NCBI GenBank assembly: GCA_021202155.1
Contig: JAJQDP010000001.1
Span: forward strand, 1-64,000
Length of the DNA stretch: 64,000 bases
From: Oscillospiraceae bacterium
Lineage (GTDB): Bacteria > Bacillota > Clostridia > Oscillospirales > Ruminococcaceae
Direction of reading: 5' to 3'
The position numbers were made by a program, and so were the translations under genes. Of this stretch, positions 1-64,000 are shown one piece after another (position 1 is the stretch's first letter; each line of letters opens with the position of its first letter). The notes beneath the pieces were generated by a model, which was not told where the DNA came from, ran no database searches, and saw only the letters and a program-made list of their open reading frames with translations.

Positions 1-51
1 TGATCCCCCAAGGTAAAGTGATTTGTGTTGCAACAAAAAGTTTTGCTTATC

Positions 52-81
52 AGCTGCACAGGTTACTTGTGCAGCTTTTTT
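52..81 (+). terminator. Intrinsic terminator or attenuator upstream of aroF
   Basis: A 9-bp perfect stem (AGCTGCACA 52-60, TGTGCAGCT 68-76) with a 7-nt loop runs straight into a six-T tract ending at 81. It lies 57 bp before the aroF start. It could end an upstream gene outside the window or attenuate the aromatic operon. No T-box AGGGTGGNACCGCG element or leader peptide is visible, so the choice stays open. Confidence 0.75.
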
Positions 82-138
82 GTGAAACTGCAAAAGTTCC
101 CGGCAGACTTCTTTCCGAATAAAGAAAGGACAATTATT

Positions 139-1143
139 ATGGTAGTAGCATTAAAGAAGAACGTTCCAGAGGAAAAGCGTGCCCAGCTTATCGATTGGCT
201 CGGCGGAATGGGCATCAAGGTTCACATCTCCGAGGGCGAGTTCACAACTGTTTTGGGACTCATCGGAGACACCACCAAGGTCGACAAGGATTTGATTGAG
301 AGCCTTGACATTGTAGACTCGGTCACCAGAGTTACCGAGGCATTCAAGTGCTGTAACCGCAAATTCCATCCGGAGGACACTATTATAGATGTCAAGGGCG
401 TCAAGATTGGCGGCGGCAACTTCTGCATGATAGCGGGTCCCTGCTCCGTCGAGAACGAGAAGCAGATTGTTGAGGTCGCGAAGGCCGTCAAGGCTGCTGG
501 CGCAAACATGCTCAGAGGCGGCGCGTTCAAGCCAAGAACCTCTCCCTATGACTTCCAGGGTCTTCACGCCCAGGGCTTGGAGCTCTTAAAAATCGCTCGC
601 GCAGAGACCGGTCTCCCGATTGTAACAGAAATCATGAGCACAAACGACCTTGATTTGTTCGAGGATGTCGACGTATTGCAGGTCGGTGCCAGAAATATGC
701 AGAATTTCGAGATGCTCAAGGAGCTCGGCAAGACCGACAAGCCTATCTTACTCAAGCGCGGTCTTGCGAATACCTTGAAGGAACTCCTCATGAGTGCCGA
801 ATACATCATGGCTTCCGGCAACGAGAAGGTCATGCTCTGCGAGAGAGGCATAAGAACATACAGCGATTACACAAGAAACACGATGGACATTTCCGCAATC
901 CCGATGCTCCACGAGCTTTCTCACCTCCCTGTGATCGCCGACCCGAGCCACGCTACCGGTATGGCAAGACTCGTCCCTCCGATGGCAATGGCGGCAACAG
1001 CGGCAGGAGCCGACGGACTCATCATCGAGGTTCACAATGACCCGATGCACGCTCTCTGCGACGGCGCACAGTCGCTCCGTCCCGAAGAATATGAAGCATT
1101 ATCCAAGAAAATCTACGCTGTCAGGGAGGCATCACTCGGATGA
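139..1143 (+). CDS. aroF: 3-deoxy-7-phosphoheptulonate (DAHP) synthase
   Basis: Catalyses the first shikimate-pathway step, condensing phosphoenolpyruvate and erythrose 4-phosphate in the cytosol. The 334-aa product has an N-terminal ferredoxin/ACT-like domain (about residues 1-75), as in the Thermotoga-type enzyme that is feedback-inhibited by aromatic amino acids. A TIM barrel follows with AGPCSVE at 99-105 and KPRTSPYDFQG a little further on. The ORF is open upstream to 25, but the ATG at 139 has AAGGA at 126-130 and matches the family N-terminus. It is the first gene of the aromatic operon and overlaps tyrA by 4 bp (ATGA). Feedback control by Tyr or Phe is inferred from the N-terminal domain only. 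Confidence 0.95.
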   Translation: MVVALKKNVPEEKRAQLIDWLGGMGIKVHISEGEFTTVLGLIGDTTKVDKDLIESLDIVDSVTRVTEAFKCCNRKFHPEDTIIDVKGVKIGGGNFCMIAGPCSVENEKQIVEVAKAVKAAGANMLRGGAFKPRTSPYDFQGLHAQGLELLKIARAETGLPIVTEIMSTNDLDLFEDVDVLQVGARNMQNFEMLKELGKTDKPILLKRGLANTLKELLMSAEYIMASGNEKVMLCERGIRTYSDYTRNTMDISAIPMLHELSHLPVIADPSHATGMARLVPPMAMAATAAGADGLIIEVHNDPMHALCDGAQSLRPEEYEALSKKIYAVREASLG

Positions 1144-1973
1144 TTGCCGGAATCGTGGGCTTGGGGCTCATCGGAGCCTCGTTTGCCAAGGCATATAAAG
1201 CGGCAGGGCACACAGTCTTAGGCTGGAACAGGTCGAAGTCCGCCCTCGACTACCTCAAGCTCGCAGGAGATGTCGACGATGAACTGACTATGGAACGCCT
1301 CCGCGAGTGCGACATAGTCATCATCTCGGTCTACCCCGACGCCTGCATCGAGTATCTCGAGAAAGCCGCACCCTACTTTGGCTCAAAGCCTGTTGTAATA
1401 GACTGCTGTGGCACAAAGCGGAAGGTCACCGAGGTCGGCTTCAGGCTTGCCGATGAATACGGCTTCACCTTTGTCGGAGGACATCCGATGGCTGGAACGC
1501 ACAATTCCGGCTATAAGTACGCGAAAGCGGACATGTATAAGGGTGCACCGATGGTTTTAGTCCCGAACGGCGAGCCGAGCATCAGACTCTTAAGCCATAC
1601 GAAGGAGCTTTTAGCTCCTGCGGGATTCGGAAGCATCTCGGTCACAACCGCCGAAAAGCACGACGAGATGATAGCTTTCACCTCCCAGCTTGCCCACGTC
1701 GTCTCAAACGCCTACATCAAGAGCCCGACAGCCCGCGAGCACAAGGGCTTCTCTGCAGGAAGCTACAAGGACATGACCCGCGTCGCCTGGCTCAATCCGG
1801 AAATGTGGGCGGAGCTGTTCCTTGAAAACGGCGACAACCTGATAAAAGAGCTTGATATTCTGGTTGAAAATCTCGACCAGTATCGCACAGCAATTCGCGA
1901 AAACGATAAAGAAGAGCTGATTCGTCTTTTGGACGACGGCAGAAAGATAAAAGCGGAGGTAGACGGAAGATGA
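1140..1973 (+). CDS. tyrA: Prephenate dehydrogenase (tyrosine branch)
   Basis: Oxidatively decarboxylates prephenate to 4-hydroxyphenylpyruvate with NAD(P)+. The 277-aa protein begins with a Rossmann motif GLGLIGASF (7-15), followed by the family HPMAGT signature at 115-120 and a helical dimerisation domain. There is no fused chorismate mutase and no C-terminal ACT domain, so it is the short monofunctional form. Chorismate mutase activity must come from the pheA product further down the operon. Start and stop both overlap their neighbours by 4 bp, indicating translational coupling. Arogenate specificity cannot be excluded by eye. Confidence 0.92.
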   Translation: MIAGIVGLGLIGASFAKAYKAAGHTVLGWNRSKSALDYLKLAGDVDDELTMERLRECDIVIISVYPDACIEYLEKAAPYFGSKPVVIDCCGTKRKVTEVGFRLADEYGFTFVGGHPMAGTHNSGYKYAKADMYKGAPMVLVPNGEPSIRLLSHTKELLAPAGFGSISVTTAEKHDEMIAFTSQLAHVVSNAYIKSPTAREHKGFSAGSYKDMTRVAWLNPEMWAELFLENGDNLIKELDILVENLDQYRTAIRENDKEELIRLLDDGRKIKAEVDGR

Positions 1974-3010
1974 GTGTTGTAAATGTCACGGCATCCCGGA
2001 GTTACGATGTGACCGTTTCTGACGGAATCTTGGATAAATGCGGTGGGTTCTGCAAACCACTTGTCAAGGGCAAAACCGCCGTCATAGTTTCCGACGACAA
2101 CGTCTATCCTCTATATGGCAAGAGAGTCATGAGAAGCCTTGAGAGCGAGGGCTTCAATGTCAGGGAATTCGTTGTACCGCACGGTGAACGCTCCAAGAGC
2201 CTGAGCTCATATATCAATCTCCTCGAATTCCTTTTTAGCTGTGGAGTCACAAGAAGTGACCTCCTGGTTGCTCTTGGCGGAGGAGTGGTAGGGGATTTGA
2301 CCGGATTTGCCGCGGCAACCTATCAGCGCGGAGTCCAGTTCGTCCAGATCCCGACAACCCTTCTTGCGATGGTAGATTCATCAGTCGGAGGAAAGACCGC
2401 CGTCAATTTAGAGAACGGCAAGAACCAGGTCGGCTCCTTCTATCAGCCGTCAGCCGTCATCTGCGACCCGAAAACACTCTCGACACTGCCGGAGGAAGAA
2501 TACCTCTGCGGCTGTGCCGAGGTCATAAAATATGCTGTCCTCTTCAGCGAGGAGTTCTTCACCCAGCTTGAGGAGACCCCCGCCAAAGACCAGCTCGAAA
2601 ACGTCATAACCACCTGCGTCCGGATGAAGCGGGACATCGTCAAGGCAGACGAGTTCGACACCGGCGAGAGGATGCTCCTTAATCTCGGGCACACCGTCGG
2701 TCACGCCGTCGAGGGATTGAGCGGATTCCAGACGCTCCACGGTCAGGCAGTAGCCATCGGTCTTGCGACCATTTCGCGCTCCGCCGTGAAGTATGGCTAT
2801 CTGAGCGAAGCAAGCTGTGCCCGCATAATCGCCCTTTTGGAGAAATACGGTCTTCCTACCGAGACAGAATATACGGTCGATGATATGTATACATTGGCGA
2901 TGTCCGACAAGAAAGCTTCGAGCGACACTATCACTATAGTAGTCCCGAGAAAAATCGGCTACTGCGAGCTTCTGAGACTCCCCAAAACAGACCTTAAGGA
3001 TTGGCTTTGA
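1970..3010 (+). CDS. aroB: 3-dehydroquinate synthase
   Basis: Converts DAHP to 3-dehydroquinate, the second shikimate step, using NAD+ and a divalent metal. The 346-aa protein carries the NAD-binding GGGVVGD motif (103-109), then the family stretch ATYQRG...QIPTTLLA and MVDSSVGGKTAVN. The metal-binding NLGHTVGHAVE segment lies around 237-249. Length and motif order are normal for the family. It overlaps tyrA by 4 bp. The only sizeable gap inside the aro operon follows this gene. Confidence 0.96.
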   Translation: MSVVNVTASRSYDVTVSDGILDKCGGFCKPLVKGKTAVIVSDDNVYPLYGKRVMRSLESEGFNVREFVVPHGERSKSLSSYINLLEFLFSCGVTRSDLLVALGGGVVGDLTGFAAATYQRGVQFVQIPTTLLAMVDSSVGGKTAVNLENGKNQVGSFYQPSAVICDPKTLSTLPEEEYLCGCAEVIKYAVLFSEEFFTQLEETPAKDQLENVITTCVRMKRDIVKADEFDTGERMLLNLGHTVGHAVEGLSGFQTLHGQAVAIGLATISRSAVKYGYLSEASCARIIALLEKYGLPTETEYTVDDMYTLAMSDKKASSDTITIVVPRKIGYCELLRLPKTDLKDWL

Positions 3011-3011
3011 T

Positions 3012-3034
3012 TCAATGCGTAATTCGTAATTATG
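3012..3034 (+). repeat. Short GCGTAAT-type repeat in aroB-aroA spacer
   Basis: The spacer contains GCGTAAT followed directly by TCGTAAT. GCGTAAT is the reverse complement of the ATTACGC unit repeated three times at 24955-24975, so the same heptad occurs at two unrelated sites. Its function is unknown. Confidence 0.5.
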
Positions 3035-3050
3035 TTGGGAAGGGAAGGCT

Positions 3051-4298
3051 ATGACTAAAACAATACTACCAGGCGAGAGAACAGGCAAGGTTTTAATCCC
3101 TGCCTCGAAATCCCAGGCGCACAGAGCGGTTATCTTGGCGGCTTTGGGCAATCACGATGTCGAAATCACCTGTAAAGGCATTTCCGATGACATTGTAGCC
3201 ACCGCCGCCTGCATGAACTCTGCCGGCGCGAATATAGAAATCAGTGGAAACTGCATACACGTAAAGCCAGTCGGAGAGCAACGCTCAAGCATTTTTGAGT
3301 GCGGCGAGAGCGGTTCGACTCTGAGATTTCTCCTGCCCGTTTTCGGGGCATTGGGAGTAGAGGGCGAATTCATCCCTCATGGCAGACTTATCGACAGACC
3401 ACTGAGTCCTTTGGATGAATTACTCAGAAGCCACGGTATGAGCATTCAGAAGACCGAAACCACAATTAAGGTCTCTGGCAGGCTCGCTCCCGGCGAATAC
3501 GAAATCCCAGGGGACGTTTCTTCGCAGTACATAACAGGGCTTCTTCTGGCATTGCCTCTTCTTGAAGGGAATTCGACTCTTCGGGTGACGGGAGACCTCC
3601 AGTCAAAAGGCTACGTCGCAATGACTGAGGAACTTCTTCGCAGGTCGGGCATTGAGTATGCTCACGTTGGCGACACATACCATATAAAAGGCTCACAGAA
3701 GCCTGACATGGGAGATAGCTTTACAGTTGAAGGAGATTACTCGAACGCGGCATTCTACCTCTGCATGGGTGCGCTGTCAGAAGAAGGCGTCACTGTAGTC
3801 GGCTTGAACCCCGACTCATCCCAGGGCGACAAGGCGGCAATCTTGGTTCTCAAGGAAATGGGTGCGGATATTGCCACTTCCGGCAACTCGGTAACCGTAA
3901 AGAAGGGAAGCCTCCACGGCGTCACGATTGACGCCTCTCAGATTCCGGATTTGATTCCGACACTCAGCGTTGTAGCCTCTGTCTGTGAGGGCGAGACCCA
4001 CATCATCAACGCTGAACGCCTCAGAATCAAAGAGTCTGACAGAATCGCCTCGACCTGCTCTCTTATAAATAATTTGGGCGGCAACGCAAAAGAACTTCCC
4101 GACGGAATTGTAATAATAGGAGTTAAAAACCTCACCGGCGGAACGGTCGACAGTTGTAACGACCACCGTATCGCAATGAGCGCGGCAGTTGCGGCTTGTG
4201 CCTCAACCAGTAAAGTAACAATACTTGACAGCATGTGCGTCAGGAAATCCTATCCCGGCTTTTGGGAGGACTTCGCGACGCTTGAGATAAAATCATAG
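3051..4298 (+). CDS. aroA: 3-phosphoshikimate 1-carboxyvinyltransferase (EPSP synthase)
   Basis: Transfers the enolpyruvyl group of PEP to shikimate 3-phosphate. The 415-aa protein shows the expected two-domain motifs: PASKSQAHRA at 17-26, ESGSTLRFLLP around 86-96, the GDYSNAAF segment mid-protein, and RIKESDRI near 324-331. The C-terminus has the DHRIAMSAAV signature. The start ATG follows GGGAAGGG with normal spacing. It sits between aroB and aroC in the operon. Whether it is a class I or II enzyme cannot be settled by eye. Confidence 0.95.
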   Translation: MTKTILPGERTGKVLIPASKSQAHRAVILAALGNHDVEITCKGISDDIVATAACMNSAGANIEISGNCIHVKPVGEQRSSIFECGESGSTLRFLLPVFGALGVEGEFIPHGRLIDRPLSPLDELLRSHGMSIQKTETTIKVSGRLAPGEYEIPGDVSSQYITGLLLALPLLEGNSTLRVTGDLQSKGYVAMTEELLRRSGIEYAHVGDTYHIKGSQKPDMGDSFTVEGDYSNAAFYLCMGALSEEGVTVVGLNPDSSQGDKAAILVLKEMGADIATSGNSVTVKKGSLHGVTIDASQIPDLIPTLSVVASVCEGETHIINAERLRIKESDRIASTCSLINNLGGNAKELPDGIVIIGVKNLTGGTVDSCNDHRIAMSAAVAACASTSKVTILDSMCVRKSYPGFWEDFATLEIKS

Positions 4299-4314
4299 AA
4301 AAGGACGGTGCAAG

Positions 4315-5382
4315 ATGGCAAGCAGTATCGGCAGTAACATCAGGCTCACCATATTCGGGCAGTCACACTCTGCGGCAATCGGAATGACTCTTGAGGGATT
4401 ACCTGCAGGAATAAAGATAGACTTTGACAAGCTTGAAGCCTTCACATCCCGCCGCGCTCCCGGAAAGAACGCATACTCCACTGCGAGAAAAGAAGCCGAC
4501 AAGCCGGAGTTCGTTTCCGGTCTTCGCGATGGCATAACCTGCGGCGCACCGCTCACTGCAATTATAAGAAATACCGACACCCGCTCGAACGACTATAGTG
4601 AGCTCAAAATCCTCCCTCGTCCCGGACACGCCGACTTCACCGCATCGGTAAAATACGGCGGCTATCAGGACTACGCCGGAGGAGGGCACTTCTCGGGAAG
4701 ACTCACAGCTCCTCTCTGCGTGGCGGGCGGAATTGTCCTACAGATTCTTGAAAGCTTAGGAATCACCGTCATCTCCCGAATCGCCTCTATAGGAAACGTT
4801 TCTGATGAGGGCGAACTTCTTGAGTCTACTGCAGATAAGCCCTTCCCGACAGTGAGCGACGAGAGTGCCGTCAGGATGCAGGAGTGTATAGCTTCTGCCA
4901 AGTGCGAGGGCGACTCGGTCGGTGGAATAGTCGAGTGTAAAGTACTTGGACTTCCCACAGGCTTGGGCGATCCGATGTTCGACGGAATGGAAAATAAGAT
5001 TGCGAATATCGTCTTCGGAATCCCGGCTGTCAAGGGCTTGGAATTCGGAATCGGTTTTGAAGCCTCAAAGCTCCGCGGAAGCGAGAATAATGACCCGTTT
5101 GAAGTTAAGGACGGCAGGGTGGTAACCACCACAAATAACTGCGGAGGTATTTTAGGCGGAATAACAACCGGAATGCCGCTCTCATTCAGAGTAGCTTTCA
5201 AGCCGACGCCGTCAATTTCGCAGAAACAGCACAGTGTAAGGCTTGACACCTTGACAGAGGGCGAGCTCGTAGTGAAGGGTCGGCATGACCCATGCATAGT
5301 TCCGCGCGCTGTACCCTGCGTTGAAGCCGCCGCGGCAATCGCCGTTTACGACGCATATCTTGAGTACAAAAAGTACCTATAA
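4315..5382 (+). CDS. aroC: Chorismate synthase
   Basis: Makes chorismate from EPSP using reduced FMN. The 355-aa product opens with the family signature FGQSHSAAIG at about 14-23 and has RRAPGKN, the RPGHADFT region, GGHFSGRLTAP and NCGGILGGITTGMP, all typical of AroC. The H-rich FMN motifs are intact. It begins 16 bp after aroA behind AAGGACGG. The length is close to normal for the family. As the branch-point enzyme it supplies pheA and tyrA in the same operon. Confidence 0.96.
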   Translation: MASSIGSNIRLTIFGQSHSAAIGMTLEGLPAGIKIDFDKLEAFTSRRAPGKNAYSTARKEADKPEFVSGLRDGITCGAPLTAIIRNTDTRSNDYSELKILPRPGHADFTASVKYGGYQDYAGGGHFSGRLTAPLCVAGGIVLQILESLGITVISRIASIGNVSDEGELLESTADKPFPTVSDESAVRMQECIASAKCEGDSVGGIVECKVLGLPTGLGDPMFDGMENKIANIVFGIPAVKGLEFGIGFEASKLRGSENNDPFEVKDGRVVTTTNNCGGILGGITTGMPLSFRVAFKPTPSISQKQHSVRLDTLTEGELVVKGRHDPCIVPRAVPCVEAAAAIAVYDAYLEYKKYL

Positions 5383-5413
5383 ATACACAAATAGACTTGA
5401 AAGGACATGACAT

Positions 5414-6595
5414 ATGGCTACAGAAACTGAGAAGATTACACCTAACACATCCGATGGCAGAAAGGTTTATCGCGACAAGATTGACGAGATAGATAACGCA
5501 TTAGTCAAGCTTTTCGGCGAGAGAATGGAAACAGCCGCCGGGCTCGCTTCATTTAAAAAGGAGCACAGCCTCCCGGTACTCGACATCCGCCGTGAGCGCG
5601 AGAAGATTCAGGACGTCGTCGACAAGACCCCCGACGAGCTCAAGGAGTATACAGAGCTTCTTTATTCGTTCATCCTGGAGCTAAGCCGCGGCTATCAGAA
5701 TCGCCTCATCGGTCACGGAAGCGATCTGAGCTCAAATATTTCCTTGGCAATAGAGAACACTCCTCAGCTTTTCCCAGAGCGCGCAGTTGTCGCATGTCAG
5801 GGTGTTGAGGGTGCATACTCCCAGAAAGCCGCCGAGAAGCTTTTCAAGTCTCCGACAATCATGTACTTCTCAAACTTTGACGCCGTTTTCACTGCAATCG
5901 AGAAGGGCTTCTGCAAATATGGCGTGATTCCTCTTGAGAACAGCACCGCCGGTTCTGTAAACTCTGTATACGACTTAATGACAAAGCACAGCTTCAGTAT
6001 TGTCCGTAGCATCCGCCTCAAGGTCGAGCACAATCTTCTTGCAAAGAAGGGCACCAAGCTTGAGAATATAACCGAAATTTACTCCCACCAGCAGGCCATC
6101 AGCCAGTGTGCCGAGTTCTTGTCTACTCTCAAGGGCGTCAAGGTAATTCCCTGCGAGAATACCGCCGTTGCCGCCAAGATGGTTGCCGAGTCTTCGAGAT
6201 CCGACATTGCAACCCTTTCATCAAGTGAGTGCCAGAAGCTCTACGGCTTGGAGTGCCTTAAGCCTGCCGTTCAGGACAACGACAACAACTACACAAGATT
6301 TATCTGCATCTCAAAAGACCTTGAGATATATCCCGGTGCTGACAGAACCAGCCTTAGGGTCGTTCTTGAGGACAAGCCCGGCTCGCTTTATAAGCTCCTC
6401 TCCCGCCTCTACGCGTTCGGGATCAATCTTAGTAAGCTTGAGAGCCGCCCTATCCCTGACAAGGATTTCGAGTTCATGTTCTACTTTGACCTCGACACCT
6501 CCGTCTACTCTCCGCAGTTCCTGCAACTGATGAGCGAATTGGGAGACATTTGCAGTGAGTATAACTATCTTGGTTCATATCGTGAGGTAATGTGA
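5414..6595 (+). CDS. pheA: Bifunctional chorismate mutase/prephenate dehydratase (P-protein)
   Basis: Rearranges chorismate to prephenate and then dehydrates it to phenylpyruvate. The 393-aa protein has an AroQ-type chorismate mutase at about 17-100 (IDEIDNALVKLFGERM and DIRREREK), a dehydratase domain at about 123-300 with ENSTAGSVNSVYD (175-187) and the essential TRF (294-296), and a C-terminal ACT domain with ESRP (343-346). Phe feedback is expected from the ACT motif. It lies 31 bp after aroC and is followed by aroE/aroK after one base. It is also the only chorismate mutase visible for the Tyr branch. Confidence 0.95.
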   Translation: MATETEKITPNTSDGRKVYRDKIDEIDNALVKLFGERMETAAGLASFKKEHSLPVLDIRREREKIQDVVDKTPDELKEYTELLYSFILELSRGYQNRLIGHGSDLSSNISLAIENTPQLFPERAVVACQGVEGAYSQKAAEKLFKSPTIMYFSNFDAVFTAIEKGFCKYGVIPLENSTAGSVNSVYDLMTKHSFSIVRSIRLKVEHNLLAKKGTKLENITEIYSHQQAISQCAEFLSTLKGVKVIPCENTAVAAKMVAESSRSDIATLSSSECQKLYGLECLKPAVQDNDNNYTRFICISKDLEIYPGADRTSLRVVLEDKPGSLYKLLSRLYAFGINLSKLESRPIPDKDFEFMFYFDLDTSVYSPQFLQLMSELGDICSEYNYLGSYREVM

Positions 6596-6596
6596 G

Positions 6597-7829
6597 ATGA
6601 CGCTGAAATGCGGTCTCTTGGGCGAGACCCTCGGGCACAGTTACTCCCCGAGAATCCACGCCTATTTGGGCGACTACGACTACCGCCTCTATGAGATTTC
6701 CCGGGAAAACGTAGAGGATTTCATCCTCCACGGCGACTGGAACGGTCTGAACGTCACAATACCATATAAAAAAGTAGCCGCTTCCCTCTGCGATGAGCTT
6801 TCCGACATAGCCAAAAGTCTCGGAAGCGTCAACACTATTGTTAAGCGCGATGGCAAGCTTTTCGGCTACAATACCGACTACTACGGTTTCCGGAGCATGG
6901 TTCTTGAGACGGGAATCGATATTTCCGGAAAAAAGGCTCTGATTCTTGGAACAGGAGGCACCGGCGTCACCGTTCAGAAAGTCTTGAGTGAATTGGGCGC
7001 AGAAGTTGTCCCGATAAGCCGGCATGGCGAGAATAATTATGATAATATTGGTAAGCATTCGGACGCGGTCCTGGTCGTAAACGCAACCCCCGTCGGCATG
7101 TACCCGAAAAATGGTGTTTCGCCCCTTGACTTGCGGAGAATCCCAGCCTGCGAGTGCGTCTTGGACGTAATCTACAACCCGATGAGAACCGAGCTTATTC
7201 TTCAGGCTGAGGCTCTTGGCTTGAAATACAAGAGCGGGCTTCACATGCTCGTGGCGCAGGCAAAGTACAGCTCCGAGCGTTTCCAGAACAAAAAAATTAG
7301 TGACGATTCGGTTACATTTATCGAGAATTCATTGACAAATGAGCTCGAAAACATTATATTAATAGGTATGCCCGGGAGCGGCAAATCGGTCGTCGCCCAG
7401 GCATTGGGACAGTGTCTTCACAGACTTGTTATCGAAACCGACACGGAAATCGTGAAGAATACCGGAATGACCATCCCCGAAATTTTCGAGAAGTCGGGCG
7501 AGAAGGAGTTCCGGCGTCTTGAAACGGCTGAAATGGAAGCTTCCGGCAAACTCTCCGAGAGAATCATCTCCACCGGTGGCGGGGTTGTCACGAGGGAGGA
7601 AAACTACCCGCTTCTCCACCAGAACGGCATAATCGTCTGGCTTGAGCGGGACACCTCAAAACTTCCGACCGACGGCAGACCTATCTCACAGAAGTCAAAT
7701 CTCAACGAGCTCTATGAGAAGAGAAAGCCGATGTACGAGAGATTCGCGGACATAAGAGTTTCCAACGACGGCACAGTTTCTGAAACGGTCGAAAAAATTA
7801 TCCAGGAAATCGAGGGCAGAGTGAAATGA
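6597..7829 (+). CDS. aroE-aroK: Fused shikimate dehydrogenase-shikimate kinase
   Basis: A single 410-aa ORF encodes two consecutive pathway enzymes. Residues 1-about 240 are AroE: HSYSP shikimate-binding motif (14-18), NVTIPYK with catalytic Lys58, NTD with Asp94, Rossmann GTGGTG (118-123) and NATPVGMYP. Residues about 251-410 are AroK: Walker A GMPGSGKS (257-264), D282 in the TDTE motif, GEKEFRR and the shikimate-binding GGG (327-329). No stop, start or frame change lies between them. AroE and AroK are usually separate proteins. The fusion skips no motif, so both activities are expected. It overlaps aroQ by 4 bp. Confidence 0.94.
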   Translation: MTLKCGLLGETLGHSYSPRIHAYLGDYDYRLYEISRENVEDFILHGDWNGLNVTIPYKKVAASLCDELSDIAKSLGSVNTIVKRDGKLFGYNTDYYGFRSMVLETGIDISGKKALILGTGGTGVTVQKVLSELGAEVVPISRHGENNYDNIGKHSDAVLVVNATPVGMYPKNGVSPLDLRRIPACECVLDVIYNPMRTELILQAEALGLKYKSGLHMLVAQAKYSSERFQNKKISDDSVTFIENSLTNELENIILIGMPGSGKSVVAQALGQCLHRLVIETDTEIVKNTGMTIPEIFEKSGEKEFRRLETAEMEASGKLSERIISTGGGVVTREENYPLLHQNGIIVWLERDTSKLPTDGRPISQKSNLNELYEKRKPMYERFADIRVSNDGTVSETVEKIIQEIEGRVK

Positions 7830-8266
7830 AGTTACTTGTTATAAACGGTCCGAATCTGAATATGCTCGGAATCAGGGAGCCGGGAATTTACGGCTCAGAA
7901 ACTTATTCGTCGCTCGTGAGCCTCATTTCCGACTACTGCGACAGCAGGGGAATTGAAGTAGAATTCTTTCAGTCGAACCACGAGGGTGCAATAGTCGACA
8001 AGATTCAGGAAGCCTATGGCATTTTCGACGGAATTGTCATAAACCCTGCGGCTTACACCCACACGAGTGTAGCTATCTTAGACGCACTCAAAGCAGTCTC
8101 GATCCCTGCAGTAGAGGTTCACATCTCGGCTGTCAACGAGCGTGAGGACTTCCGGCAGATTTCGTACGCCGGCAAAGCATGTGTAAAGACGTACATGGGA
8201 CTCGGCTTCAACGGATATATCGAGGCTGTAAAGTTCTTAGAAGACTATCTCAAAAATAAGCAATAA
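7826..8266 (+). CDS. aroQ: Type II 3-dehydroquinate dehydratase
   Basis: Dehydrates 3-dehydroquinate to 3-dehydroshikimate, the third shikimate step. The 146-aa protein matches the type II family in length and motifs: INGPNLNMLGIREPGIYG with the catalytic Tyr, FFQSNHEGAIVDKIQ, VINPAAYTHTS and EVHISAVNERE. It is unrelated to the type I AroD enzyme. It starts inside the aroE/aroK stop region (ATGA overlap). With this gene all seven shikimate steps are present in the operon. Confidence 0.96.
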   Translation: MKLLVINGPNLNMLGIREPGIYGSETYSSLVSLISDYCDSRGIEVEFFQSNHEGAIVDKIQEAYGIFDGIVINPAAYTHTSVAILDALKAVSIPAVEVHISAVNEREDFRQISYAGKACVKTYMGLGFNGYIEAVKFLEDYLKNKQ

Positions 8267-8300
8267 GGCATTCAGACATTCAGCATTCAGACATTCAGAA
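8267..8300 (+). repeat. Tandem CATTCAG repeats between aroQ and degV
   Basis: The 45-bp spacer is made mostly of CATTCAGA/CATTCAG units (four copies) before the AAAGGA ribosome binding site. No stem-loop or T-tract is visible, so transcription probably reads through into the DegV gene. Confidence 0.7.
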
Positions 8301-8311
8301 AGGATCAACCA

Positions 8312-9160
8312 ATGGCACTAAGACTTGTAATCGACTCAGCATCAGACATAACCGTAGAAGAAGCAAAAGAGCACGGCTGGTATCTCATCCCGCTTACCGT
8401 CACAATCGGCGACCATGAGTACAGAGACGGAGTCGACATCACCCCCGACAGATTCTATGATATGCTCGTTGAGTCGGACGAACTTCCCCACACCTCCCAG
8501 CTCACACCGGCTGATTATGAAAAGGCTTTTGAAGAAGTTATCGCCGACGGCGACACGCCATTTGTCATCACACTTTCATCAAAGCTTTCAGGCACCTACC
8601 AGTCCGCTTGCATAGCGGCAGAAGCTTGCAACCCGAAGCCAATAGTAGTAGACAGCCTGAGCGCGGCATTAGGCGAAGCGGTATTTATAAGATACGCAGA
8701 TTCTCTTATCAGAGACGGTATGGATGCCCTTGATCTTGAGAAAACACTCAACGAGGTAAGGCACAAGATAAGAATCTTAGCACTCCTTGACACCCTTGAG
8801 TACCTGAGAAAGGGCGGAAGAATCTCCGCGGCAGTCGAGTTTGCGGGAAGCCTTCTTTCCATCAAACCCGTTATCGGCGTTGTTGAAGGCGAGGTTGTCA
8901 TGGTCGGAAAGGCAAGAGGCTCAAAGAAGGGCAACAACCTTCTAAATGAGCTCATCAATAAAGGCAATGGAATCGACTTTTCAAAGCCCTATTCTCTGGC
9001 GTACACCGGCAACACCAGAGGGTACTTAGACAAATACGTCGAGGATTCAAGAGCTCTCTGGGAATCTGAGACAAGTGAGCTTCCCGTCATGAGAATAGGT
9101 GCGACAATCGGCACACACATAGGACCAGGTGCAATAGGAGTAGTGTTCTTCGAGAAGTAG
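8312..9160 (+). CDS. DegV family fatty-acid-binding protein (FakB-like)
   Basis: DegV/FakB proteins bind a fatty acid and present it to the FakA kinase for phospholipid synthesis. The 282-aa protein begins LVIDSASDIT, has the ligand-contacting HTSQLTP segment, SSKLSGTYQSA, the conserved RKGGRIS motif and the C-terminal GTHIGPGAIG. No signal peptide or membrane segment is seen. It follows aroQ by 45 bp, so it may be co-transcribed with the aromatic operon. A paralogue lies at 9940-10800. The actual ligand is unknown. Confidence 0.88.
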   Translation: MALRLVIDSASDITVEEAKEHGWYLIPLTVTIGDHEYRDGVDITPDRFYDMLVESDELPHTSQLTPADYEKAFEEVIADGDTPFVITLSSKLSGTYQSACIAAEACNPKPIVVDSLSAALGEAVFIRYADSLIRDGMDALDLEKTLNEVRHKIRILALLDTLEYLRKGGRISAAVEFAGSLLSIKPVIGVVEGEVVMVGKARGSKKGNNLLNELINKGNGIDFSKPYSLAYTGNTRGYLDKYVEDSRALWESETSELPVMRIGATIGTHIGPGAIGVVFFEK

Positions 9161-9186
9161 GCTTTTCTTAGAGAAGTGAGGTACTG

Positions 9187-9789
9187 ATGAAAGAAATTGA
9201 GACCACTATAGCAAGCAACATAATAGAGCTTCGTACCCGAGCGGGCATGACACAGCTTGAGCTTGCCGAAAAGCTCAACTATTCTGACAAGTCCGTCTCC
9301 AAGTGGGAGCGGGCAGAGGCTTTGCCTGATGTCATAGTGCTCCGGAACATCGCCGACATCTTCGGAGTGACGGTCGACTATCTCGTGAGACCTCATGACC
9401 CCGAGGAGAGAATCAGCATTGTCGATTCCGTCAAGACAACTATTCCCTATCAGATCATAATGGGCATAACGGCGGTGGGAATCATGACAGTCGCAACGAT
9501 TCTCTTCGTCATCTTCTGGCTGAGGGGATTGATATACTGGCAGGTGTTTGTCTATGCTCTTCCGGTTCTTCTGACGGATTTGCTCGTCCTCAACTCAATC
9601 TGGCACGAGGGCAAATATAACTTTGCGATAGTCTCGCTTTTGGTACTAAGCATCGTTTGTACCCTCTATGTAATATTCCTGAGTCACAACTGGTGGCAAC
9701 TCTTCCTGATAGAGATACCCGCGGAGGCACTGGTAGTCCTGAGCTTCCGGCTCTATCATGTAAACCATAAAAAAGACGATAATAAGTAA
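9187..9789 (+). CDS. Membrane-anchored XRE-family transcriptional regulator
   Basis: The first about 70 residues form a Cro/CI-type helix-turn-helix (RTRAGMTQLELAEKLNYSDKSVSKWERAEALPD is the helix core, split here by its function in DNA recognition). Residues about 85-190 contain four hydrophobic segments predicted to span the membrane, followed by a basic C-terminus. This HTH-plus-four-TM layout is common in Clostridia, but its signals are generally unknown. It sits between two DegV genes, starts 26 bp after the first, and ends at a terminator. A link to membrane lipid status is a guess from context. Confidence 0.82.
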   Translation: MKEIETTIASNIIELRTRAGMTQLELAEKLNYSDKSVSKWERAEALPDVIVLRNIADIFGVTVDYLVRPHDPEERISIVDSVKTTIPYQIIMGITAVGIMTVATILFVIFWLRGLIYWQVFVYALPVLLTDLLVLNSIWHEGKYNFAIVSLLVLSIVCTLYVIFLSHNWWQLFLIEIPAEALVVLSFRLYHVNHKKDDNK

Positions 9790-9797
9790 AAATATCG

Positions 9798-9839
9798 GCA
9801 GTAGAATTCCAGAATATGGAGCTCTACTGCTTCTTTTTT
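9798..9839 (+). terminator. Terminator after the XRE membrane regulator
   Basis: GCAGTAGA (9798-9805) pairs with TCTACTGC (9823-9830) around a loop with further TCCA/TGGA pairing. TTCTTTTTT follows. It closes the long aro-degV-xre transcription unit. Confidence 0.85.
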
Positions 9840-9869
9840 AAGAGTAGAGTGAAAATTTGCAGGGGATGA

Positions 9870-9898
9870 TTGAAATCTTCAGCCCAAAGTGGTATCAT
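9870..9898 (+). promoter_or_regulatory. Promoter of the second degV gene
   Basis: TTGAAA (9870-9875), 17-bp spacer, TATCAT (9893-9898) with an extended TGG directly upstream of the -10. It lies 42 bp before the start codon. Confidence 0.7.
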
Positions 9899-9939
9899 AA
9901 TCAGCGGAAATTTTCTTTATAAGATAAGGAGACACACGG

Positions 9940-10800
9940 ATGATAAGACTTTTTACCGATACCTCTGCAAACCTGAGCCCGGCGGTTCTCAGGGAACATA
10001 ATATTGAGCTTGTCCACTTCCACTACAGTATAAATGACAAGGTAGTAGAATATAACACCCTTGAAGGCTTCGACGGCAAGTCGTTCTATAAGGCTATGCG
10101 CGAGGGCGCAGACATAAAGACCTCGATGGTCAACATCGTCGACTACATGAAGGCTTTCGAGCCAGCCCTTCGGAATGGCGACGACGTTCTCTATGTCGGA
10201 ATGGCGGGAGGAATCAGCGGAGCGATTAATTCCGCAAAAATCGCCGCAAGCGAGCTCCAGGAAACCTATCCCGACCGTGCAATAATAGTTTTCGACTCAT
10301 ATGCCGCTTCCTTGGGCGAGGGGATGCACGCTCTTGACGCCGCAGAGCTCATCGAGAGGGGCGACCGAATCGACGAGGTAGTAAGCGAGCTCTATAACAG
10401 ACGTGATCACCTCTGCCAGTACTTCACCGTCGACGATATGAAGTATCTAAAAAAGGGCGGAAGGGTTTCCGGAACAGTGGCTTTCGCCGGTTCGCTCTTA
10501 AATGTCAAGCCTATATTGATGGGCGAGAACACCGGTCACATTGTCTTTAACGGCGTTGCAAGAGGGGAGAAGAGAGCGATAGCCACCCTTGCCAACAAGT
10601 ACCAGAAGCTCTGCTCGGACAAGTCGCTCGACATAAGCATCGCCCACGCCGACAACGAGGCGGGAGCTAAGTCGCTTCTTGAACAGCTCAGAGCCATCGG
10701 CTTCACCGGCAACTGCATGATAGAGCAGTACGAGCCGGTCACCGGCGGTCATGCCGGACCGGGAACGATAGCACTGTTCTTCAGAGGGATTCATAAGTAA
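9940..10800 (+). CDS. DegV family fatty-acid-binding protein (second copy)
   Basis: This 286-aa DegV/FakB-type protein begins LFTDTSANLS, with IKTSMVN in the ligand region, the MAGGISGAIN loop, the LKKGGRVSGT motif and the C-terminal GGHAGPGTIA. It is clearly paralogous to, but well diverged from, the protein at 8312-9160, suggesting a different fatty acid preference. Multiple FakB paralogues serving one FakA kinase is the known arrangement in Firmicutes. It has its own promoter and terminator, so it is a single-gene unit. No FakA kinase lies in the window. Confidence 0.88.
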   Translation: MIRLFTDTSANLSPAVLREHNIELVHFHYSINDKVVEYNTLEGFDGKSFYKAMREGADIKTSMVNIVDYMKAFEPALRNGDDVLYVGMAGGISGAINSAKIAASELQETYPDRAIIVFDSYAASLGEGMHALDAAELIERGDRIDEVVSELYNRRDHLCQYFTVDDMKYLKKGGRVSGTVAFAGSLLNVKPILMGENTGHIVFNGVARGEKRAIATLANKYQKLCSDKSLDISIAHADNEAGAKSLLEQLRAIGFTGNCMIEQYEPVTGGHAGPGTIALFFRGIHK

Positions 10801-10824
10801 ATATCGCTTCTATTGCTTCAAAAG

Positions 10825-10847
10825 TCCGCCTTCGTGGCGGATTTTTT
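10825..10847 (+). terminator. Terminator after the second degV gene
   Basis: TCCGCC (10825-10830), TTCGT loop, GGCGGA (10836-10841), then six T residues. Confidence 0.9.
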
Positions 10848-10863
10848 CGCTTTCAGACGATAT

Positions 10864-10919
10864 TTAACATAGATTTAACATAACAACGCTTTCAGACTTA
10901 ACATTGGGTGCGCTATATT
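10864..10919 (+). promoter_or_regulatory. pst promoter with Pho-box-like TTAACA repeats
   Basis: Three TTAACA hexamers occur at 10864-10869, 10875-10880 and 10898-10903. The first two are 11 bp apart and the third is 23 bp further, about two helical turns. TTCAGA (10891-10896), a 17-bp spacer and TATATT (10914-10919) form the core promoter. The Gram-positive PhoP box is built of TTAACA-like repeats with about 5-bp gaps, so activation by the PhoPR pair encoded downstream at 15247-17591 is a reasonable inference. Confidence 0.75.
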
Positions 10920-10984
10920 AGAGCCATGGACGGCAAAAGAAAGACCGTTCTCTACATGTAAAATCTGAAAGGATGTTATTTGAA

Positions 10985-11794
10985 ATGAAAAAAGCAAAGA
11001 TTCTTGCGCTTATTATGTGCTTGGTTTTAGCACTCGGATGCTTCACCGCTTGTGGTGACACAGAGGCTAAGTCAGTCTCTACTGACGGCTCCACCTCAAT
11101 GGAGAAGGTCATGGGTTACTTCATGGAAGCATTCATGGAGGAGAACCCCGACATCACCGTTACCTACAATCCTACCGGTTCCGGCTCTGGTATCCAGGCG
11201 GTAATCGACGGCACCTGCGACATCGGTCTTGCAAGTCGCAACCTCAAGGACTCAGAACTTGAGACCTGCGAGCAGACAGTAGTTGCAATCGACGGTATCG
11301 CAGTAATCGTCAACACCTCAAACACCGTATCTGACCTCACAATCGAGCAGATCGCTTCCATCTTCACCGGCGAGATAACCAACTGGAGCGAGGTTGGCGG
11401 CGAAGACCTTCCTATCGTCTGCATCGGACGCGAAGCATCTTCCGGAACACGTGACGGCTTCGAGTCCATCACCGGAACTGCTGACGCTTGCGTATATTCT
11501 CAGGAGCTCACCTCCACCGGTGACGTTGTAAGCGCAGTCTCCTCTAACCCGAATGCTATAGGCTATGTCTCACTCGCATCTGTCAACGACACAGTCAGTG
11601 CCATCTCTGTTGAGGGAGTATACCCCACCAGCGAGACCGTTCTTGACGGCACATACCAGATCCAGAGAAACTTCGTCTTCGTAACAAAGAAGGACGCTAC
11701 TCTCTCCGACGCCGCTCAGGCATTCTATGACTACTGCACCAGTTCTGCTGTAAATGAGTACATAGAAGCCGCAGGTTGCGTCCCCGTAAATTGA
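10985..11794 (+). CDS. pstS: Phosphate ABC transporter substrate-binding lipoprotein
   Basis: Captures phosphate outside the cell for the PstCAB transporter. The 269-aa protein has a lipoprotein signal (basic MKKAK, a hydrophobic stretch, lipobox TAC with the modified Cys at about 21). The phosphate-binding motifs STDGSTSMEKVM, GSGSGIQAVIDG, SRNL and GREASSGTRDGFE follow. An in-frame ATG at 10973 sits right on the AAAGG site, so the ATG at 10985 with 12-nt spacing is preferred. It is the first gene of the pst operon and sits directly behind the TTAACA repeats. Confidence 0.94.
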   Translation: MKKAKILALIMCLVLALGCFTACGDTEAKSVSTDGSTSMEKVMGYFMEAFMEENPDITVTYNPTGSGSGIQAVIDGTCDIGLASRNLKDSELETCEQTVVAIDGIAVIVNTSNTVSDLTIEQIASIFTGEITNWSEVGGEDLPIVCIGREASSGTRDGFESITGTADACVYSQELTSTGDVVSAVSSNPNAIGYVSLASVNDTVSAISVEGVYPTSETVLDGTYQIQRNFVFVTKKDATLSDAAQAFYDYCTSSAVNEYIEAAGCVPVN

Positions 11795-11826
11795 TAGTTT
11801 CAAAACCCGATATATGCTAAAATCTT

Positions 11827-11858
11827 CGAGAGGTAGTCATTGCCTCGGCTGCCTCTCG
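11827..11858 (+). other. Intercistronic stem-loop between pstS and pstC
   Basis: CGAGAGGTAG (11827-11836) pairs with CTGCCTCTCG (11849-11858), 10 bp with one G-U. There is no T-tract, so it is not an intrinsic terminator. Such hairpins downstream of binding-protein genes often protect the upstream message and give excess PstS over PstCAB; that role is inferred. Confidence 0.7.
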
Positions 11859-11899
11859 GGGAGAGCGGCATAAAACAAGCTACAAAAGGATGCTTAAGA

Positions 11900-12778
11900 A
11901 TGGATAAAGTAAAAAAGACAGGACATGTTCTCGATACAGCGATGAATGCGATATTCACAATCTGTGGCTTTTTAGCTGTCGCCCTTGTAATAGTAATAAC
12001 AGTCTACCTTGTAGTATCAGGCATCCCGGCAATCAAGGAAATAGGGCTTTTCAACTTCCTCTTCGGCACAGTCTGGAAGTCGACCGGCGACAACCCGTCC
12101 TATGGAATTCTCCCGTTTATCCTGACGAGTATCATAGGCACATTCGGAGCGATGCTCATCGGATTTCCCCTTGGTCTTCTCTGCGCCGTATGCATAGCAA
12201 AGATGTCCGGCAAGAGATTCTCGGGAATCATGCGTTCAATTGTTGACCTGATGAGCGGAATCCCGTCGGTTGTATTCGGACTCGTCGGAATGATTTATGT
12301 AGTCCCGGCAGTAAGAGAGATGTTTAACCTCCCCGATGGAGCGAATTTATTCTCTGCAATAGTAGTACTTATAATCATGATTCTCCCGTCCGTCATCTCG
12401 ATGTCAGAAACGGCGATAAGAGCAGTACCTAAGGAGTACGAGGAAGCGTCTCTGGCACTTGGTGCAAACAAGACCGAGACCATCTTCAATGTCACGATTC
12501 CCGCGGCAAAGAGCGGAATTCTTGCTTCACTTGTCTTAGGAACAGGACGTGCCATAGGCGAAGCAACCGCAGTCATGATGGTAGCCGGAAACGTCGCGAA
12601 TATGCCCGGGCTCTTCAAGAGCGTAAGATTCTTAACAACGGCAATCGTAAGTGAAATGGCATACTCCTCAGGGCTTCAGAGGCAGGCACTGTTCAGCATC
12701 GCGCTGGTGCTATTCGTATTCATCATGATAGTAAACCTTATTCTGAATCTTGTGGTAAAGCGCAAGAAGGACAAATAG
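11900..12778 (+). CDS. pstC: Phosphate ABC transporter permease PstC
   Basis: An inner permease subunit of the high-affinity phosphate importer. The 292-aa protein has about six membrane segments and the ABC permease EAA-loop (EEASLALGANKTETIFNVTIPAA) near residues 185-205. The open frame extends upstream to 11840, but the ATG at 11900 has AAAAGGA nine bases before it, and the extra 20 residues are not family-like. It is followed by pstA after 3 bp. Confidence 0.93.
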   Translation: MDKVKKTGHVLDTAMNAIFTICGFLAVALVIVITVYLVVSGIPAIKEIGLFNFLFGTVWKSTGDNPSYGILPFILTSIIGTFGAMLIGFPLGLLCAVCIAKMSGKRFSGIMRSIVDLMSGIPSVVFGLVGMIYVVPAVREMFNLPDGANLFSAIVVLIIMILPSVISMSETAIRAVPKEYEEASLALGANKTETIFNVTIPAAKSGILASLVLGTGRAIGEATAVMMVAGNVANMPGLFKSVRFLTTAIVSEMAYSSGLQRQALFSIALVLFVFIMIVNLILNLVVKRKKDK

Positions 12779-12781
12779 CTT

Positions 12782-13669
12782 ATGAATGATATGAAAAAGA
12801 ATCCGGGAATTTCAACCTCCCGAAAAGTAAAAACAGCACTTCTCAAGACTCTTGTATATCTTTCGGCAGTAATAATCATAGCCGCAGTGCTGTTTGTGGT
12901 AGTGGTAATAGTAATAAGAGGACTTCCGAATATCTCATGGGAATTTCTCTCGAACGGCGTCAGCTACTTAAAGGGCATAACGGGAATTCTCCCGAATATC
13001 CTGAACACAGTCTATGTTGTAATCATGACGCTCGTCATCGTTCTCCCCGTCGGAACGGGAGCGGCGATATACTTGAATGAATACGCAAAAAACAAGAAAG
13101 CAGTAGCGGTAATAGAATTCGCAACCGAAACTCTTGCCGGAATCCCGTCGATAATCTATGGCTTGGTCGGTATGCTGATATTCGTTCAGACCTTCAAGCT
13201 GAAAACGAGCCTTCTTGCGGGTTCACTTACACTCGTAATCATGACGCTTCCGACAATCGTCCGTACTGTCCAGGAAAGCCTCAAGACTGTTCCCAACAGC
13301 TACCGTGAAGGTTCCCTCGCACTTGGCTCGGGAAAGTGGCACATGGTCAGAACTGTAGTCCTTCCCTCGGCTATAGACGGTATCGTAACCGGCTGTATTC
13401 TCTCAATAGGAAGAATCGTCGGCGAGAGCGCGGCACTTCTCTTCACGGCAGGTATGGCGGACGTCATCTACACTCCGCTCGAAGCGATAACCCCGAACCA
13501 CTCCGGTTCAACTCTTGCAGTTGCACTTTATGTTTACGCCAAGGAGCGCGCAGATTCGGGAACAGCATTCGCAATTGCATTCATACTGCTTATTCTGACA
13601 CTGATTATAAATACAGCCGCAAAATTTGCCGGCAAGAAGCTCAAGAGGAGGACGGAGAATGAAGGCTGA
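12782..13669 (+). CDS. pstA: Phosphate ABC transporter permease PstA
   Basis: The second permease subunit of the phosphate importer, pairing with PstC. The 295-aa protein has an N-terminal cytosolic tail, about six membrane segments and the EAA-type loop [23 protein letters not shown] around 178-200. [12 protein letters not shown]-like residues follow, typical of PstA. It starts 3 bp after pstC. An alternative ATG lies 9 bp further in. Its 3' end overlaps pstB by 11 bp. Confidence 0.93.
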
Positions 13670-14495
13670 GTTGGAAATCGCAAAAGTTGAAAACGACGAC
13701 AAAGAAATAAGAACGGTACAAAATACAGAAATTCTCACCGAGGGCGAAACCCTCATAGATGTCGAGCATATGAACCTTTGGTATGGCGAGAACCACGCCA
13801 TCAAGGACGTAAGCATCGCAATCCCGCAGAATCGTATAACCGCGCTGATAGGTCCTTCCGGTTGCGGAAAGTCGACCTTCTTAAAGTCATTGAACCGCAT
13901 GAACGACCTCGTTGAGGGCGTAAAGATAGAGGGCAAGCTCACACTTGCCGGAATCGATATTTATAAGGACATAGACGTGTCCGTTTTGAGAAGACGAGTC
14001 GGAATGGTCTTCCAGAAGCCGAACCCCTTCCCGATGAGCATCTACGACAACGTCGCATATGGTCTGAGAGTCCAGGGCGTCCGCTCCCGTGTCCAGCTTG
14101 ACGAAGCGGTCGAGCGTTCTCTGCGGCAGGCGGCAATCTGGGACGAGTGCAAGGACAGGCTCAAGAAGAGTGCCTTGGGGCTCTCCGGCGGACAACAGCA
14201 AAGACTTTGCATCGCAAGAACAATAGCAGTCGAGCCGGAGGTAGTCCTCATGGACGAGCCGACATCAGCATTAGATCCTATCTCCACATCGAAGATAGAG
14301 GAGCTTGCATTGGAGCTCAGAAAGCACTACACAATAGTAATTGTCACACATAACATGCAACAGGCGGCAAGAATCGCCGACAAGACGGCATTCTTCCTCT
14401 TGGGTGAGCTTATCGAGTATGGAGACACAAACATGATGTTCACGTCTCCTTCCGACGACCGCACAGAAGCATATATAACGGGGAGGTTCGGATGA
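13659..14495 (+). CDS. pstB: Phosphate ABC transporter ATP-binding protein PstB
   Basis: The ATPase that powers phosphate import. The 278-aa protein has Walker [10 protein letters not shown] (65-73), a Q-loop at [10 protein letters not shown], the signature LSGGQQQR and Walker [14 protein letters not shown]. About 30 residues precede the first ABC strand, a slightly long and acidic N-terminal extension. The ATG at 13659 follows GAGGAGG inside the 3' end of pstA, so translational coupling is expected. An in-frame upstream ATG at 13626 has no such site. It overlaps phoU by 4 bp. Confidence 0.95.
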
Positions 14496-15148
14496 TGAGA
14501 GAAAATCTTTCAAGACAGCTTGAACTGCTTAATAACGAGCTTATAGAGATGGGCGCACTCTGTGAGGATGCCATCGCATCCGCGGTAAAGTATCTTTCCA
14601 CGGCTGACAGCAAGCTTTTGGAGAACGCCGCAGAGACAGAACGCCAGATTGACCGCCAGGAGCGCGAGATTGAAGACCTCTGCATGAAGCTCATAATCCG
14701 TGAGCAACCGGTTGCAACCGACCTCCGAGTGATCTCCTCAGCTCTCAGGATGACCTCCGACATGGAGCGAATCGGCGACCAGGCATTCGACATTTCCGAT
14801 GTCGCAAAGAATATAGCTCCTCTTAAAGTAGGCGGAGAAATTCAGATTTACGACATGGCGGAAGCAACAGTCAGGATGGTCACCGAAAGCGTCAACTCGT
14901 TCGTAACAAAGGACGTAGCCGCCGCAAAGGCAGTAATTGCCATGGATGATGTCGTCGACGGACTATTTGACGCTGTCAAGAACGAACTTATCGCGGCTAT
15001 CGAGAATAAGAGCGGCAAGGGCGAGCTCTATATCGACATTCTGATGATAGCGAAGTATTTCGAGAGAATCGGCGACCATGCCGTAAATATCGCCGAGTGG
15101 GTAATCTATTCGGTTTCCGGCGAACACAAGCAAAGACCTCAGTCATGA
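14492..15148 (+). CDS. phoU: Phosphate signalling regulator PhoU
   Basis: PhoU couples the Pst transporter to the PhoR sensor and keeps the Pho response off in high phosphate. The 218-aa protein is made of two three-helix repeats, each with the metal-cluster motif: [14 protein letters not shown] near 90 and [13 protein letters not shown] near 192. Length and repeat spacing are typical. It overlaps pstB by 4 bp and is followed by phoPR after 98 bp. Confidence 0.95.
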
Positions 15149-15184
15149 AATTGCGAAGCAATTTCAGCAGATGCGAAGCATCTG
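15147..15184 (+). repeat. Two tandem GAA-loop hairpins after phoU
   Basis: GAAATTGC-GAA-GCAATTTC (15147-15165) and CAGATGC-GAA-GCATCTG (15168-15184) lie back to back. Both have perfect arms and a GAA triloop. No T-tract follows. They belong to a class of triloop palindromes seen in several spacers here (24766, 24859-24952, 39215-39290). Confidence 0.8.
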
Positions 15185-15186
15185 TG

Positions 15187-15215
15187 TTGCAAGGCGGCTT
15201 GAATTGTGGTATAAT
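15187..15215 (+). promoter_or_regulatory. phoPR promoter
   Basis: TTGCAA (15187-15192), 17-bp spacer, consensus TATAAT (15210-15215) with an extended TGG. No TTAACA repeat is seen here, so phoPR may have constitutive expression plus read-through from the pst operon. Confidence 0.8.
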
Positions 15216-15246
15216 AGCCTTGTAAACTGTTTAAGGAGTGATGGTC

Positions 15247-15912
15247 TTGGCAAGAATTTACCTCGTAGAGGATGACGACAACATAAGAAAGCTCATCTGC
15301 TACGCGCTTTCAAAAGAGGGTCACGATATAATCGGATTCCCGACGCCTTCTGAATTCTGGGAGGAATATAGGGCTCAGAAGCCGGAGCTTCTTCTCCTTG
15401 ATATAATGCTCCCCGAGGAGGACGGACTTTCGATTCTTGGGAAGGTAAGAGCCGAATCGGACATTCCTGTTATCATGCTGACAGCCAAGGGCTCGGAGTT
15501 TGACAAGGTCACAGGTCTCGATTTGGGAGCCGACGACTACATCACAAAGCCTTTCGGAATGACCGAGCTTTCTTCAAGAGTCCGGGCAGTTCTCCGAAGG
15601 AGCGGCAAGGCTATAGACAAGACCACCGAATATCACGTCGGAAACATCTATCTTGATTCAGAAAAGCACACCGTCAGAGTGGGTGAAGAGCCGGTTTCGC
15701 TCTCGTTCAAGGAATACAGCATACTTCTTATGCTACTCCAGGCTAATGGTAAGGTTGTCGGCAGGGAGGAGCTTTTATCTCACATCTGGGGCGAATACTA
15801 CGGCGAGTCAAGAACATTGGACGTCCACATAAGGACGCTAAGGCAGAAATTGGGCGAATCGGGTAGCCTGATTCAGACAGTAAAAAAAGTTGGTTATAGG
15901 ATAGGAGAGTAG
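15247..15912 (+). CDS. phoP: PhoP/PhoB-type response regulator
   Basis: An OmpR-family DNA-binding response regulator, about 221 aa. The receiver domain opens with the acidic pair of IYLVEDDDN, has the phosphorylation Asp in LLLLDIMLPEEDG and the switch Lys in KPFGM. A C-terminal winged helix ends LIQTVKKVGYRIGE. Start choice: AAGGAG at 15233-15238 is 8 nt from a TTG at 15247 but only 2 nt from the ATG at 15241, and the TTG start gives MARIYLVEDD, matching homologues. Position beside phoU and phoR indicates control of phosphate starvation genes. Confidence 0.88.
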   Translation: MARIYLVEDDDNIRKLICYALSKEGHDIIGFPTPSEFWEEYRAQKPELLLLDIMLPEEDGLSILGKVRAESDIPVIMLTAKGSEFDKVTGLDLGADDYITKPFGMTELSSRVRAVLRRSGKAIDKTTEYHVGNIYLDSEKHTVRVGEEPVSLSFKEYSILLMLLQANGKVVGREELLSHIWGEYYGESRTLDVHIRTLRQKLGESGSLIQTVKKVGYRIGE

Positions 15913-15914
15913 AA

Positions 15915-17591
15915 ATGAGCACTCTCAGTAAAAAAATATTTCATTCGGAAATAATAGTAGCACTCCTGGTTTTAGTAGCCTGCATCGCGCTCATAATGGG
16001 TGTTCTGTTCGACTATTTTGAAACGAGCCTTGAATCTGAGCTCCAGGAAAAGGCTGAGTATATCGCTTATGTCGTCAACAGAGAGGGAGTAGAGCTCATA
16101 GAGGATTATGGCGACGAGGAGAGTAGAATCAGCATCATCGCCGCTGACGGCACAGTAATTTATGACACCGCCGCCGATGCGGAGTCTTTGGAGAACCACT
16201 CCGACCGCGAAGAGGTAATCGAGGCGATTGCAAACGGCACAGGCTCAAGCACCCGTTATTCGGAAACCCTGACCGAGAAGACGGTCTACTACGCGATTCT
16301 TCTGGATGACGGAAGCATCCTTCGAGTCGCGGCGACGCAGTATACAGTGGTAACAGTTCTTCTGGGACTCGTGAGACCGATTTTGGTAGTACTTGCAATA
16401 GCACTCATATTGTCGCTTCTTCTGTCTTTGAGAGCTTCAAAGTTGATAGTCGATCCGATCAATAACCTCAATCTTGATGCACCTGAAAAGAACGAGACTT
16501 ATGAAGAACTTACACCGCTTCTCAACAAGCTCTCAGCGCAGAGGCGGACGATAGCGGAACAAATAAAAAGCGCGGAAAAACAGCAGTCGGAATTCCGGCT
16601 TATCACAGAAAACATGAGCGAGGGCTTCCTCGTCATCGACAAAGACCTCTGCATCCTGACATACAACAGCGCGGCTCTGAGCCTTCTTGGACTCAGCACG
16701 CCCGTCAGCGGAAGTGTCCTCAGATATAACCGCACAAAGGGGTTGAGAACCGCCATCGAGTCCGCACTTTCTGGTGAAAAGGCGGAGAGCTCGATGGAGG
16801 TATCGGGTCGTTGCTACAGCCTCATCGCAAGCCCGGTGTACGAGGAAAACGCCGTAATAGGCGCGGTAATCATCATCCTTGATGTCACTGAGAGCCAGGA
16901 GCGCGAACAACTCAGACGCGAATTCACTTCAAATGTCTCCCACGAGCTGAAAACGCCTCTCACGTCAATCTCGGGATTTGCGGAAATGCTGATGGCGGGG
17001 GATGTCCCGGCTGAATTGTCGAAAGATTTCTCAAAATCCATCTATGATGAAGCACAGCGACTGATAGCCCTGATTGGCGACATAATCAAGCTCAGTGAGC
17101 TTGACGAGGGCAACGTCGGAGGACTTGACCGCGAGGATGTCGACCTTCTGACCCTTTCCGAAAGCGTCCGCGAGAGACTTTCCTCCGAAGCCGAAAAGAA
17201 GGGTGTCACCCTCACGGTCGAAGGTGAAAGCGCACATGTCAACGGAATCCTCAGAATCTTGGACGAGATGATTTATAACCTCGCCGATAACGCTATCAAG
17301 TATAACCACCAGGGCGGCAAGGCGACCATAAGTGTCACAGATGCCGAGGATAGCGTAATCCTCAGGGTCTCCGACACCGGCTGTGGAATCCCGAGCTCCG
17401 AGACAGACAGAGTTTTCGAGAGATTCTATCGCGTCGACAAGAGCCGTTCAAGCGAAGTCCCCGGTACCGGCTTGGGTCTTTCGATAGTCAAGCACGGAGC
17501 GATATATCACGACGCCAAAATAACCCTCGACAGTAAAGAAAACATCGGCACGACGGTAACCGTCGAGTTCCCGAAAGCAAGCGAGAGCTAA
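15915..17591 (+). CDS. phoR: PhoR-type sensor histidine kinase
   Basis: A membrane sensor kinase, 558 aa, that would phosphorylate the adjacent regulator. Layout: TM1 at about 12-34, an extracellular sensor of about 110 residues, TM2 at about 148-172, a HAMP-like linker, and a PAS-like domain from about 225. The HisKA box FTSNVSHELKTPL and the HATPase motifs NLADNAIKYN, DTGCGIP and GTGLGLSIV follow. It starts 2 bp after phoP behind AGGAGAG. Family knowledge suggests it senses Pst/PhoU state rather than phosphate directly. Confidence 0.9.
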   Translation: MSTLSKKIFHSEIIVALLVLVACIALIMGVLFDYFETSLESELQEKAEYIAYVVNREGVELIEDYGDEESRISIIAADGTVIYDTAADAESLENHSDREEVIEAIANGTGSSTRYSETLTEKTVYYAILLDDGSILRVAATQYTVVTVLLGLVRPILVVLAIALILSLLLSLRASKLIVDPINNLNLDAPEKNETYEELTPLLNKLSAQRRTIAEQIKSAEKQQSEFRLITENMSEGFLVIDKDLCILTYNSAALSLLGLSTPVSGSVLRYNRTKGLRTAIESALSGEKAESSMEVSGRCYSLIASPVYEENAVIGAVIIILDVTESQEREQLRREFTSNVSHELKTPLTSISGFAEMLMAGDVPAELSKDFSKSIYDEAQRLIALIGDIIKLSELDEGNVGGLDREDVDLLTLSESVRERLSSEAEKKGVTLTVEGESAHVNGILRILDEMIYNLADNAIKYNHQGGKATISVTDAEDSVILRVSDTGCGIPSSETDRVFERFYRVDKSRSSEVPGTGLGLSIVKHGAIYHDAKITLDSKENIGTTVTVEFPKASES

Positions 17592-17617
17592 AATGCCTTT
17601 TCATAAGTAGTGTGAGA

Positions 17618-17654
17618 AACGCCCCTGATAGAGATAATCTCCGTCAGGGGCGTT
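17618..17654 (+). other. Strong hairpin after phoR
   Basis: AACGCCCCTGA (17618-17628) pairs perfectly with TCAGGGGCGTT (17644-17654), with a nested GAGAT-A-ATCTC stem in the loop. There is no long T-tract, so it is at best a weak intrinsic terminator; it may be a 3'-end processing structure. Confidence 0.7.
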
Positions 17655-17784
17655 GACCTTTCCGGACTGGCTTAACGCGCAATATTCCAAATAATCTACA
17701 AGATTGTACTTATCTGATTGCAGGATCTGTCTTTATAACACGCTATAAATATGAGGACTAACCCAAAAAATTTCGCAAAACCAC

Positions 17785-17813
17785 TTGAAAAATGCTTCGT
17801 AATATGGCACAAT
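17785..17813 (+). promoter_or_regulatory. Promoter of the kinase/PqqD/S26 unit
   Basis: TTGAAA (17785-17790), 17-bp spacer, CACAAT (17808-17813) with an extended TGG. The leader to the first start codon is about 70 nt and contains the terminator-like hairpin at 17841-17875. Confidence 0.6.
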
Positions 17814-17840
17814 ATAAGTTAGCTTAGTCTGACAGTCTGT

Positions 17841-17875
17841 GTCCTGCGGTCGGATTTGGTCGCAGGACGCTTTTT
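17841..17875 (+). terminator. Terminator-like hairpin inside the leader (possible attenuator)
   Basis: GTCCTGCG (17841-17848) pairs perfectly with CGCAGGAC (17861-17868), followed by GC and five T residues. It lies between the inferred promoter and the first gene, 15 bp before the start codon. It could therefore control read-through, or it could close an unseen short transcript. No small ORF with good initiation signals is visible before it. Confidence 0.65.
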
Positions 17876-17889
17876 GTGGAAGGGTAGTA

Positions 17890-18681
17890 ATGATGGACGT
17901 ATTTAATGTCGAGCTCGCAGGGCTCACAATTGAAGTGAAAAGCCGGTTTGAGTACTTAAGATGGTTCTGCCGGGATTATCTCTCGGAAAGTAAAACTCCC
18001 GATTTCTCGGTCTATGCCGAGGACTCAAAGCTCGAAGAGCTCCGGGAGTACAGCCCCGAGATGCGGGACGAATTTTTGGAGAGGGACGCCGTCTATTCGG
18101 CGATAGCCTCAAAGCTCCCGTATCATGACAGAGTCGCGCTCCACGGCGCGTGCATCTCGTATAAGGGCAAGGGCTATCTCTTCACCGCCGCGAGCGGGAC
18201 GGGAAAGTCGACTCACATCGGTCTCTGGAAGAGGTACTTGGGCGACGACGTCGGAATCGTGAACGGCGACAAGCCTATCTTCCATGTCAAGCCGGACGGC
18301 TCAATCCGTGCCTACGACACCCCATGGTGCGGCAAGGAAGGCTGGAACCGAAAGCATAGTGCCGACATGGCGGGAATCTGCTTTGTCAGAAGACTGGAAG
18401 AGCCGAGCAAGACCAACACCATCCGCCCTGTAGACCCGGAGGAGGCAATCTCGCTCATGCTCCGGCAGATGTTCCACCCATTTGATCCGGAGGCAACCGG
18501 ACTGATGCTCGGGCTGTTCGACGATATAATCACACAGCTTCCGCTCTGGCTCTTGGAGTGCGACATCTCTGAGGAAGCGGTGAAGACGAGCTTTGAAGCC
18601 CTCACCGGCGAGAAATATGTCAGAGCAGAAAAAGAGACAACAATAGAAGAAATAAACAAGCAATGGAGGATGCCAAAATGA
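17890..18681 (+). CDS. HPr-kinase-like / small PEPCK-fold ATPase
   Basis: A 263-aa protein with a C-terminal-HprK-like P-loop fold: LHGACI (84-89), P-loop ASGTGKSTHIGLW (101-113), then VNGDKPIF (124-131) and DTPWCGKEGW (143-152). Databases often label this group ATP-dependent PEP carboxykinase, but it is too short to be one. Related kinases in lasso-peptide clusters phosphorylate a precursor Ser, always beside PqqD-like recognition proteins. Here it overlaps a PqqD-like gene by 4 bp. The open frame extends to 17839, but the ATG at 17890 follows GGAAGGG. The substrate is unknown. Confidence 0.8.
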   Translation: MMDVFNVELAGLTIEVKSRFEYLRWFCRDYLSESKTPDFSVYAEDSKLEELREYSPEMRDEFLERDAVYSAIASKLPYHDRVALHGACISYKGKGYLFTAASGTGKSTHIGLWKRYLGDDVGIVNGDKPIFHVKPDGSIRAYDTPWCGKEGWNRKHSADMAGICFVRRLEEPSKTNTIRPVDPEEAISLMLRQMFHPFDPEATGLMLGLFDDIITQLPLWLLECDISEEAVKTSFEALTGEKYVRAEKETTIEEINKQWRMPK

Positions 18682-18956
18682 AAATCAAGGAAGGCTTTAT
18701 CATAAGAAAGGTTGCGGGAAAGTACGTCGTCGTCGCTACCGGCGAGGCAAGTAAGAGCTTCCACGGAATGGTCAAACTGAACGAGACCGCCAAAATCATC
18801 TGGGAGGGCTTGGCAAACGGCAAGATCCCCGACGAAATCACCGATGAGCTCGCTAAGTTAAATAATGCCGAGACTGAGGAAGACCGCAAGAAAATCTATG
18901 ACGATGTCCAGTCTATGATTAAAGAGATGCAGGACGCCGGATTCTTAGTAGACTGA
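18678..18956 (+). CDS. PqqD-like peptide-recognition protein
   Basis: A 92-aa protein with the PqqD winged-helix pattern: an N-terminal beta hairpin (GFIIRKVAGKYVVVATG), a LNETAKIIWEGL helix where the final Leu/Trp contacts the leader peptide in known members, and a closing DDVQSMIKEMQDAGFLVD helix. Such proteins are RiPP recognition elements that bind precursor leaders for a modifying enzyme. The ATG at 18678 follows GGAGG by 8 nt and overlaps the kinase stop (ATGA), so the two proteins are likely made in equal amounts. No precursor gene is visible nearby. Confidence 0.85.
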   Translation: MKIKEGFIIRKVAGKYVVVATGEASKSFHGMVKLNETAKIIWEGLANGKIPDEITDELAKLNNAETEEDRKKIYDDVQSMIKEMQDAGFLVD

Positions 18957-18966
18957 GCGGCTTGGT

Positions 18967-19425
18967 ATGGAGAACACAACAAGATTAGATGAACTTGAAA
19001 GCTCCGGCTTCATCGTCATCCCGATAAAGGGCGTCAGCATGAATCCGCTTCTCTATAGCTACTCCTCGCATGTTCTTATCGAGAAGCTTGAGGGGCGTCC
19101 CGAGATAAACGACGTGGTGCTCTATGTCCGTGATGACGGGACCCAGGTGCTTCATCGCGTCATGTCTTTTGACGGAGACGTGGCACTCATCCGCGGCGAC
19201 AACACCTATTCTTTGGAGAGAGTGCCGATTTCGGACATAAAGGGCGTTGCAAAGTCGTTCTGGAGAAGCGGCAAGGAGAATTCGCACGAAATTTCGGTGG
19301 ATGACCGGTCGTATAAGCTCTATGTCCGGTTCTGGAATTTCAGCTATCCCATAAGAAAGCTCTGGTTCAGGGCAAAGAACAAGCTCAAGCGGATAGTCAA
19401 GCGTATCATCCGAAAAGAGAATTAA
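18967..19425 (+). CDS. S24/S26 signal-peptidase-like protein
   Basis: A 152-aa protein with S26 boxes: KGVSMNPLL with candidate nucleophile Ser24, DVVLYV, QVLHRVM with His63, and IRGDNTYS with Asp78. The HRV and GDN pattern is that of the SipW/ER-type Ser-His peptidases rather than the Ser-Lys bacterial leader peptidase. No N-terminal membrane anchor is present; the C-terminus is very basic and ends in an amphipathic stretch rich in Arg and Lys. It sits 10 bp after the PqqD-like gene. It may mature or export the target of the kinase/PqqD pair, which is inference. Confidence 0.75.
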   Translation: MENTTRLDELESSGFIVIPIKGVSMNPLLYSYSSHVLIEKLEGRPEINDVVLYVRDDGTQVLHRVMSFDGDVALIRGDNTYSLERVPISDIKGVAKSFWRSGKENSHEISVDDRSYKLYVRFWNFSYPIRKLWFRAKNKLKRIVKRIIRKEN

Positions 19426-19441
19426 GAAGGAATGTGGAAGT

Positions 19442-20395
19442 ATGGAGAGTCATGTAAGAAGAAATATAGTTTTCGCGCTGTTGTCGGTTGCTGTCTTAGC
19501 GGTTTTCATCTTTTTGGTGTACAACTACAGCATTGAAAGCTCCGACGCGAAGAGCCGCCTTGAAGCGGCTGTCGCCGAGGCAAAGGTCTATGAGGATGAG
19601 GTCACCAAGCTCAAGAGGAGCATCACCTCCGCGGCAGACGCCCTCTCAGACACCGCCGGAACTGCACGGTTTGTTATCGGCTATGTAATTTACTCCGAGG
19701 ATGACATATCATTTGCCGAGGAGCAAGGCTTGCAGTATGGATTTGACCCGGCTTTGGTAATAGATTGCGTCGGAAATCTTGTAGAACTTGAGGCTTTGGC
19801 ATCGGTCGCGGCGTCATCCGGTCATGAAATCATGCTCACTGCGTCGGTGTTCACTCCCGAATACAACGAGACGGTCATCTCACTTCTTGACTACATGTCG
19901 GAAGAGGGGATTGAATGCTCCGACATCTTCCTTCTGAGAAGCGATTACTATTCGAGCTCATCTGTAGACCTCGTCATTTCTGACGGCTTCGCTGGGTACA
20001 CCGTCTATAATTCAACCCCGACCTCCGGAATAACCGATGAAGGCTACATCACGTTCGACTATTCCTACCTGACGGTAGACAGTACCTCCTATACAAGATT
20101 CAGCTCGTCCTATACAAACGTGGCATCGATGGTCGTTGCTGTGGATATGGATTCAATTCGCACTGGGACGCTCACAGAGGCTTTTGTCTCAAAGCTTCTC
20201 AGCACCTTGTCATCATATGCAGAGAACGACGACTGCGAGTTTTCGAGTATTTCTGACGTCACCGAGAGCCTTTTGACAGACGCCGAGTCGATGGATGACC
20301 GCATCGCCGAATACGAAGCCTATGCCGCAGAGTGCCAGGCAAGGATTGACGAGCTTGAGGAGATAATAGCCGAAATCTATGCCGGGGTCGATTGA
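19442..20395 (+). CDS. Membrane-anchored coiled-coil protein, unknown function
   Basis: A 317-aa protein not recognised with certainty. One membrane segment at about 10-30 is followed by a heptad-rich coiled coil (about 35-70), a globular middle and a second coiled coil at about 280-313. The middle (about 78-265) has alternating strands and helices with GYVIYSEDD, ALVIDCVGN and GHEIMLTASVF, loosely like a NodB/polysaccharide-deacetylase barrel that lacks the metal-binding His and Asp set. It would face outside the cell. It is the last gene of the kinase/PqqD/S26 unit, 16 bp after the peptidase gene, and ends at a terminator. Confidence 0.7.
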   Translation: MESHVRRNIVFALLSVAVLAVFIFLVYNYSIESSDAKSRLEAAVAEAKVYEDEVTKLKRSITSAADALSDTAGTARFVIGYVIYSEDDISFAEEQGLQYGFDPALVIDCVGNLVELEALASVAASSGHEIMLTASVFTPEYNETVISLLDYMSEEGIECSDIFLLRSDYYSSSSVDLVISDGFAGYTVYNSTPTSGITDEGYITFDYSYLTVDSTSYTRFSSSYTNVASMVVAVDMDSIRTGTLTEAFVSKLLSTLSSYAENDDCEFSSISDVTESLLTDAESMDDRIAEYEAYAAECQARIDELEEIIAEIYAGVD

Positions 20396-20428
20396 TAACC
20401 GGCTCTTAAGAAAATATCACACAAATTC

Positions 20429-20471
20429 AAGCCTTATTTCTCAGATTTCTGGAAATGAGGCTTTGTTTTTT
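20429..20471 (+). terminator. Terminator of the kinase/PqqD/S26 unit
   Basis: AAGCCTTATTTC (20429-20440) pairs with GAAATGAGGCTT (20452-20463), 12 bp with one G-U, followed by TGTTTTTT. Confidence 0.9.
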
Positions 20472-20482
20472 AGAATAATAAG

Positions 20483-20511
20483 TTGATTTTTGTCTGAAAA
20501 AGTGGTATACT
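20483..20511 (+). promoter_or_regulatory. Promoter of the P-type ATPase gene
   Basis: TTGATT (20483-20488), 17-bp spacer, TATACT (20506-20511) with extended TGG. It immediately follows the upstream terminator. No obvious metal-responsive operator palindrome is seen. Confidence 0.75.
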
Positions 20512-20534
20512 CTATAGAAATAAGGGGTGATATT

Positions 20535-22571
20535 ATGGAAACGAAAAAGGTCGTTTCAAATTCCGTCAGGAATCCGGGCAGAGAAAAAAGCTCCGTTTCT
20601 ATAGGCAAAATTGTCGGAGTGGCTGTGCTGACGCTCGCGCTCATGTATCTTGCCGGAGTTAGGGCGTTCGGTCTTCCGATGCCTGGTTTAAGCGAGAACG
20701 TTGCGATTATGACGCTTGTGAGACTCGTGCTTTTTGTCCCGATATTGATTTTAGCAAAAGAGATGTATGTCTTCGGGTGTGAAAGACTTATCCGGTTCAA
20801 CCCGAACATAGAAAGCCTTGCGGTGATTGCAACAGGGCTTGCAGCAGTCACGTCGCTGTACTCTCTTGTTATGGTGGTAATCGGTCGCGAGGATTATGCC
20901 GACAGAATCCACTTTGAAGCCTGCGCCGTAATAATTCTCTTCATGATGGCAAGCAAGTATCTTGAGGAGAAGATGAATAAGTCAAGAGGTTCAACCGCCG
21001 ACAAGCTCAGTGAGCTTTTCCCGGATAGCACGACCGTTGTCAGAAACAATGTTGAGAGCTCAGTCCCCGTCTCGGATATATCCGTCGGAGATTTCGTCCT
21101 GATACAGCCCGGCGAGAGCTTTCCCTGTGACGGTACCGTTGTTTCCGGAAGAGCAGGTGTTGACGAAAGCCTATTTACCGGCGAAGCCTTGCCGGTAGAA
21201 AAGAATGCAGAGGACGCTGTTTTCGCGGGAACTGTCTGCCGGAGCGGCTTCATAACCATCAGGGCTGAAAGCCTTGGGGACGACACCAATCTCGGCAAGA
21301 TGATTTTAGCCGCCAAAAATGCCGAATCGGTGAAGAGCACCGATTCAAAGGTCTACACCCACATGCAGAGAAACGAGAGAGTTTACTCACTTTGCGCAGT
21401 CGGAATTTCAGTTTTGGTCTTCTTCATCTGGCTTATGGCTTCAAAGGATTTTGGACGCTCCCTTGAGGCACTTGAGAGAATGCTTCTCACCGCGTGTCCC
21501 TGCGCTGTGGGGTTTGCGATTCCGTTCGCAGTGAACGCCGCTGTTTCAAGAGGCGAGCGGGAGGGCGTCGTCTACAAGAGCCCATCCGCACTTGAGAAGA
21601 TTGAGTCGATAAACACCGTTGTAATGGACAAGACCGGCGTCATAACCGTCGGAAAGCCGTTTGTCACCGACGTAATCCCGTTTGGGACGGACGCTGTTGA
21701 GGTTGTGCTGATAGCGTCCTCCCTTGAATCACACTCAACCCATCCGATAGCTTCTGCGGTTCTGGATTATGCCAGGAAAAACGACATTGAGCCGATGGAC
21801 TGTGACGTTTTCGAGTCGGTCGAGGGCTTTGGAGTCAAGGGCGTCATCGATGAGGACAGCGTTTCTGTCGGAAGAGCCGATGCCATCTTCACAGGCGATT
21901 TTGAGGGCTACGCCACCGTCTGCCAGCCGCTTACTGAACAGGGCAAAACGATAGCCGCTGTCACCAAAAACGGCTCGCCGATTGGAGTCATCGCTTTCCA
22001 GGACAAACTTAAGCCGACAAGTAAAGCAGGAGTCGAACGCCTTGCAAAGCTTGGCATAAGAACAATAATGGTGACCGGCGACAGCCAGGGAACGGGAAAA
22101 TCGGTTGCTGAGGAAATCGGAGTTTATGACCACGCCGAGAATGTCACCCCCTCCCAGAAGGCTGAGATGATTCGCAAGCTCCGTTATGGCGGAAGAACCG
22201 TTGCGATGATAGGGGACAGCTCGAACGATGCTCTTGCCCTTGCCGCCGCAGACGTCGCAATTTCGATGAAGGACGGCTCCGATGTCGCTCTTGAAGCCTC
22301 GGATATAGTTCTTTTGAAGAACGACCTCCGCGATGCCTCAATCGCCGTGAGAATTTCGTCGGAGACCAAAAAGACCATCTCCTCGAACTTCCTCTTCGGA
22401 ATGGTCTTCAATGCAGTAACCGTCCCGATAATGGCTTTCTCGCCGCTCTTCATCCAGAACCCGACCATCGACGCCTTCATCTGCACCGTCTGCCTCGCCG
22501 TCTCCACCGTCGCCGTCCTCTTCAATAGCGTCCGCATAAAAAAGATGGACCTGACCGCGACAAAGGATTGA
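20535..22571 (+). CDS. Atypical P1B-type (heavy-metal) ATPase
   Basis: A 678-aa P-type ATPase of the metal-exporting P1B group. It has TGEA (215-218), the intramembrane CPC metal site (321-323), the phosphorylated Asp365 in MDKTG, the P1B-specific SxxxHP motif (SHSTHP) and TGDSQGTGKSVA. Oddities: the usual DKTGTLT reads DKTGVIT, GDGINDAPAL reads GDSSNDALAL, the N-terminal metal-binding HMA domain is absent, and the copper-type YN/MxxSS signatures of the last membrane helices are degenerate (FN, no MxxSS). The metal may therefore not be copper. The ATG at 20535 follows AAGGGGTG. Confidence 0.85.
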   Translation: METKKVVSNSVRNPGREKSSVSIGKIVGVAVLTLALMYLAGVRAFGLPMPGLSENVAIMTLVRLVLFVPILILAKEMYVFGCERLIRFNPNIESLAVIATGLAAVTSLYSLVMVVIGREDYADRIHFEACAVIILFMMASKYLEEKMNKSRGSTADKLSELFPDSTTVVRNNVESSVPVSDISVGDFVLIQPGESFPCDGTVVSGRAGVDESLFTGEALPVEKNAEDAVFAGTVCRSGFITIRAESLGDDTNLGKMILAAKNAESVKSTDSKVYTHMQRNERVYSLCAVGISVLVFFIWLMASKDFGRSLEALERMLLTACPCAVGFAIPFAVNAAVSRGEREGVVYKSPSALEKIESINTVVMDKTGVITVGKPFVTDVIPFGTDAVEVVLIASSLESHSTHPIASAVLDYARKNDIEPMDCDVFESVEGFGVKGVIDEDSVSVGRADAIFTGDFEGYATVCQPLTEQGKTIAAVTKNGSPIGVIAFQDKLKPTSKAGVERLAKLGIRTIMVTGDSQGTGKSVAEEIGVYDHAENVTPSQKAEMIRKLRYGGRTVAMIGDSSNDALALAAADVAISMKDGSDVALEASDIVLLKNDLRDASIAVRISSETKKTISSNFLFGMVFNAVTVPIMAFSPLFIQNPTIDAFICTVCLAVSTVAVLFNSVRIKKMDLTATKD

Positions 22572-22584
22572 TAACCTAAGTTAT

Positions 22585-22613
22585 AAAAAATCCCTCCCGG
22601 AATTCTGGGAGGG
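22585..22613. terminator. Bidirectional terminator between the ATPase gene and folA
   Basis: CCCTCCC (22592-22598) and GGGAGGG (22607-22613) with an 8-nt loop. Six A residues at 22585-22590 give a U-tract for the minus-strand thyA-folA transcript; TATTTCT follows on the plus strand. Confidence 0.85.
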
Positions 22614-22628
22614 TATTTCTATGCTAAT

Positions 22629-23099
22629 TCAAATCCTCTTATACCTGACCTGCCTGAACCTGACTCCGTCATCCTCGCCCTCGGCTGATACCTCAGCTTG
22701 ATATTTCATCTTATCAAACTCCGGGAAGAAGGCATCCACATCGGGGCATTCGGCATCTATTTCGGTGAGGACGAGCTCATCCGCAAGCTCTATTGCCTGC
22801 GAATATATCTGCGCTCCGCCGATAACACAGCAGTTGTGGTCGCATAGATTTAGTGCTTCCTCAAGTGAACCTGCAATCTCAACACCGTCAATCCTGAGGC
22901 TATGATCCCTCGAAATGACGATATTCCGCCGCTTCGGGAGGGGTCTTCCGATGGAAAGATAGGTGAGCCTGCCCATGACGACCGTCTGCCCCATAGTTTC
23001 TGTTCTGAAGAGCTTCATGTCAGTCGGAAGATGCCAGATAAGCGAATTGTTTTTCCCGAGCTCGCGGTTCTTGCCGACAGCCGCAACAATCTTAATCAT
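22629..23099 (-). CDS. folA: Dihydrofolate reductase
   Basis: Reduces dihydrofolate to tetrahydrofolate with NADPH, regenerating the cofactor oxidised by thymidylate synthase. The 156-aa protein starts IKIVAAVGKNRELGKNNSLIWHLP, the canonical DHFR N-terminus, and has MGRLTYLSIGRPLPKRRNIVISR and VIGGAQIYSQA. The ATG at 23099 follows GAGGGGG by 7 nt; the TTG at 23105 lies within the spacing and is rejected. It lies 12 bp after thyA in the same operon. Confidence 0.95.
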   Translation of the reverse strand: MIKIVAAVGKNRELGKNNSLIWHLPTDMKLFRTETMGQTVVMGRLTYLSIGRPLPKRRNIVISRDHSLRIDGVEIAGSLEEALNLCDHNCCVIGGAQIYSQAIELADELVLTEIDAECPDVDAFFPEFDKMKYQAEVSAEGEDDGVRFRQVRYKRI

Positions 23100-23111
23100 G
23101 ACCAATCCCCC

Positions 23112-24017
23112 TCACTGCGCGATAGGGAATGAAATCTTCCCCATGTGTCTGTAGTCAATGAGCTTGACATCTTTAAGCTCAGCCGAGTTGTCGAAGCTGT
23201 AGAAGTCAGAAACCTCTGGATTCAGCCAAAGCTTGGGGGAGGGGTAGCCTCCGCCGTTCTCATCATAGCGTCTTATCTGCTCGTCTACGCCGGAAATCTG
23301 GTTGACATAGATGTGAGCGTCCTTTATCGACCAGTCCAGTGTACCCGGCTTCAAGCCAGTAACCTGCGCCAACATGCTAAGAAGGACCGAGTACTGTGTC
23401 ACATTGAACGGAAGACCCAAGGGAACATCACAGCTTCTCTGGTGAACCCAGGCGTTGAGCTTCCCGTCAGTAACGTCCCACTCACTGCTCCACACGCAGG
23501 AGGGCAGAACCGCAGTATCAAGATAATCATTCTGCCAGAGTGACATGACCATCCGCCTGTCTGTCTGATTTGTTTTGAGCTTAGTTATGAGCTCGTCAAT
23601 CAGCCCGAATTTACGCACTATCCAGCCGTAGGCAGTTCCAATAGTGTGCGCCCACTCCTTGCCGAATTCTTTTCTTATCTCTTTTCTGACAAGCCCGCCA
23701 TTTCCGTCGGGAACCATCTGAGTGGCTACCCAGAAGCCATCCTCGTCAATTTCCCATTCGTTCCAGATGTTGACGTTGCGGTCTCTCAGCCATCTCACAT
23801 CGTTCGACTGCGCCTGATAAATCCATAGCATCTCCAGAACCGCTTGCCGGATAAAAAGCTGTTTGGTAGTTAAGATAGGGAACTCCTCGCCAATATCAAG
23901 CGAAAAGTGCCAGGAAGGAATTTTTACCGAGTTGACACCGGTGCGGTTGCAGACCTCGATTCCATCAGCTCTGATTTTCTTCAGAAGTCGGACATATTCA
24001 TCGTCCCACATTGACAT
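23112..24017 (-). CDS. thyA: Thymidylate synthase
   Basis: Methylates dUMP to dTMP with methylene-tetrahydrofolate. The 301-aa protein retains the catalytic Cys (AVLPSCVW), the dUMP-binding HQRSCDVPLGLPFNVTQYSVL stretch (split over function as RS, D and N contacts) and DAHIYVNQ near the C-terminus. The segment around the catalytic Cys (SCVWSSEW in place of PCHxxYQF) marks a divergent subgroup. The ATG at 24017 follows GGAGG by 8 nt; the in-frame extension to 24071 is not family-like. The thyA-folA pairing recycles folate. Confidence 0.93.
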   Translation of the reverse strand: MSMWDDEYVRLLKKIRADGIEVCNRTGVNSVKIPSWHFSLDIGEEFPILTTKQLFIRQAVLEMLWIYQAQSNDVRWLRDRNVNIWNEWEIDEDGFWVATQMVPDGNGGLVRKEIRKEFGKEWAHTIGTAYGWIVRKFGLIDELITKLKTNQTDRRMVMSLWQNDYLDTAVLPSCVWSSEWDVTDGKLNAWVHQRSCDVPLGLPFNVTQYSVLLSMLAQVTGLKPGTLDWSIKDAHIYVNQISGVDEQIRRYDENGGGYPSPKLWLNPEVSDFYSFDNSAELKDVKLIDYRHMGKISFPIAQ

Positions 24018-24042
24018 AGTGCACACCTCCAAATCTATGATA

Positions 24043-24071
24043 ATTATAGCATGACCGGGCAATAAAAGCAA
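24043..24071 (-). promoter_or_regulatory. thyA-folA promoter
   Basis: On the minus strand TTGCTT (24071-24066), 17-bp spacer, TATAAT (24048-24043) with extended TGC. Confidence 0.8.
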
Positions 24072-24143
24072 GACATAAGAATAATACTCTCTGTAAACCC
24101 TCGAAAAGTGTGATAAAAATTTGAGTTTTGTGCAAATTGCCTC

Positions 24144-24172
24144 TGGAATTTTGGTGAGAAATGTGCTATAAT
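24144..24172 (+). promoter_or_regulatory. carD promoter
   Basis: Weak -35 TGGAAT (24144-24149), 17-bp spacer, TATAAT (24167-24172) with extended TGC compensating for the poor -35. Confidence 0.65.
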
Positions 24173-24213
24173 TAACTCATAGTAATTGAATTTGAGACAG
24201 TAAAGAGGTAGTA

Positions 24214-24720
24214 ATGATGTTTTGCGTGGATGATTACGTTGTGTATGGCAACGAAGGCGTTTGCAAGGTTGAAGACATCGGCAAGCCCTCAATATCGTGG
24301 CTGGACAAGCAGAAGGAGTATTATACTCTTGTTCCTTTCTACAGAAAGGGCAAGATCTACACGCCGACCGATTCAACAATTCTTATGCGTAAGGTCATAT
24401 CGAAGGAAAACGCCGAGGCATTGATTTCAAGAATAACCGAGATAAGTCCGGCACTGGACGTCCCGAGGGACTCGAAGCTCGCCATGGAGTTCTACAAGTC
24501 ACTTGTCAAGACCCATGAGTGCGAGAAGCTCGTCAGCATTATCAAGCATGTTTTCGAGAAGCAGAGGACTCTTGTCGCCGAGAAGAAGAACGTTCCGGCA
24601 GTCGACCTGAGGTACATGAAGATAGCCGAAGACATGCTCTACGGCGAATTAGGCTTCGCCCTGAACATCAAACCCTCTGATGTCAGAGGATATATTATCC
24701 GCAGTTGCGAGATGGAGTAA
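24214..24720 (+). CDS. CarD-family transcriptional regulator
   Basis: CarD proteins bind the RNA polymerase beta subunit and stabilise open promoter complexes. The 168-aa product has the RNAP-interaction Tudor-like domain at the N-terminus (DYVVYGNEGVCKVEDIG, then YYTLVPFYRKGKIYTP, about residues 5-60), shared with the Mfd/TRCF RID. An all-helical DNA-binding C-terminal half follows. Its length is normal for Clostridial CarD-like proteins. It is transcribed alone with its own promoter and terminator. Confidence 0.85.
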   Translation: MMFCVDDYVVYGNEGVCKVEDIGKPSISWLDKQKEYYTLVPFYRKGKIYTPTDSTILMRKVISKENAEALISRITEISPALDVPRDSKLAMEFYKSLVKTHECEKLVSIIKHVFEKQRTLVAEKKNVPAVDLRYMKIAEDMLYGELGFALNIKPSDVRGYIIRSCEME

Positions 24721-24765
24721 CCCCTCCGGTAGCAGGTGCTCGCCCTTTGGGCTCGCACACCCCTC

Positions 24766-24980
24766 AGTCAGCCTTCGGCTGACAGCTCCCCTTTCAGGGG
24801 AGCCTTTTTGTATCTCGCACGAACTTTTGTGAGAATAAAAATAGCCTCCCTCTGAAATGAAGTTCGCAAGCGAACTTCCGGAGGGGGACCGCCGCACGAA
24901 GTGCGGTGGTGGAGGGGTGCGCCACGCAGTGGCGCGTCGCCCGCAGGGCGACAAATTACGCATTACGCATTACGCATTCC
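24766..24980. repeat. Cluster of triloop palindromes and ATTACGC tandem repeats
   Basis: This convergent carD/rlmH spacer holds several perfect hairpins: GTCAGCC-TTC-GGCTGAC (24766-24782), GAAGTTCGC-AA-GCGAACTTC (24859-24878), CCGCAC-GAA-GTGCGG (24892-24906), GCGCCAC-GCA-GTGGCGC (24919-24935) and GTCGCCC-GCA-GGGCGAC (24936-24952). Three ATTACGC units follow at 24955-24975. No ORF with a plausible start is present. The palindromes resemble extragenic repeats scattered in related Clostridial genomes. Confidence 0.8.
24785..24809 (+). terminator. carD terminator
   Basis: GCTCCCCT (24785-24792), TTC loop, AGGGGAGC (24796-24803), then C and five T residues. Confidence 0.9.
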
Positions 24981-24983
24981 TAA

Positions 24984-25466
24984 TTATTTATGATACCTAA
25001 CCCCGCCATTAATCGTCATCGCCCTATAAATCTGTTCACTGAGCACCACCCTTGCAAGCTGGTGCGGGAGCGTCATCCGCGACATCGAAATTCTCAGTTT
25101 GCAGGATTTCTTGACGCTGTCGGAAAGACCGTAAGAACTTCCTATAAAGAAATTTACTGACGAATAGCCGTTTACTCCGGCGGAATCAATCTCGCCGGCA
25201 AGCTCTTCGCTCGAAATAAGCTTTCCCTCGACGCACATGGCGATGTTGATTGAACCCTTCTTCTCAAGATACGGTTGCATGAGCTTCGCTTCACTCTGAA
25301 GTGCAGAGGCTATCTCGGCATCTGACGGATTGTCAGAAAGCCGCGACTCAGGAAGCTCAACTATCTCAAAATGAGCGAACCGCGAGATTCTTTTCGAGTA
25401 CTCCGCCACTGCTTCCCGCCAATAGCTTTCCTTAAGCTTCCCGACTGCGATTATCGAGATGTTCAT
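24984..25466 (-). CDS. rlmH: 23S rRNA (pseudouridine-1915-N3)-methyltransferase
   Basis: A SPOUT methyltransferase that modifies pseudouridine 1915 of helix 69 in 23S rRNA. The 160-aa length is exactly family-typical. It begins ISIIAVGKLKESYWREAVAEY and ends with the knot region FFIGSSYGLSDSV, then SRMTLPHQLARVVLSEQIYRA and GGVRYHK. Its start ATG shares one base with the stop of walJ, so the two genes are translated together. walJ-rlmH adjacency is common in Firmicutes. Confidence 0.96.
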   Translation of the reverse strand: MNISIIAVGKLKESYWREAVAEYSKRISRFAHFEIVELPESRLSDNPSDAEIASALQSEAKLMQPYLEKKGSINIAMCVEGKLISSEELAGEIDSAGVNGYSSVNFFIGSSYGLSDSVKKSCKLRISMSRMTLPHQLARVVLSEQIYRAMTINGGVRYHK

Positions 25467-26251
25467 CAGAAGGTCACCGCCATTCCGGTGGTTTCGATTG
25501 GTGCTATGTATAGAAGATAGTCCCGGTTTCGCTTGAACTCGTCTCCAAGCTCTCTTATGAGTGTATTCTCGGCGATGCGCGGAGTGTTGTTCTCCCGGCT
25601 GAGATGCCCAAGAATCACCTTTGTAAGCCCGTTTTCAATGAGGCTGTGAATCTCTTTGGCAGACGCACTGTTTGAAAGATGCCCATTCGGAGCGGCAATT
25701 CTCTGCTTAAGGGGGTAAGGGTAAGGACCGTTCCGGAGCATATTCTCATCGTAATTTGACTCCAAGAAGACGAGGTCAGCAAGCCTTAAGTTCTCGTCAA
25801 CCTCCTCGGTGACATGCCCGAGGTCGGTGCAGTAGGTGCAAACCTTCCCATCCGGCATTTCAATCTTATATCCGACGCTTTCGATGGCGTCGTGCGGAGT
25901 TTTGAAGGATGTGATGGAGAAATCCCCGACAGTAACCTCTTCTCCGACCTCCTGCTGAAAACAGCCGTGGCTGAGATGACTGCCGCCGATAAGCCAGTTC
26001 ATGGTTTTCGGAGAGGCATAAACCGGGATGTCGTAGTGCTTTTTGAAGACCTTCAGAGCCGCGATGTGGTCGGTGTGGTCGTGTGTGATGAATATAGCCT
26101 TGATCGCCTCAACCTGGATGTCGTTCTGTAGCAGAGCCTGGGTGAGCCTTCGGCAGTTGAGCCCGGCGTCAATGAGTATCCCTTCGCTGGGATTTCCAAT
26201 GAAGCAGGAATTTCCCGAGCTTGACGAAAAGAGCGGATATATTCTTGACAA
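25466..26251 (-). CDS. walJ: WalJ/YycJ metallo-beta-lactamase-fold hydrolase
   Basis: An MBL-fold phosphodiesterase-like enzyme of the YycJ group, linked in Firmicutes to cell-wall and DNA-replication coordination. The 261-aa protein has FSSSSGNSCFIG, the metal-binding HDHTDH motif (FITHDHTDHIAAL), TDLGHVTEEV and HLSRENNTP. The start codon is TTG at 26251, with AAAGGGA about ten bases upstream. It overlaps rlmH by one base and lies downstream of murA, separated by a terminator. No walRK genes are in the window. Confidence 0.88.
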   Translation of the reverse strand: MSRIYPLFSSSSGNSCFIGNPSEGILIDAGLNCRRLTQALLQNDIQVEAIKAIFITHDHTDHIAALKVFKKHYDIPVYASPKTMNWLIGGSHLSHGCFQQEVGEEVTVGDFSITSFKTPHDAIESVGYKIEMPDGKVCTYCTDLGHVTEEVDENLRLADLVFLESNYDENMLRNGPYPYPLKQRIAAPNGHLSNSASAKEIHSLIENGLTKVILGHLSRENNTPRIAENTLIRELGDEFKRNRDYLLYIAPIETTGMAVTF

Positions 26252-26283
26252 GTTAAAGCATCCCTTTCTTGAATTCAGACATC

Positions 26284-26322
26284 AAAAACCCTGCGTAAAT
26301 CCCGCAAAAGGAGATACGCAGG
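26284..26322 (-). terminator. murA terminator
   Basis: On the minus strand CCTGCGTA pairs with TACGCAGG (plus coordinates 26290-26297 and 26315-26322), followed by GTTTTTG. Confidence 0.85.
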
Positions 26323-26367
26323 AGAATTTTTATATATTAGCCCCAGCAATAGCCTCAGGTAATGGTA

Positions 26368-27654
26368 TCAGCCGGCTCTCTTTACGGGGTCATACTCCCT
26401 GACTCTTACGATGTCGGCACCAAGCCTTTCAAGCTTGTCCTCGATATTCTCATAGCCGCGCTCGATGTGATAGATGTTCTCGACGACAGTCGTTCCGCTT
26501 GCCATAAGACCGGCGATTACGAGAGCGATTCCGGCTCTTAAGTCGGTAGCCCTTACAGCGGCACCAGTTAGCTCCGGAACACCCTGAATGACGGCTGTAG
26601 TGCCCTCAACGGTGATGTCCGCACCCATTCTTCTCAGCTCGTTAGCATATCTGAAGCGGTTGTCAAAGATGTCGTCGGTGACGACGCTTGTCCCCTCGGC
26701 AATGGTGAGAAGAGTGGAGAACTGCGGCTGCATATCTGTCGGGAAGCCGGGGTGGGGAAGAGTTTTGAGATTCGTCTTGAGAAGCGGTCCGTCGACGAAA
26801 ACGTGCACGCACTCGTCGTACTCCTCAACAGTCGCGCCGACTTTTCGGAGCTTCGCGGTGATAGACTCAAGGTGCTTCGGGATTACGTTCTTGACCCAGA
26901 CGTCGCCCTTTGTAGCCGCGGCGGCAACCATGTAGGTTCCGGCTTCAATCTGGTCGGGAATTACTGAGTAGGTGATACCCTTGAGGTAGTCGACACCGCG
27001 AATCTTGATAACGTCGGTGCCCGCGCCCATTATGTCAGCTCCCATGGAGTTGAGAAAGTTCGCAAGGTCGACAATATGAGGCTCTTTGTTGGCGTTCTCG
27101 ATAACCGTCAAGCCCTTAGCCTTGACAGCGGCGCAGATTGCGTTGATAGTCCCGCCGACAGTGTGCTTGTCAAAGAAAATCTGGCTTCCGATGAGTTCAT
27201 CCGCCCTTAGCCTTACGATACCGCCCTCAAGCGAGTACTCCGCGCCCAAAGCGTTGAAAGCCTTGATGTGCTGGTCGATAGGTCTGTCACCAAGATCGCA
27301 ACCTCCGGGAAGCGGAACATCGGCTTTTTTGAACCTGCCCAAAAGTGTGCCCATAAAGTAGCTTGAAGCCCTTATAGAGCGCGCGAGCTCATACGGTACA
27401 ACCGGGTCACTTATACCTCTTGTGTCTATTCTGATTGTATTTTTGTCTATAATTTTGATGCTTGCACCCATCTCATAGAGAATCTTGATGCAGATTCCGA
27501 TGTCGCCGATTTCGGGCACATTTTCGAGTGTTACCGGCTCGTCACACAGAATTGTGGCGGCAACAATGGCTACGGCCGCATTCTTCGCGCCGCTGATACA
27601 GACGTCGCCCTTGAGGGGCTTTCCGCCGTTGATAACTAATTTTTCCTGGTCCAT
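26368..27654 (-). CDS. murA: UDP-N-acetylglucosamine 1-carboxyvinyltransferase
   Basis: The first committed step of peptidoglycan synthesis, adding enolpyruvate from PEP to UDP-GlcNAc. The 428-aa protein has SGAKNA with catalytic Lys at about 24, the active-site Cys119 in LPGGCDLGDRP, and PDQIEAGTYMVAAA. A Cys at this position implies sensitivity to fosfomycin, unlike the Asp-type enzymes. Its length is normal. It has its own promoter and terminator. Confidence 0.96.
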   Translation of the reverse strand: MDQEKLVINGGKPLKGDVCISGAKNAAVAIVAATILCDEPVTLENVPEIGDIGICIKILYEMGASIKIIDKNTIRIDTRGISDPVVPYELARSIRASSYFMGTLLGRFKKADVPLPGGCDLGDRPIDQHIKAFNALGAEYSLEGGIVRLRADELIGSQIFFDKHTVGGTINAICAAVKAKGLTVIENANKEPHIVDLANFLNSMGADIMGAGTDVIKIRGVDYLKGITYSVIPDQIEAGTYMVAAAATKGDVWVKNVIPKHLESITAKLRKVGATVEEYDECVHVFVDGPLLKTNLKTLPHPGFPTDMQPQFSTLLTIAEGTSVVTDDIFDNRFRYANELRRMGADITVEGTTAVIQGVPELTGAAVRATDLRAGIALVIAGLMASGTTVVENIYHIERGYENIEDKLERLGADIVRVREYDPVKRAG

Positions 27655-27747
27655 ATATGTTTATCTCCTGAGAGCTTGTATTCAAAAATTAAACTTTGGA
27701 AGCGGATAAAGCCACTGAATGGGCACTCCTGCTTCTTAATCCCTACT

Positions 27748-27776
27748 ATTGTATCACACTTGGAGAGAAATTACAA
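27748..27776 (-). promoter_or_regulatory. murA promoter
   Basis: Minus strand TTGTAA (27776-27771), 17-bp spacer, TACAAT (27753-27748) with a TG one base upstream. Confidence 0.7.
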
Positions 27777-27865
27777 TTACAATTTTGTTACAATTTCAGC
27801 CGTGAATTGTGCATATTGCACAAAGAAAAGTGCGACACAAATCTGCGAAAGTTTTCTCCTTATGA

Positions 27866-27894
27866 TTGACAATTGTCGCTTTTACGGGTATAAT
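27866..27894 (+). promoter_or_regulatory. Consensus promoter of the FGGY kinase gene, with overlapping palindrome
   Basis: Perfect TTGACA (27866-27871), 17-bp spacer and TATAAT (27889-27894). The palindrome GACAATTGTC (27868-27877) overlaps the -35 element and could be a repressor site, which would suit a sugar kinase gene. Confidence 0.85.
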
Positions 27895-27930
27895 TGAAGG
27901 TAACATTTTACTTTCGGAGGACATTATATC

Positions 27931-29520
27931 ATGACTACTGCAATAAATCAATCAGAAACCTACTTAGGAATTGAATTCGGCTCAACCCGAATCAAGGCAA
28001 TACTCACCGGCACTCATGGAGAAGTGTTGGCATCAGGTGCTCACGACTGGGAAAACCGCCTCGAAAACGGCATCTGGACTTACTCGCTTGAGGACATCCA
28101 CACAGGACTTCAGGACTGCTACGCATCTTTGGCAGGTGATTTTGAAGCTAAGTACGGCGAACCCCTCACAACAATGGGAGCAATGGGCTTCAGCGCGATG
28201 ATGCACGGCTACATGGCTTTCGACAAGGATGGCAACCTCCTGGTTCCGTTCAGAACCTGGCGAAACACCATCACCGCCAAGGCGGCAGGGGAGCTTTCCG
28301 AGCTTTTCCACTTCAATATCCCCGAGCGTTGGTCGATAGCTCACCTCTATCAGGCAATCCTGAACGGCGAGGAGCACGTTAAGGACATTTCCTACGTCCT
28401 TACTCTTGCCGGCTATATCCACTACATGCTCACCGGCAACCGCGTTCTGGGAGTCGGCGAGGCTTCCGGAATGTTCCCGATTGATTCGAGCACCAGCAAG
28501 TTCGATGCTGAAATGGTCGCGAAGTTCGATGAGCTTGTGAAGCCTTACGGCTATCCCTGGACGCTTTCGGAAATCTTCCCGGACATTCTCCCTGCAGGCG
28601 AGAACGCTGGCTGTCTTACGGAAGAGGGAGCTAAGTTCTTAGACCCGACAGGAAAACTCAAGCCCGGAATTCCTCTCTGTCCTCCCGAGGGCGACGCAGG
28701 AACAGGAATGGCGGCTACAAACAGTGTCAGAGTCAAGACTGGAAACGTCTCCGCGGGAACCTCAGTATTCGCAATGGTAGTCCTTGACAAGCCTCTCTCA
28801 AAGTATTATCCCGCGATTGACATGGTCACAACTCCCGACGGCAAGCCGGTCGCGATGGTTCACTGCAACAACTGCTCCTCCGACCTTGACGCCTGGATGA
28901 AGATTTTCATGGAGTTCGCCACCCTCTCCGGTCACCCGATGAGAAAGCCGGACCTTTATGATCTTCTTTTAACTCATGCTATGACCGGAGACCCCGACTG
29001 CGGAGGTGTCTGCTCCTGCAACTACTTCTCCGGTGAAAGCATCACCCATTTCGATGAGGGTAGACCTCTTCTTGTGAGAGTCCCTGACGGCAAATTTACA
29101 CTTGCAAACCTAATAAGAAACAATCTCTTCTCGGCACTTGCCACCCTCAAGATGGGGCTTGACATTCTCGCTAATGAGCATGTCGAGATCGAGAGAATCA
29201 CAGGTCACGGTGGCTACTTCAAGACCAAGGGCGTCGGACAGAAGCTTTTGGCGGCGGCTATGAACACTCCTGTTTCCGTAATGGAGACAGCAGGCGAGGG
29301 CGGCGCATGGGGAATGGCACTCTTGGCACAGTATATGGCACTCAAGTCTGATGGAGAGACCCTTGCCGACTACTTGGAATCGAATATCTTCTGTGGCGAC
29401 AACATGAGCTCCACAACCGAAGCTCCCGCTGAGAGCGACATCGACGGCTTCAATAGCTACATGAAGAGATATGAGGCTATGCTTACTGCCGAAAGAGCGG
29501 CAGTAGAAAACTACAAATAA
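27931..29520 (+). CDS. FGGY-family carbohydrate kinase (xylulokinase-like)
   Basis: Phosphorylates a sugar, probably a pentulose or hexulose, with ATP. The 529-aa protein has the first FGGY ATPase motif [15 protein letters not shown] at about 11-25, a middle [13 protein letters not shown] substrate segment, [11 protein letters not shown] in the second domain and [24 protein letters not shown] near the C-terminus. The exact substrate cannot be read by eye; annotation pipelines often call such proteins xylulokinase or ATPase. The consensus promoter with an overlapping palindrome suggests induction. No isomerase or transporter sits beside it. Confidence 0.82.
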
Positions 29521-29593
29521 ACGTTTTTCTCATCCCCTTTGATGGAGACGCCAGCCTATAGGCTGACAGAGATGGCTTGTGAAAGGAGTTCAA

Positions 29594-31180
29594 ATGAAAA
29601 ATAAATGGCTGTTCTACGCTACCGCGTTCTTCTCGGGGCTGTCGGTAATGGCAATAGAGTTAGGAGCACAGAGGCTTCTGGCACCATATTTCTCGTCATC
29701 GCAGATAGTCTGGACAATAGTCATCGGCACAATAATGATTGCGATGGCGATAGGAAATGTCCTTGGCGGAAAGATGGCGGACAAGCACAATAATCCTGAC
29801 CACCTTTTCGGCTGGCTTTTCGGAGCGGCAACCTGGACGATGCTCATTCCTCTTGTCGGAAAGTTCATCATCGCCGGAGTCGCGCTGGTCTTGGCAATGT
29901 TCGTCACGACCAACTACCTGATAGTTGCGGCGTTCGTCTCTTGCATAATCGTCTTCGTCTTCCCGCTTTTGGTTTTGGGAATGGTGACCCCGAACCTTGT
30001 CAAGTATGCCACATCGAGTCTTGAGGAGAGCGGAAGAACCGTTGGACGCATTGAAGCCTGCAACACAATCGGCTCAATAATTGGAACATTCTTACCGACG
30101 TTCGTAACCATCCCGAACATCGGAACTTCGCTCACATTCGTCCTTTTCGCAAGCATTCTCTACATCGTCTGCATTGTCTATTGGGTAATGAAAAAGAAGA
30201 AATTCGTTGGAAAAGGCATTGCGATGGTGGTTGTGTTCGCTTTAGGAATACTTTCAAATAATATCGGCGTCGCTTTCTGGGAGACGGACATCCTCTACGA
30301 GGGCGAATCAATTTATAACTACTTAAGAGTTGAGGAGGACAGCAGTTCGATATACCTATCGACAAACGTCCTCTTCGGCGTTCAGTCAGTAAAGATGAAG
30401 ACCACCGGCTTGACAGGCATGTACTATGATTACGCTCTTGCCGCGCCAGTGATGGCGGGAGCCGCTGATGATGAGGATACTTCTGTCTTGATTCTCGGAC
30501 TTGGCACCGGAACCTTTGCAACTCAGTGCGAGTACTATTTCGGGATAACCGACATCGACGGAGTAGAGATTGACCAGAAGATAATCGACCTCGCATATGA
30601 GTATTTCGACCTCTCCGACTGTGTCACAACCTACACCCAGGACGGCAGAGCCTATATCAATCTCACCGACGAAACCTATGACGTCATAATGGTCGACGCC
30701 TATCAGGATATAACGATACCGTTTCAGATGTCGAGCGTCGAGTTCTTCGAGGAAGTCGCTGAACATCTGAACGACGGCGGAGTGATGGTCGTCAATATGA
30801 ATATGTATAGTACCAGCGACGAGGACAGCATCAACGACTACCTCTGCGGAACGATAAAATCCGTTTTTGACAGCGTTTACACAGTGGAGACTAACGCATC
30901 AAACCTGGTTCTCTTCGCATCAAACAGCTATGACTGCTACGACCAGCTCGGTGAGAATCTTGACTCCCTCGACGGAACAGTCAATACCTTCATGACAAGA
31001 GTCTATAACCGCATGACCGAGGTTGAAGAAAGTGATTTAATCCTCACCGACGATAAAGCTCCCGTAGAGCTCTTAGGTATGAGAGTCTTGGATGAAATGA
31101 TTTCCTCAGAGCTCGAATACCTAAAAAACATGATGCAGGACATGAGCATCGCAGAATTGTATCAGTATCTGGTGGCGTGA
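29594..31180 (+). CDS. Membrane-fused spermidine-synthase-like protein
   Basis: A 528-aa two-part protein. Residues about 1-215 contain roughly seven membrane helices, beginning LFYATAFFSGLSVMAIELGAQRLLAPYF as in fused MFS/spermidine synthases. Residues about 255-500 form a polyamine-synthase-like Rossmann domain with the LILGLGTGTFATQ motif, an acidic GVEIDQKII and DVIMVDAY. The aminopropyl-donor pocket cannot be verified by eye. The ATG at 29594 is chosen over the GTG at 29579 because AAAGGAG lies between them. It ends at a terminator shared with the adjoining accessory module. Confidence 0.85.
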   Translation: MKNKWLFYATAFFSGLSVMAIELGAQRLLAPYFSSSQIVWTIVIGTIMIAMAIGNVLGGKMADKHNNPDHLFGWLFGAATWTMLIPLVGKFIIAGVALVLAMFVTTNYLIVAAFVSCIIVFVFPLLVLGMVTPNLVKYATSSLEESGRTVGRIEACNTIGSIIGTFLPTFVTIPNIGTSLTFVLFASILYIVCIVYWVMKKKKFVGKGIAMVVVFALGILSNNIGVAFWETDILYEGESIYNYLRVEEDSSSIYLSTNVLFGVQSVKMKTTGLTGMYYDYALAAPVMAGAADDEDTSVLILGLGTGTFATQCEYYFGITDIDGVEIDQKIIDLAYEYFDLSDCVTTYTQDGRAYINLTDETYDVIMVDAYQDITIPFQMSSVEFFEEVAEHLNDGGVMVVNMNMYSTSDEDSINDYLCGTIKSVFDSVYTVETNASNLVLFASNSYDCYDQLGENLDSLDGTVNTFMTRVYNRMTEVEESDLILTDDKAPVELLGMRVLDEMISSELEYLKNMMQDMSIAELYQYLVA

Positions 31181-31232
31181 AGCTAAATTCATGACATAGG
31201 AATCGAATCATCAGTACACATTGAAACAAACA

Positions 31233-31266
31233 CCGCCCCGAATCAATCGAGGCGGCTGTTTTAATT
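31233..31266. terminator. Terminator, left copy flanking the AbiEii module
   Basis: CCGCCCCGA (31233-31241) pairs with TCGAGGCGG (31247-31255) around an ATCAA loop, 8 of 9 pairs. Plus strand continues CTGTTTTAATTTTT; the minus strand is also U-rich. The same hairpin, with one base changed, recurs at 32698-32720. Confidence 0.85.
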
Positions 31267-31971
31267 TTTGGGGAGAATGTCCTTGATATAATCTCTGACA
31301 GATGAATATACTTCACTAAACTGCGGTTTGTTTACATCTCCAGCAAGCCGAAATTTATCGTAAGCGTGCTTCAAGTCTTCTTGTCTGTTGAGAAAGCCAT
31401 TAAATGTGCCGAGTACCCTGCTACTATCTTCAAGTGTTTTCAAAATCTCAAAGCAATTGAAATCAAACGCCTTGGACAAATAATACAGGTCGATTACGTC
31501 CTTGATTCTGTAAAAGACTCTGTCTGAAGATATTGCGGAAACTTTGTCTGCAATCATTTGATTTGGCGTAACACCGCGAAAGTGAAAGCTGTCGATTTCA
31601 TAAACCTTCGTCGATGTGGTAGGTCTGTTTACGTCTATATCCATAGTAAACAGTATTTCCCCGGAGGAATTATCCGCTAATTCAAATCCAGCGGAACGCT
31701 TTTCATCGTACATCCGATATATGCTTACACGCAAAGCTATTTTGTTCCTGTCAAGAACTTTCTGAAGAGATGCAACCATTTGATCTGCTGTCAAAGGATC
31801 TGCCGAATACCAATTCGCATCGATGTCCACTGTATGCCTGATTTCCTCGTCATATCCAGCTTCAATGAGACAGGCTTTCAACACCATAGAGCCTTTGAAA
31901 TCAATGGGAATTCCGCTTTCGTATATAGCCTTCATAACCTGATACATGAGCTTTTCTTCTGCAGTAATCAC
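31261..31971 (-). CDS. AbiEii/AbiGii-type nucleotidyltransferase toxin
   Basis: A 236-aa DUF1814 nucleotidyltransferase-like protein. It has the GS motif in DFKGSMVLKAC (G27, S28), the acidic pair in RHTVDIDANW (D49, D51) and the C-terminal KVSAISSDR...RIKDVIDLYYLS pattern (about 140-165). AbiEii toxins block growth by transferring nucleotides, and some stop phage infection. The gene is more AT-rich than its surroundings. It lies 8 bp after an HTH gene that takes the place of the usual AbiEi antitoxin. Anti-phage activity is inferred. Confidence 0.85.
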   Translation of the reverse strand: MITAEEKLMYQVMKAIYESGIPIDFKGSMVLKACLIEAGYDEEIRHTVDIDANWYSADPLTADQMVASLQKVLDRNKIALRVSIYRMYDEKRSAGFELADNSSGEILFTMDIDVNRPTTSTKVYEIDSFHFRGVTPNQMIADKVSAISSDRVFYRIKDVIDLYYLSKAFDFNCFEILKTLEDSSRVLGTFNGFLNRQEDLKHAYDKFRLAGDVNKPQFSEVYSSVRDYIKDILPKN

Positions 31972-31979
31972 AATATCAC

Positions 31980-32630
31980 CTAACTTCTATAATAACCTAT
32001 TGCCACTTCAGCAAGCCTTTCAAACTCGTGTTGGTACTCAGGAGCTATCGATATTCCGTCAAAGCTGTCTCCGTTTTTGCAGTAGTATCTGCTCAACGCC
32101 TCAATGATTCCCTGCATATCTAAGATCGATTCGTTAGCAAGGGCATCTGCAATTGTGCGATTGAAGTCGGTGTATTTAAGTCCGCTTCTTTCTTGAACAC
32201 AATATGGACTGATCTGATTTCCGAGGAGAGCGATTCCGTTGAAACGAGAAAGATTATCACTTCCATAGCCCCATAATATGAATTCATCACTGCGTCCAAA
32301 AAAATTACCCTGACACATCAATGCCTCATCCAAGGCAAATACAAATGATTCCCCGATGCAATCGTTCACAGCCTGAAGCCACGAAATCGTTCCGATAAAA
32401 TCGCTTCGCCTGGGCAAATCTAACTTTTGAGAGTCATACTCAGGAGGTTTTACAGTTCTCCTGTTTACAATATCAGCTTTATAGCGACTCTCCAGAAGCT
32501 CCGTTATATACTCCGGTGGCTTGCGAGAACCGGTTTCCCAATTCTGGATGGTGCGGAATGGTATGTTGTATCTTATTGCGAACTCGCTTTGTGTGTCACC
32601 TAAGTTAGTTCTCATTTCCCGGATTGTCAT
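31980..32630 (-). CDS. HTH-domain partner/antitoxin of the AbiEii-type toxin
   Basis: A 216-aa protein. Residues about 2-45 form an XRE-like helix-turn-helix (MRTNLGDTQSEFAIRYN, then FRTIQNWETGSRKPPE). The rest is an unrecognised helical domain that does not look like the classical AbiEi winged-helix plus antitoxin layout. The ATG at 32630 follows GAGGTGAG by 4-8 nt; the upstream frame to 32657 is rejected. The promoter contains a near-perfect palindrome, so autorepression is likely. Base composition is AT-rich like the toxin gene. Confidence 0.75.
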   Translation of the reverse strand: MTIREMRTNLGDTQSEFAIRYNIPFRTIQNWETGSRKPPEYITELLESRYKADIVNRRTVKPPEYDSQKLDLPRRSDFIGTISWLQAVNDCIGESFVFALDEALMCQGNFFGRSDEFILWGYGSDNLSRFNGIALLGNQISPYCVQERSGLKYTDFNRTIADALANESILDMQGIIEALSRYYCKNGDSFDGISIAPEYQHEFERLAEVAIGYYRS

Positions 32631-32648
32631 CTTACTCACCTCAATAAT

Positions 32649-32677
32649 ATAATACACCCATTGAGTGTATTTGTCAA
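32649..32677 (-). promoter_or_regulatory. Toxin-antitoxin promoter with operator palindrome
   Basis: Minus strand TTGACA (32677-32672), 17-bp spacer, TATTAT (32654-32649). A 21-bp palindrome at 32651-32671 (arms AATACAC and GTGTATT, 9 of 10 pairs matching) fills the spacer. Binding there would block RNA polymerase. Confidence 0.8.
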
Positions 32678-32697
32678 GATCTTTTCAACATAGAAAA

Positions 32698-32720
32698 CCG
32701 CCCCGAATCAATCAAGGCGG
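32698..32720. terminator. Terminator, right copy flanking the AbiEii module
   Basis: Same 23-nt hairpin as at 31233-31255 with a single substitution (G to A in the right arm). On the minus strand it is followed by TTTTC and terminates the lipid kinase operon ending at 32729. Confidence 0.85.
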
Positions 32721-32728
32721 TTGTTTCA

Positions 32729-33637
32729 TCATACTTTGCTTTTCTCCTTCACCAACACCCTCATCGCCTTATCCTTAACCTCCACCGTCGTCTCCCTGAA
32801 CTCTCCGCCCTTCTCGCCGTCAACTGTCCAGGCAATCGGCGTCTGACACCTGAGGGTGATTTTCGAGGTTTTGAAGCCGTCCATGTACTCGTTGTCAAAA
32901 TCAAGCTTCATCACGGACGAGATGATGTGGTTGAGTTCATTTGTGTTTTTCGGATTTTTGATGAGGAGCACCTCGAACTTTCCGTCGTCAAGGCGGATGT
33001 CGTCGATTCCGCGAATCTTCATTCCGCCGACATGAACGGTGTTGAGTATCAGCCCGAGGATATAGTCACCCTTGCCGGAGCGTTCCGCCGACTCAAAGCT
33101 CAGTTTGTACGACGTCATCGACGGAATAGCCGCCAAGCCCTCAAGAATGTACGCGCTGAAGCCGAGCTGGTTCTTTGCATTCTGAGGAGTGCTGTAGGAG
33201 ACCTCCGCAAGCGTTCCGAAAGCCGCAACATAGGTGAAATACCTGCCATTGAGGCTTCCCAGGTCGCAGATAAAGGGGACACCGCTGATTGCTGTTTTTG
33301 CCGCGTCAAGGGTCTTTGTCGGAATACCTACCGACTTCGAGAAATCGTTTGTAGAGCCGCAGGGGATATAGCCGAAATCGCCTTGATAGTCAGCCCTGAC
33401 AAACCCGTTGACCGCTTCGTTGAGCGTCCCGTCTCCGCCGGCGATAACAATTCTGTCATAACCGGAGTGACAGCACTCGGAGACCGTCTCAAGACAGTCA
33501 AGCCGCCTCTGCGTCGGGTGGACGGTTATCGAATAGCCGCCCTTTGTGAAGATGTCCACGATGTCCGAGAGCTTTTTTGCAATGGTTTTCATTCCCGAAT
33601 TCGGGTTGTAGATGAGTAGAAGTCTTTTACTGTTCAT
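32729..33637 (-). CDS. YegS/DgkB-type lipid kinase
   Basis: A 302-aa diacylglycerol-kinase-family enzyme that phosphorylates a membrane lipid. It opens LLLIYNPNSGMKTI, has the nucleotide motif VIAGGDGTLNEAVNG, then IPCGSTNDFSKSVGIP, and a C-terminal beta-sandwich ending in a TVDGEKGG motif as in DgkB and YegS. It recycles diacylglycerol or acts on a related lipid. The ATG at 33637 follows GGAGG by 8 nt; the open frame to 33748 is not family-like. It is the last gene of a maf-hypothetical-kinase operon. Confidence 0.88.
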   Translation of the reverse strand: MNSKRLLLIYNPNSGMKTIAKKLSDIVDIFTKGGYSITVHPTQRRLDCLETVSECCHSGYDRIVIAGGDGTLNEAVNGFVRADYQGDFGYIPCGSTNDFSKSVGIPTKTLDAAKTAISGVPFICDLGSLNGRYFTYVAAFGTLAEVSYSTPQNAKNQLGFSAYILEGLAAIPSMTSYKLSFESAERSGKGDYILGLILNTVHVGGMKIRGIDDIRLDDGKFEVLLIKNPKNTNELNHIISSVMKLDFDNEYMDGFKTSKITLRCQTPIAWTVDGEKGGEFRETTVEVKDKAMRVLVKEKSKV

Positions 33638-33671
33638 GAAATCGCCTCCGTTTCTCATTTTCTGAGATTTT

Positions 33672-33986
33672 TTATTTCCGGTAGTAGGAATAGTGTGCGG
33701 TGACATACCGCTTCTCGCCGGTGTAGTCGTCGTACCCGACAATCTCAACGCCGTTTCCGCTCAAAAGCTCGCCCATGGTCGCATCCTTGATGCGGCATCT
33801 GAACACCTCGTGTGCCTCACACATGACGACTATGACGTCGCCCAGGACGATGATTCCGCCGTTCTTGCCGAGGACTTTTTCCTGCCCGTCGATTCTCTCG
33901 ACGGCATACTGAATCGACTTGCCGTTGAACTTCGCGAGATCTTTTTGAGATAGTGCGTATTTATCTTTTTTCTTAAATAACCCCAT
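33672..33986 (-). CDS. Conserved small protein of unknown function
   Basis: A 104-aa protein I do not recognise. It starts MGLFKKKDKYALSQKDLAKFNG, has a central strand-rich part (GGIIVLGDVIVVMCEAHEVFRC) and ends in aromatic and basic residues. No signal peptide or membrane segment is seen. It lies 3 bp after maf and 34 bp before the lipid kinase, so it is part of that operon. Its strong coupling to maf argues that it is real. Confidence 0.7.
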   Translation of the reverse strand: MGLFKKKDKYALSQKDLAKFNGKSIQYAVERIDGQEKVLGKNGGIIVLGDVIVVMCEAHEVFRCRIKDATMGELLSGNGVEIVGYDDYTGEKRYVTAHYSYYRK

Positions 33987-33989
33987 CTC

Positions 33990-34559
33990 TCAGCCTCCCG
34001 TCAGTCTGACGAGCTTGTCAATTTCGCGCTTGAGCTTGGCAATCGGCAGTCCCATAACGTTGTAATAGTCGCCATTGATGCCCTTTATGAAGAGTGCGCC
34101 GCCGTCCTGGACACCGTATGAGCCTGCCTTGTCGAACGGCTTGAACTCGGCTATGTAGCTTCTTATCTCAGAATCCGAGAGAGGATAGAACTCGACGTCC
34201 GTCTCCTGAGAAAACGAGAGCGTCTTGCCCTTGTAACAGATGCACACGCCGCTGACGACGGTGTGAACCCTCCCTGAAAGAGTCCCGAGCATGTCATAGG
34301 CGTTAGTCTCATCCTTCGGCTTCCCGAAAATGACGCCGTCCAAAATTACAACAGTGTCGCACCCGACAACCATATCGTCGGGATGATTTTTCGCAACGCT
34401 CATAGCCTTTCTGACCGCCAAAATCTCCGGAACAGAATAAGGCTCAATCCCATCCGGCAAGACCTCGTCACAATCAGGCGAGATAACCTCAAAGTCTTTA
34501 GTAATATACCCAAAAAGCTCATGCCTTCTTGGTGAACTCGACGCCAAAATATATTTCAT
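33990..34559 (-). CDS. maf: Maf-family nucleoside triphosphate pyrophosphatase
   Basis: A house-cleaning pyrophosphatase that hydrolyses dTTP/UTP or modified nucleotides, linked to septum formation. The 189-aa protein starts YILASSSPRRHEL with the SSSPRR signature and has VGCDTVV and GKPKDETNAYDML, the family active-site residues. The ATG at 34559 follows GGAGG; the upstream frame to 34640 is rejected because it overlaps the promoter. It is the first gene of the operon. Confidence 0.92.
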   Translation of the reverse strand: MKYILASSSPRRHELFGYITKDFEVISPDCDEVLPDGIEPYSVPEILAVRKAMSVAKNHPDDMVVGCDTVVILDGVIFGKPKDETNAYDMLGTLSGRVHTVVSGVCICYKGKTLSFSQETDVEFYPLSDSEIRSYIAEFKPFDKAGSYGVQDGGALFIKGINGDYYNVMGLPIAKLKREIDKLVRLTGG

Positions 34560-34593
34560 GTCAAAACCGACCTCCAAAGTACAATCTAAGACT

Positions 34594-34652
34594 ATTGTAC
34601 CACAAAAAAGAGTGAAAATCAACTTGACAGCCCTACTCAATTAATGTAAAAT
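34594..34652. promoter_or_regulatory. Back-to-back divergent promoters (maf operon and permease)
   Basis: Minus: TTGATT (34622-34617), 17 bp, TACAAT (34599-34594) with extended TGG. Plus: TTGACA (34624-34629), 17 bp, TAAAAT (34647-34652). The two -35 hexamers are separated by one base, so polymerase binding on one should exclude the other. Confidence 0.8.
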
Positions 34653-34684
34653 GGAGGAGTTAGAAATTAAAATAGGGGTTATAT

Positions 34685-35536
34685 ATGGATTTAGTTATAG
34701 ATGTATTTCTGGACTCACTCATAGACACGGCGAAGATGTTGCCGTTTCTGTTCGGTGCGTACCTTCTGATAGAATTTTTGGAGCACAAGGCGAGCGACAG
34801 GCTTGCGAACTCGCTCCGAAAGATGGGACCTTTCGGACCAATCGGAGGTGCGATAATCGGCTGTGTTCCGCAGTGCGGATTTTCCGTTGCGGTGACGAAT
34901 CTTTTCTCGGGGAGACTCGTCAGCCTCGGAACGCTTATGGCTGTCTACATCGCCACAAGCGACGAGGCAATCCCGATTCTGTTGTCCGGAGGAAACGCCG
35001 CCGACGTCGGCAAGCTGATTTTGGCAAAGCTTATAATAGCCATTCTTGCCGGACTTCTCATCGATGCGATTCTTAGGTTCTTCCACCGCAAGGGCAACGA
35101 GGAGGAAGAGCCGTTCAGCGACCTTTGCGAAGGCTGTGGCTGTGAGGAGCACGGAGTGGTTTACTCCGCCTTGAAGCACACTATCCAGATTTTTATATTC
35201 CTGTTTGTAACGTCGCTGGTTCTTGGTTTCGCAATCGAGCTTTTAGGCGAGGACAGGCTTGGAAGCATCCTTATGACCGACAGCATCTTCCAGCCGTTCT
35301 TAGCGGCTCTCATCGGACTCATCCCGAACTGTGCCGCATCGGTGCTTCTTACTAATCTTTATGCCGCCGGAAGCCTCTCATTCGGCTCTGTTGTCGCGGG
35401 ACTTTCAACCGGAGCAGGCTTGGGAATAGTGGTTTTGTTCAAGACAAACAAGCGGCTCAAGGAAAATATAGCAATCCTTCTGCTTCTGTACGCAATTGGC
35501 GCACTAAGCGGATTGATAATAAATCTTGTAATGTAA
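34685..35536 (+). CDS. ArsP_2-like heavy-metal permease
   Basis: A 283-aa membrane protein with about eight predicted helices, resembling the putative 10-TM heavy-metal exporter family (ArsP_2). The two halves are pseudo-repeats: GAIIGCVPQCGFSVAVTNLFSG in the first half and ALIGLIPNCAASVLLTNLYAAG in the second, each with a Pro-X-Cys motif in a helix break. A cytosolic loop holds an acidic Cys-rich patch (CEGCGCEEH) that could bind a metal. The substrate is unknown. It is followed after 15 bp by a small FakA-like domain protein. Confidence 0.78.
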   Translation: MDLVIDVFLDSLIDTAKMLPFLFGAYLLIEFLEHKASDRLANSLRKMGPFGPIGGAIIGCVPQCGFSVAVTNLFSGRLVSLGTLMAVYIATSDEAIPILLSGGNAADVGKLILAKLIIAILAGLLIDAILRFFHRKGNEEEEPFSDLCEGCGCEEHGVVYSALKHTIQIFIFLFVTSLVLGFAIELLGEDRLGSILMTDSIFQPFLAALIGLIPNCAASVLLTNLYAAGSLSFGSVVAGLSTGAGLGIVVLFKTNKRLKENIAILLLLYAIGALSGLIINLVM

Positions 35537-35551
35537 AACGGAGGTATACAA

Positions 35552-35827
35552 ATGGACGAACAGCTTAACAGTGAAGAGATAGAATTCAGGTATGACACCC
35601 AGCTCCTCATCGACGGAGAAAACCTTGATGAGGACGAAATCGACGATTACTTTGTCGAGCATTTCAAAGGTGACTGCCTCTTGGCGTATGGCGACGAGGA
35701 GACCATCAGGATTCACTACCACACAAACGAGCCGTGGAAGGTGCTTGAGTACTGCTCCACCCTCGGCGAAATCTACGACATAGTCGTTGAGGACATGGTT
35801 CGTCAGGCGAAAGGTCTGAAAGGCTGA
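35552..35827 (+). CDS. Stand-alone FakA-middle-domain-like protein
   Basis: A 91-aa acidic protein. Its second half (DCLLAYGDEETIRIHYHTNEPWKVLEYCSTLGEIYDIVVEDM, from residue about 42) closely follows the GD(S)LLVVGDDELVKVHVHTNDPG..VLEYALKYGEL pattern of the middle/C-terminal domain of FakA/YloV fatty acid kinases. The Dak2 kinase domain is missing. The window also carries two DegV/FakB-type partners, but far upstream. It has a strong GGAGG site. Its role without a kinase is unknown; it could bind fatty acyl carriers or tune a FakA elsewhere. Confidence 0.72.
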   Translation: MDEQLNSEEIEFRYDTQLLIDGENLDEDEIDDYFVEHFKGDCLLAYGDEETIRIHYHTNEPWKVLEYCSTLGEIYDIVVEDMVRQAKGLKG

Positions 35828-35835
35828 TAAAAACC

Positions 35836-35869
35836 AAAGCGCAGGACTCACGAGGAGTACTGCGCTTTT
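35836..35869. terminator. Bidirectional terminator
   Basis: AAAGCGCAG (35836-35844) and CTGCGCTTT (35860-35868) with inner ACTC/GAGT pairing. T and A tracts on both sides serve the two convergent genes. Confidence 0.8.
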
Positions 35870-35878
35870 GCAAATCCG

Positions 35879-36595
35879 CTATTTCACCGGCTCGATGTAG
35901 GAAATCGGGTCAATCCACGCGTTCTCGTACTTGAGGGCAAAGTGGAGGTGCGACTCCATGTCCGATTCAATGTCCGCGGTGTTCCCGACCGTCCCTATTA
36001 CCGTCCCCGAGGCGACTTTATCCCCGATGCTGACGGAAATATCGTCCCCGAGACCGCAATAGTAGCCGATAACCGTGTCGCCGTGGTCGATGACGACGCA
36101 GTTGCCCCAGAGGGTGTCGTTGTAGATGTCTGTGACCGTTCCAGAGGTCATCGACTTGACAGCCGTGCCCTCAGGAGCTGAGATGTCAATCCCATCGTGG
36201 GTCTTCCAGACGCTCCCCGTCATCTTGACGAGCTCTCCCCACGAAAATTCTGTGAGAATCTCACCCGAAACCGGCAAGACTCTTGCTTCCTCATAGAAAA
36301 GCGTTTCAAGCTCCTCGGTGATGTCGGCGGCAGTCACTTCCAGGGTATCATCTTCAAACGCAACCGCATCGTCCGTCTTCTCGGCGTCGGTGACAATCGA
36401 ATCTACAGTCTCGTATTCGCCGAGGTCTGGAAGCTGAAGCGTGTCGCTCACGTCCGGAATAAGCGTCTCAGTGAGAGACCCCACCGCCGCCCGATACCCG
36501 ACCGCCGTCACAACTCCGACTGCCAGTATTCCCACGCACAAGGCAATGTACACGCCGCTTCTCTTCATAGCATTTTTGATTTTATTATTATCCAT
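35879..36595 (-). CDS. spoIIQ: SpoIIQ-like M23 metallopeptidase
   Basis: A 238-aa membrane-anchored protein: short cytosolic N-terminus, one TM at about 13-33, a 70-residue linker, then a LytM/M23 domain (about 105-235). The zinc-site motifs HDGIDI and HLHF are intact, as in Clostridial SpoIIQ and unlike the inactive Bacillus form. SpoIIQ forms the forespore-mother cell channel with SpoIIIAH during engulfment. Single-gene location means a vegetative M23 endopeptidase is the alternative. If correct, it supports a spore-forming host. Confidence 0.75.
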   Translation of the reverse strand: MDNNKIKNAMKRSGVYIALCVGILAVGVVTAVGYRAAVGSLTETLIPDVSDTLQLPDLGEYETVDSIVTDAEKTDDAVAFEDDTLEVTAADITEELETLFYEEARVLPVSGEILTEFSWGELVKMTGSVWKTHDGIDISAPEGTAVKSMTSGTVTDIYNDTLWGNCVVIDHGDTVIGYYCGLGDDISVSIGDKVASGTVIGTVGNTADIESDMESHLHFALKYENAWIDPISYIEPVK

Positions 36596-36679
36596 ACTGC
36601 ACTCGCTTTCTGCCCCAAAGGGCGTTCTTTAAAGCTAAGTATTAGCAGAAATTCTGGAATTATTCACGGAGGACTCATA

Positions 36680-37156
36680 ATGGACAACTCAACTCTCTGT
36701 TACATCGAAAAAGACGACTCATACCTCATGATGCACCGCGTCAAGAAGGTTAATGACCTCAACCACGACAAGTGGATAGGCATCGGCGGGCACTTTGAAT
36801 TTGGCGAGTCGCCATATGACTGCGTCCGGCGCGAAGCCTATGAAGAAACCGGTGTGACTCTCGTGAACCCGAGATACCGCGGCATCGTGACATTCGTCAC
36901 CTTCGTCGCAGACGAAGTCTACACCGAGCAGATGCACTTATTCACATGCACTGACTACGAGGGCGACTTAAGCCTCGATTGTAACGAAGGCGACCTTGAA
37001 TGGGTCAGGAAATCGGAAATAAAGAACCTCCCCATCTGGGAAGGCGATAAAATCTTTTTCAAGCTCTTAGACAGCGATGAGCCGTTCTTCTCGCTGAAGC
37101 TCAGGTATGAAGGGGATAGATTAGCAGAGGTTGTGCTGAATGGTGTTCTCATGTAG
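36680..37156 (+). CDS. NUDIX hydrolase (8-oxo-dGTP diphosphatase-like)
   Basis: A 158-aa hydrolase with a complete Nudix box, GX5EX7REUXEEXGU, at GGHFEFGESPYDCVRREAYEETGV (about 35-58). It starts TLCYIEKDDSYLMMHR and resembles the MutT/YjhB-type 8-oxo-dGTP diphosphatases. The frame is open far upstream (to 36197) but overlaps the spoIIQ gene there; the ATG at 36680 follows GGAGGA by 6 nt. Its stop lies next to the first 71-bp repeat. Confidence 0.88.
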   Translation: MDNSTLCYIEKDDSYLMMHRVKKVNDLNHDKWIGIGGHFEFGESPYDCVRREAYEETGVTLVNPRYRGIVTFVTFVADEVYTEQMHLFTCTDYEGDLSLDCNEGDLEWVRKSEIKNLPIWEGDKIFFKLLDSDEPFFSLKLRYEGDRLAEVVLNGVLM

Positions 37157-37223
37157 GGGCGGATATTATCCGCCCGAAACCTATACTGCGACGAAATAGC
37201 TGGCGGATAATATCCGCCCCTAC
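37153..37223. repeat. 71-bp palindromic repeat, copy 1
   Basis: It starts GTAGGGGCGGATATTATCC and ends with the inverse, with 22-bp perfect terminal inverted repeats. Each arm is itself a palindrome: GGCGGATA-T-TATCCGCC. It is identical to copy 2 (39295-39365) except for one base. Its first base is the last base before the TAG region of the NUDIX gene, so it abuts that gene. MITE- or REP-like origin is inferred. Confidence 0.85.
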
Positions 37224-37264
37224 TTGTTTATCCCCGAAAATTTTCAATTTTCTCCCGAAACCCC

Positions 37265-37294
37265 TTGACAACCGCCCATAATTTATGTTATAAT
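37265..37294 (+). promoter_or_regulatory. Promoter of the surface-protein gene
   Basis: Consensus TTGACA (37265-37270), 18-bp spacer, TATAAT (37289-37294). It leaves a leader of about 180 nt. Confidence 0.8.
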
Positions 37295-37299
37295 TAGAT

Positions 37300-37482
37300 G
37301 AGGGAATTAAAATAAGTAGTCACTTACTATTTTCACAAGTGCCTGCTCATTGAAATTCCGAAAAGCACCATTTTTGTGGGGGGGTAACGCGCTCCGCGCG
37401 TTTACCCAATAAAAACCTCCATACTGGCAGTATAGGAGGTTATAATTATAGCCTCCTGAGTAAAAAACAAGGAGGATTTTTT
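37300..37482 (+). other. Long structured leader before the surface-protein gene
   Basis: The leader holds two hairpins: GGGTAACGCGC ... GCGCGTTTACCC (about 37382-37407) and AACCTCCATACTG ... CAGTATAGGAGGTT (about 37412-37441). CCTCC at 37452-37456 can also pair with the GGAGG ribosome binding site at 37471-37475. No start codon with its own site is seen. This could be a regulatory leader that controls ribosome access, or a remnant of mobile DNA. Confidence 0.5.
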
Positions 37483-39198
37483 ATGAAGAAATTATTGGCA
37501 ATGGTTCTGTCGGCTCTGTTAGTCTTAACGATTATTCCTATGAACATCTTTGCGGCAGAGAAAACAGGAGCTCTCGACTTATCAAGCTATGGCAAGGAAA
37601 ATGCAAGTGGTGATGGTTGGAGCTGGAATGCGAGCGAGAAAACGTTGACGATTACAGATTTGACTATTACAGGCACGGGAACGTCAGAAGGTATCATTTT
37701 GCCGAGCACAGAAGTTGGTGAGACTATTACTGTTGTTTTGAACGGCAGTAACAGCATTTCCGGCTTTGACCAAGCTATAGATGTTTCACCTGAAACCAAT
37801 AGCACAAATATCGTTATCAGCGGCACTGGTTTGCTTTCAATCACAGATTGCACCTTCGTTCATCGTGGAACATTTGAGAATGTTACTATTGACGGAGCAA
37901 CTATTACAGCGACTGTAGAAAACGGATTCATTACAGAAAGAGTTTTCACAATAAAGAACGGGGCGAATGTCTCTATCACTGCAACCGATTCCGATGCGTG
38001 GAGTGCTATTTACGCAGTAGAGGGTGTTGAAATTTCCGACAGTACAGTAGTTGCAGCGTTGCCTAATCATGCATATCCCGCTATTTATGTAACCAGTTCG
38101 GGTACATACACTGAAACCTACATGAATATTACCAATAGCAGTGTTTCTGTCTCCTCATCTGGCAGTAGCTGGGGTATTTATTGTTACGGACGGGCATCAG
38201 CAACTACTAAAATCACAAATTCGACTATCACTGTTGACAGCCTTGCCGGGATTTACACGAATTCTGAAATTATTCTGGTCGGCGATGTTGATGTCCTGAC
38301 TACAAGCAACCGTCAGCTTATGTATAGCACCGTAATTGATTCAACTGGTTTGGGAAGCGGCTCTGATATTGAGGGCTATGTCCGCCAGGTAGATGAAATG
38401 TTCTACCTCACTAACTATATACTAACGTCTGATTTCTCAGTAGTCACCGGTAGAACCTTAACCATTCCGGCGGATGTAACACTTACGTTGGCTGATGACG
38501 TTGTTTTGTCGTCGGTAGATTCTGGCGCAATTATAAATAACGGCTCAATCGTTGTGCCCTGTACAAGTATTGGTGGAGTTGCAGATGGTTCTTTGAGTGC
38601 AGAAAGTAACAGCGTTACCATAGAGCACAGCTATGATACTGATAATATCGCCTGGGATTTTAACAATGCAACCGCAACCTTCACCTGCTCAGACTGCGGC
38701 GATGTCCAGACAGTCTCCGCTACGGTCGAGTCAAGGAATAATTTAGGCGTCGTGACGAAGGTAGCAACCGCCACCTTTAACGGCGTCACCTACACAACCA
38801 CCCAGACCACCGGAACATCTCTCCTTATAATCTCCGCAGACTACTCCGCAGTGAACGAAGCCATAGCCAAGGCGAATGCCCTGAACGCAAGCGATTACAC
38901 GAACTTTGCGGACGTCACCGCGGCAATAAACGCAGTAGATTGGACGCTGAACGTCCTGAACCAGCCGACGGTAAATACCTACGCCGAGGCTATTGAGACC
39001 GCAATCGCAAATCTCATCCCGGTAGATTCAGAGGAAATCGAAATCGACGACCTCGTCGAGGACTCTACCACAGAATCCGAGCCAGAGGAAGCAACTGAAC
39101 CGGAGCCCGAAACCAACCCGACAACCGGCGCGGCAGTAATGCTACTGCCGATGGCGATAGCACTTGCTGGAGCAATTGTTGGCAAGCAGAAGCTTTGA
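37483..39198 (+). CDS. Sortase-anchored beta-helix surface protein
   Basis: A 571-aa secreted protein. It has a signal peptide (MKKLLAMVLSALL... cleaved near AAE, about 25), then about 330 residues of repetitive strands (DLTITGTGTS, ISGTGLLSITDC, ITNSTITVDS) like a right-handed beta-helix or adhesin. A FIVAR-like segment (about 455-515) and an acidic Glu/Pro/Thr linker follow. The C-terminus is NPTTG, a hydrophobic stretch and a basic GKQKL tail, a class-typical sortase signal. Codon use changes at about 38650: AT-rich before, host-like after. It lies between the two 71-bp repeats. Confidence 0.8.
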   Translation: MKKLLAMVLSALLVLTIIPMNIFAAEKTGALDLSSYGKENASGDGWSWNASEKTLTITDLTITGTGTSEGIILPSTEVGETITVVLNGSNSISGFDQAIDVSPETNSTNIVISGTGLLSITDCTFVHRGTFENVTIDGATITATVENGFITERVFTIKNGANVSITATDSDAWSAIYAVEGVEISDSTVVAALPNHAYPAIYVTSSGTYTETYMNITNSSVSVSSSGSSWGIYCYGRASATTKITNSTITVDSLAGIYTNSEIILVGDVDVLTTSNRQLMYSTVIDSTGLGSGSDIEGYVRQVDEMFYLTNYILTSDFSVVTGRTLTIPADVTLTLADDVVLSSVDSGAIINNGSIVVPCTSIGGVADGSLSAESNSVTIEHSYDTDNIAWDFNNATATFTCSDCGDVQTVSATVESRNNLGVVTKVATATFNGVTYTTTQTTGTSLLIISADYSAVNEAIAKANALNASDYTNFADVTAAINAVDWTLNVLNQPTVNTYAEAIETAIANLIPVDSEEIEIDDLVEDSTTESEPEEATEPEPETNPTTGAAVMLLPMAIALAGAIVGKQKL

Positions 39199-39214
39199 CA
39201 GAGCGCAAATCTTG

Positions 39215-39290
39215 CCTCTCCCTCTGGGAGAGGTGGACGCGCCTCTGGCGCGGACGGAGAGGGTTCGCGCGTCGCGTCGCCGCAGGCGAC
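39215..39290. repeat. Triloop palindromes downstream of the surface-protein gene
   Basis: CCTCTCCC-TCT-GGGAGAGG (39215-39233), CGCGCC-TCT-GGCGCG and GTCGCC-GCA-GGCGAC (39276-39290) lie together. The first may terminate the surface-protein transcript although no T-tract follows. Confidence 0.75.
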
Positions 39291-39294
39291 TTGT

Positions 39295-39365
39295 GTAGGG
39301 GCGGATATTATCCGCCCGAAACCTATACTGCGACGAAATAGCGGGCGGATAATATCCGCCCCTAC
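39295..39365. repeat. 71-bp palindromic repeat, copy 2
   Basis: Same orientation as copy 1 (37153-37223) with one substitution. Terminal inverted repeats extend to 24 bp. Its right end supplies the TAG stop codon of the minus-strand MGMT-like gene (39364-39362). Confidence 0.85.
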
Positions 39366-39670
39366 AAATTTTGCCACCTGCCTGCCTCCATATCCACCCG
39401 TCCATCCTCCAAAAACTCCACCCCTTCACTCTCCAGAAGCTCCCTCTGCCGATTCTTCCCACCAAAAGCAAACGCAGGCGAGAGTGAGCCGTCCTTCATG
39501 ACGACCCGGTGGCAGGGGATAACTCCCGGTTCGGGGTTGCGGTGGAGGGCATATCCTACAACACGAGACCATTTCGGATTACCCGAAAGAGTGGCTACCT
39601 GTCCATAGGTAGCCACTTTTCCTTTGGGTATAAGCTTTACAGTCTCGTAGATTATCTCGAAACTGGTCAT
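39362..39670 (-). CDS. MGMT-like DNA-repair protein (alkyltransferase-like)
   Basis: A 102-aa protein with only the DNA-binding domain of O6-alkylguanine-DNA alkyltransferase: KVATYGQVA, SRVVGYALHRNP and the acceptor motif PCHRVV with Cys intact. Alkyltransferase-like (ATL) proteins usually lack this Cys, so direct repair is possible. It is preceded 2 bp upstream by the GH31 gene on the same strand. Its stop codon lies in the 71-bp repeat, so the C-terminus may have been replaced by that insertion. Confidence 0.82.
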   Translation of the reverse strand: MTSFEIIYETVKLIPKGKVATYGQVATLSGNPKWSRVVGYALHRNPEPGVIPCHRVVMKDGSLSPAFAFGGKNRQRELLESEGVEFLEDGRVDMEAGRWQNL

Positions 39671-39672
39671 GA

Positions 39673-42012
39673 TTAAAGCTCGATGGTAACTGAGGTAGAG
39701 CCGGCAGGGCAGGAGACTGCCTTGTCAGAACCGCTCAGCTTCACAATGAAGTCGCAGTCGCACTCGTCATAGCTTACGGTAACAGTGTTGCCGCTTCTTG
39801 TAGCGGTGATTTCTGTAACCTTGACAGCTTCCTTGTCATAGACAATTGCGGAAGCGGTCTTGCCGTCGTCGAGCTCGTAGATGACGACCTCGGCGTTACT
39901 CATGTAGTCATACTCGAAATCTCTTACGAACTCGCCCCAGACGATGATGGAATTCGGCTTAGCAAGAACCGGCATACGGAAGTAGTTCATCTTTTCGCGA
40001 TGCCACTTCTCACCCTCGTAGACCTCGCCGGTGATAACGTCCGTCCACTTTCCTGCGGGCAAGTACCAGAGTGCTTCGCTTCTGTCGTTCATAATCGGAG
40101 CACAGAGGAGGTTGTCGCCAAGCATGTACTGCATGTCAAGAGTTCTGCAGGTCGGGTCTTCGGGGAATCCCATAACCATCGCTCTCATCATCGGAACGCC
40201 GATCTTATGAGTCTTGACAGCCTGCGAGAAGATGTAGGGCATCAGCTTGCCCTTGAGTTTTGTGAAGAAGCCAAGGACGTCGCAAGCCTCGTCATCAAAG
40301 AGCCACGGAACACGGTAGGAGCTGTTTCCGTGAAGTCTTGAATGTGTCGAAAGAAGTCCGAACGCGCACCAACGCTTGTAGATGTCGGGAGTAGCAGTCT
40401 GCTCAAATCCGGAAATGTCGTGCGAGAAGAATCCGAAGCCGGAGAGCGAGAGGGAAAGTCCGCCACGGAGTGTTTCAGCCATCGAGCTGTACTCAGCCGA
40501 GCAGTCTCCGCCCCAGTGAACAGGGAACTGCTGCGAGCCTGCAGTCGCGCTTCTTGCGAACAGGCAAGCTTTATTCTCACCATAGTAATCTTTCAGAACG
40601 TTGAAAACGGTCTTGTTGTATAAGTAGGTGTAGTAGTTGTGCATCTTTATGGGGTCTGCGCCGTTGTAGTAGACACATTCAGTCGGAATTCTCTCTCCGA
40701 AGTCGGTCTTGAAGCAGTCAACGCCCATCTCGCAGAGGGCTCTGAGCTTACTTGCATACCACTCGCATGCCTCGGGGTTCGTGAAGTCGACGATAGCCAT
40801 TCCCGGCTGCCACATGTCGCACTGGAATACCGAGCCGTCCGGATTCAGGATGAAGTAATCGTTCTCCACGCCCTCGTCAAAGAGCTTTGAACGCTGTGAA
40901 ATGTAGGGGTTAATCCAGACGCAGGTCTTGAGACCCTTGTCGTCGTGAAGCCTCTTTAACATTGCCGGAGGGTCAGGGAATTGCTTCAAGTCCCACTCAA
41001 AGTTACACCACTCATACTCCTTCATCCAGAAGCAGTCGAAGTGGAAGACAGAAAGCGGGATGTCGCGCTCAGCCATGCCGTCGATGAAGGATGTGATGGT
41101 CTTTTCGTCATACTGAGTCGTGAACGAGGTCGTGAGCCAGAGACCAAATGTATATGCCGGAGGAAGAGCCGGCTTGCCGGTGAGGCTGGTGTAATTTGAA
41201 AGAACCTCCTCAAGATTCTCACCGCCGATGACGAAATACTCAAGGCTCTCGCCGGGGAGTGTTATAGATACTTTCGATACTGTATCGGAAGCCACTTCAA
41301 ACGAGACGTTGTCGGAGGAATTCACGAAAACGCCGTAGCTGTTGGAGGAAACATAGAAGGGAATCGACTTGTAGGACTGATCTGAGCAGGTTCCGCCGTC
41401 CGAGTTCCAGACCTGGACGTTCTGACCGTTCTTGACAAACGGAGTGAACTTCTCGCCGAAGCCGTAGACATACTCGCCGACATCCAAGGTGAGCTGTTCG
41501 CGGATATATGAGGTGTGCGCGTCCGCAGGATAAGCCCAGAATGTGTCGTCAATGTGCGTCCCAAGCCTCTTCTCAGCGTGGCTGTTCTGCTCAGAAATGT
41601 AGCTTAAAGCCCTGTAGCTTCCGCCGGTCAGATGCTTGTCGCCGTAGTAGTACTCAATGCCCCAGTTTTCTTTGTTGATGACAACTTTGGTCTTGCCGCT
41701 TGTGATGGTGGCGCACTTTTCGCCGTTCTCGACCAGAGGCTTGAAGCCTGTGTCCTCGTTAAGCTCGAACTTCGGTGAGTCGTCAAGTGTTCCCTTGTAG
41801 TGGACGACCGAGACCTTGATAACGTTCTCCATGGTGGAGGTAATCTCAAGCTCCAGTGTAGGACCGCCCAAGGTCATACCTCTGTTCCATATCTTAGCGT
41901 TCGTTGCAAGAATCTTGACGCCGTTCGGGATTTCGTCGACCTCATAAGCTTGGGCGGCATAGTTGACCGAATATCCGACCTGATTAAGCCAATATCCGTC
42001 TGCAAATTTCAT
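39673..42012 (-). CDS. GH31 alpha-xylosidase (YicI-like)
   Basis: A 779-aa glycoside hydrolase of family 31 that releases alpha-xylose, for example from xyloglucan oligosaccharides. The nucleophile Asp lies in DCFKTDFGERIP and the acid/base Asp in VHWGGDCSAEY, both as in E. coli YicI. It also has the FGLWLTTSF and GFGFFSHDISGFE motifs. The length is typical. No signal peptide is seen, so it is cytosolic and needs an importer not in the window. A CapA-like lipoprotein gene lies 37 bp upstream on the same strand. Confidence 0.9.
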   Translation of the reverse strand: MKFADGYWLNQVGYSVNYAAQAYEVDEIPNGVKILATNAKIWNRGMTLGGPTLELEITSTMENVIKVSVVHYKGTLDDSPKFELNEDTGFKPLVENGEKCATITSGKTKVVINKENWGIEYYYGDKHLTGGSYRALSYISEQNSHAEKRLGTHIDDTFWAYPADAHTSYIREQLTLDVGEYVYGFGEKFTPFVKNGQNVQVWNSDGGTCSDQSYKSIPFYVSSNSYGVFVNSSDNVSFEVASDTVSKVSITLPGESLEYFVIGGENLEEVLSNYTSLTGKPALPPAYTFGLWLTTSFTTQYDEKTITSFIDGMAERDIPLSVFHFDCFWMKEYEWCNFEWDLKQFPDPPAMLKRLHDDKGLKTCVWINPYISQRSKLFDEGVENDYFILNPDGSVFQCDMWQPGMAIVDFTNPEACEWYASKLRALCEMGVDCFKTDFGERIPTECVYYNGADPIKMHNYYTYLYNKTVFNVLKDYYGENKACLFARSATAGSQQFPVHWGGDCSAEYSSMAETLRGGLSLSLSGFGFFSHDISGFEQTATPDIYKRWCAFGLLSTHSRLHGNSSYRVPWLFDDEACDVLGFFTKLKGKLMPYIFSQAVKTHKIGVPMMRAMVMGFPEDPTCRTLDMQYMLGDNLLCAPIMNDRSEALWYLPAGKWTDVITGEVYEGEKWHREKMNYFRMPVLAKPNSIIVWGEFVRDFEYDYMSNAEVVIYELDDGKTASAIVYDKEAVKVTEITATRSGNTVTVSYDECDCDFIVKLSGSDKAVSCPAGSTSVTIEL

Positions 42013-42049
42013 GTTGCGTTCATCCTTTCATGTTTGTATATTTTGGTGT

Positions 42050-43297
42050 TTATTCAATCGAAAGATATTCTTCCGGAATGTAACTGAGTACCTTGTCGAT
42101 AGTGTCCTGAGTGAATCCTGAGCAACCGTGCGCTGACAACAGGTCGTCGGTATACGTCGCATACGATTCAATGTGAATGTTCGAGTAGTTGTAGCCGTAC
42201 TGAGTGATGATGGGAATCGCCTTGACATTCTCGATGGTGACCTCGCCGGTGTCCATGTTCTTGGTGACTTCAAGCTTTCCAATGATACCGACCATTGCAA
42301 GCGGGTCAGCCATCGCAGAGACCAAGTTCCCAAGCCCATAGAAGACAAATGCCTGCCCGCCGTCCGGCTTGTCTATGTACTCCATAGTTTCTACTGTGTG
42401 CGCCTGAGTCCCGATGATGAGGTCTGCGCCCCACTCAACCAATTTCGGAGTGAAGGTTTTCTGTAAAGTAGACAGCTCATTCGAGACCTCCGTCCCATAG
42501 TGAACGGAAACAACGACGACATCCGCGATGCTGTCAGCATACCTGACCTGCTCCTCAATCAAATCCATATTCGCATCGGTGATTCTTATAATCCAGCACT
42601 CTGTGTCAGAGGGGAGATACAGCCCGTTCGTGTGCTCAGTGTAGCCTAAAAAAGCGAACGTGATGCCGTTAACCTCCATGGTGCGGATGATATTCATGTC
42701 CTCTTCGCTCTCATAAGCCCCGTAGCAGATGACTCCGTCCTGTTCCTTCCAGAAGTTAAGGGTAGATATGAGTCCGGTTTCACCTCTGTCTAAAACATGG
42801 TTGTTTCCTATTGACATGACGTTGAATCCGAGGTCGACCATCTTTCTTCCCAAATCACCAGGCGAGCAGAAATTCGGGTAGTCGCTCGGCTCGAGCTCGT
42901 CGGTGACGATGGTCTCCTGGTTTAAAATCGCAATATCGACTCCCTCAAGATAGCCTTCGATGCTCTCGTAGACATAGTCAAAGTCATAGCCGTTCTCGTC
43001 GCCGTTGGCTTTTGCTCTTCTGTGCGCCTGATTGTAGATAGACGAGTGTATGAGATTGTCTCCAGCGCAAAGAAGGCTCACAGTCCTTATGTCCGGCTCA
43101 GGCTCGGCAGTTGTGACGGTGGTAGCCTCAGTCGTGACGGTGGTAGCCGCGGTGGTAGCTTCTGTGGCGGCGGTAGTAGCTTCTGTGACCTTGCCGGTTG
43201 TGGTCTCCGACGGGTTATCCTCGACCAAATTGGTGCAGGCGACAGTGGTCATCAGGCAGGTAGCCGCAACTATTGTCGCAAAAATTCTTTTAAGCAT
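42050..43297 (-). CDS. CapA-family metallophosphatase lipoprotein
   Basis: A 415-aa lipoprotein (lipobox TVAC, Cys at about 21) with a Thr/Ala/Glu-rich spacer (about 33-72) and a CapA/PgsA-like metallophosphatase domain: LLCAGDNLIHSS, ILNQETIV, SIGNNHVLDRGETG, VVSVHYGTE, IIGTQAHTVE and FYGLGNLVSAM. The family is linked to poly-gamma-glutamate capsules, but no CapBC/PgsBC genes are nearby, so another envelope polymer is possible. The Thr-rich spacer resembles that of the NAGPA-type protein at 48800-49900. Confidence 0.85.
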   Translation of the reverse strand: MLKRIFATIVAATCLMTTVACTNLVEDNPSETTTGKVTEATTAATEATTAATTVTTEATTVTTAEPEPDIRTVSLLCAGDNLIHSSIYNQAHRRAKANGDENGYDFDYVYESIEGYLEGVDIAILNQETIVTDELEPSDYPNFCSPGDLGRKMVDLGFNVMSIGNNHVLDRGETGLISTLNFWKEQDGVICYGAYESEEDMNIIRTMEVNGITFAFLGYTEHTNGLYLPSDTECWIIRITDANMDLIEEQVRYADSIADVVVVSVHYGTEVSNELSTLQKTFTPKLVEWGADLIIGTQAHTVETMEYIDKPDGGQAFVFYGLGNLVSAMADPLAMVGIIGKLEVTKNMDTGEVTIENVKAIPIITQYGYNYSNIHIESYATYTDDLLSAHGCSGFTQDTIDKVLSYIPEEYLSIE

Positions 43298-43332
43298 ACT
43301 GGTACTCCATATTTCTTTTCATTTTCAGAAGT

Positions 43333-43361
43333 ATTATAACAAAAATCCTGCCGAAAAACAA
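43333..43361 (-). promoter_or_regulatory. Promoter of the CapA-GH31-MGMT unit
   Basis: Minus strand TTGTTT (43361-43356), 17-bp spacer, TATAAT (43338-43333). Confidence 0.75.
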
Positions 43362-43395
43362 TACCGAACTTGAGTTTTGCCACAACTTTTCACAT

Positions 43396-43433
43396 AAAAA
43401 ATAAAACAGCCGGAGGCATTTAAACCTCCGGCT
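43396..43433 (-). terminator. uxuA-uxuB terminator
   Basis: Minus strand AGCCGGAGG pairs with CCTCCGGCT (plus 43408-43416 and 43425-43433), then GTTTTATTTTTT. Confidence 0.9.
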
Positions 43434-43449
43434 AAGATTCTTATATCGG

Positions 43450-45051
43450 TTATCCGAGATATTCCTTGAGAGTTGCCCTTACAGCACCAGCTCCGGAAAC
43501 CTCCTTAAGGAAGATTTCAGTAATCTTCTTCGAGAGCCCGTTTGCAACCAGATCAGTTCCAAAAATCTGAGCGTTCGAGAGAATCTTATCAAGCTTGTCT
43601 CCGACCGTTTCCGGCTTTCCAAGCTCGATTCCTTCTAAGTGAGCTCTTAACTCGTCCTTCAATGGGTCATTTGAAATCTCCATAGCCTCGCCGTTGTCGT
43701 CGACGCCCAAGAGGTATCTGAGCCATCCTGCAATTGCAAGCGGAACAGCCGTAAGCTTCTCTACATCTCCATTAGCCTCATAGCTCTTGATGGTCTCGCC
43801 AAAACGGATTCCGACCTTCTGAGAGGTGTCGGTGGCGATTCTTTGCGGAGCATCCGGCATGAACGGGTTCGGAAGTCTTTCGTTGATGACTTCGTCTATG
43901 AATGCCTTTGGCGAGAGGATTCCCGGGTCGGTGACAACCGGCAAGCCCTCGTCATAGCCTAACTTCTTTATGAGCTTGACCAAGTCTTCGTCCTTCATCT
44001 CCTCACAGATGAGGGTATATCCCAGGAGGCAACCATAGACCGCAAGCGCGGTGTGAAGGGGATTTAAGCATGTAGTGACCTTCATTCTCTCGACGTTGTT
44101 GACGGTGTCGCGGTCGGTCATGTATACTCCGGCTTTTTCGAGGGCAGGGCGCGAGTTCGGGAAGCTGTCCTCGATGACGAGATACTGCGGCTTCTCTGCG
44201 TTGACAAAAGGCGCAATAAAGGTCTTCTTTGAAGTGATGATGGGGGACATCTCCTCAAGCCCGGCGTCAGTGAGGATAGCCTCGACCTTCTCGGACGGAC
44301 GGGGAGTAATCTTGTCAATCATGCTCCACGGGAATGTGACGTACATTCCGTCATCAAGATATTCGACAAAATCATAGTCGGCAAGTCCGTTTTTAACCCA
44401 GCCGTTAGCAATGGTCAAGACGGAGGACTTGAGTTTTTCGCCGTTATGAGAGCAGTTGTCCATGCTTACAAGTGCTATCGGGAACGCACCCGCTCTGTAT
44501 CTTTCGAGCATCAAAGCTGTGACAAAGCTCATGGCGTGTCTTGCGTGTGTGGGTCCTTCCTTGATGTCAGCCTGAACCAAAGGCGTGAGCTCACCCTGAG
44601 AGTTTGTGACGGCATAGCCCTTTTCGGTAATGGTGAAGCTGATCATCTGCAGTGAGGGATTTCTTGCGATCTCGTAGAACCTCTCCATCTCAGCTTCGTC
44701 GGTGATGTCAGCCTTGAGAGCTTCGCAGACAGAGGCTATAACCTCGCTTTCGACCGAGCCGTCGGGCAATAGACTTGCGCTGACCGTGAGGTTGTCGTGA
44801 GCCTTGAAGATGCTATCGATAATCTCATAGTCGAATGTATCAGCCGCTATGATTCCGGTATCGGCAAGACCATCGTTGAGAAGGCTCTGCTGTAAGCTCG
44901 CGATAAACCCTCTGAAAATGTTACCTGCACCAAAGTGAAGCCAGACAGGGTTCTTGTGAGTGTTCTCAGTGACCTTTTCTACGTCATACTTGGGAAGCTT
45001 AATCTCTCCCCAGGCTTCCGTGTTTTTAAGTGAATCCAAACAGAGTTTCAT
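43450..45051 (-). CDS. uxuB: Fructuronate reductase (mannitol dehydrogenase family)
   Basis: Interconverts D-fructuronate and D-mannonate with NADH. The 533-aa protein has the mannitol-dehydrogenase-family N-terminus (WLHFGAGNIFRGFIASL), a VSMDNCSHNGEKL segment and the C-terminal LHTALAVYGCLLGY helix. A TDRDTVNNVERMKVTTCLN region matches UxuB rather than UxaB, but tagaturonate reductase is a close alternative. It begins 1 bp after uxuA, so the pair is translationally linked and acts in consecutive hexuronate steps. Confidence 0.9.
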   Translation of the reverse strand: MKLCLDSLKNTEAWGEIKLPKYDVEKVTENTHKNPVWLHFGAGNIFRGFIASLQQSLLNDGLADTGIIAADTFDYEIIDSIFKAHDNLTVSASLLPDGSVESEVIASVCEALKADITDEAEMERFYEIARNPSLQMISFTITEKGYAVTNSQGELTPLVQADIKEGPTHARHAMSFVTALMLERYRAGAFPIALVSMDNCSHNGEKLKSSVLTIANGWVKNGLADYDFVEYLDDGMYVTFPWSMIDKITPRPSEKVEAILTDAGLEEMSPIITSKKTFIAPFVNAEKPQYLVIEDSFPNSRPALEKAGVYMTDRDTVNNVERMKVTTCLNPLHTALAVYGCLLGYTLICEEMKDEDLVKLIKKLGYDEGLPVVTDPGILSPKAFIDEVINERLPNPFMPDAPQRIATDTSQKVGIRFGETIKSYEANGDVEKLTAVPLAIAGWLRYLLGVDDNGEAMEISNDPLKDELRAHLEGIELGKPETVGDKLDKILSNAQIFGTDLVANGLSKKITEIFLKEVSGAGAVRATLKEYLG

Positions 45052-45052
45052 T

Positions 45053-46138
45053 TTATTTGCACTCCTTTTTAGATTTATCTATGGCTTCCCAGAGACCGTT
45101 GAGGTAGCAAACTCCCAACGCTCTGTCGTAAAGACCATAGCCCGGTCTTCCGGTTTCTCCCCAAATCATTCTGCCGTGGTCGGGGCGGATGTAGGTATCG
45201 GGGCAGACCTCGTATATTGCCTTCATAATCTCGTACATGTCGAGCTCGCCGTTGGATGAAAGGTGGCTTGTCTCACAGAATCTGCGATCAGATCCTAAGT
45301 GCTTTATATTTCTTACATGCATACAGCCTATCTTACCCATCTCGCCGAAGTGGCGGATGATTGAAACGACGTCGTTTTCGGTATTAGAGCCAAGTGAACC
45401 GGTGCAGAGGCAGAGGGTATTGCAGGGACTGTCGACTAAGCCCACAATCTTGTCATAGCCTTCCTGGGTGTGAGCAAGTCTCGGAAGACCGAAAATCTTC
45501 CATCCCGGGTCGTCCGGATGACAAGCCATAACAACTCCGCACTCCTCGCAGGTCGGGATAATACCCTCCAAGAAGTACTTGTAGTTCGCAAGTAACTGCT
45601 CCTCATCGACGCTCTCATACTGCTTCAGAACCTTCTCAAGGTCAGCAAGTCTTTCAGGCTCCCAGCCGGGGAGGGTGAAGCCGTTCGAGTCCTCAGCGGT
45701 TTTCCTGACTATCTCAAGAGGAGTCATGCTTCCAAGCTCTTCTTCATCGTAGTACATGCTTGTAGAACCGTCGGGATTCGGCTTCGCAAGGTCTGTTCTA
45801 AGCCAGTCAAGAACCGGCATGAAGTTGTATACTATGCACTTGACGCCATACTTTGCAAGGTTTCTTATTGTAATGCAGTAGTTTTCAATGTACTTGTCTC
45901 TTGTGGGAAGACCAAGCTTGATGTCCTCGTGGACGTTGACGCTCTCGATGACCTCGCACTCAAGCCCGGCGGCGTGAACCTCGTCGATATAAGTCTTGAT
46001 TTCCTCCTCGGTCCAAACCTCGCCTGCCGCCTTGTAGTCAAGTACTCCCATAAGTCCACTCACGTTCGGAATCTGGCGAATCTGCGAAAGGGTAACGCTG
46101 TCGCTGTCATGCCCGAACCACCTGAATGTCATTTTCAA
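45053..46138 (-). CDS. uxuA: Mannonate dehydratase
   Basis: Dehydrates D-mannonate to 2-keto-3-deoxygluconate. The protein (361 aa from the chosen start) has [22 protein letters not shown], the [15 protein letters not shown] metal and substrate site and [12 protein letters not shown] near the end, all UxuA signatures. Starts at GTG 46147, TTG 46138 or ATG 46132 are possible. AAAGG lies only a few bases from the GTG, and the TTG gives the family MKMTFRW start, so TTG is favoured. It is divergent from eda and forms an operon with uxuB. Confidence 0.88.
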
Positions 46139-46176
46139 ATTACTCACAGCCTTTCAATATTTTATTAAGCTTTGCA

Positions 46177-46189
46177 CCCGGAATCCGGG
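46177..46189. promoter_or_regulatory. Palindromic site in the uxuA leader
   Basis: The 13-bp palindrome CCCGGA-A-TCCGGG lies downstream of the uxuA start point region and before its ribosome binding site. It could be an operator for a hexuronate regulator or an RNA hairpin. Confidence 0.45.
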
Positions 46190-46213
46190 ACTCAAGCAAA
46201 TTTCACTGTTTCA

Positions 46214-46242
46214 CAAGATAATAATAGCATTTTGCACGACTC
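46214..46242 (-). promoter_or_regulatory. uxuA-uxuB promoter
   Basis: Minus strand TTGAAA, 17-bp spacer, TATTAT, reading towards uxuA, with an A/T-rich region upstream. Confidence 0.75.
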
Positions 46243-46300
46243 TTTTCAAGACCTTTCTGTATATTTTATAGACTTTTTTGTAATTTTAATAGAAGCATTA

Positions 46301-46329
46301 TTGACAATCAGCCCTGAAGTATTTATAAT
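46301..46329 (+). promoter_or_regulatory. eda-kdgK promoter
   Basis: Perfect TTGACA (46301-46306), 17-bp spacer, TATAAT (46324-46329). It is divergent to the uxuA promoter. Confidence 0.85.
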
Positions 46330-46366
46330 TAGGGTGTAATAAAATTTCAAAGGAGCGGATAAAGCG

Positions 46367-47326
46367 ATGTCTTATCAAGCTATTGCAGATAAAATTTATA
46401 ATCTCGGAATCCTCCCCGTAATCGCAATTGAGGATGCCGACAAGGCTGTACCTCTTGCCAAGGCTCTTTGTGACGGCGGTCTCCCGGCGGCTGAAATCAC
46501 CTTCAGAACAGCCTGCGCCAAGGACGCCATCATGAGAATAAGAAAAGAGCTTCCCGACATGCTCGTAGGAGCGGGAACAGTTCTTACAAAAGAGCAGGTC
46601 GACGACGCACTTGAAGCGGGAGTAGAATTCATTGTAACCCCCGGCTTCAATCCGGAGATAGTCAAGTATGCACTTTCAAAGGGTGCAGTCATCATGCCCG
46701 GAACAGCAACTCCCGGCGAAATGGAGCAGGCTATGAGCTTGGGTCTTGACATAGTCAAGTTCTTCCCGGCTGAGCAGAACGGTGGTCTCGCAAAACTCAA
46801 GGCAGTCTCCGCACCCTATCAGAAGCTAAGATTCATCCCGACCGGCGGAGTAAATGCCACAAATTTGGTCGATTACATCAAGTTCAATAAGATAATCGCC
46901 TGTGGCGGCACATGGATGGTCAAGAAGGACTTAATCGATGCCGGAAACTGGGCTGAAATCACAAGGCTCACCAAGGAAGCAGTCCACGCAATGCTTGGTC
47001 TTGAGTTTGCACACATGGGAATCAACTGCGACGCTCCCGAGGAAGCACTCAAGGCGGCACAGCTTCTTGAGACGATGTTCGGCTTCGGATATAACGAGGG
47101 CAATTCGTCCGTCTTCACAGCGGATAAGAAGATCGAAATCTGCAAGACCCCGAAGCCCGGCAAGTACGGTCACATCGCAATCGCGACGAATTCGACAGCC
47201 CGTGCGGTTGCATACTTCAAGTCACAGGGCTACGAATTTGCGGACGAGTCCACAATCCCGACCGGTGCGGTATACTTCAAGGACGAATTCATGGGCTTCG
47301 CAATTCATCTTGTACAGAAAAAGTAA
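46367..47326 (+). CDS. eda: KDPG/KHG aldolase fused to a VOC-like domain
   Basis: Cleaves 2-keto-3-deoxy-6-phosphogluconate to pyruvate and glyceraldehyde 3-phosphate. Residues 1-about 210 are a class I aldolase: AEITFRTACAKDAI with Glu in the acid site, GAGTVLTKEQVDDA, VTPGFNPE, FFPAEQ and the Schiff-base Lys region, then FIPTGGVN. Residues about 215-319 (FAHMGINCDAPEEAL to GFAIHLVQ) form an extra domain like one VOC/glyoxalase module. The single-domain aldolase is about 210 aa, so this is a fusion. It is followed after 17 bp by kdgK. Confidence 0.9.
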   Translation: MSYQAIADKIYNLGILPVIAIEDADKAVPLAKALCDGGLPAAEITFRTACAKDAIMRIRKELPDMLVGAGTVLTKEQVDDALEAGVEFIVTPGFNPEIVKYALSKGAVIMPGTATPGEMEQAMSLGLDIVKFFPAEQNGGLAKLKAVSAPYQKLRFIPTGGVNATNLVDYIKFNKIIACGGTWMVKKDLIDAGNWAEITRLTKEAVHAMLGLEFAHMGINCDAPEEALKAAQLLETMFGFGYNEGNSSVFTADKKIEICKTPKPGKYGHIAIATNSTARAVAYFKSQGYEFADESTIPTGAVYFKDEFMGFAIHLVQKK

Positions 47327-47343
47327 TATAGGAGGACAAAGTA

Positions 47344-48369
47344 ATGGGAAATAAGGCAGTAACCTTCGGCGAAATTATGCTCAGGCTCAACCCGGAGGGA
47401 TATTTAAGATTTTTGCAGGCTAACACCTATGAGGCTACCTTCGGCGGAGGAGAGGCAAACGTTGCGGTTTCGCTCGCCAACTATGGCGTGGACGCTTCGT
47501 TCGTCACAAAGCTTCCCAAGCACGAAATAGGTCAGGCGGCTGTCAATGAACTCAGACGCTACGGCGTTGACACCTCTGACATCCTGAGAGGCGGCGACAG
47601 AGTCGGAATCTACTTCGCCGAGAAGGGTGCGTCCCAGAGACCGTCAAAGGTCATCTACGACAGAGCCTACAGTGCAATTTCACTTGCAAAGCGCGACGAA
47701 TTCGACTGGGACAAGATTTTTGAGGGTGCCAAGTGGTTCCACTTCACCGGTATCACTCCGGCTCTCGGCGGCGAGCTCCCCGAGATATGCCTCGACGCTG
47801 TCAAAGCCGCACACGCTAAGGGCGTAACGGTAAGCTGTGACCTCAACTATAGAAAGAAGCTTTGGACTAGGGAGCAGGCTCGTGAGTGCATGAGTAAGAT
47901 TGTACCTTATGTCGACGTCTGCATCTCTAACGAGGAGGACGCCAAGGACGTCTTCGGAATTGAAGCCGAGAACACCGACATCGACTCCGGCAAGCTCAAC
48001 CACGAGGGCTACATCAGCGTAGCTCGCCAGCTCCACGAGAGATTCGGTTGCAGTCATGTCGCAATCACACTTCGCTCCTCAATCTCCGCAAACGACAACG
48101 ACTGGGCAGGTATGCTCTATACCGGCGACAACGCCTACTTCTCGAAGCAGTACCACATGCACATCGTCGACCGTGTCGGCGGAGGAGACAGCTTCGGCGG
48201 CGGACTCATCTATTCACTTATGAATGATTACGAGCCCCAGAAGGCAATCGATTTCGCAGTCGCGGCTTCCTGCCTCAAGCACTCCATCGAGCATGACTTC
48301 AATCTCTGCTCCGTAGCTGAGGTTGAATCACTTGCCGGCGGCAACGCATCAGGAAGAGTTCAGAGATAA
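47344..48369 (+). CDS. kdgK: 2-keto-3-deoxygluconate kinase
   Basis: Phosphorylates KDG made by UxuA to KDPG, the substrate of the adjoining aldolase. The 341-aa PfkB-family protein has EIMLRLNPEGYLRF, GGGEANVAVSLANYG (substrate site) and the C-terminal anion hole VGGGDSFGGGLIYSL, where Asp is the catalytic base. The GGGDSFGGG form differs slightly from the canonical GAGDAFxxG. It follows eda with an AGGAGG site. Confidence 0.92.
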   Translation: MGNKAVTFGEIMLRLNPEGYLRFLQANTYEATFGGGEANVAVSLANYGVDASFVTKLPKHEIGQAAVNELRRYGVDTSDILRGGDRVGIYFAEKGASQRPSKVIYDRAYSAISLAKRDEFDWDKIFEGAKWFHFTGITPALGGELPEICLDAVKAAHAKGVTVSCDLNYRKKLWTREQARECMSKIVPYVDVCISNEEDAKDVFGIEAENTDIDSGKLNHEGYISVARQLHERFGCSHVAITLRSSISANDNDWAGMLYTGDNAYFSKQYHMHIVDRVGGGDSFGGGLIYSLMNDYEPQKAIDFAVAASCLKHSIEHDFNLCSVAEVESLAGGNASGRVQR

Positions 48370-48391
48370 AATTCAAAGCTGTAATAAAAAC

Positions 48392-48423
48392 CGGACGAGG
48401 TTTCAAGCCTCGTCCGATTTTTT
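48392..48423. terminator. Bidirectional terminator overlapping the next gene's stop
   Basis: CGGACGAGG (48392-48400) pairs with CCTCGTCCG (48408-48416), then six T residues. The last codons and stop of the minus-strand gene ending at 48403 are encoded inside this hairpin. Confidence 0.88.
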
Positions 48424-48786
48424 CAGGGTTTTAATTATGGAGGATAGATACAGACAAACGGAAATAATTATGAGCCCGAACCCGACAACCCAGTATACCG
48501 CGGTCAACCGGTTCGTTGTCCCGTAAATTTTTAAAACTCCCGTGAATACCGAGCCAATTGAAAGTGCGGCAATTCCTGAGTTATAGAGATTATGTGACGC
48601 CCGGTTTGGAATGTGTTTCCCGAAGTATGCAAACAGAAAAGAGGGAAGTGCACCGCCCGCGAGGGGAATCGCAAAGGCATAAATCATATAGTATGAGTAA
48701 ACCTCGTGGCTGAAAATCTCGTAGACAGCACCGAAAAGTGCTAAGAAAAGCGAGCATCCGAGGTACACAAGTCCTGTTTTCATCAT
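48403..48786 (-). CDS. Small four-TM membrane protein, unknown function
   Basis: A 127-aa hydrophobic protein with four predicted helices and a short charged C-terminus. It is not recognised. The ATG at 48786 is chosen; the longer frame starts at TTG 48819 and overlaps the NAGPA gene. The start has only a weak AAAGG site. It is the third gene of a glycosyltransferase/NAGPA operon, so an envelope-glycan role is plausible. Confidence 0.65.
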   Translation of the reverse strand: MMKTGLVYLGCSLFLALFGAVYEIFSHEVYSYYMIYAFAIPLAGGALPSFLFAYFGKHIPNRASHNLYNSGIAALSIGSVFTGVLKIYGTTNRLTAVYWVVGFGLIIISVCLYLSSIIKTLKKSDEA

Positions 48787-48799
48787 GCCTTTTTTATGG

Positions 48800-49900
48800 T
48801 CAGTACCCGATGTAGACAATGTCGCTCACCTTCCTTTCCTTGATGGTCTTGCCGGAGGAGGTGGGATTATTTATAACCTCGCCGTTAAATACCATTGTGG
48901 ACGAACCGCCGCCGTCAAGGTTATACGCCGTCTCAACTCCCAGGCTCTGCATGAACTCTGCAAGTTCATACAAAGAAAGCCCTTCGCTCTCGTCCGTCCT
49001 TCCGTCTGCAACGACGAAAACATAGTGGAGATCATCTATGATGCCGATAGCTGTTCTTGGATTGCTTGTTTTCGCCTTTCCGACCTCTTCATCCTCTGTG
49101 ACGCTGATTTTGCCGCTCTGGACAAGAGCAGGACCAAACGAAAGCACCTGATATGCACCTGCGTTCAGAAGCTCCTCGGCGGTGACGTCGCTTTCTGAGA
49201 TAATCTCAAAGCTTCCGTCAGCATAGATAACCAAATCCTCGTTGTCGGAAGAGCCGGTGCTTCTGTATAAAACTCCGTTCCTTATGACATACCCTGTCTC
49301 CTGTGCACCGTAGTAGTCGCCGTTTATGGCTAAAATCGCTCCGACGCGCTCTGAAATATCAGAGGTCTTCTCGGTTACGTTCTTCCCATAAGCGTTCTTA
49401 GCGAACGCTGTCTGCAAGTATTCGGCAGAGGAGAGAACCACGTCCGCAACATAAACCGTAGTATCATTCTCCCTGTATTCGGTGATGGTGATAGTGATGT
49501 TCCCGTCGCTGTAGTAGCTGTCAGTGATTACAGTCTCAGCCTCAGTTGCGACAGTGGTAGCAGTTGTAGCGGCGGTAGTGGTCGCTGTTGTAGCGACGGT
49601 CGTCGTTACAGTTGTAGTCGCATCCGTGGCAGTGGAGGCAGTCGTAGTGGAAGCCTCGGTGGCTTCAGAAGTGGCTTCCGTCTCCTCGGAAGTGGTGATC
49701 TCTTCCGCTGTGGTTTCAACAGTAGTAGTTGTTTCCGGAACGGTGGTGATTTCTGTAACTTCGGTCACAGATGTTGTGACCTCGGGAATCTCTACCGTTT
49801 CATATACTGTTTCCAATACAAACGTATCAAGTGCTATATAAACAGTAAACCCGACAAGAGCAATAGTATATAAAATCGCCCAGATATGACGCCTGAACAT
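48800..49900 (-). CDS. Phosphodiester glycosidase (NAGPA-like) membrane protein
   Basis: A 366-aa protein: a membrane segment at about 7-27, a 100-residue Thr/Val/Ala/Glu-rich spacer, then a NAGPA-type domain (PF09992-like) with GAILAINGDYYGAQE, SNPRTAIGIID, VVADGRTDESEG and NLDGGGSSTMVFNG. NAGPA-like enzymes remove sugar from phosphodiester-linked glycans. The ATG at 49900 follows AGGAGG; the frame to 49999 is rejected. The low-complexity spacer would hold the enzyme away from the membrane, as in the CapA-like protein. Confidence 0.85.
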   Translation of the reverse strand: MFRRHIWAILYTIALVGFTVYIALDTFVLETVYETVEIPEVTTSVTEVTEITTVPETTTTVETTAEEITTSEETEATSEATEASTTTASTATDATTTVTTTVATTATTTAATTATTVATEAETVITDSYYSDGNITITITEYRENDTTVYVADVVLSSAEYLQTAFAKNAYGKNVTEKTSDISERVGAILAINGDYYGAQETGYVIRNGVLYRSTGSSDNEDLVIYADGSFEIISESDVTAEELLNAGAYQVLSFGPALVQSGKISVTEDEEVGKAKTSNPRTAIGIIDDLHYVFVVADGRTDESEGLSLYELAEFMQSLGVETAYNLDGGGSSTMVFNGEVINNPTSSGKTIKERKVSDIVYIGY

Positions 49901-49916
49901 ACTCACGCCTCCTGCT

Positions 49917-50615
49917 CTATTTCTCCTGCCACTCTTTTTTATGCCACATAAACCTGAAAATCTCCCGATATATCCTGATTGAATCCTTGACAGAATCAAA
50001 GTGCGAGGAGGAATTGCCGTCGATATAGATGGTCTTGATTTCCCGCTCCATGATTTTTATGCCCGATTCTGGGAGTATGAGAAGCATGTTCATCTCAAAT
50101 TCGTATCTCTTGCCGGGAATGTCCAGTATAATCGATATAAGACTACCAGAAAAAGCTCTGAGCCCTGCTCTGACTGAAACACCGGTAGCAAGACGATAGA
50201 TAAGTCTTGTGAGCGTGTTCCCGAATTGGCTTCTGTGTGGAACATCTTTGTCAAGGGCTCTGCTTCCGATGACCAGTGCATCTGTATTTTCTTCCGCAGT
50301 TTTTATTACCTTCAAAGCGTCAAGAGGGGAGTGCTGACCGTCGGCGTCCATGGTGACAACGGTGCAGTTTTCGCCATAGCGATTCTTAATGTATTTGAGC
50401 CCGGTTTTGAGAGCCGCGCCCTTGCCTCTGTTCACCGAATGGGTGAGTATCATCGCGTAGGTCGATGCTTTTATGAATATTTCTTCATATTCAGGAGAGC
50501 TCCCATCATTCACGACAATTATGTCGAATCCATCGGAGGTGAGCTCTTCAAGAAGATCAATAAGTCCTTCTGCCGGCTGATACGCAGGAATCAGGGCAAC
50601 CCGTGATTTTAACAT
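49917..50615 (-). CDS. Family 2 glycosyltransferase (polyprenyl-phosphate type)
   Basis: A 232-aa GT-A glycosyltransferase like dolichyl-phosphate mannosyltransferases. It starts VALIPAYQP, has DIIVVNDGSS, NRGKGAALKTG, the metal-binding DADGQHSPLDALK motif and GSRAL, with an amphipathic C-terminus and no clear TM. It probably charges a lipid carrier with a hexose. It lies 16 bp upstream of the NAGPA-like gene, so the pair may build and trim an envelope polymer. Confidence 0.87.
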   Translation of the reverse strand: MLKSRVALIPAYQPAEGLIDLLEELTSDGFDIIVVNDGSSPEYEEIFIKASTYAMILTHSVNRGKGAALKTGLKYIKNRYGENCTVVTMDADGQHSPLDALKVIKTAEENTDALVIGSRALDKDVPHRSQFGNTLTRLIYRLATGVSVRAGLRAFSGSLISIILDIPGKRYEFEMNMLLILPESGIKIMEREIKTIYIDGNSSSHFDSVKDSIRIYREIFRFMWHKKEWQEK

Positions 50616-50808
50616 GATAATTTTTCCTTTTCCAATCTTGTCTCATAGCAAGAATGTATGGTAATCCCGCCCGAACGAACACAAAACAGGAAGTGAGGGT
50701 GAAACGCTTAGTGGAGAATGTGAGGATGTTCATCCGGACGGGCTTTACCCGAAGTTAAGTTGTTGCGCTTTAAGCGCGTGGAGTAAGCAGGGACTGCGCT
50801 ATGCTTCC
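50616..50808. other. Spacer between the glycosyltransferase and Cthe_2159-like genes
   Basis: Two hairpins are seen, CGGG-CTTTA-CCCG (about 50739-50751) and the palindrome GCGCTTTAAGCGC (about 50765-50778). There is no clear T-tract, promoter consensus or ORF. It holds the 3' end of the large surface-protein transcript. Confidence 0.6.
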
Positions 50809-53712
50809 TCAGCGTGAGCCGCCTCTGCCACCCATGTTTCCGCCGCCTTGGTTGCCACCCATATCTCCGCCTGGAGTTGAGCCGCTGTCTGGCGTGGTCA
50901 TGCCGCCGGTGCTATTATCGAAGCTGCCGCCCATGTCCATGTTGCCGCCGCCTATATTTCCGCCGGTCATTCCACCCATGCCAGTAGTTTCGCTGTAGAT
51001 AAGGCTTGAGAGGGTAACAGAGGTGCTGTTACTGCCGTAGGTTATGGTGTAGGTCGAGCCGGTTGTGAGCGAGGGACAGCTTATGAGTATGCACGAATAG
51101 GATGATTCGCAGGTGTATGAAACCAAAACGTTTCCGCTTGAGTCTTTAAGTGTTATAGTGTCGCCCGAAGAGCCGCTTGCCGAAAGGAGCATTGAGCCTT
51201 GGGTTGAATTCGAGCCGAAGTTCTCCTGCATTCCGGATGAGCCAACCGCTATGAGCGTTCCTCCGGTGATAGTTCCCGAGGTCTCCCAGTCAACCGGAGC
51301 ATCAGCAGATGTCGTAGGACCTGAAACATAGAGTGTTCCTCCAGACATTGTAAACGTGCCGTTTGAGTCAATTCCGTCGCCGCTTGCCTTGACATAGGTG
51401 ACACCGCCCGAGATTGTTATGGATGAACTTGAACTGCCTGACGAGAAGGTGTCTCCGCCGAAGCCTCCAAAGCCTCCGAAGCCGCTTGAATCGCTTCCGC
51501 CAGCGGCATTTATGCCGTCGTCGCTTGAAACTAAGTCGATGTTTCCGCCGGAGATGACGACCGTCTCTCCCTCCAGACCTTCATAGCTCTGGGTGATTGT
51601 GATAGTTCCACCGGAAATATTCAGCTCTTCGTCGGCATGTATTCCGTCATCACCGGTAGCGATGTCGAACGTGCCGCCCGAAATGGTGACGTCACCATTT
51701 GAGTGGACTCCGTCGTCTTCTGAATCGATGACGAATGTGCCGCCGGAGATGGTGACTGAAGTTCCGCCCTTCAAGCCCTTGGTGCTTGTTGAGTCGTCGG
51801 AAGAGGAGCTTGAACCTCCCCAACCGTCCCAACTGAATGCTCCGCCGGAGGTATACGAGGTCGAAACCTCTCCCGCGCCGTCAGCAGTGGTGATGTCAAA
51901 GTCTCCGTTTTCAATCTGCAAGTAGGTCGCCGCACTGATTCCGTCGCCATCGGCAGTTATCTTGAATGTGCCATTTGAAATATAGACAAACCCAACGGAA
52001 GTATCTGTCGAATCCTCAGCGTGAATACCGTCCTTTGTAGCTGTGATGGTGTAACTGCCCTTTGCGATTCTGACGCTCTCGCCAGCCGAAAGCCCGTGCC
52101 CACCGGCAGTGATTTTAGCCGAGGAGAGGGAAGTGATCTGCAGGGTGGAATCCGCCTGGATTCCGTCGTCTGTAGCGTCAAGAGTGAATGTTCCTCCGGA
52201 AATCGTGATGCTTCCGTCAGAGTGGGTGGCGTCGTCGGCAGAATCTATAGTAAGAGTTCCGCTCGTAATCTTTATGGAGCTCGTCGCCTTGATGCCCTTG
52301 AGACTGGTGCTTGAGCTTGAAAGTCCCGCATCGATGGTTATATTTCCGCCTTCGATGGTGACATAGGTCGCCGCGCTGATTCCGTCGTCATCGGCAGAGA
52401 TGTCGAGCGAGCCGCCTGAAATATATACAAAGCCGATTGTAGTATCGCTTGAACTCTCCGCGTGGATTCCGTCCTTGCCGGAGACTATCGTCATGGTTCC
52501 GTCCGCAATTCTCACGCTTTCGCAGGCGGAGAGACCATGGCTGTCGGAGGTAATCTTGATTGTAGCGTCGGTGATAACCGTCGCCGCATCAGCCTGAATT
52601 CCCTCGTCGGCAGTAGTAATTGTGAACGTTCCGCCCGAAATTGTGATATTCTGTGCCGAGTGAATCGAGTCGTTCGCCGAATCGATGACGAATGTGCCGC
52701 CGTTAATCTCGACCGAAACATCGCCCTTGATGCCCTTCTGGCTTGAGGATGAATCTACTGTGGCTTTGCTTCCTCCGCCGGCAGTGATGTCAAAGTCGCC
52801 GTCGTCGATGATGACATACGCACCTGCGCTGATTCCGTCGTCAGTGGCGGTAATAGTGTATGTTCCGCCGGTGATATAGACATATCCGAGACTTGCGTCA
52901 TCGGAATTTTCCGAATGAATTCCGTCCTTGCCGGCTGAAATGGTATAAGTTCCGCCTGCAATCTTCACGCAGTCCTTGCCGCTCAGACCGTGGCTCGCGG
53001 CGGTTATCTTGTATGTTCCGCTTGTGATGACAAGGTCGTCTTTCGAGACGATTCCGTGCCCTGCATTAGCAGTGATTGTGAGCGTTCCTGAGCCGTTCAG
53101 AGTCAGGTCATCCTTTGAGTAGATGACCGCATCGATGCTGTTCTCGTCGATGTCGACGTAGCTTCCGCCATTAGTAAGTGTATTTGAAGTCCCGGAAGCA
53201 GTCGTGATGTAGACCTTGTCCGCGTTCAGAACGTAAATTGCGGCGGAGGTCTTGCTCGTGATGGAAACGCCGTTCAGAACAATCTGGACATCGTCCTTGC
53301 TGTCGGCACTGACAATAATCATGCCGTTGTCCAAAGTTCCGCTCACTATATAGGTTCCTGCATCGGTTATGGTAACCGTGCTCCCGGAAATCTTGACAGA
53401 GGATGATGTGCTCGAAGCCGATGTTCCCGAGAGGGTGATGGTGTCGCTCGACTCCTCGTCATAGCCAACCTCGTAATCCTCGTCATTGAACATTTCGCTT
53501 GTGTCGACATCAACCGTGGTGTCCGTAAACATCGTTTCCGGGTCAGCTTCAACTATCTCCACATCGACTATCTCCGCAAACATCTCGCTTGAATCAATCG
53601 ACACGAGCGGATTATCGCTTTCAGAAGCAGAAGATGAACATCCAGAAAAGAGTGCAATGAACAAAGCCGCCGAAGTCATAAGCGACATAATTCTTTTAAT
53701 TCTAAGGTTCAT
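50809..53712 (-). CDS. Large Cthe_2159-like carbohydrate-binding surface lipoprotein
   Basis: A 967-aa secreted lipoprotein (lipobox LFSGC, Cys at about 25) followed by an acidic linker and a long parallel beta-helix. It is built of strand motifs such as ISGGTFTI and DDGISA and matches the Cthe_2159 carbohydrate-binding family. Three long tandem units of about 150 residues repeat (for example the DGIHxExSxD motif). The C-terminus is Gly/Asn/Met-rich. The ATG at 53712 follows AGGAG; the TTG at 53736 is rejected. It is the last gene of the VTC-DUF4956 operon. Confidence 0.85.
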   Translation of the reverse strand: MNLRIKRIMSLMTSAALFIALFSGCSSSASESDNPLVSIDSSEMFAEIVDVEIVEADPETMFTDTTVDVDTSEMFNDEDYEVGYDEESSDTITLSGTSASSTSSSVKISGSTVTITDAGTYIVSGTLDNGMIIVSADSKDDVQIVLNGVSITSKTSAAIYVLNADKVYITTASGTSNTLTNGGSYVDIDENSIDAVIYSKDDLTLNGSGTLTITANAGHGIVSKDDLVITSGTYKITAASHGLSGKDCVKIAGGTYTISAGKDGIHSENSDDASLGYVYITGGTYTITATDDGISAGAYVIIDDGDFDITAGGGSKATVDSSSSQKGIKGDVSVEINGGTFVIDSANDSIHSAQNITISGGTFTITTADEGIQADAATVITDATIKITSDSHGLSACESVRIADGTMTIVSGKDGIHAESSSDTTIGFVYISGGSLDISADDDGISAATYVTIEGGNITIDAGLSSSSTSLKGIKATSSIKITSGTLTIDSADDATHSDGSITISGGTFTLDATDDGIQADSTLQITSLSSAKITAGGHGLSAGESVRIAKGSYTITATKDGIHAEDSTDTSVGFVYISNGTFKITADGDGISAATYLQIENGDFDITTADGAGEVSTSYTSGGAFSWDGWGGSSSSSDDSTSTKGLKGGTSVTISGGTFVIDSEDDGVHSNGDVTISGGTFDIATGDDGIHADEELNISGGTITITQSYEGLEGETVVISGGNIDLVSSDDGINAAGGSDSSGFGGFGGFGGDTFSSGSSSSSITISGGVTYVKASGDGIDSNGTFTMSGGTLYVSGPTTSADAPVDWETSGTITGGTLIAVGSSGMQENFGSNSTQGSMLLSASGSSGDTITLKDSSGNVLVSYTCESSYSCILISCPSLTTGSTYTITYGSNSTSVTLSSLIYSETTGMGGMTGGNIGGGNMDMGGSFDNSTGGMTTPDSGSTPGGDMGGNQGGGNMGGRGGSR

Positions 53713-53754
53713 ATTTTCTATTCTCCTACTAAGCAAGTCCCTTTGAAGACTTTA

Positions 53755-54450
53755 CTATAGCTCCGCTACCTGATTCTCCTGCTTGGAGATGGAAATCTCA
53801 AGATTGCCGTTTCGGCAACGAAGCTGGTCAATAAACTCCTTTTCCTTTGATGGGTCTCTCAAAACGAGGTCGTAAGTAAGACGGTAAAGGCTTCCCATGT
53901 TGGTGGTCTTGACGTGGGTGAGCTCATACTCGGAGGTGTACTCCTTGAGGAGGTCGTCAAAAACGCCTGTGTAGTCAAGGTCTTCCGGAATCGTAATGTG
54001 AAGGGTCTTGTACTTCTGACCTCTCTTCTTCACTCCGAAATCAAGGGAGGAGTAAAGCATACTTACTGCCCCGAAGAGAATGGCGCAGAGGAATCCGAAC
54101 CCTATGTAGCCCATTCCGACCACAAGTCCCGTTCCCATCGCGAGGAAGATAGCTAAGATTTCCTTCGCAGTTCCGGCCGCAGAGCGGAATCTTACAAGGC
54201 TGAAAGCACCTGCCACCGCAACGGCGGTTCCGATATTGCCGTTTACCATCATTATAACAACGCATACAACCGCGAGTAAAAGTGCAATTGTAGCGACAAA
54301 GCTTTTGGTGTATCTGGTCTTGTACATGTAGCAAGCAGCCAGAATCAGTCCTATAACAAGTGCGGACACCACACAGGCTAAGAAGTCGGAAATTGAGATT
54401 ATTGATGCAGTGTCCGAGTCGAATATTCCTTTGAATATATTATTAAGCAT
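53755..54450 (-). CDS. DUF4956 membrane protein
   Basis: A 231-aa protein with about four N-terminal membrane helices (VVSALVIGLILAACYMY, ATIALLLAVVCVVIMMV and others) and a soluble C-terminal domain of about 90 residues (HITIPEDLDYTGVFDDLLKEY...). DUF4956 proteins commonly sit beside VTC-domain polyphosphate polymerases and are thought to be their membrane partner. It overlaps the VTC gene by 8 bp, so the two are translationally coupled. Its biochemical activity is unknown. Confidence 0.85.
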   Translation of the reverse strand: MLNNIFKGIFDSDTASIISISDFLACVVSALVIGLILAACYMYKTRYTKSFVATIALLLAVVCVVIMMVNGNIGTAVAVAGAFSLVRFRSAAGTAKEILAIFLAMGTGLVVGMGYIGFGFLCAILFGAVSMLYSSLDFGVKKRGQKYKTLHITIPEDLDYTGVFDDLLKEYTSEYELTHVKTTNMGSLYRLTYDLVLRDPSKEKEFIDQLRCRNGNLEISISKQENQVAEL

Positions 54451-55195
54451 AGAGGCGTCCTCCGGTCGTTACTTGAATATTAGGGGTGTGGTTATCTAAA
54501 CTGTGCTCCTCAAACATCCTCCGGTAAGCAGTGCCGTATTTTGAGAAGGAGGTTTTGAAGATTCCAAGGCGATTGAGCTCGTGGCTCATCCAGAGCGGAT
54601 ACCCTCCGGATGTCTTTATCTCCATGAGTGTCGCGCCCTCCGGCAGAATCGAAAGCCCATAGGCGTCACTTGCAAGTGAGAAGTCGTCCTGCCGGCAGAG
54701 AATGTTCTCATCAAACGTGACCCTGAAATCCGAGCCATCGTCAGAATAGAACGCTTCCCGCTCATAGGAGATGAACATAGCAGGCAAGAGATTTCCGTAG
54801 TAGTTTCTGAAATACTCAATCTCGTTTGCAATCTGTGAATGGACGGGGAGGGGAATTCCGTGGAGTAAGCAAAGAGTCGCTTCTCCCGCAGGGAGCTCAA
54901 GCCGTCTCTTGTAGACAACCGACTTGTATTTTTTCTTTAGTTCCACAAATGCCGGATCGTCAGGACCGGTTCTGCGGTAGCTACGAAGCCTCAGCTTTTC
55001 CTTGTAGGTGGGGCTTTCGAGCGAATGCCTTATGAGGCGATAATTTTCTGTATCAAAATATATATTTCTTATTGTTGTTCTTCCGTATTTGTCTAACTCC
55101 ATGTACGGTTGCATGGCTTCGAGCATCGCGTACTTCTGGGCGCGTGTGAGCATGTACTTGACTTCATAGCGTTTGAAAGTAGCCTGATAGTCCAT
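54443..55195 (-). CDS. VTC-domain polyphosphate polymerase-like protein
   Basis: A 250-aa protein resembling the VTC4 polyphosphate polymerase tunnel domain. It has the basic tunnel residues in RYEVKYMLTRAQK, the KEKLRLRSYRR strand, FVELKKKYKSVVYKRR and the C-terminal MEIKTSGGYPLW. Such enzymes join ATP-derived phosphates into polyphosphate, or in bacteria are linked to envelope polymers. The ATG follows AAAAGGAGG. It is the first gene of the operon behind the TTAAGG repeat promoter. Confidence 0.87.
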   Translation of the reverse strand: MDYQATFKRYEVKYMLTRAQKYAMLEAMQPYMELDKYGRTTIRNIYFDTENYRLIRHSLESPTYKEKLRLRSYRRTGPDDPAFVELKKKYKSVVYKRRLELPAGEATLCLLHGIPLPVHSQIANEIEYFRNYYGNLLPAMFISYEREAFYSDDGSDFRVTFDENILCRQDDFSLASDAYGLSILPEGATLMEIKTSGGYPLWMSHELNRLGIFKTSFSKYGTAYRRMFEEHSLDNHTPNIQVTTGGRLYA

Positions 55196-55253
55196 TTTTG
55201 TCCTCCTTTTCGGTTTTCAGGGGTCTTGCAAATAAAACTTAAATGGGGGGTCT

Positions 55254-55328
55254 CCTTAAGACACACCCGCCTGCGGTATTCCGAAAGGAGTTCAGAAGTA
55301 GTACGAACAAAGCGAACGTGTCTTAAGG
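55254..55328 (-). other. Structured leader of the VTC operon
   Basis: An 11-bp perfect inverted repeat (CCTTAAGACAC 55254-55264, GTGTCTTAAGG 55318-55328) encloses 53 bases and lies in the transcribed leader of the VTC gene. No T-tract follows on the minus strand, so it is not a simple terminator. Its loop has no recognised riboswitch motif. Confidence 0.6.
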
Positions 55329-55337
55329 ATTGCTTGA

Positions 55338-55369
55338 ATTATACTTTACGTTCCTTAATCTTACCTTAA
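55338..55369 (-). promoter_or_regulatory. VTC operon promoter with TTAAGG direct repeat
   Basis: Minus strand TTAAGG (55369-55364), 5-nt gap, TTAAGG (55358-55353), 9 nt, TATAAT (55343-55338). The repeat covers the -35 region, as in OmpR-family activated promoters. The same arrangement occurs before the two-component gene at 57355. Confidence 0.8.
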
Positions 55370-55395
55370 ATAAAGGTGAAAATCAGGTTAAACCT

Positions 55396-56682
55396 TTATG
55401 ATGGAAGTGTGACAGTCATCAAGAGAGATTTCTCGTCACTGGTCGATGCAGAGATTTTTCCTTTGTGAGCGGTGACGATAGCCGCGGCTATCGAAAGACC
55501 CAATCCGTAGCCGCCTGTCTGTGAGTTTCTGCTCTCATCTGTCCGGTAGAACCGGTCAAACAGATGCGGCAGGCTATCCTTTGAAATGTATTCGACCGTG
55601 TTGAACACCGACAGCCTTATCGTTCCTCTTTGCTGTTCGAGTGTGAGTGCGATAGTCCCGTGCTCGTCCGAATACTTCATGGCGTTGTCAAGAAGTATCG
55701 TGAGAAGCCGCCTTATCGCCTTTTCGTCACCGTTGAGACTTATCATCGGCTGTATGCTTCCAGAGAGGTTCTTCTCGTGAGTCTTTGCAAGCGAGCGATA
55801 CTCCTCCAAAACCTCTTCGACTATGTCAGAAAGGGGAAAATCAATCATCTGGTATTGCGGCTCCGACTCCTCCATCTTTGAAAGGAGGATAAGGCTGTTT
55901 GTCATGTCTGTAAGCCTTGTAACCTGATTCCGGATGTCGGTAATCCATTCGTTTTCGCCGATGTCCATCTCCAGAACCTCGGCGTCCGCACCTATGACAG
56001 TAAGAGGAGTCTTGAGGTCGTGCCCGGCGTCGGTGATGAACCTGCGTTGCTTTTCATAATTCTCCCAGAACGGCTTGACAATCCTACCCGAAAGGAAGAT
56101 AAGAAGAATCAGTACCATCACGAGTCCGGCGGCTGTGATGCCAAGGCTTGCCGTAATAACCGTCTTGAAGGTTGAGAGATTTCTTGCGCAATCAAGAAAA
56201 ACAACCGTCGTTTCGGTGTCGCCTGCGGAAACAAGATACCTGTAGTCGTCCAAGAAGCCTTTGGTTTTGCCTTTTTCAAGAGCCGTTTCGGCGTACTCAA
56301 CAGCCGCCGAGCTGTCAACCGCTGCGATCTTTCCGGTGTTCACGGAAACCAAGTGCCCTGAACGGGTGTTGAATGTGACGGTGAAATACCTCGTCTCATA
56401 TTCGAGCTCAGGCGAATCAAGAATGTCGTTGAGACGCTTTGAAACACTGTTGCTCGGAGCACCGATATTGTCGTCTCCAGGCACTGTGGCATCTGAAGGG
56501 AGCTCATCGGCTTTGTCAGGGAAGCTTCCACCGTTGTCAGCCAAAAGCGCGAGAACCAAGTCAGCGTCGTCGACAATTCCTCGGTATGTCGAATATGCGA
56601 TAACTCCGACGACAACTGAAAGAACTATGATAAGAGAGAGCATCGTCGCACCGATTAGCTTCAACCTGAGATTATTAATCAT
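55396..56682 (-). CDS. Sensor histidine kinase
   Basis: A 428-aa membrane kinase: TM1 at about 7-30, an extracellular sensor of about 125 residues, TM2 at about 160-185, the HisKA box FITDAGHDLKTPLTVI and HATPase motifs DNAMKYSDE and GGYGLGLSIAAAIV. It lacks a HAMP or PAS module of normal length. The ATG at 56682 follows GGAGGAG and overlaps the regulator gene by 8 bp. It probably controls the downstream VTC-DUF4956-Cthe_2159 operon. The signal is unknown. Confidence 0.87.
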   Translation of the reverse strand: MINNLRLKLIGATMLSLIIVLSVVVGVIAYSTYRGIVDDADLVLALLADNGGSFPDKADELPSDATVPGDDNIGAPSNSVSKRLNDILDSPELEYETRYFTVTFNTRSGHLVSVNTGKIAAVDSSAAVEYAETALEKGKTKGFLDDYRYLVSAGDTETTVVFLDCARNLSTFKTVITASLGITAAGLVMVLILLIFLSGRIVKPFWENYEKQRRFITDAGHDLKTPLTVIGADAEVLEMDIGENEWITDIRNQVTRLTDMTNSLILLSKMEESEPQYQMIDFPLSDIVEEVLEEYRSLAKTHEKNLSGSIQPMISLNGDEKAIRRLLTILLDNAMKYSDEHGTIALTLEQQRGTIRLSVFNTVEYISKDSLPHLFDRFYRTDESRNSQTGGYGLGLSIAAAIVTAHKGKISASTSDEKSLLMTVTLPS

Positions 56683-57355
56683 CGGGAATCTCCTCCAGTG
56701 AGTAGCCTGCGTTCCTGACAGCCTTGATCTGAATGTCCGCCTTGAGAGCATCAAGCTTCTTTCTTAAATAGGAGATATAAACCCATACGACGTTGATTTC
56801 CGAATCGCTGTCATAGCCCCATATCTTTTCAAGAAACCTCTCGGAAGGAATTATGGCGTGCGGGTTGCTCATGAGAAACTCAAGCATCTGGAACTCTTTA
56901 TTGGCAAGTCTTAAACTTCCTGATGGAGTCGAGAGCTCGAATGTCGCTCTGTCCAGGGTGACGTTCCCAAATTTTATTTGCGAGCTCTGGTGCTGGGTGG
57001 AGGTCCTCGTCATAGCTCTTATCCTCGCCAAAAGCTCCTGCGAGTTGAACGGCTTTGTGAGGTAGTCGTTTGCACCGAGGTCAAGCCCCGCAACCTTGTC
57101 GCTCACCTCCGAGCGTGCTGTGAGCATGAGAACGGGGATAGTGTTGCCTTTCCTGCGCATCTCCTTAAGAACGGTGAACCCGTCGACCTTCGGCATCATG
57201 ACGTCAAGTATTACGCCGTCGTAGTTGTCCGCCTCAAGGTATGAAAGAGCCTCCTGCCCATCATAGACGGCGTCGACGGAGTAGTTATTCCTCTCTAAGA
57301 TTGCAACCAACGCCTTTGATAATGCCTTTTCATCCTCGGCTAACAGAAGTCTCAT
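56675..57355 (-). CDS. OmpR-family response regulator
   Basis: A 226-aa response regulator: receiver with LLLAEDEKAL, phosphorylated Asp in GVILDVMMPKVDG, Lys in KPFNSQ, and a winged helix ending AVRNAGYSLEE. The promoter before it holds TTAAGG-N5-TTTAGG, closely related to the repeat before the VTC operon, so it probably regulates both its own gene and that operon. It overlaps the kinase gene by 8 bp. Confidence 0.9.
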   Translation of the reverse strand: MRLLLAEDEKALSKALVAILERNNYSVDAVYDGQEALSYLEADNYDGVILDVMMPKVDGFTVLKEMRRKGNTIPVLMLTARSEVSDKVAGLDLGANDYLTKPFNSQELLARIRAMTRTSTQHQSSQIKFGNVTLDRATFELSTPSGSLRLANKEFQMLEFLMSNPHAIIPSERFLEKIWGYDSDSEINVVWVYISYLRKKLDALKADIQIKAVRNAGYSLEEIPDD

Positions 57356-57399
57356 GCTTATTCCTCCCCAAAATCAGTCTTTGTTATCATCTCACTATT

Positions 57400-57431
57400 A
57401 TAATACAATTCCAACCTAAAATCTACCTTAA
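57400..57431 (-). promoter_or_regulatory. Two-component promoter with TTAAGG-like repeat
   Basis: Minus strand TTAAGG (57431-57426), 5-nt gap, TTTAGG (57420-57415), 9 nt, TATTAT (57405-57400). The layout matches the VTC promoter base for base in spacing. Confidence 0.78.
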
Positions 57432-57464
57432 ATTTTGGTGAATGTTTAAAAAAACAGAAGAAAA

Positions 57465-57499
57465 TTTAAAGACCGAAGCCCTCAAATGACCTCGGTCTT
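57465..57499 (-). terminator. rqcP terminator
   Basis: Minus strand AAGACCGA and TCGGTCTT arms (plus 57469-57476 and 57492-57499), then TAAATTTTC. Confidence 0.75.
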
Positions 57500-57518
57500 A
57501 TAAATGTATGATTATTTG

Positions 57519-57761
57519 TCACGGGATTATTTCGTACTGCCCGGCGGCTGTTTCCTTTGTTGCGTACTCCGAAACGGAAAGAACCTTCACTTTGAGCGGA
57601 GTCTTTCCAAGCTTGATCTCGATGATGTCGCCGACCTTCACCTCATAGGAAGCTCTTGCCGGTTTTCCGTTCGCTAAAATTCTTCCCGCATCACATGCCT
57701 CGTTTGCAACAGTTCTTCTCTTTATGAGGCGGCTGACCTTCAGATATTTGTCAAGTCTCAT
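57519..57761 (-). CDS. rqcP: S4-domain RNA-binding protein RqcP/YabO
   Basis: An 80-aa single S4-domain protein: MRLDKYLKVSRLIKRRTVANEACDAGRILANGKPARASYEVKVGD is the whole fold (given here as the conserved start; key features are the R-rich helix and GKPARAS loop). RqcP helps RqcH add alanine tails to stalled nascent chains on the large ribosomal subunit. The ATG at 57761 follows GGGAGAG; the frame to 57788 is rejected. In B. subtilis yabO lies near yabM and hup-like genes as here. Confidence 0.88.
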   Translation of the reverse strand: MRLDKYLKVSRLIKRRTVANEACDAGRILANGKPARASYEVKVGDIIEIKLGKTPLKVKVLSVSEYATKETAAGQYEIIP

Positions 57762-57778
57762 ATTATCTCTCCCTTTTC

Positions 57779-57807
57779 TAAAAAACAAAGCCGACAGGAA
57801 TGCCGGC
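57779..57807 (-). terminator. hup terminator
   Basis: Minus strand GCCGGCA pairs with TGTCGGC (one G-U), then TTTGTTTTTT. Part of the message may read through into rqcP. Confidence 0.8.
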
Positions 57808-57854
57808 TTTTCGCCACGTCCTTGGACGTGATGTCTTTCGGACGTGTCTTATCG

Positions 57855-58124
57855 TCAAACAGACTCCTTAAGAGCCTTTCCAGGCTTGAAAGCGGGAACC
57901 TTTCTTGCGGGAATCTGAATCTTCTCGCCGGTTCTGGGGTTAATGCCTTCCTTAGCCTGACGCTCTCTTACCTCGAATGTTCCGAAACCGATGAGAGAAA
58001 CCTTCTCACCCTCGGAAAGAGCCTCTGTGATTGCGGCAACTACTGCCGATACAGCCTTCTCGGAATCCTTCTTTGAGAGACCGGACTTATCCGCAACCTT
58101 GTTTACCAATTCAACTTTTGTCAT
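57855..58124 (-). CDS. hup: HU-family DNA-binding protein
   Basis: An 89-aa histone-like protein that bends DNA as a dimer. It has the HU N-terminal helices ([24 protein letters not shown]), the [22 protein letters not shown] segment and the [13 protein letters not shown] arm and C-terminus. The length is exactly family-typical. It has a long leader with GCATTTG repeats. Confidence 0.95.
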
Positions 58125-58155
58125 GATGACTTCCTCCGTAATTATTTCGCGCCGG

Positions 58156-58240
58156 CAAATGCAGATCCATAAGCTACAAATGCGCTCGCAAATGCGCCGG
58201 TTTTGACCGACAAATCGATATACATATCTTACACTGATTT
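58156..58240 (-). promoter_or_regulatory. hup promoter and GCATTTG-repeat leader
   Basis: Minus strand TTGTAT, 17-bp spacer, TAAGAT drives a leader of about 100 nt. GCATTTG occurs three times in it (58162-58156, 58183-58177, 58195-58189). The repeats could be binding sites for HU or a protein acting on the message; this is not established. Confidence 0.55.
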
Positions 58241-58259
58241 TTTTAAAAATACAAGAGTT

Positions 58260-59948
58260 TTATTCAAAAATTTGCGACCGAATTCGATTTTTGTAGGTTA
58301 TGTCCAATAATTCTACCATCAAAATGTAGGTTATTACAGCAAATATGACAGAAATCATAAGCGAAATTGCCCCGGAAAAATACGACACTGCAAGCTTATA
58401 GATATAAGTAGAGGAAAAGCAGGAAACTGCGCCCAAAACCAATGGAATCGCGACTGAAAATATAAGCCTTGGCTTGGTGTCTGTCAGCCTGTAAAGTACG
58501 ATAACAGAAGCCATGCACATCGCGAAATATGAAACCACCGTCGCCGTCGCCGCGCCCGAAAGACCGGACGAGCTTTTCGGTATGAACACCATGTTGAGTA
58601 AAAGCTTGAGAATCGCTCCGCCCAGGTTTATCCTGAGAGGAATATCAGTCCTCCCAAGTGCCTGGAGCATCGAGCACGCCGAGCCCAAAACTGTCATAAA
58701 AGCCGTCGAGGTGGATAGAATCGCAAGTGGCATCCACGAAACCGAAACCTCCGCCATCCTTGACGGGAAAATGAGGCTTAAAATCTCCTCCGAGTAGAGG
58801 TAAAGTCCGATTCCCGCCGGAACAGAGATATAGAGTGACAGGCAGAGCACCCGCCGGATTTCTTTTGAAACGGCTTCTTTATTTCCTCTTGCATTGTTCT
58901 CAGAAACCGACGGAAACGCGCTCCTTCCGAAAACTGCGCAGAGTGACGGCGCAAGAGTAAAAATCGACATTGAAAGCCCGGTGAATGAGCCATAGAGAAA
59001 GTTGGGAAGGTCTTTAAGGCTCACTCCGCTCTCAATTACCGCCGAATATTCCGTTATGTAGAGCTCCGGATCATTACGAAGACTATTTCCTATGAGCATG
59101 ACGATAGTCGACAAATCGATAGTGCCGAGGAGGCTCGATACAACCGACGCAAGCGAAATCGGTGCACAGAGCCTTATCAGCCGCTTGATTATCTCCACTT
59201 TCTCGGCTCTTTCAGGGTTCTCGCAGATGACGCCCTTGTCTCTTTTCAGCTTCCCGAATATCACAAGGCTCAGCATTCCAGCCAAATCCGCCACCGCAGT
59301 TCCCAGGACTGCCGCACATGCAATGACCGGCAAAGCGACTTCCACAGCCTCCGCTTCCGATGAGCAGTACACTCCGAAAACGGCATTTCCTGCTTCATAA
59401 AGCCCGACAGCATAGCTCTTCCCCGCCATCGACAGCCCGAGCCCGACGATAAGCTTGACAATAGCGTCCACAGTCTGCGACACCGACGACGGCGTCATGT
59501 CGCCGAGTCCTTCATAATATCCCCGTAGAATCGCAGTAATAGTCCCCAAGAACACACAAGGGGAGATAGCCATAATTGAGAGCCTTGCCTCAGGAATTCC
59601 AATCAGCCTTTCGGCTATAAAATCCGAGAACAGCAGGGGAATCAGCGTCAGAACAAGCCCGATAGCTCCAAAGAACCAGACCGAAAGCCTTCTTATGAGT
59701 AGCATCCGCCTCTTGTTTCCGAAAGCCGAGCTTTCCGAAACCATCTGTGCAACAGCTATTGACAGGCTTCCGGCACATAAAGAATACAGCGGCATGAAGA
59801 CGGCATATGCTCCCGAATAGTAGCCCATACCTGTGCCGCCAAGGAGATTTGTGAGCGGAATTTTTAAAAGAAGCCCTGCCGCCCTTGAAATAACGACAGA
59901 GATTAAAAGCACAATAGATCCCGCAAGTGCGGTTTTCTTTCTTGCCGT
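58260..59948 (-). CDS. SpoVB/YabM-like lipid flippase, apparent ACG start
   Basis: A MATE/MOP-superfamily flippase with about 14 membrane helices, as in SpoVB, YabM and other polysaccharide or lipid II exporters. It begins ISRAAGLLLKIPLTNLLGG and has GMGYYSGAYAVFMPL, family-typical features. The first conventional start is GTG at 59912. The frame stays family-like upstream to an ACG at 59948 (giving MARKKTALAGSIVLL), 7 nt after GGGAAAGGGTG. A mutated ATG or a rare non-AUG start is likely. The neighbours hup and rqcP support the spoVB/yabM region. Confidence 0.75.
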   Translation of the reverse strand, partial: TARKKTALAGSIVLLISVVISRAAGLLLKIPLTNLLGGTGMGYYSGAYAVFMPLYSLCAGSLSIAVAQMVSESSAFGNKRRMLLIRRLSVWFFGAIGLVLTLIPLLFSDFIAERLIGIPEARLSIMAISPCVFLGTITAILRGYYEGLGDMTPSSVSQTVDAIVKLIVGLGLSMAGKSYAVGLYEAGNAVFGVYCSSEAEAVEVALPVIACAAVLGTAVADLAGMLSLVIFGKLKRDKGVICENPERAEKVEIIKRLIRLCAPISLASVVSSLLGTIDLSTIVMLIGNSLRNDPELYITEYSAVIESGVSLKDLPNFLYGSFTGLSMSIFTLAPSLCAVFGRSAFPSVSENNARGNKEAVSKEIRRVLCLSLYISVPAGIGLYLYSEEILSLIFPSRMAEVSVSWMPLAILSTSTAFMTVLGSACSMLQALGRTDIPLRINLGGAILKLLLNMVFIPKSSSGLSGAATATVVSYFAMCMASVIVLYRLTDTKPRLIFSVAIPLVLGAVSCFSSTYIYKLAVSYFSGAISLMISVIFAVITYILMVELLDITYKNRIRSQIFE

Positions 59949-60012
59949 AAAATAACACCCTTTCCCGGATAATCTTTGTACAAGTTTATTTTGGAAAAGG
60001 GTGAGTTATTCT

Positions 60013-60783
60013 TTATTCCGCCTTTTTCGGCTTCCTGAGAAAAGGTATGTACAGAATTGTGATAACAGCCGCCGCCGCAACAACTATCGCAAAGAAGTAG
60101 AGCCGCCACTGATTTATGTCGGTGAATGTCATCATCCAATCCTGGCTTCCGGTGACAAAGTAGTTTGTCGCGAAGTCGACGCTTATAAGCTCTCCGTCGA
60201 CATAGGTCGGGGAGGCACAGAGCGAATTGATATAGATAGAGGAGAACCCGAAAGCGAAGAATATCCCCATCGTTGTCGCGTACTGCCTCCGCCCAAGTTC
60301 TACTTGCTTCGACATCGGAATGTACACGCCAAGAGTCAGAAGCATAGTGTGATAGAGGAAGAACTGGTATCCAAGAGGGTGTGTAAATGCCTGGTCGGAG
60401 GTTATGCTGAAGGTGAATATTGTCGGAAGAGCTATAGCTCCGATAGCTCCCGCAAGGCAGGTCGGGTACATATACCCTAAAACCGTCTTCCTCAACTTTT
60501 CATTACTCGTGAGCCTTGCTACGAATATAAAGATGATTTGTATCGAGCAGAGATTGAACGGCAACTGATTCAACTCAAGATACGGCGTCATCATCGAGCC
60601 GTCGCTTGAAGGTACGAGCTTCATCATGCTTAAGACTTTAGTAACCTCCGACAGGACGCACATGACACAGCAGACTGTGAGGACGTTTTTGAGCGGCGGT
60701 TGGTATTTCTTAAGAAACGCCAAAGCAATTATGAAGAGTACACAGCATATTCCTATCCGTATAAAGTGATTGAGTGAGAACAT
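60013..60783 (-). CDS. YwaF/TIGR02206-like integral membrane protein
   Basis: A 256-aa protein with about seven membrane helices, starting FSLNHFIRIGICCVLF and with LNQLPFNLCSIQIIFIF and GYQFFLYHTMLLTLGVYIP, typical of the YwaF/TP0381 family. The function is unknown. The ATG at 60783 follows AAAGGA; the frame to 60825 is rejected. It lies downstream of parC on the same strand, after a hairpin without a U-tract. Confidence 0.75.
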   Translation of the reverse strand: MFSLNHFIRIGICCVLFIIALAFLKKYQPPLKNVLTVCCVMCVLSEVTKVLSMMKLVPSSDGSMMTPYLELNQLPFNLCSIQIIFIFVARLTSNEKLRKTVLGYMYPTCLAGAIGAIALPTIFTFSITSDQAFTHPLGYQFFLYHTMLLTLGVYIPMSKQVELGRRQYATTMGIFFAFGFSSIYINSLCASPTYVDGELISVDFATNYFVTGSQDWMMTFTDINQWRLYFFAIVVAAAAVITILYIPFLRKPKKAE

Positions 60784-60857
60784 TTGCGGGGAATTCCTTT
60801 CATTGGGTACGCCGAAGTCTCCCAAGCGGCTTTTATTCGCCCGGGAGACCGATTGTC

Positions 60858-63104
60858 TTAAAGTGTGTATTGGTTCGGGTCTTCAAGATCCTTTGCGAAT
60901 GGTCCTGCCGCCGGCAGTGTCTTTGTGCGATATTTCGAGAGCTCCTTTGCCTTCTCTTCAGTGACAATGACAGCCGAATCGACAGTACTGCCCTTAGCCT
61001 TGAGAGCCATAGCCTGAACGCCGATGGTGTTCTTTGTCGCCTTCGGGAGAATCATTCCGGTGTTGAAGAGAATCGCCCTGCCGTTCGAGGAGCGTAGCAT
61101 GACATCAGCACCCTCTCCGACATCGAGCATTTCGACAAGCTCTTCCTTGTCCGAGTAGGCATTCTGTAGCATCTTTCTGTTGGTCTTTGTCTGGTAAGAT
61201 TCAAGCGGCACTTTCGCTACTTTTCCGTTCTTGTAGACGAACAGTAAGCATCCCGAGTAGTTCTGCGTTACCGCCATCCTGACGACAGTCTCACCCTCCG
61301 AGAACTTGAGCGTGACGGGAATGTAGTCGCCGAGCAAGCTTGCCTTTGAATCGCTGAACTGCGCAACTTTTGTCTTATACACATTGTGCATATTCGTGAA
61401 GAAGAGTAGCTCCGCCGAATTGGTGGTGTCGAACTCCTGCATCATGACGTCGTTTTCCTTGACCTTCTGCTCGCCGGACATCCTGAGTGACTGCGGGGTG
61501 ATCTTCTTGAAGTAGCCTTCACGTGTCAGGAACACTCTGCAGGGATAGTCCGCGACCGTCTTCTCTTCCTTCGGGAGCGGCTCATCGGAAACATAGATAA
61601 TCTCAGTTCTTCTTGGCTGACCGTATTTCTCGGCAACCTTCTTCAGCTCGTCGATGATGATGAGCTTGACCTTTCTCTCGGAGCCAAGGATTCCCTTGAG
61701 CTCTTCAATTTCAGCCTTCAACTGCTCAACGTCAGCAAGTCTGTTCAGGATAAACTCACGGTTTAAGTGCCTCAGCTTAATCTCCGCAACATACTCCGCC
61801 TGAATTTCATCAATAGAGAAGCCAATCATAAGGTTCGGGACGACCTCCGACTCCTCCTCGGTCTCCCTTACAATCTTTATAGCCTTGTCGATGTCAAGGA
61901 GTATCTTCTCAAGACCTTCCAGGAGATGAAGTCTGTCCAACTTCTTCTTGAGGTCAAAATTAGTCCTTCTCTTGACGCACTCGACGCGGAACTTTATCCA
62001 CTCTCTTATAATGTCGTTGACGCCCAAGACCTTCGGGTAGCCATTGACCAGAATATTGAAGTTCGCCGAGTAGTTGTCCTGAAGCGGAGTCTTCTGATAT
62101 AGCTTCTTCATGAGAAGGTCGGGGTCTGTTCCGCGCTTGACATCAATCGCAATCTTCAAGCCGTCAAGGTCGGTCTCGTCCCTGATGTAGGCTATCTCCT
62201 TCATGCCGTTCTTGGCAAGATCAATTACTTTTTCGATGATAGCCTCAACCGTCGTGGTCGGCGGAATCTCGGTAATCTCGATGCAGCCGGCTTCTTTGTC
62301 AAAAGTGTATTTCGCCCTTACTTTGACTGACCCTCTGCCGGTGTCGAAAATCTGCCGAAGCTTCTCCGGCTCGTTAATCATATATCCACCGCCGGGGAAG
62401 TCGGGACCCTTCATCACTTCAAGGGCATCAAAATCGGGGTCGCGGATAATATTAATTGTCGCCTCGCAGAGTTCTCTTAAATTGAACGGGCAGACAGAGC
62501 TCGCCATCGAAACTCCGATGCCGACGTTGGAATTTACGAGTATAGAAGGGAAGGTAACCGGAAGAAGCTCCGGCTCAAGCATTGTGTTGTCGTAATTCGG
62601 GACGAAGTTGACGGTGTCCCTGTCTATATCCCCGAAAAGCTCGTTGCAGATGGGTTCAAGCTTCGCCTCGGTATATCTCGGAGCCGCAAAAGCCATGTCG
62701 CTCGAATACGCCTTGCCGAAGTTACCCTTTGAGTCTATATACGGGTGCAGAAGTGCCTCGTTTCCGCGGGCTAATCTGACCATCGTCTCATAGATAGCCT
62801 GGTCGCCGTGAGGGTTTAATTTCATCGTCTGACCGACGATATTAGCCGACTTGGTCCTCGGACCTGTCAGAAGCCCCATCTTGTACATGGTGTATAGAAG
62901 CTTTCTGTGGGAGGGCTTGAAGCCGTCAATTTCGGGGAATGCTCTTGAAACGATGACGCTCATCGCATAGGGCATGTAGTTCTTTTCAAGCGTGACTGTT
63001 ATCGGCTCATCGACAACCGTTCCCGCGCCGCCGATGTAGGCATCACGCTGTCTTTCTGTCAGCTTGACCGGTTTGTCCTCCGCCGGCTTTTTCTTTCTTG
63101 GCAT
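60858..63104 (-). CDS. parC: DNA topoisomerase IV subunit A
   Basis: The DNA-cleaving subunit of a type IIA topoisomerase. The 748-aa protein has the catalytic Tyr in AAPRYTEAKLE, the preceding DSKGNFGKAYSSDMA region, PDFPGGGYM, and a C-terminal domain with ASLLGDYIPV-type propeller strands. GyrA is usually longer with a GyrA box (QRRGGKG), which I do not see, favouring ParC. The ATG follows GGGGTGAG. It lies 14 bp after parE. Confidence 0.88.
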   Translation of the reverse strand: MPRKKKPAEDKPVKLTERQRDAYIGGAGTVVDEPITVTLEKNYMPYAMSVIVSRAFPEIDGFKPSHRKLLYTMYKMGLLTGPRTKSANIVGQTMKLNPHGDQAIYETMVRLARGNEALLHPYIDSKGNFGKAYSSDMAFAAPRYTEAKLEPICNELFGDIDRDTVNFVPNYDNTMLEPELLPVTFPSILVNSNVGIGVSMASSVCPFNLRELCEATINIIRDPDFDALEVMKGPDFPGGGYMINEPEKLRQIFDTGRGSVKVRAKYTFDKEAGCIEITEIPPTTTVEAIIEKVIDLAKNGMKEIAYIRDETDLDGLKIAIDVKRGTDPDLLMKKLYQKTPLQDNYSANFNILVNGYPKVLGVNDIIREWIKFRVECVKRRTNFDLKKKLDRLHLLEGLEKILLDIDKAIKIVRETEEESEVVPNLMIGFSIDEIQAEYVAEIKLRHLNREFILNRLADVEQLKAEIEELKGILGSERKVKLIIIDELKKVAEKYGQPRRTEIIYVSDEPLPKEEKTVADYPCRVFLTREGYFKKITPQSLRMSGEQKVKENDVMMQEFDTTNSAELLFFTNMHNVYKTKVAQFSDSKASLLGDYIPVTLKFSEGETVVRMAVTQNYSGCLLFVYKNGKVAKVPLESYQTKTNRKMLQNAYSDKEELVEMLDVGEGADVMLRSSNGRAILFNTGMILPKATKNTIGVQAMALKAKGSTVDSAVIVTEEKAKELSKYRTKTLPAAGPFAKDLEDPNQYTL

Positions 63105-63118
63105 TTTCTCTCACCCCT

Positions 63119-64000
63119 TTAGCTTATATCAGCCATTTCTAAGTAATCGTGTCCGTTGTTGTTTATGAACTCTTTTCTTGCCGGCAGGTTGTCGCCGAGG
63201 AGCATGTCGAACATGAACTTTGTATGCTCTGCTTCATCGGGCGAGACCTGAATCAGACGCCTTGTCTCCGGGTTCATGGTGGTCAAAGACATCATGTCCG
63301 GCTCGTTTTCACCGAGTCCTTTTGAACGCTGGATGGTGAACTTCTTGTCACCAATCATGTTCATGATTTCGGCGCGTTCACTCTCGTCATAGGCAAAATA
63401 GGTTCTGTCTTTGGTGTTAATCTCATAGAGCGGCGACTCCGCGATGAAAACGTAGCCCTTCTCAATAAGGGTAGGGCAGAGAGTGTAAATCATCGTGAGG
63501 ACGAGTGTGCGAATCTGGAAGCCGTCGTAGTCAGCATCGGTACAGATTATGACCTTGTTCCATCTGAGATTATTTATATTGAAGGAAGACAAATCCTTGT
63601 TCTTGGCACTCTTTATCTCAACGCCACAGCCAAGTACCTTCATGAGGTCGGTGATAATCTCGCTCTCAAAAATCTTGTTGTAGCTGGCTTTTAAGCAGTT
63701 CAAGATCTTTCCTCTGATAGGGATAACAGCCTGGAACTCCGCGTTTCTTGCAAGCTTTACCGAGCCCAATGCCGAATCTCCCTCAACGATGTAGAGCTCG
63801 CGGCGGGAAATATCCTTGGTTCTGCAGTCGACGAACTTCTTGACCATGTTCGCCATGTCAAGCTTTTCGGCGTAGAGCTTTTTCGTATTGATTCTCGTCT
63901 TCTCTGCGCTCTCGCGGGAGCGTTTGTTGATGAGAACCTGGTCGCAAATTTTCTGCGCGTCGTCCGGCTTTTCGATAAAGTAGACCTCAAGCTGGTGCTT
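63119..64000 (-). CDS. parE: DNA topoisomerase IV subunit B, partial
   Basis: The C-terminal 293 residues of a GyrB/ParE protein, cut by the window edge; the true start lies beyond 64000. The TOPRIM domain is present: IVEGDSALGSVKLARN, VIPIRGKILN, ICTDADYDG and QRSKGLGENEPDMM. An ATG at 63856 is internal: translation of the bases up to 64000 in the same frame continues without a stop (KHQLEVYFIEKPDDAQ...). The ATPase domain is outside the window. It pairs with parC. Confidence 0.9.
   Translation of the reverse strand, partial: KHQLEVYFIEKPDDAQKICDQVLINKRSRESAEKTRINTKKLYAEKLDMANMVKKFVDCRTKDISRRELYIVEGDSALGSVKLARNAEFQAVIPIRGKILNCLKASYNKIFESEIITDLMKVLGCGVEIKSAKNKDLSSFNINNLRWNKVIICTDADYDGFQIRTLVLTMIYTLCPTLIEKGYVFIAESPLYEINTKDRTYFAYDESERAEIMNMIGDKKFTIQRSKGLGENEPDMMSLTTMNPETRRLIQVSPDEAEHTKFMFDMLLGDNLPARKEFINNNGHDYLEMADIS

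What the first reader, a model, noticed from the sequence alone, without database searches (positions are those of the whole stretch)
17785..20471. Compact HPrK-kinase/PqqD/S26/coiled-coil unit without a precursor
Seen: four genes with 4-16 bp spacing, one promoter, a leader hairpin and a terminator. Known: HPrK-like kinases beside PqqD-like recognition proteins modify lasso-peptide precursors. Here no lasso cyclase, transporter or precursor is seen, and a Ser-His S26-like peptidase without an anchor plus an extracellular coiled-coil protein take their place. Inference: an uncharacterised peptide- or protein-phosphorylation and processing system, perhaps acting on the coiled-coil protein or on an encoded-elsewhere peptide.
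Basis: partly seen in the sequence, partly recalled or inferred. Interest (0 to 1): 0.75.

Follow-up and report, generated by a model that had tools for sequence, protein, structure and literature searches.

The report
Shared maturation unit for scattered peptides
A four-gene bacterial unit resembling part of the machinery for lasso peptides lacks a neighbouring substrate, but the same genome carries dozens of short matching precursor-like peptides in distant places, which suggests one shared workshop for a large, undescribed peptide repertoire.

Summary
The four genes are real: K (HPrK-like P-loop kinase), D (PqqD-type recognition protein), P (soluble Ser-His S26/S24-fold peptidase), C (coiled-coil protein with a membrane helix). 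They recur together before the same P-type ATPase gene in 7 of 31 congeneric genomes; four sister genomes lack them at that place. D's closest solved relatives are lasso B1 proteins. C folds like a NodB/CE4 deacetylase without its catalytic residues and is an unlikely substrate. Relatives form K-D-P-[ABC exporter]-nucleotidyltransferase cassettes, several with a small ORF upstream of K bearing a lasso-like leader (Y-x-x-P/H-x-M); one fuses P to the exporter. No such ORF was found on the window's contig, but the host genome has about 26 hits, scattered and in tandem arrays. The 7 genomes with K-D-P-C have 2-31 hits each (108 in all), the other 24 have 0-1. I propose a trans-acting RiPP-like hub: D recruits many unlinked precursors, K phosphorylates their Ser/Thr-rich tails, P removes leaders. 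All chemistry, export and C's role are inferred. It is not a lasso cluster: no B2 above cut-off in 31 genomes, no cyclase among 11 neighbours scanned.

The parts
17785..17813 (+). promoter TTGAAA-N17-CACAAT with TG before the second hexamer
   Evidence: scan (9 of 12); hexamers invariant in six readable orthologous leaders
17839..17870 (+). leader hairpin followed by a T-run, just before the K ribosome-binding site; attenuator-like
   Evidence: z -3.2; kept in six orthologues, with changed stem sequence in L094 (by eye)
17893..18681 (+). K: HPrK/PEPCK-like P-loop kinase, 262 aa (ATG 17890 also possible)
   Evidence: Walker A ASGTGKST; invariant H84, G102, K105, N124, D126, K127, P128 in the 20-row alignment; weak NCBIfam ScmC and HprK_rel_A; weak PEPCK/HPrK in PDB
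18678..18956 (+). D: PqqD-family RiPP recognition protein, 92 aa
   Evidence: PF05402 6.1e-11, 42.9 bits over cut-off 23.4; PDB profile TbiB1 2.9e-9, TfuB1 1.9e-8; only PF05402 match in the genome at E <= 0.1
18967..19425 (+). P: soluble Ser-His S26/S24-fold peptidase, 152 aa
   Evidence: TIGR02227 1.2e-5, below its cut-off; invariant GxSMxP, LHR, GD; AF2 pLDDT 93.5; Foldseek best SipA 5.3e-4, then SPase I and LexA/UmuD
19442..20395 (+). C: N-terminal membrane helix, coiled-coil stalk and NodB/CE4-fold domain without the catalytic residues, 317 aa
20430..20471 (+). terminator-like inverted repeat and T-run between C and the P-type ATPase gene
   Evidence: read by eye, not listed by the scan; conserved in 7 of 7 orthologous loci

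Best explanation
K-D-P-C is a trans-acting maturation hub for a family of short RiPP-like precursor peptides scattered over the genome. Each precursor has a conserved N-terminal leader (Y-x-x-H/P/Y-E-M-x-V/I-V/I-x-F...D-V-F) and a variable, acidic, Ser/Thr/Gly-rich tail. D binds the leader as lasso B1 does and delivers the peptide to K, which phosphorylates tail Ser/Thr, and to P, a cytoplasmic Ser-His S26-fold peptidase that cuts off the leader in place of the lasso B2 protease. Export would use an exporter encoded elsewhere. C displays a catalytically dead deacetylase-fold domain on the cell surface and may bind the mature peptides or cell-wall glycans (receptor, immunity or tether). Shown: genes, shared gene order, absence of the unit at the same place in sister genomes, predicted folds, a precursor-like ORF family and its co-occurrence with the unit. 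Inferred: all chemistry, the order of steps, export and C's role.
For: (1) K-D-P-C in the same order with the P-type ATPase next downstream in 7 of 31 congeneric genomes; the phoR-type kinase is upstream in 6 of 6 readable loci, directly in 3 and behind a block of about five genes in 3. (2) A model of 25 peptides (A3) has 26, 26, 31, 9, 8, 6 and 2 hits at E <= 0.05 in those 7 genomes, 1 in each of 5 others and 0 in 19; at least 2 hits: 7 of 7 versus 0 of 24, Fisher 3.8e-7. (3) Among 11 genomes with the flanking ATPase at 79% identity or more, the 4 without the unit between histidine kinase and ATPase have 1 hit each; exact rank test 0.003. (4) In 197 family genomes (same handles in both searches), peptide hits in 13 of 27 with a D homologue versus 4 of 170 without; leaving out the own genome 12 of 26 versus 4 of 170, p 2.8e-9. 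(5) In other K loci such ORFs lie mostly just before K: 11 of 14 hits at E <= 0.06 precede or overlap its start within 1.9 kb; shuffled ORFs gave nothing below E 9 (partly circular, see against). (6) RBS-like site before 58 of 70 peptides versus 1182 of 5751 ATGs; Ser or Thr in 70 of 70 tails. (7) D closest to lasso B1 structures; P next to an ABC exporter in sister cassettes and fused to one in L124. (8) In print: a B1 protein strongly enhances an HPrK-like lasso kinase acting on its precursor, in a cluster A-B1-B2-C-D-K-N (PMC10368454, passages and section 25 read); a nucleotidyltransferase adds hexoses to the phosphorylated lasso peptide pseudomycoidin (PMC8498205, passages).
Against: No precursor lies at the locus, so the link is by co-occurrence. 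The 7 genomes are close relatives and share descent. 20 of 25 rows of A3 come from the own genome, which favours near relatives; not every hit was inspected as an ORF. The K-adjacency test is partly circular: own-genome peptides were found with a model (A2) that already held most of these ORFs; of the 14 hits, 4 were not in A2 (3 of these precede or overlap K's start). Of the 7 hits from other genera, 4 do and 3 do not. PqqD matches occur in 16 of 31 genus genomes; the 9 without the unit have 0-1 peptide hits, so D alone does not predict them. Four family genomes have peptide hits and no D found; 14 of 27 with D have no hit. G302, G307 and G308 keep a D-P pair (D interrupted in G308) yet have 1 hit each. 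Position 4 of the motif is H in 36 of 70 and P in only 7, unlike lasso YxxPxL. In BsfA, Ala at Y and L, and double and triple changes including P, did not stop phosphorylation. K's link to kinases by sequence is weak. The own genome has a second K (C51) beside its own peptide, so the focal K need not be the only kinase.
Confidence: 0.62

Rival explanations
1. K-D-P-C acts on one or a few dedicated substrates (a single unlinked peptide or a protein); the many Y-x-x-H/P peptides have their own partners, such as the second kinase beside a peptide on contig C51.
For: A second K (G000:C51) has a peptide directly upstream and no D labelled nearby. In other genera cassettes have one or two nearby peptides (L033, L045).
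Against: One PqqD match in the genome against about 26 peptide hits with the shared leader type; hits fall to one where the unit is missing at its place.
Confidence: 0.2
2. A surface-glycan unit: K, D and P modify a carrier or envelope protein, and C with its deacetylase fold takes part in cell-wall or polysaccharide handling; the peptides are unrelated.
For: C has a NodB/CE4 fold. Related K-D-P cassettes include PF14907 nucleotidyltransferases, and the two own-genome PF14907 genes lie near sugar-transferase or TupA-like genes.
Against: C lacks conserved CE4 catalytic residues; a nucleotidyltransferase of a lasso cluster modifies a phosphopeptide; the peptide association.
Confidence: 0.1
3. 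C is the substrate: the kinase/PqqD/peptidase set modifies the coiled-coil protein.
For: C shares its locus with K and D in 10 of 10 distinct C loci examined (7 genus loci, L103, L123, L124; within about 5 kb).
Against: The C domain is inferred to be outside the cell; no Y-x-x-P/H-x-M leader at its N terminus; many K-D-P cassettes lack C.
Confidence: 0.05
4. A decayed lasso cluster that lost precursor, cyclase and B2 and no longer functions.
For: Lasso-like D and K without B2 above cut-off in the genus or a cyclase among the neighbours scanned.
Against: The four ORFs and their signals are conserved across 7 species (K 70-90% identical, C 64-73%).
Confidence: 0.03

Closest known systems
Phosphorylated lasso peptide clusters (paeninodin, pseudomycoidin, bsf of Bradymonas sediminis)
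   Same: PqqD-type B1, HPrK-like kinase, and in sister cassettes an ABC exporter and nucleotidyltransferase; small precursors with Tyr-x-x-Pro-like leaders.
   Different: No cyclase among the neighbours scanned and no lasso B2 above cut-off in the genus; an S26/S24-fold peptidase instead; precursors unlinked and many; mostly His instead of Pro in the motif; extra protein C.
Prochlorosin system (ProcM with many dispersed ProcA precursors) - recalled, not looked up
   Same: One maturation set serving many unlinked precursors with a conserved leader and variable core.
   Different: ProcM is a lanthipeptide synthetase; here a kinase, a recognition protein and a peptidase.
Peptidase-containing ABC transporters (C39 PCAT; named in PMC10885120, passages)
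   Same: L124 fuses P to an ABC exporter, the same logic of leader removal coupled to export.
   Different: Serine S26/S24-fold peptidase instead of a C39 cysteine peptidase; in the window P stands alone.
SynChlorMet cassette protein ScmC / HprK-related kinase A (NCBIfam)
   Same: Best NCBIfam matches of K.
   Different: 18 and 14 bits against cut-offs of 125 and 200.

Membership tests
Lasso peptide biosynthetic cluster | PqqD-type B1 recognition protein | tested here: met
   PF05402 over cut-off; TbiB1 and TfuB1 best in PDB
Lasso peptide biosynthetic cluster | B2 transglutaminase-like leader peptidase (PF13471) | tested here: not met
   0 of 31 genus genomes over the cut-off; 17 of 31, the own genome included, have sub-threshold matches at E <= 0.01
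Lasso peptide biosynthetic cluster | Asn-synthetase-like cyclase at the locus | tested here: not met
   none among the 11 window proteins scanned with Pfam between 11.8 and 24.7 kb; the rest of the genome was not searched
Lasso peptide biosynthetic cluster | precursor with YxxPxL leader, Thr at -2 and ring-forming Gly1...Asp/Glu | tested here: inconclusive
   leader resembles YxxPxL but position 4 is mostly His (36 of 70); core pattern not tested
PqqD family (PF05402) | profile match over the gathering score | tested here: met
   42.9 bits versus 23.4
HPr kinase/phosphorylase (TIGR00679) | profile match over the cut-off | tested here: not met
   11.3 bits versus 240
P-loop kinases of the HPrK/PEPCK type | Walker A motif with the HPrK/PEPCK surroundings | tested here: inconclusive
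   Walker A and NxDKP residues invariant in the 20-row alignment, but sequence matches to HPrK/PEPCK are weak (E 0.2-0.8 in PDB) and no structure of K was predicted
S26/S24 peptidases | Ser in GxSMxP plus a conserved general base and GD box in an S26/S24 fold | tested here: met
   invariant in 19 of 19; fold; sequence profile below its curated cut-off
CE4/NodB deacetylases | NodB-type barrel fold | tested here: met
CE4/NodB deacetylases | catalytic Asp and metal-binding His-x3-His (motifs recalled) | tested here: not met
   no invariant His among 10 sequences; no Pfam deacetylase match at E <= 1; residues were not mapped by superposition
RiPP system | leader-dependent modification of a ribosomal precursor | not testable with these tools
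   needs biochemistry

The most novel reading that the evidence does not exclude
A cyclase-free class of phosphorylated RiPPs in which one recognition protein, one kinase and one S26-fold leader peptidase serve dozens of unlinked, rapidly diversifying precursors per genome, some in tandem arrays of up to about 19 ORFs, with a surface pseudo-deacetylase reading or guarding against the products.
Probability: 0.45. Interest if true: 0.88.

Novelty: new variant of a known kind. Interest (0 to 1): 0.77.

Why it matters
If true, cluster-based mining misses this repertoire because precursors and enzymes are apart; 108 precursor-like hits occur in seven genomes alone. It would add an S26/S24-fold leader peptidase to RiPP biology (the terms S26, S24 and signal peptidase do not occur in the main text of the protease review PMC10885120, term search), show kinase-based RiPP maturation without lasso folding, and give a compact, directly testable D-K-P system with many natural substrates.

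Tried and rejected
Hits to C in three other family genomes at E about 4e-4 (L065-L067) were judged chance from the ORFs seen there. A further weak genus hit to C (G303:C20, 7.6e-5, 62 residues) was not examined. Rfam on 15000-22000 gave one irrelevant match at E 0.65. NCBIfam gave no relevant family for ten precursor-like peptides (one match at 0.15). A sigma-54 reading of the promoter was dropped by eye because the spacing is wrong. The PDB profile search with C gave only weak matches, mostly coiled coils (best E 0.27); structure prediction was needed. RRE-Finder (PMC7470986) has no occurrence of kinase, S26, S24, nucleotidyltransferase or signal peptidase in its main text (term search only). 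Ten literature searches (PubMed Central under CC0, CC BY and CC BY-SA, capped lists) listed no paper that I recognised as describing K-D-S26 systems or such arrays; only listings and the passages cited were seen, so this is no proof of absence. Not tested: a lasso cyclase elsewhere in the genome, the exporter of the peptides, a K structure, a D-K or D-leader complex, D groove residues.
Full report
What is there. Four + strand genes lie between the histidine kinase of a pst-phoU-phoBR block and a P-type ATPase gene. K (17893-18681) has a Walker A motif and resembles the HPrK/PEPCK kind, far below the cut-offs of the named families it matches. D (18678-18956) is a PqqD-family protein. P (18967-19425) has the Ser-His motifs of S26 enzymes without an anchor. 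C (19442-20395) has an N-terminal membrane helix and coiled-coil segments. K and D overlap by 4 nt; the other gaps are 10 and 16 nt.

Conservation. Among 31 genomes of the genus, the four genes recur in the same order before the same P-type ATPase gene in 7. The histidine kinase is upstream in the 6 loci that can be read that far, directly in 3 and behind a block of about five genes in 3. Promoter and leader hairpin are conserved in the 6 readable leaders, the terminator-like repeat in 7 of 7. The ATPase orthologue (at least 79% identity) is found in 11 genomes; in the 4 without the unit (G271, G302, G307, G308) the histidine kinase and ATPase genes are neighbours with no K, D, P or C between them. 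G302, G307 and G308 keep a D-P pair elsewhere, with D interrupted in G308; G271, G302 and G307 have a K elsewhere, short in G271 and split in G302, and in G307 it adjoins a gene with weak DUF5696/GH101-like matches.

The wider family. With the window's D as query, homologues were found in 27 of 197 family genomes, the own one included. Of 30 loci from the other 26 genomes, 18 have K, 15 P, 9 an ABC exporter, 9 a PF14907-like nucleotidyltransferase and 5 a radical SAM gene on the same strand within 5 kb of D, by similarity to my seed proteins; D was labelled in 27 of the 30. C was found in 10 distinct loci, each with K and D: the 7 orthologues, a second locus in G306 (L103/L125) with a 60-residue peptide and a radical SAM gene instead of P, and two named MAG loci, L123 (P split over two ORFs) and L124 (P fused to an ABC exporter in one 802-residue ORF). 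One more weak C hit was not examined. The named MAGs are labelled Oscillospiraceae, Ruminococcus sp., Clostridia and Lachnospiraceae.

The missing precursor. Scans of short ORFs in these loci that ignored position (a regular expression, a four-peptide model) found peptides of about 40-60 residues with a leader like Y-x-x-P-x-M-x-V-I-x-F...D-V-I and variable tails, many just upstream of K (L033, L045, L099, L098, L101, L102, L103 and, in the own genome, contig C51). The leader resembles the lasso YxxPxL motif (PMC6784204 and PMC10368454, passages). A model of 12 (A2) gave 19 hits up to E 10 in the own genome; a model of 25 (A3, 20 rows from the own genome) gave 26 at E <= 0.05. At least seven are contiguous in 1.1 kb on C42 and four on C12; G306 has 19 ORFs in 2.9 kb (L184) and G304 15-16 in 2.5 kb (L185). 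None is on the window's contig.

Do the peptides belong to the unit? Genus hits: 26, 26, 31, 9, 8, 6 and 2 in the 7 genomes with K-D-P-C; 1 in each of G302, G271, G307, G308, G321; 0 in 19. PqqD matches alone occur in 16 of 31 genomes, and the 9 without the unit have 0-1 peptide hits. At family level 13 of 27 genomes with D have hits against 4 of 170 without. A model from 19 own-genome peptides not next to K gave 14 hits at E <= 0.06 among 5923 short ORFs of 41 loci (32 with K); 11 are on K's strand and precede or overlap its start within 1.9 kb; shuffled ORFs gave none below E 9. This test is partly circular (10 of the 14 were already in A2; of the 4 new ones 3 precede or overlap K's start), and of the 7 hits in other genera 4 do so. 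Of 70 peptides from 21 loci, 58 have an RBS-like site against 1182 of 5751 ATGs; position 1 is Tyr in 60, position 4 His in 36, Tyr in 14, Pro in 7; position 11 Phe in 54 (my anchor misplaces a few); each tail has Ser or Thr (4.8 on average) and tails are acidic.

How it would work. In a characterised lasso cluster a B1 protein greatly enhances an HPrK-like kinase acting on the precursor, although Ala at the YxxPxL positions did not stop it (PMC10368454); in pseudomycoidin the nucleotidyltransferase adds hexoses to the phosphorylated peptide (PMC8498205). By analogy D recruits the leader, K phosphorylates tail Ser/Thr and P removes the leader; the P::ABC fusion in L124 supports P as a leader peptidase coupled to export in relatives. 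In the own genome the exporter is unknown; a MacA-like adaptor (by eye) and an FtsX-like permease lie directly upstream of the C12 array. C is inferred to be outside and so is no ready substrate of cytoplasmic K, D and P; receptor, immunity or tether are guesses.

Membership. It is not filed as a lasso cluster: no B2 above cut-off in 31 genomes and no cyclase among the 11 neighbours scanned. It works like the recognition and tailoring half of one. I class it as a new variant of a known kind (RiPP-like), with a trans-acting, many-precursor layout like prochlorosins (recalled).

Noticed in passing
G000:C12 (L147:1151-5074): MacA-like adaptor (by eye) and FtsX-like permease (Pfam) directly upstream of a four-peptide array: candidate exporter. 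FtsX-like genes, judged by eye, also lie near single peptides in L189 and L191.
   Followed up: partly
G000:C51 (L100:9547-10647): Second K (30% identical) with a peptide directly upstream and an 85-residue SANT-like protein (by eye) downstream; no D or P labelled nearby.
   Followed up: partly
L145, L148, L149, L150, L151: Recurrent modules in the own genome: a large, probably secreted protein, then a Y-x-x-H-like peptide, often with a Thr-rich small lipoprotein-like protein and a SANT-like 81-89-residue protein (by eye).
   Followed up: partly
window 17839-17870: Terminator-like hairpin conserved between promoter and first gene; looks like attenuation control of the unit.
   Followed up: partly
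L124:3498-5533: A 457-residue ATPase-like gene and a 221-residue gene inserted between D and the P::ABC fusion, resembling a defence pair (by eye).
   Followed up: no
L189, L191, L193, L194, L195: Single peptides next to a 162-183-residue protein that looks by eye like the Spo0A C-terminal domain; in G308, G307 and G302 this is the only peptide hit at E <= 0.05.
   Followed up: no
L184:4394-9474: Several serine-recombinase-like genes directly upstream of the 19-ORF array in G306 (by eye), perhaps linked to array turnover.
   Followed up: no
L095-L097: K homologues (63-65%) without D nearby in three of the four genomes lacking the unit; in L095 beside a gene with weak GH101/DUF5696-like matches.
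   Followed up: partly
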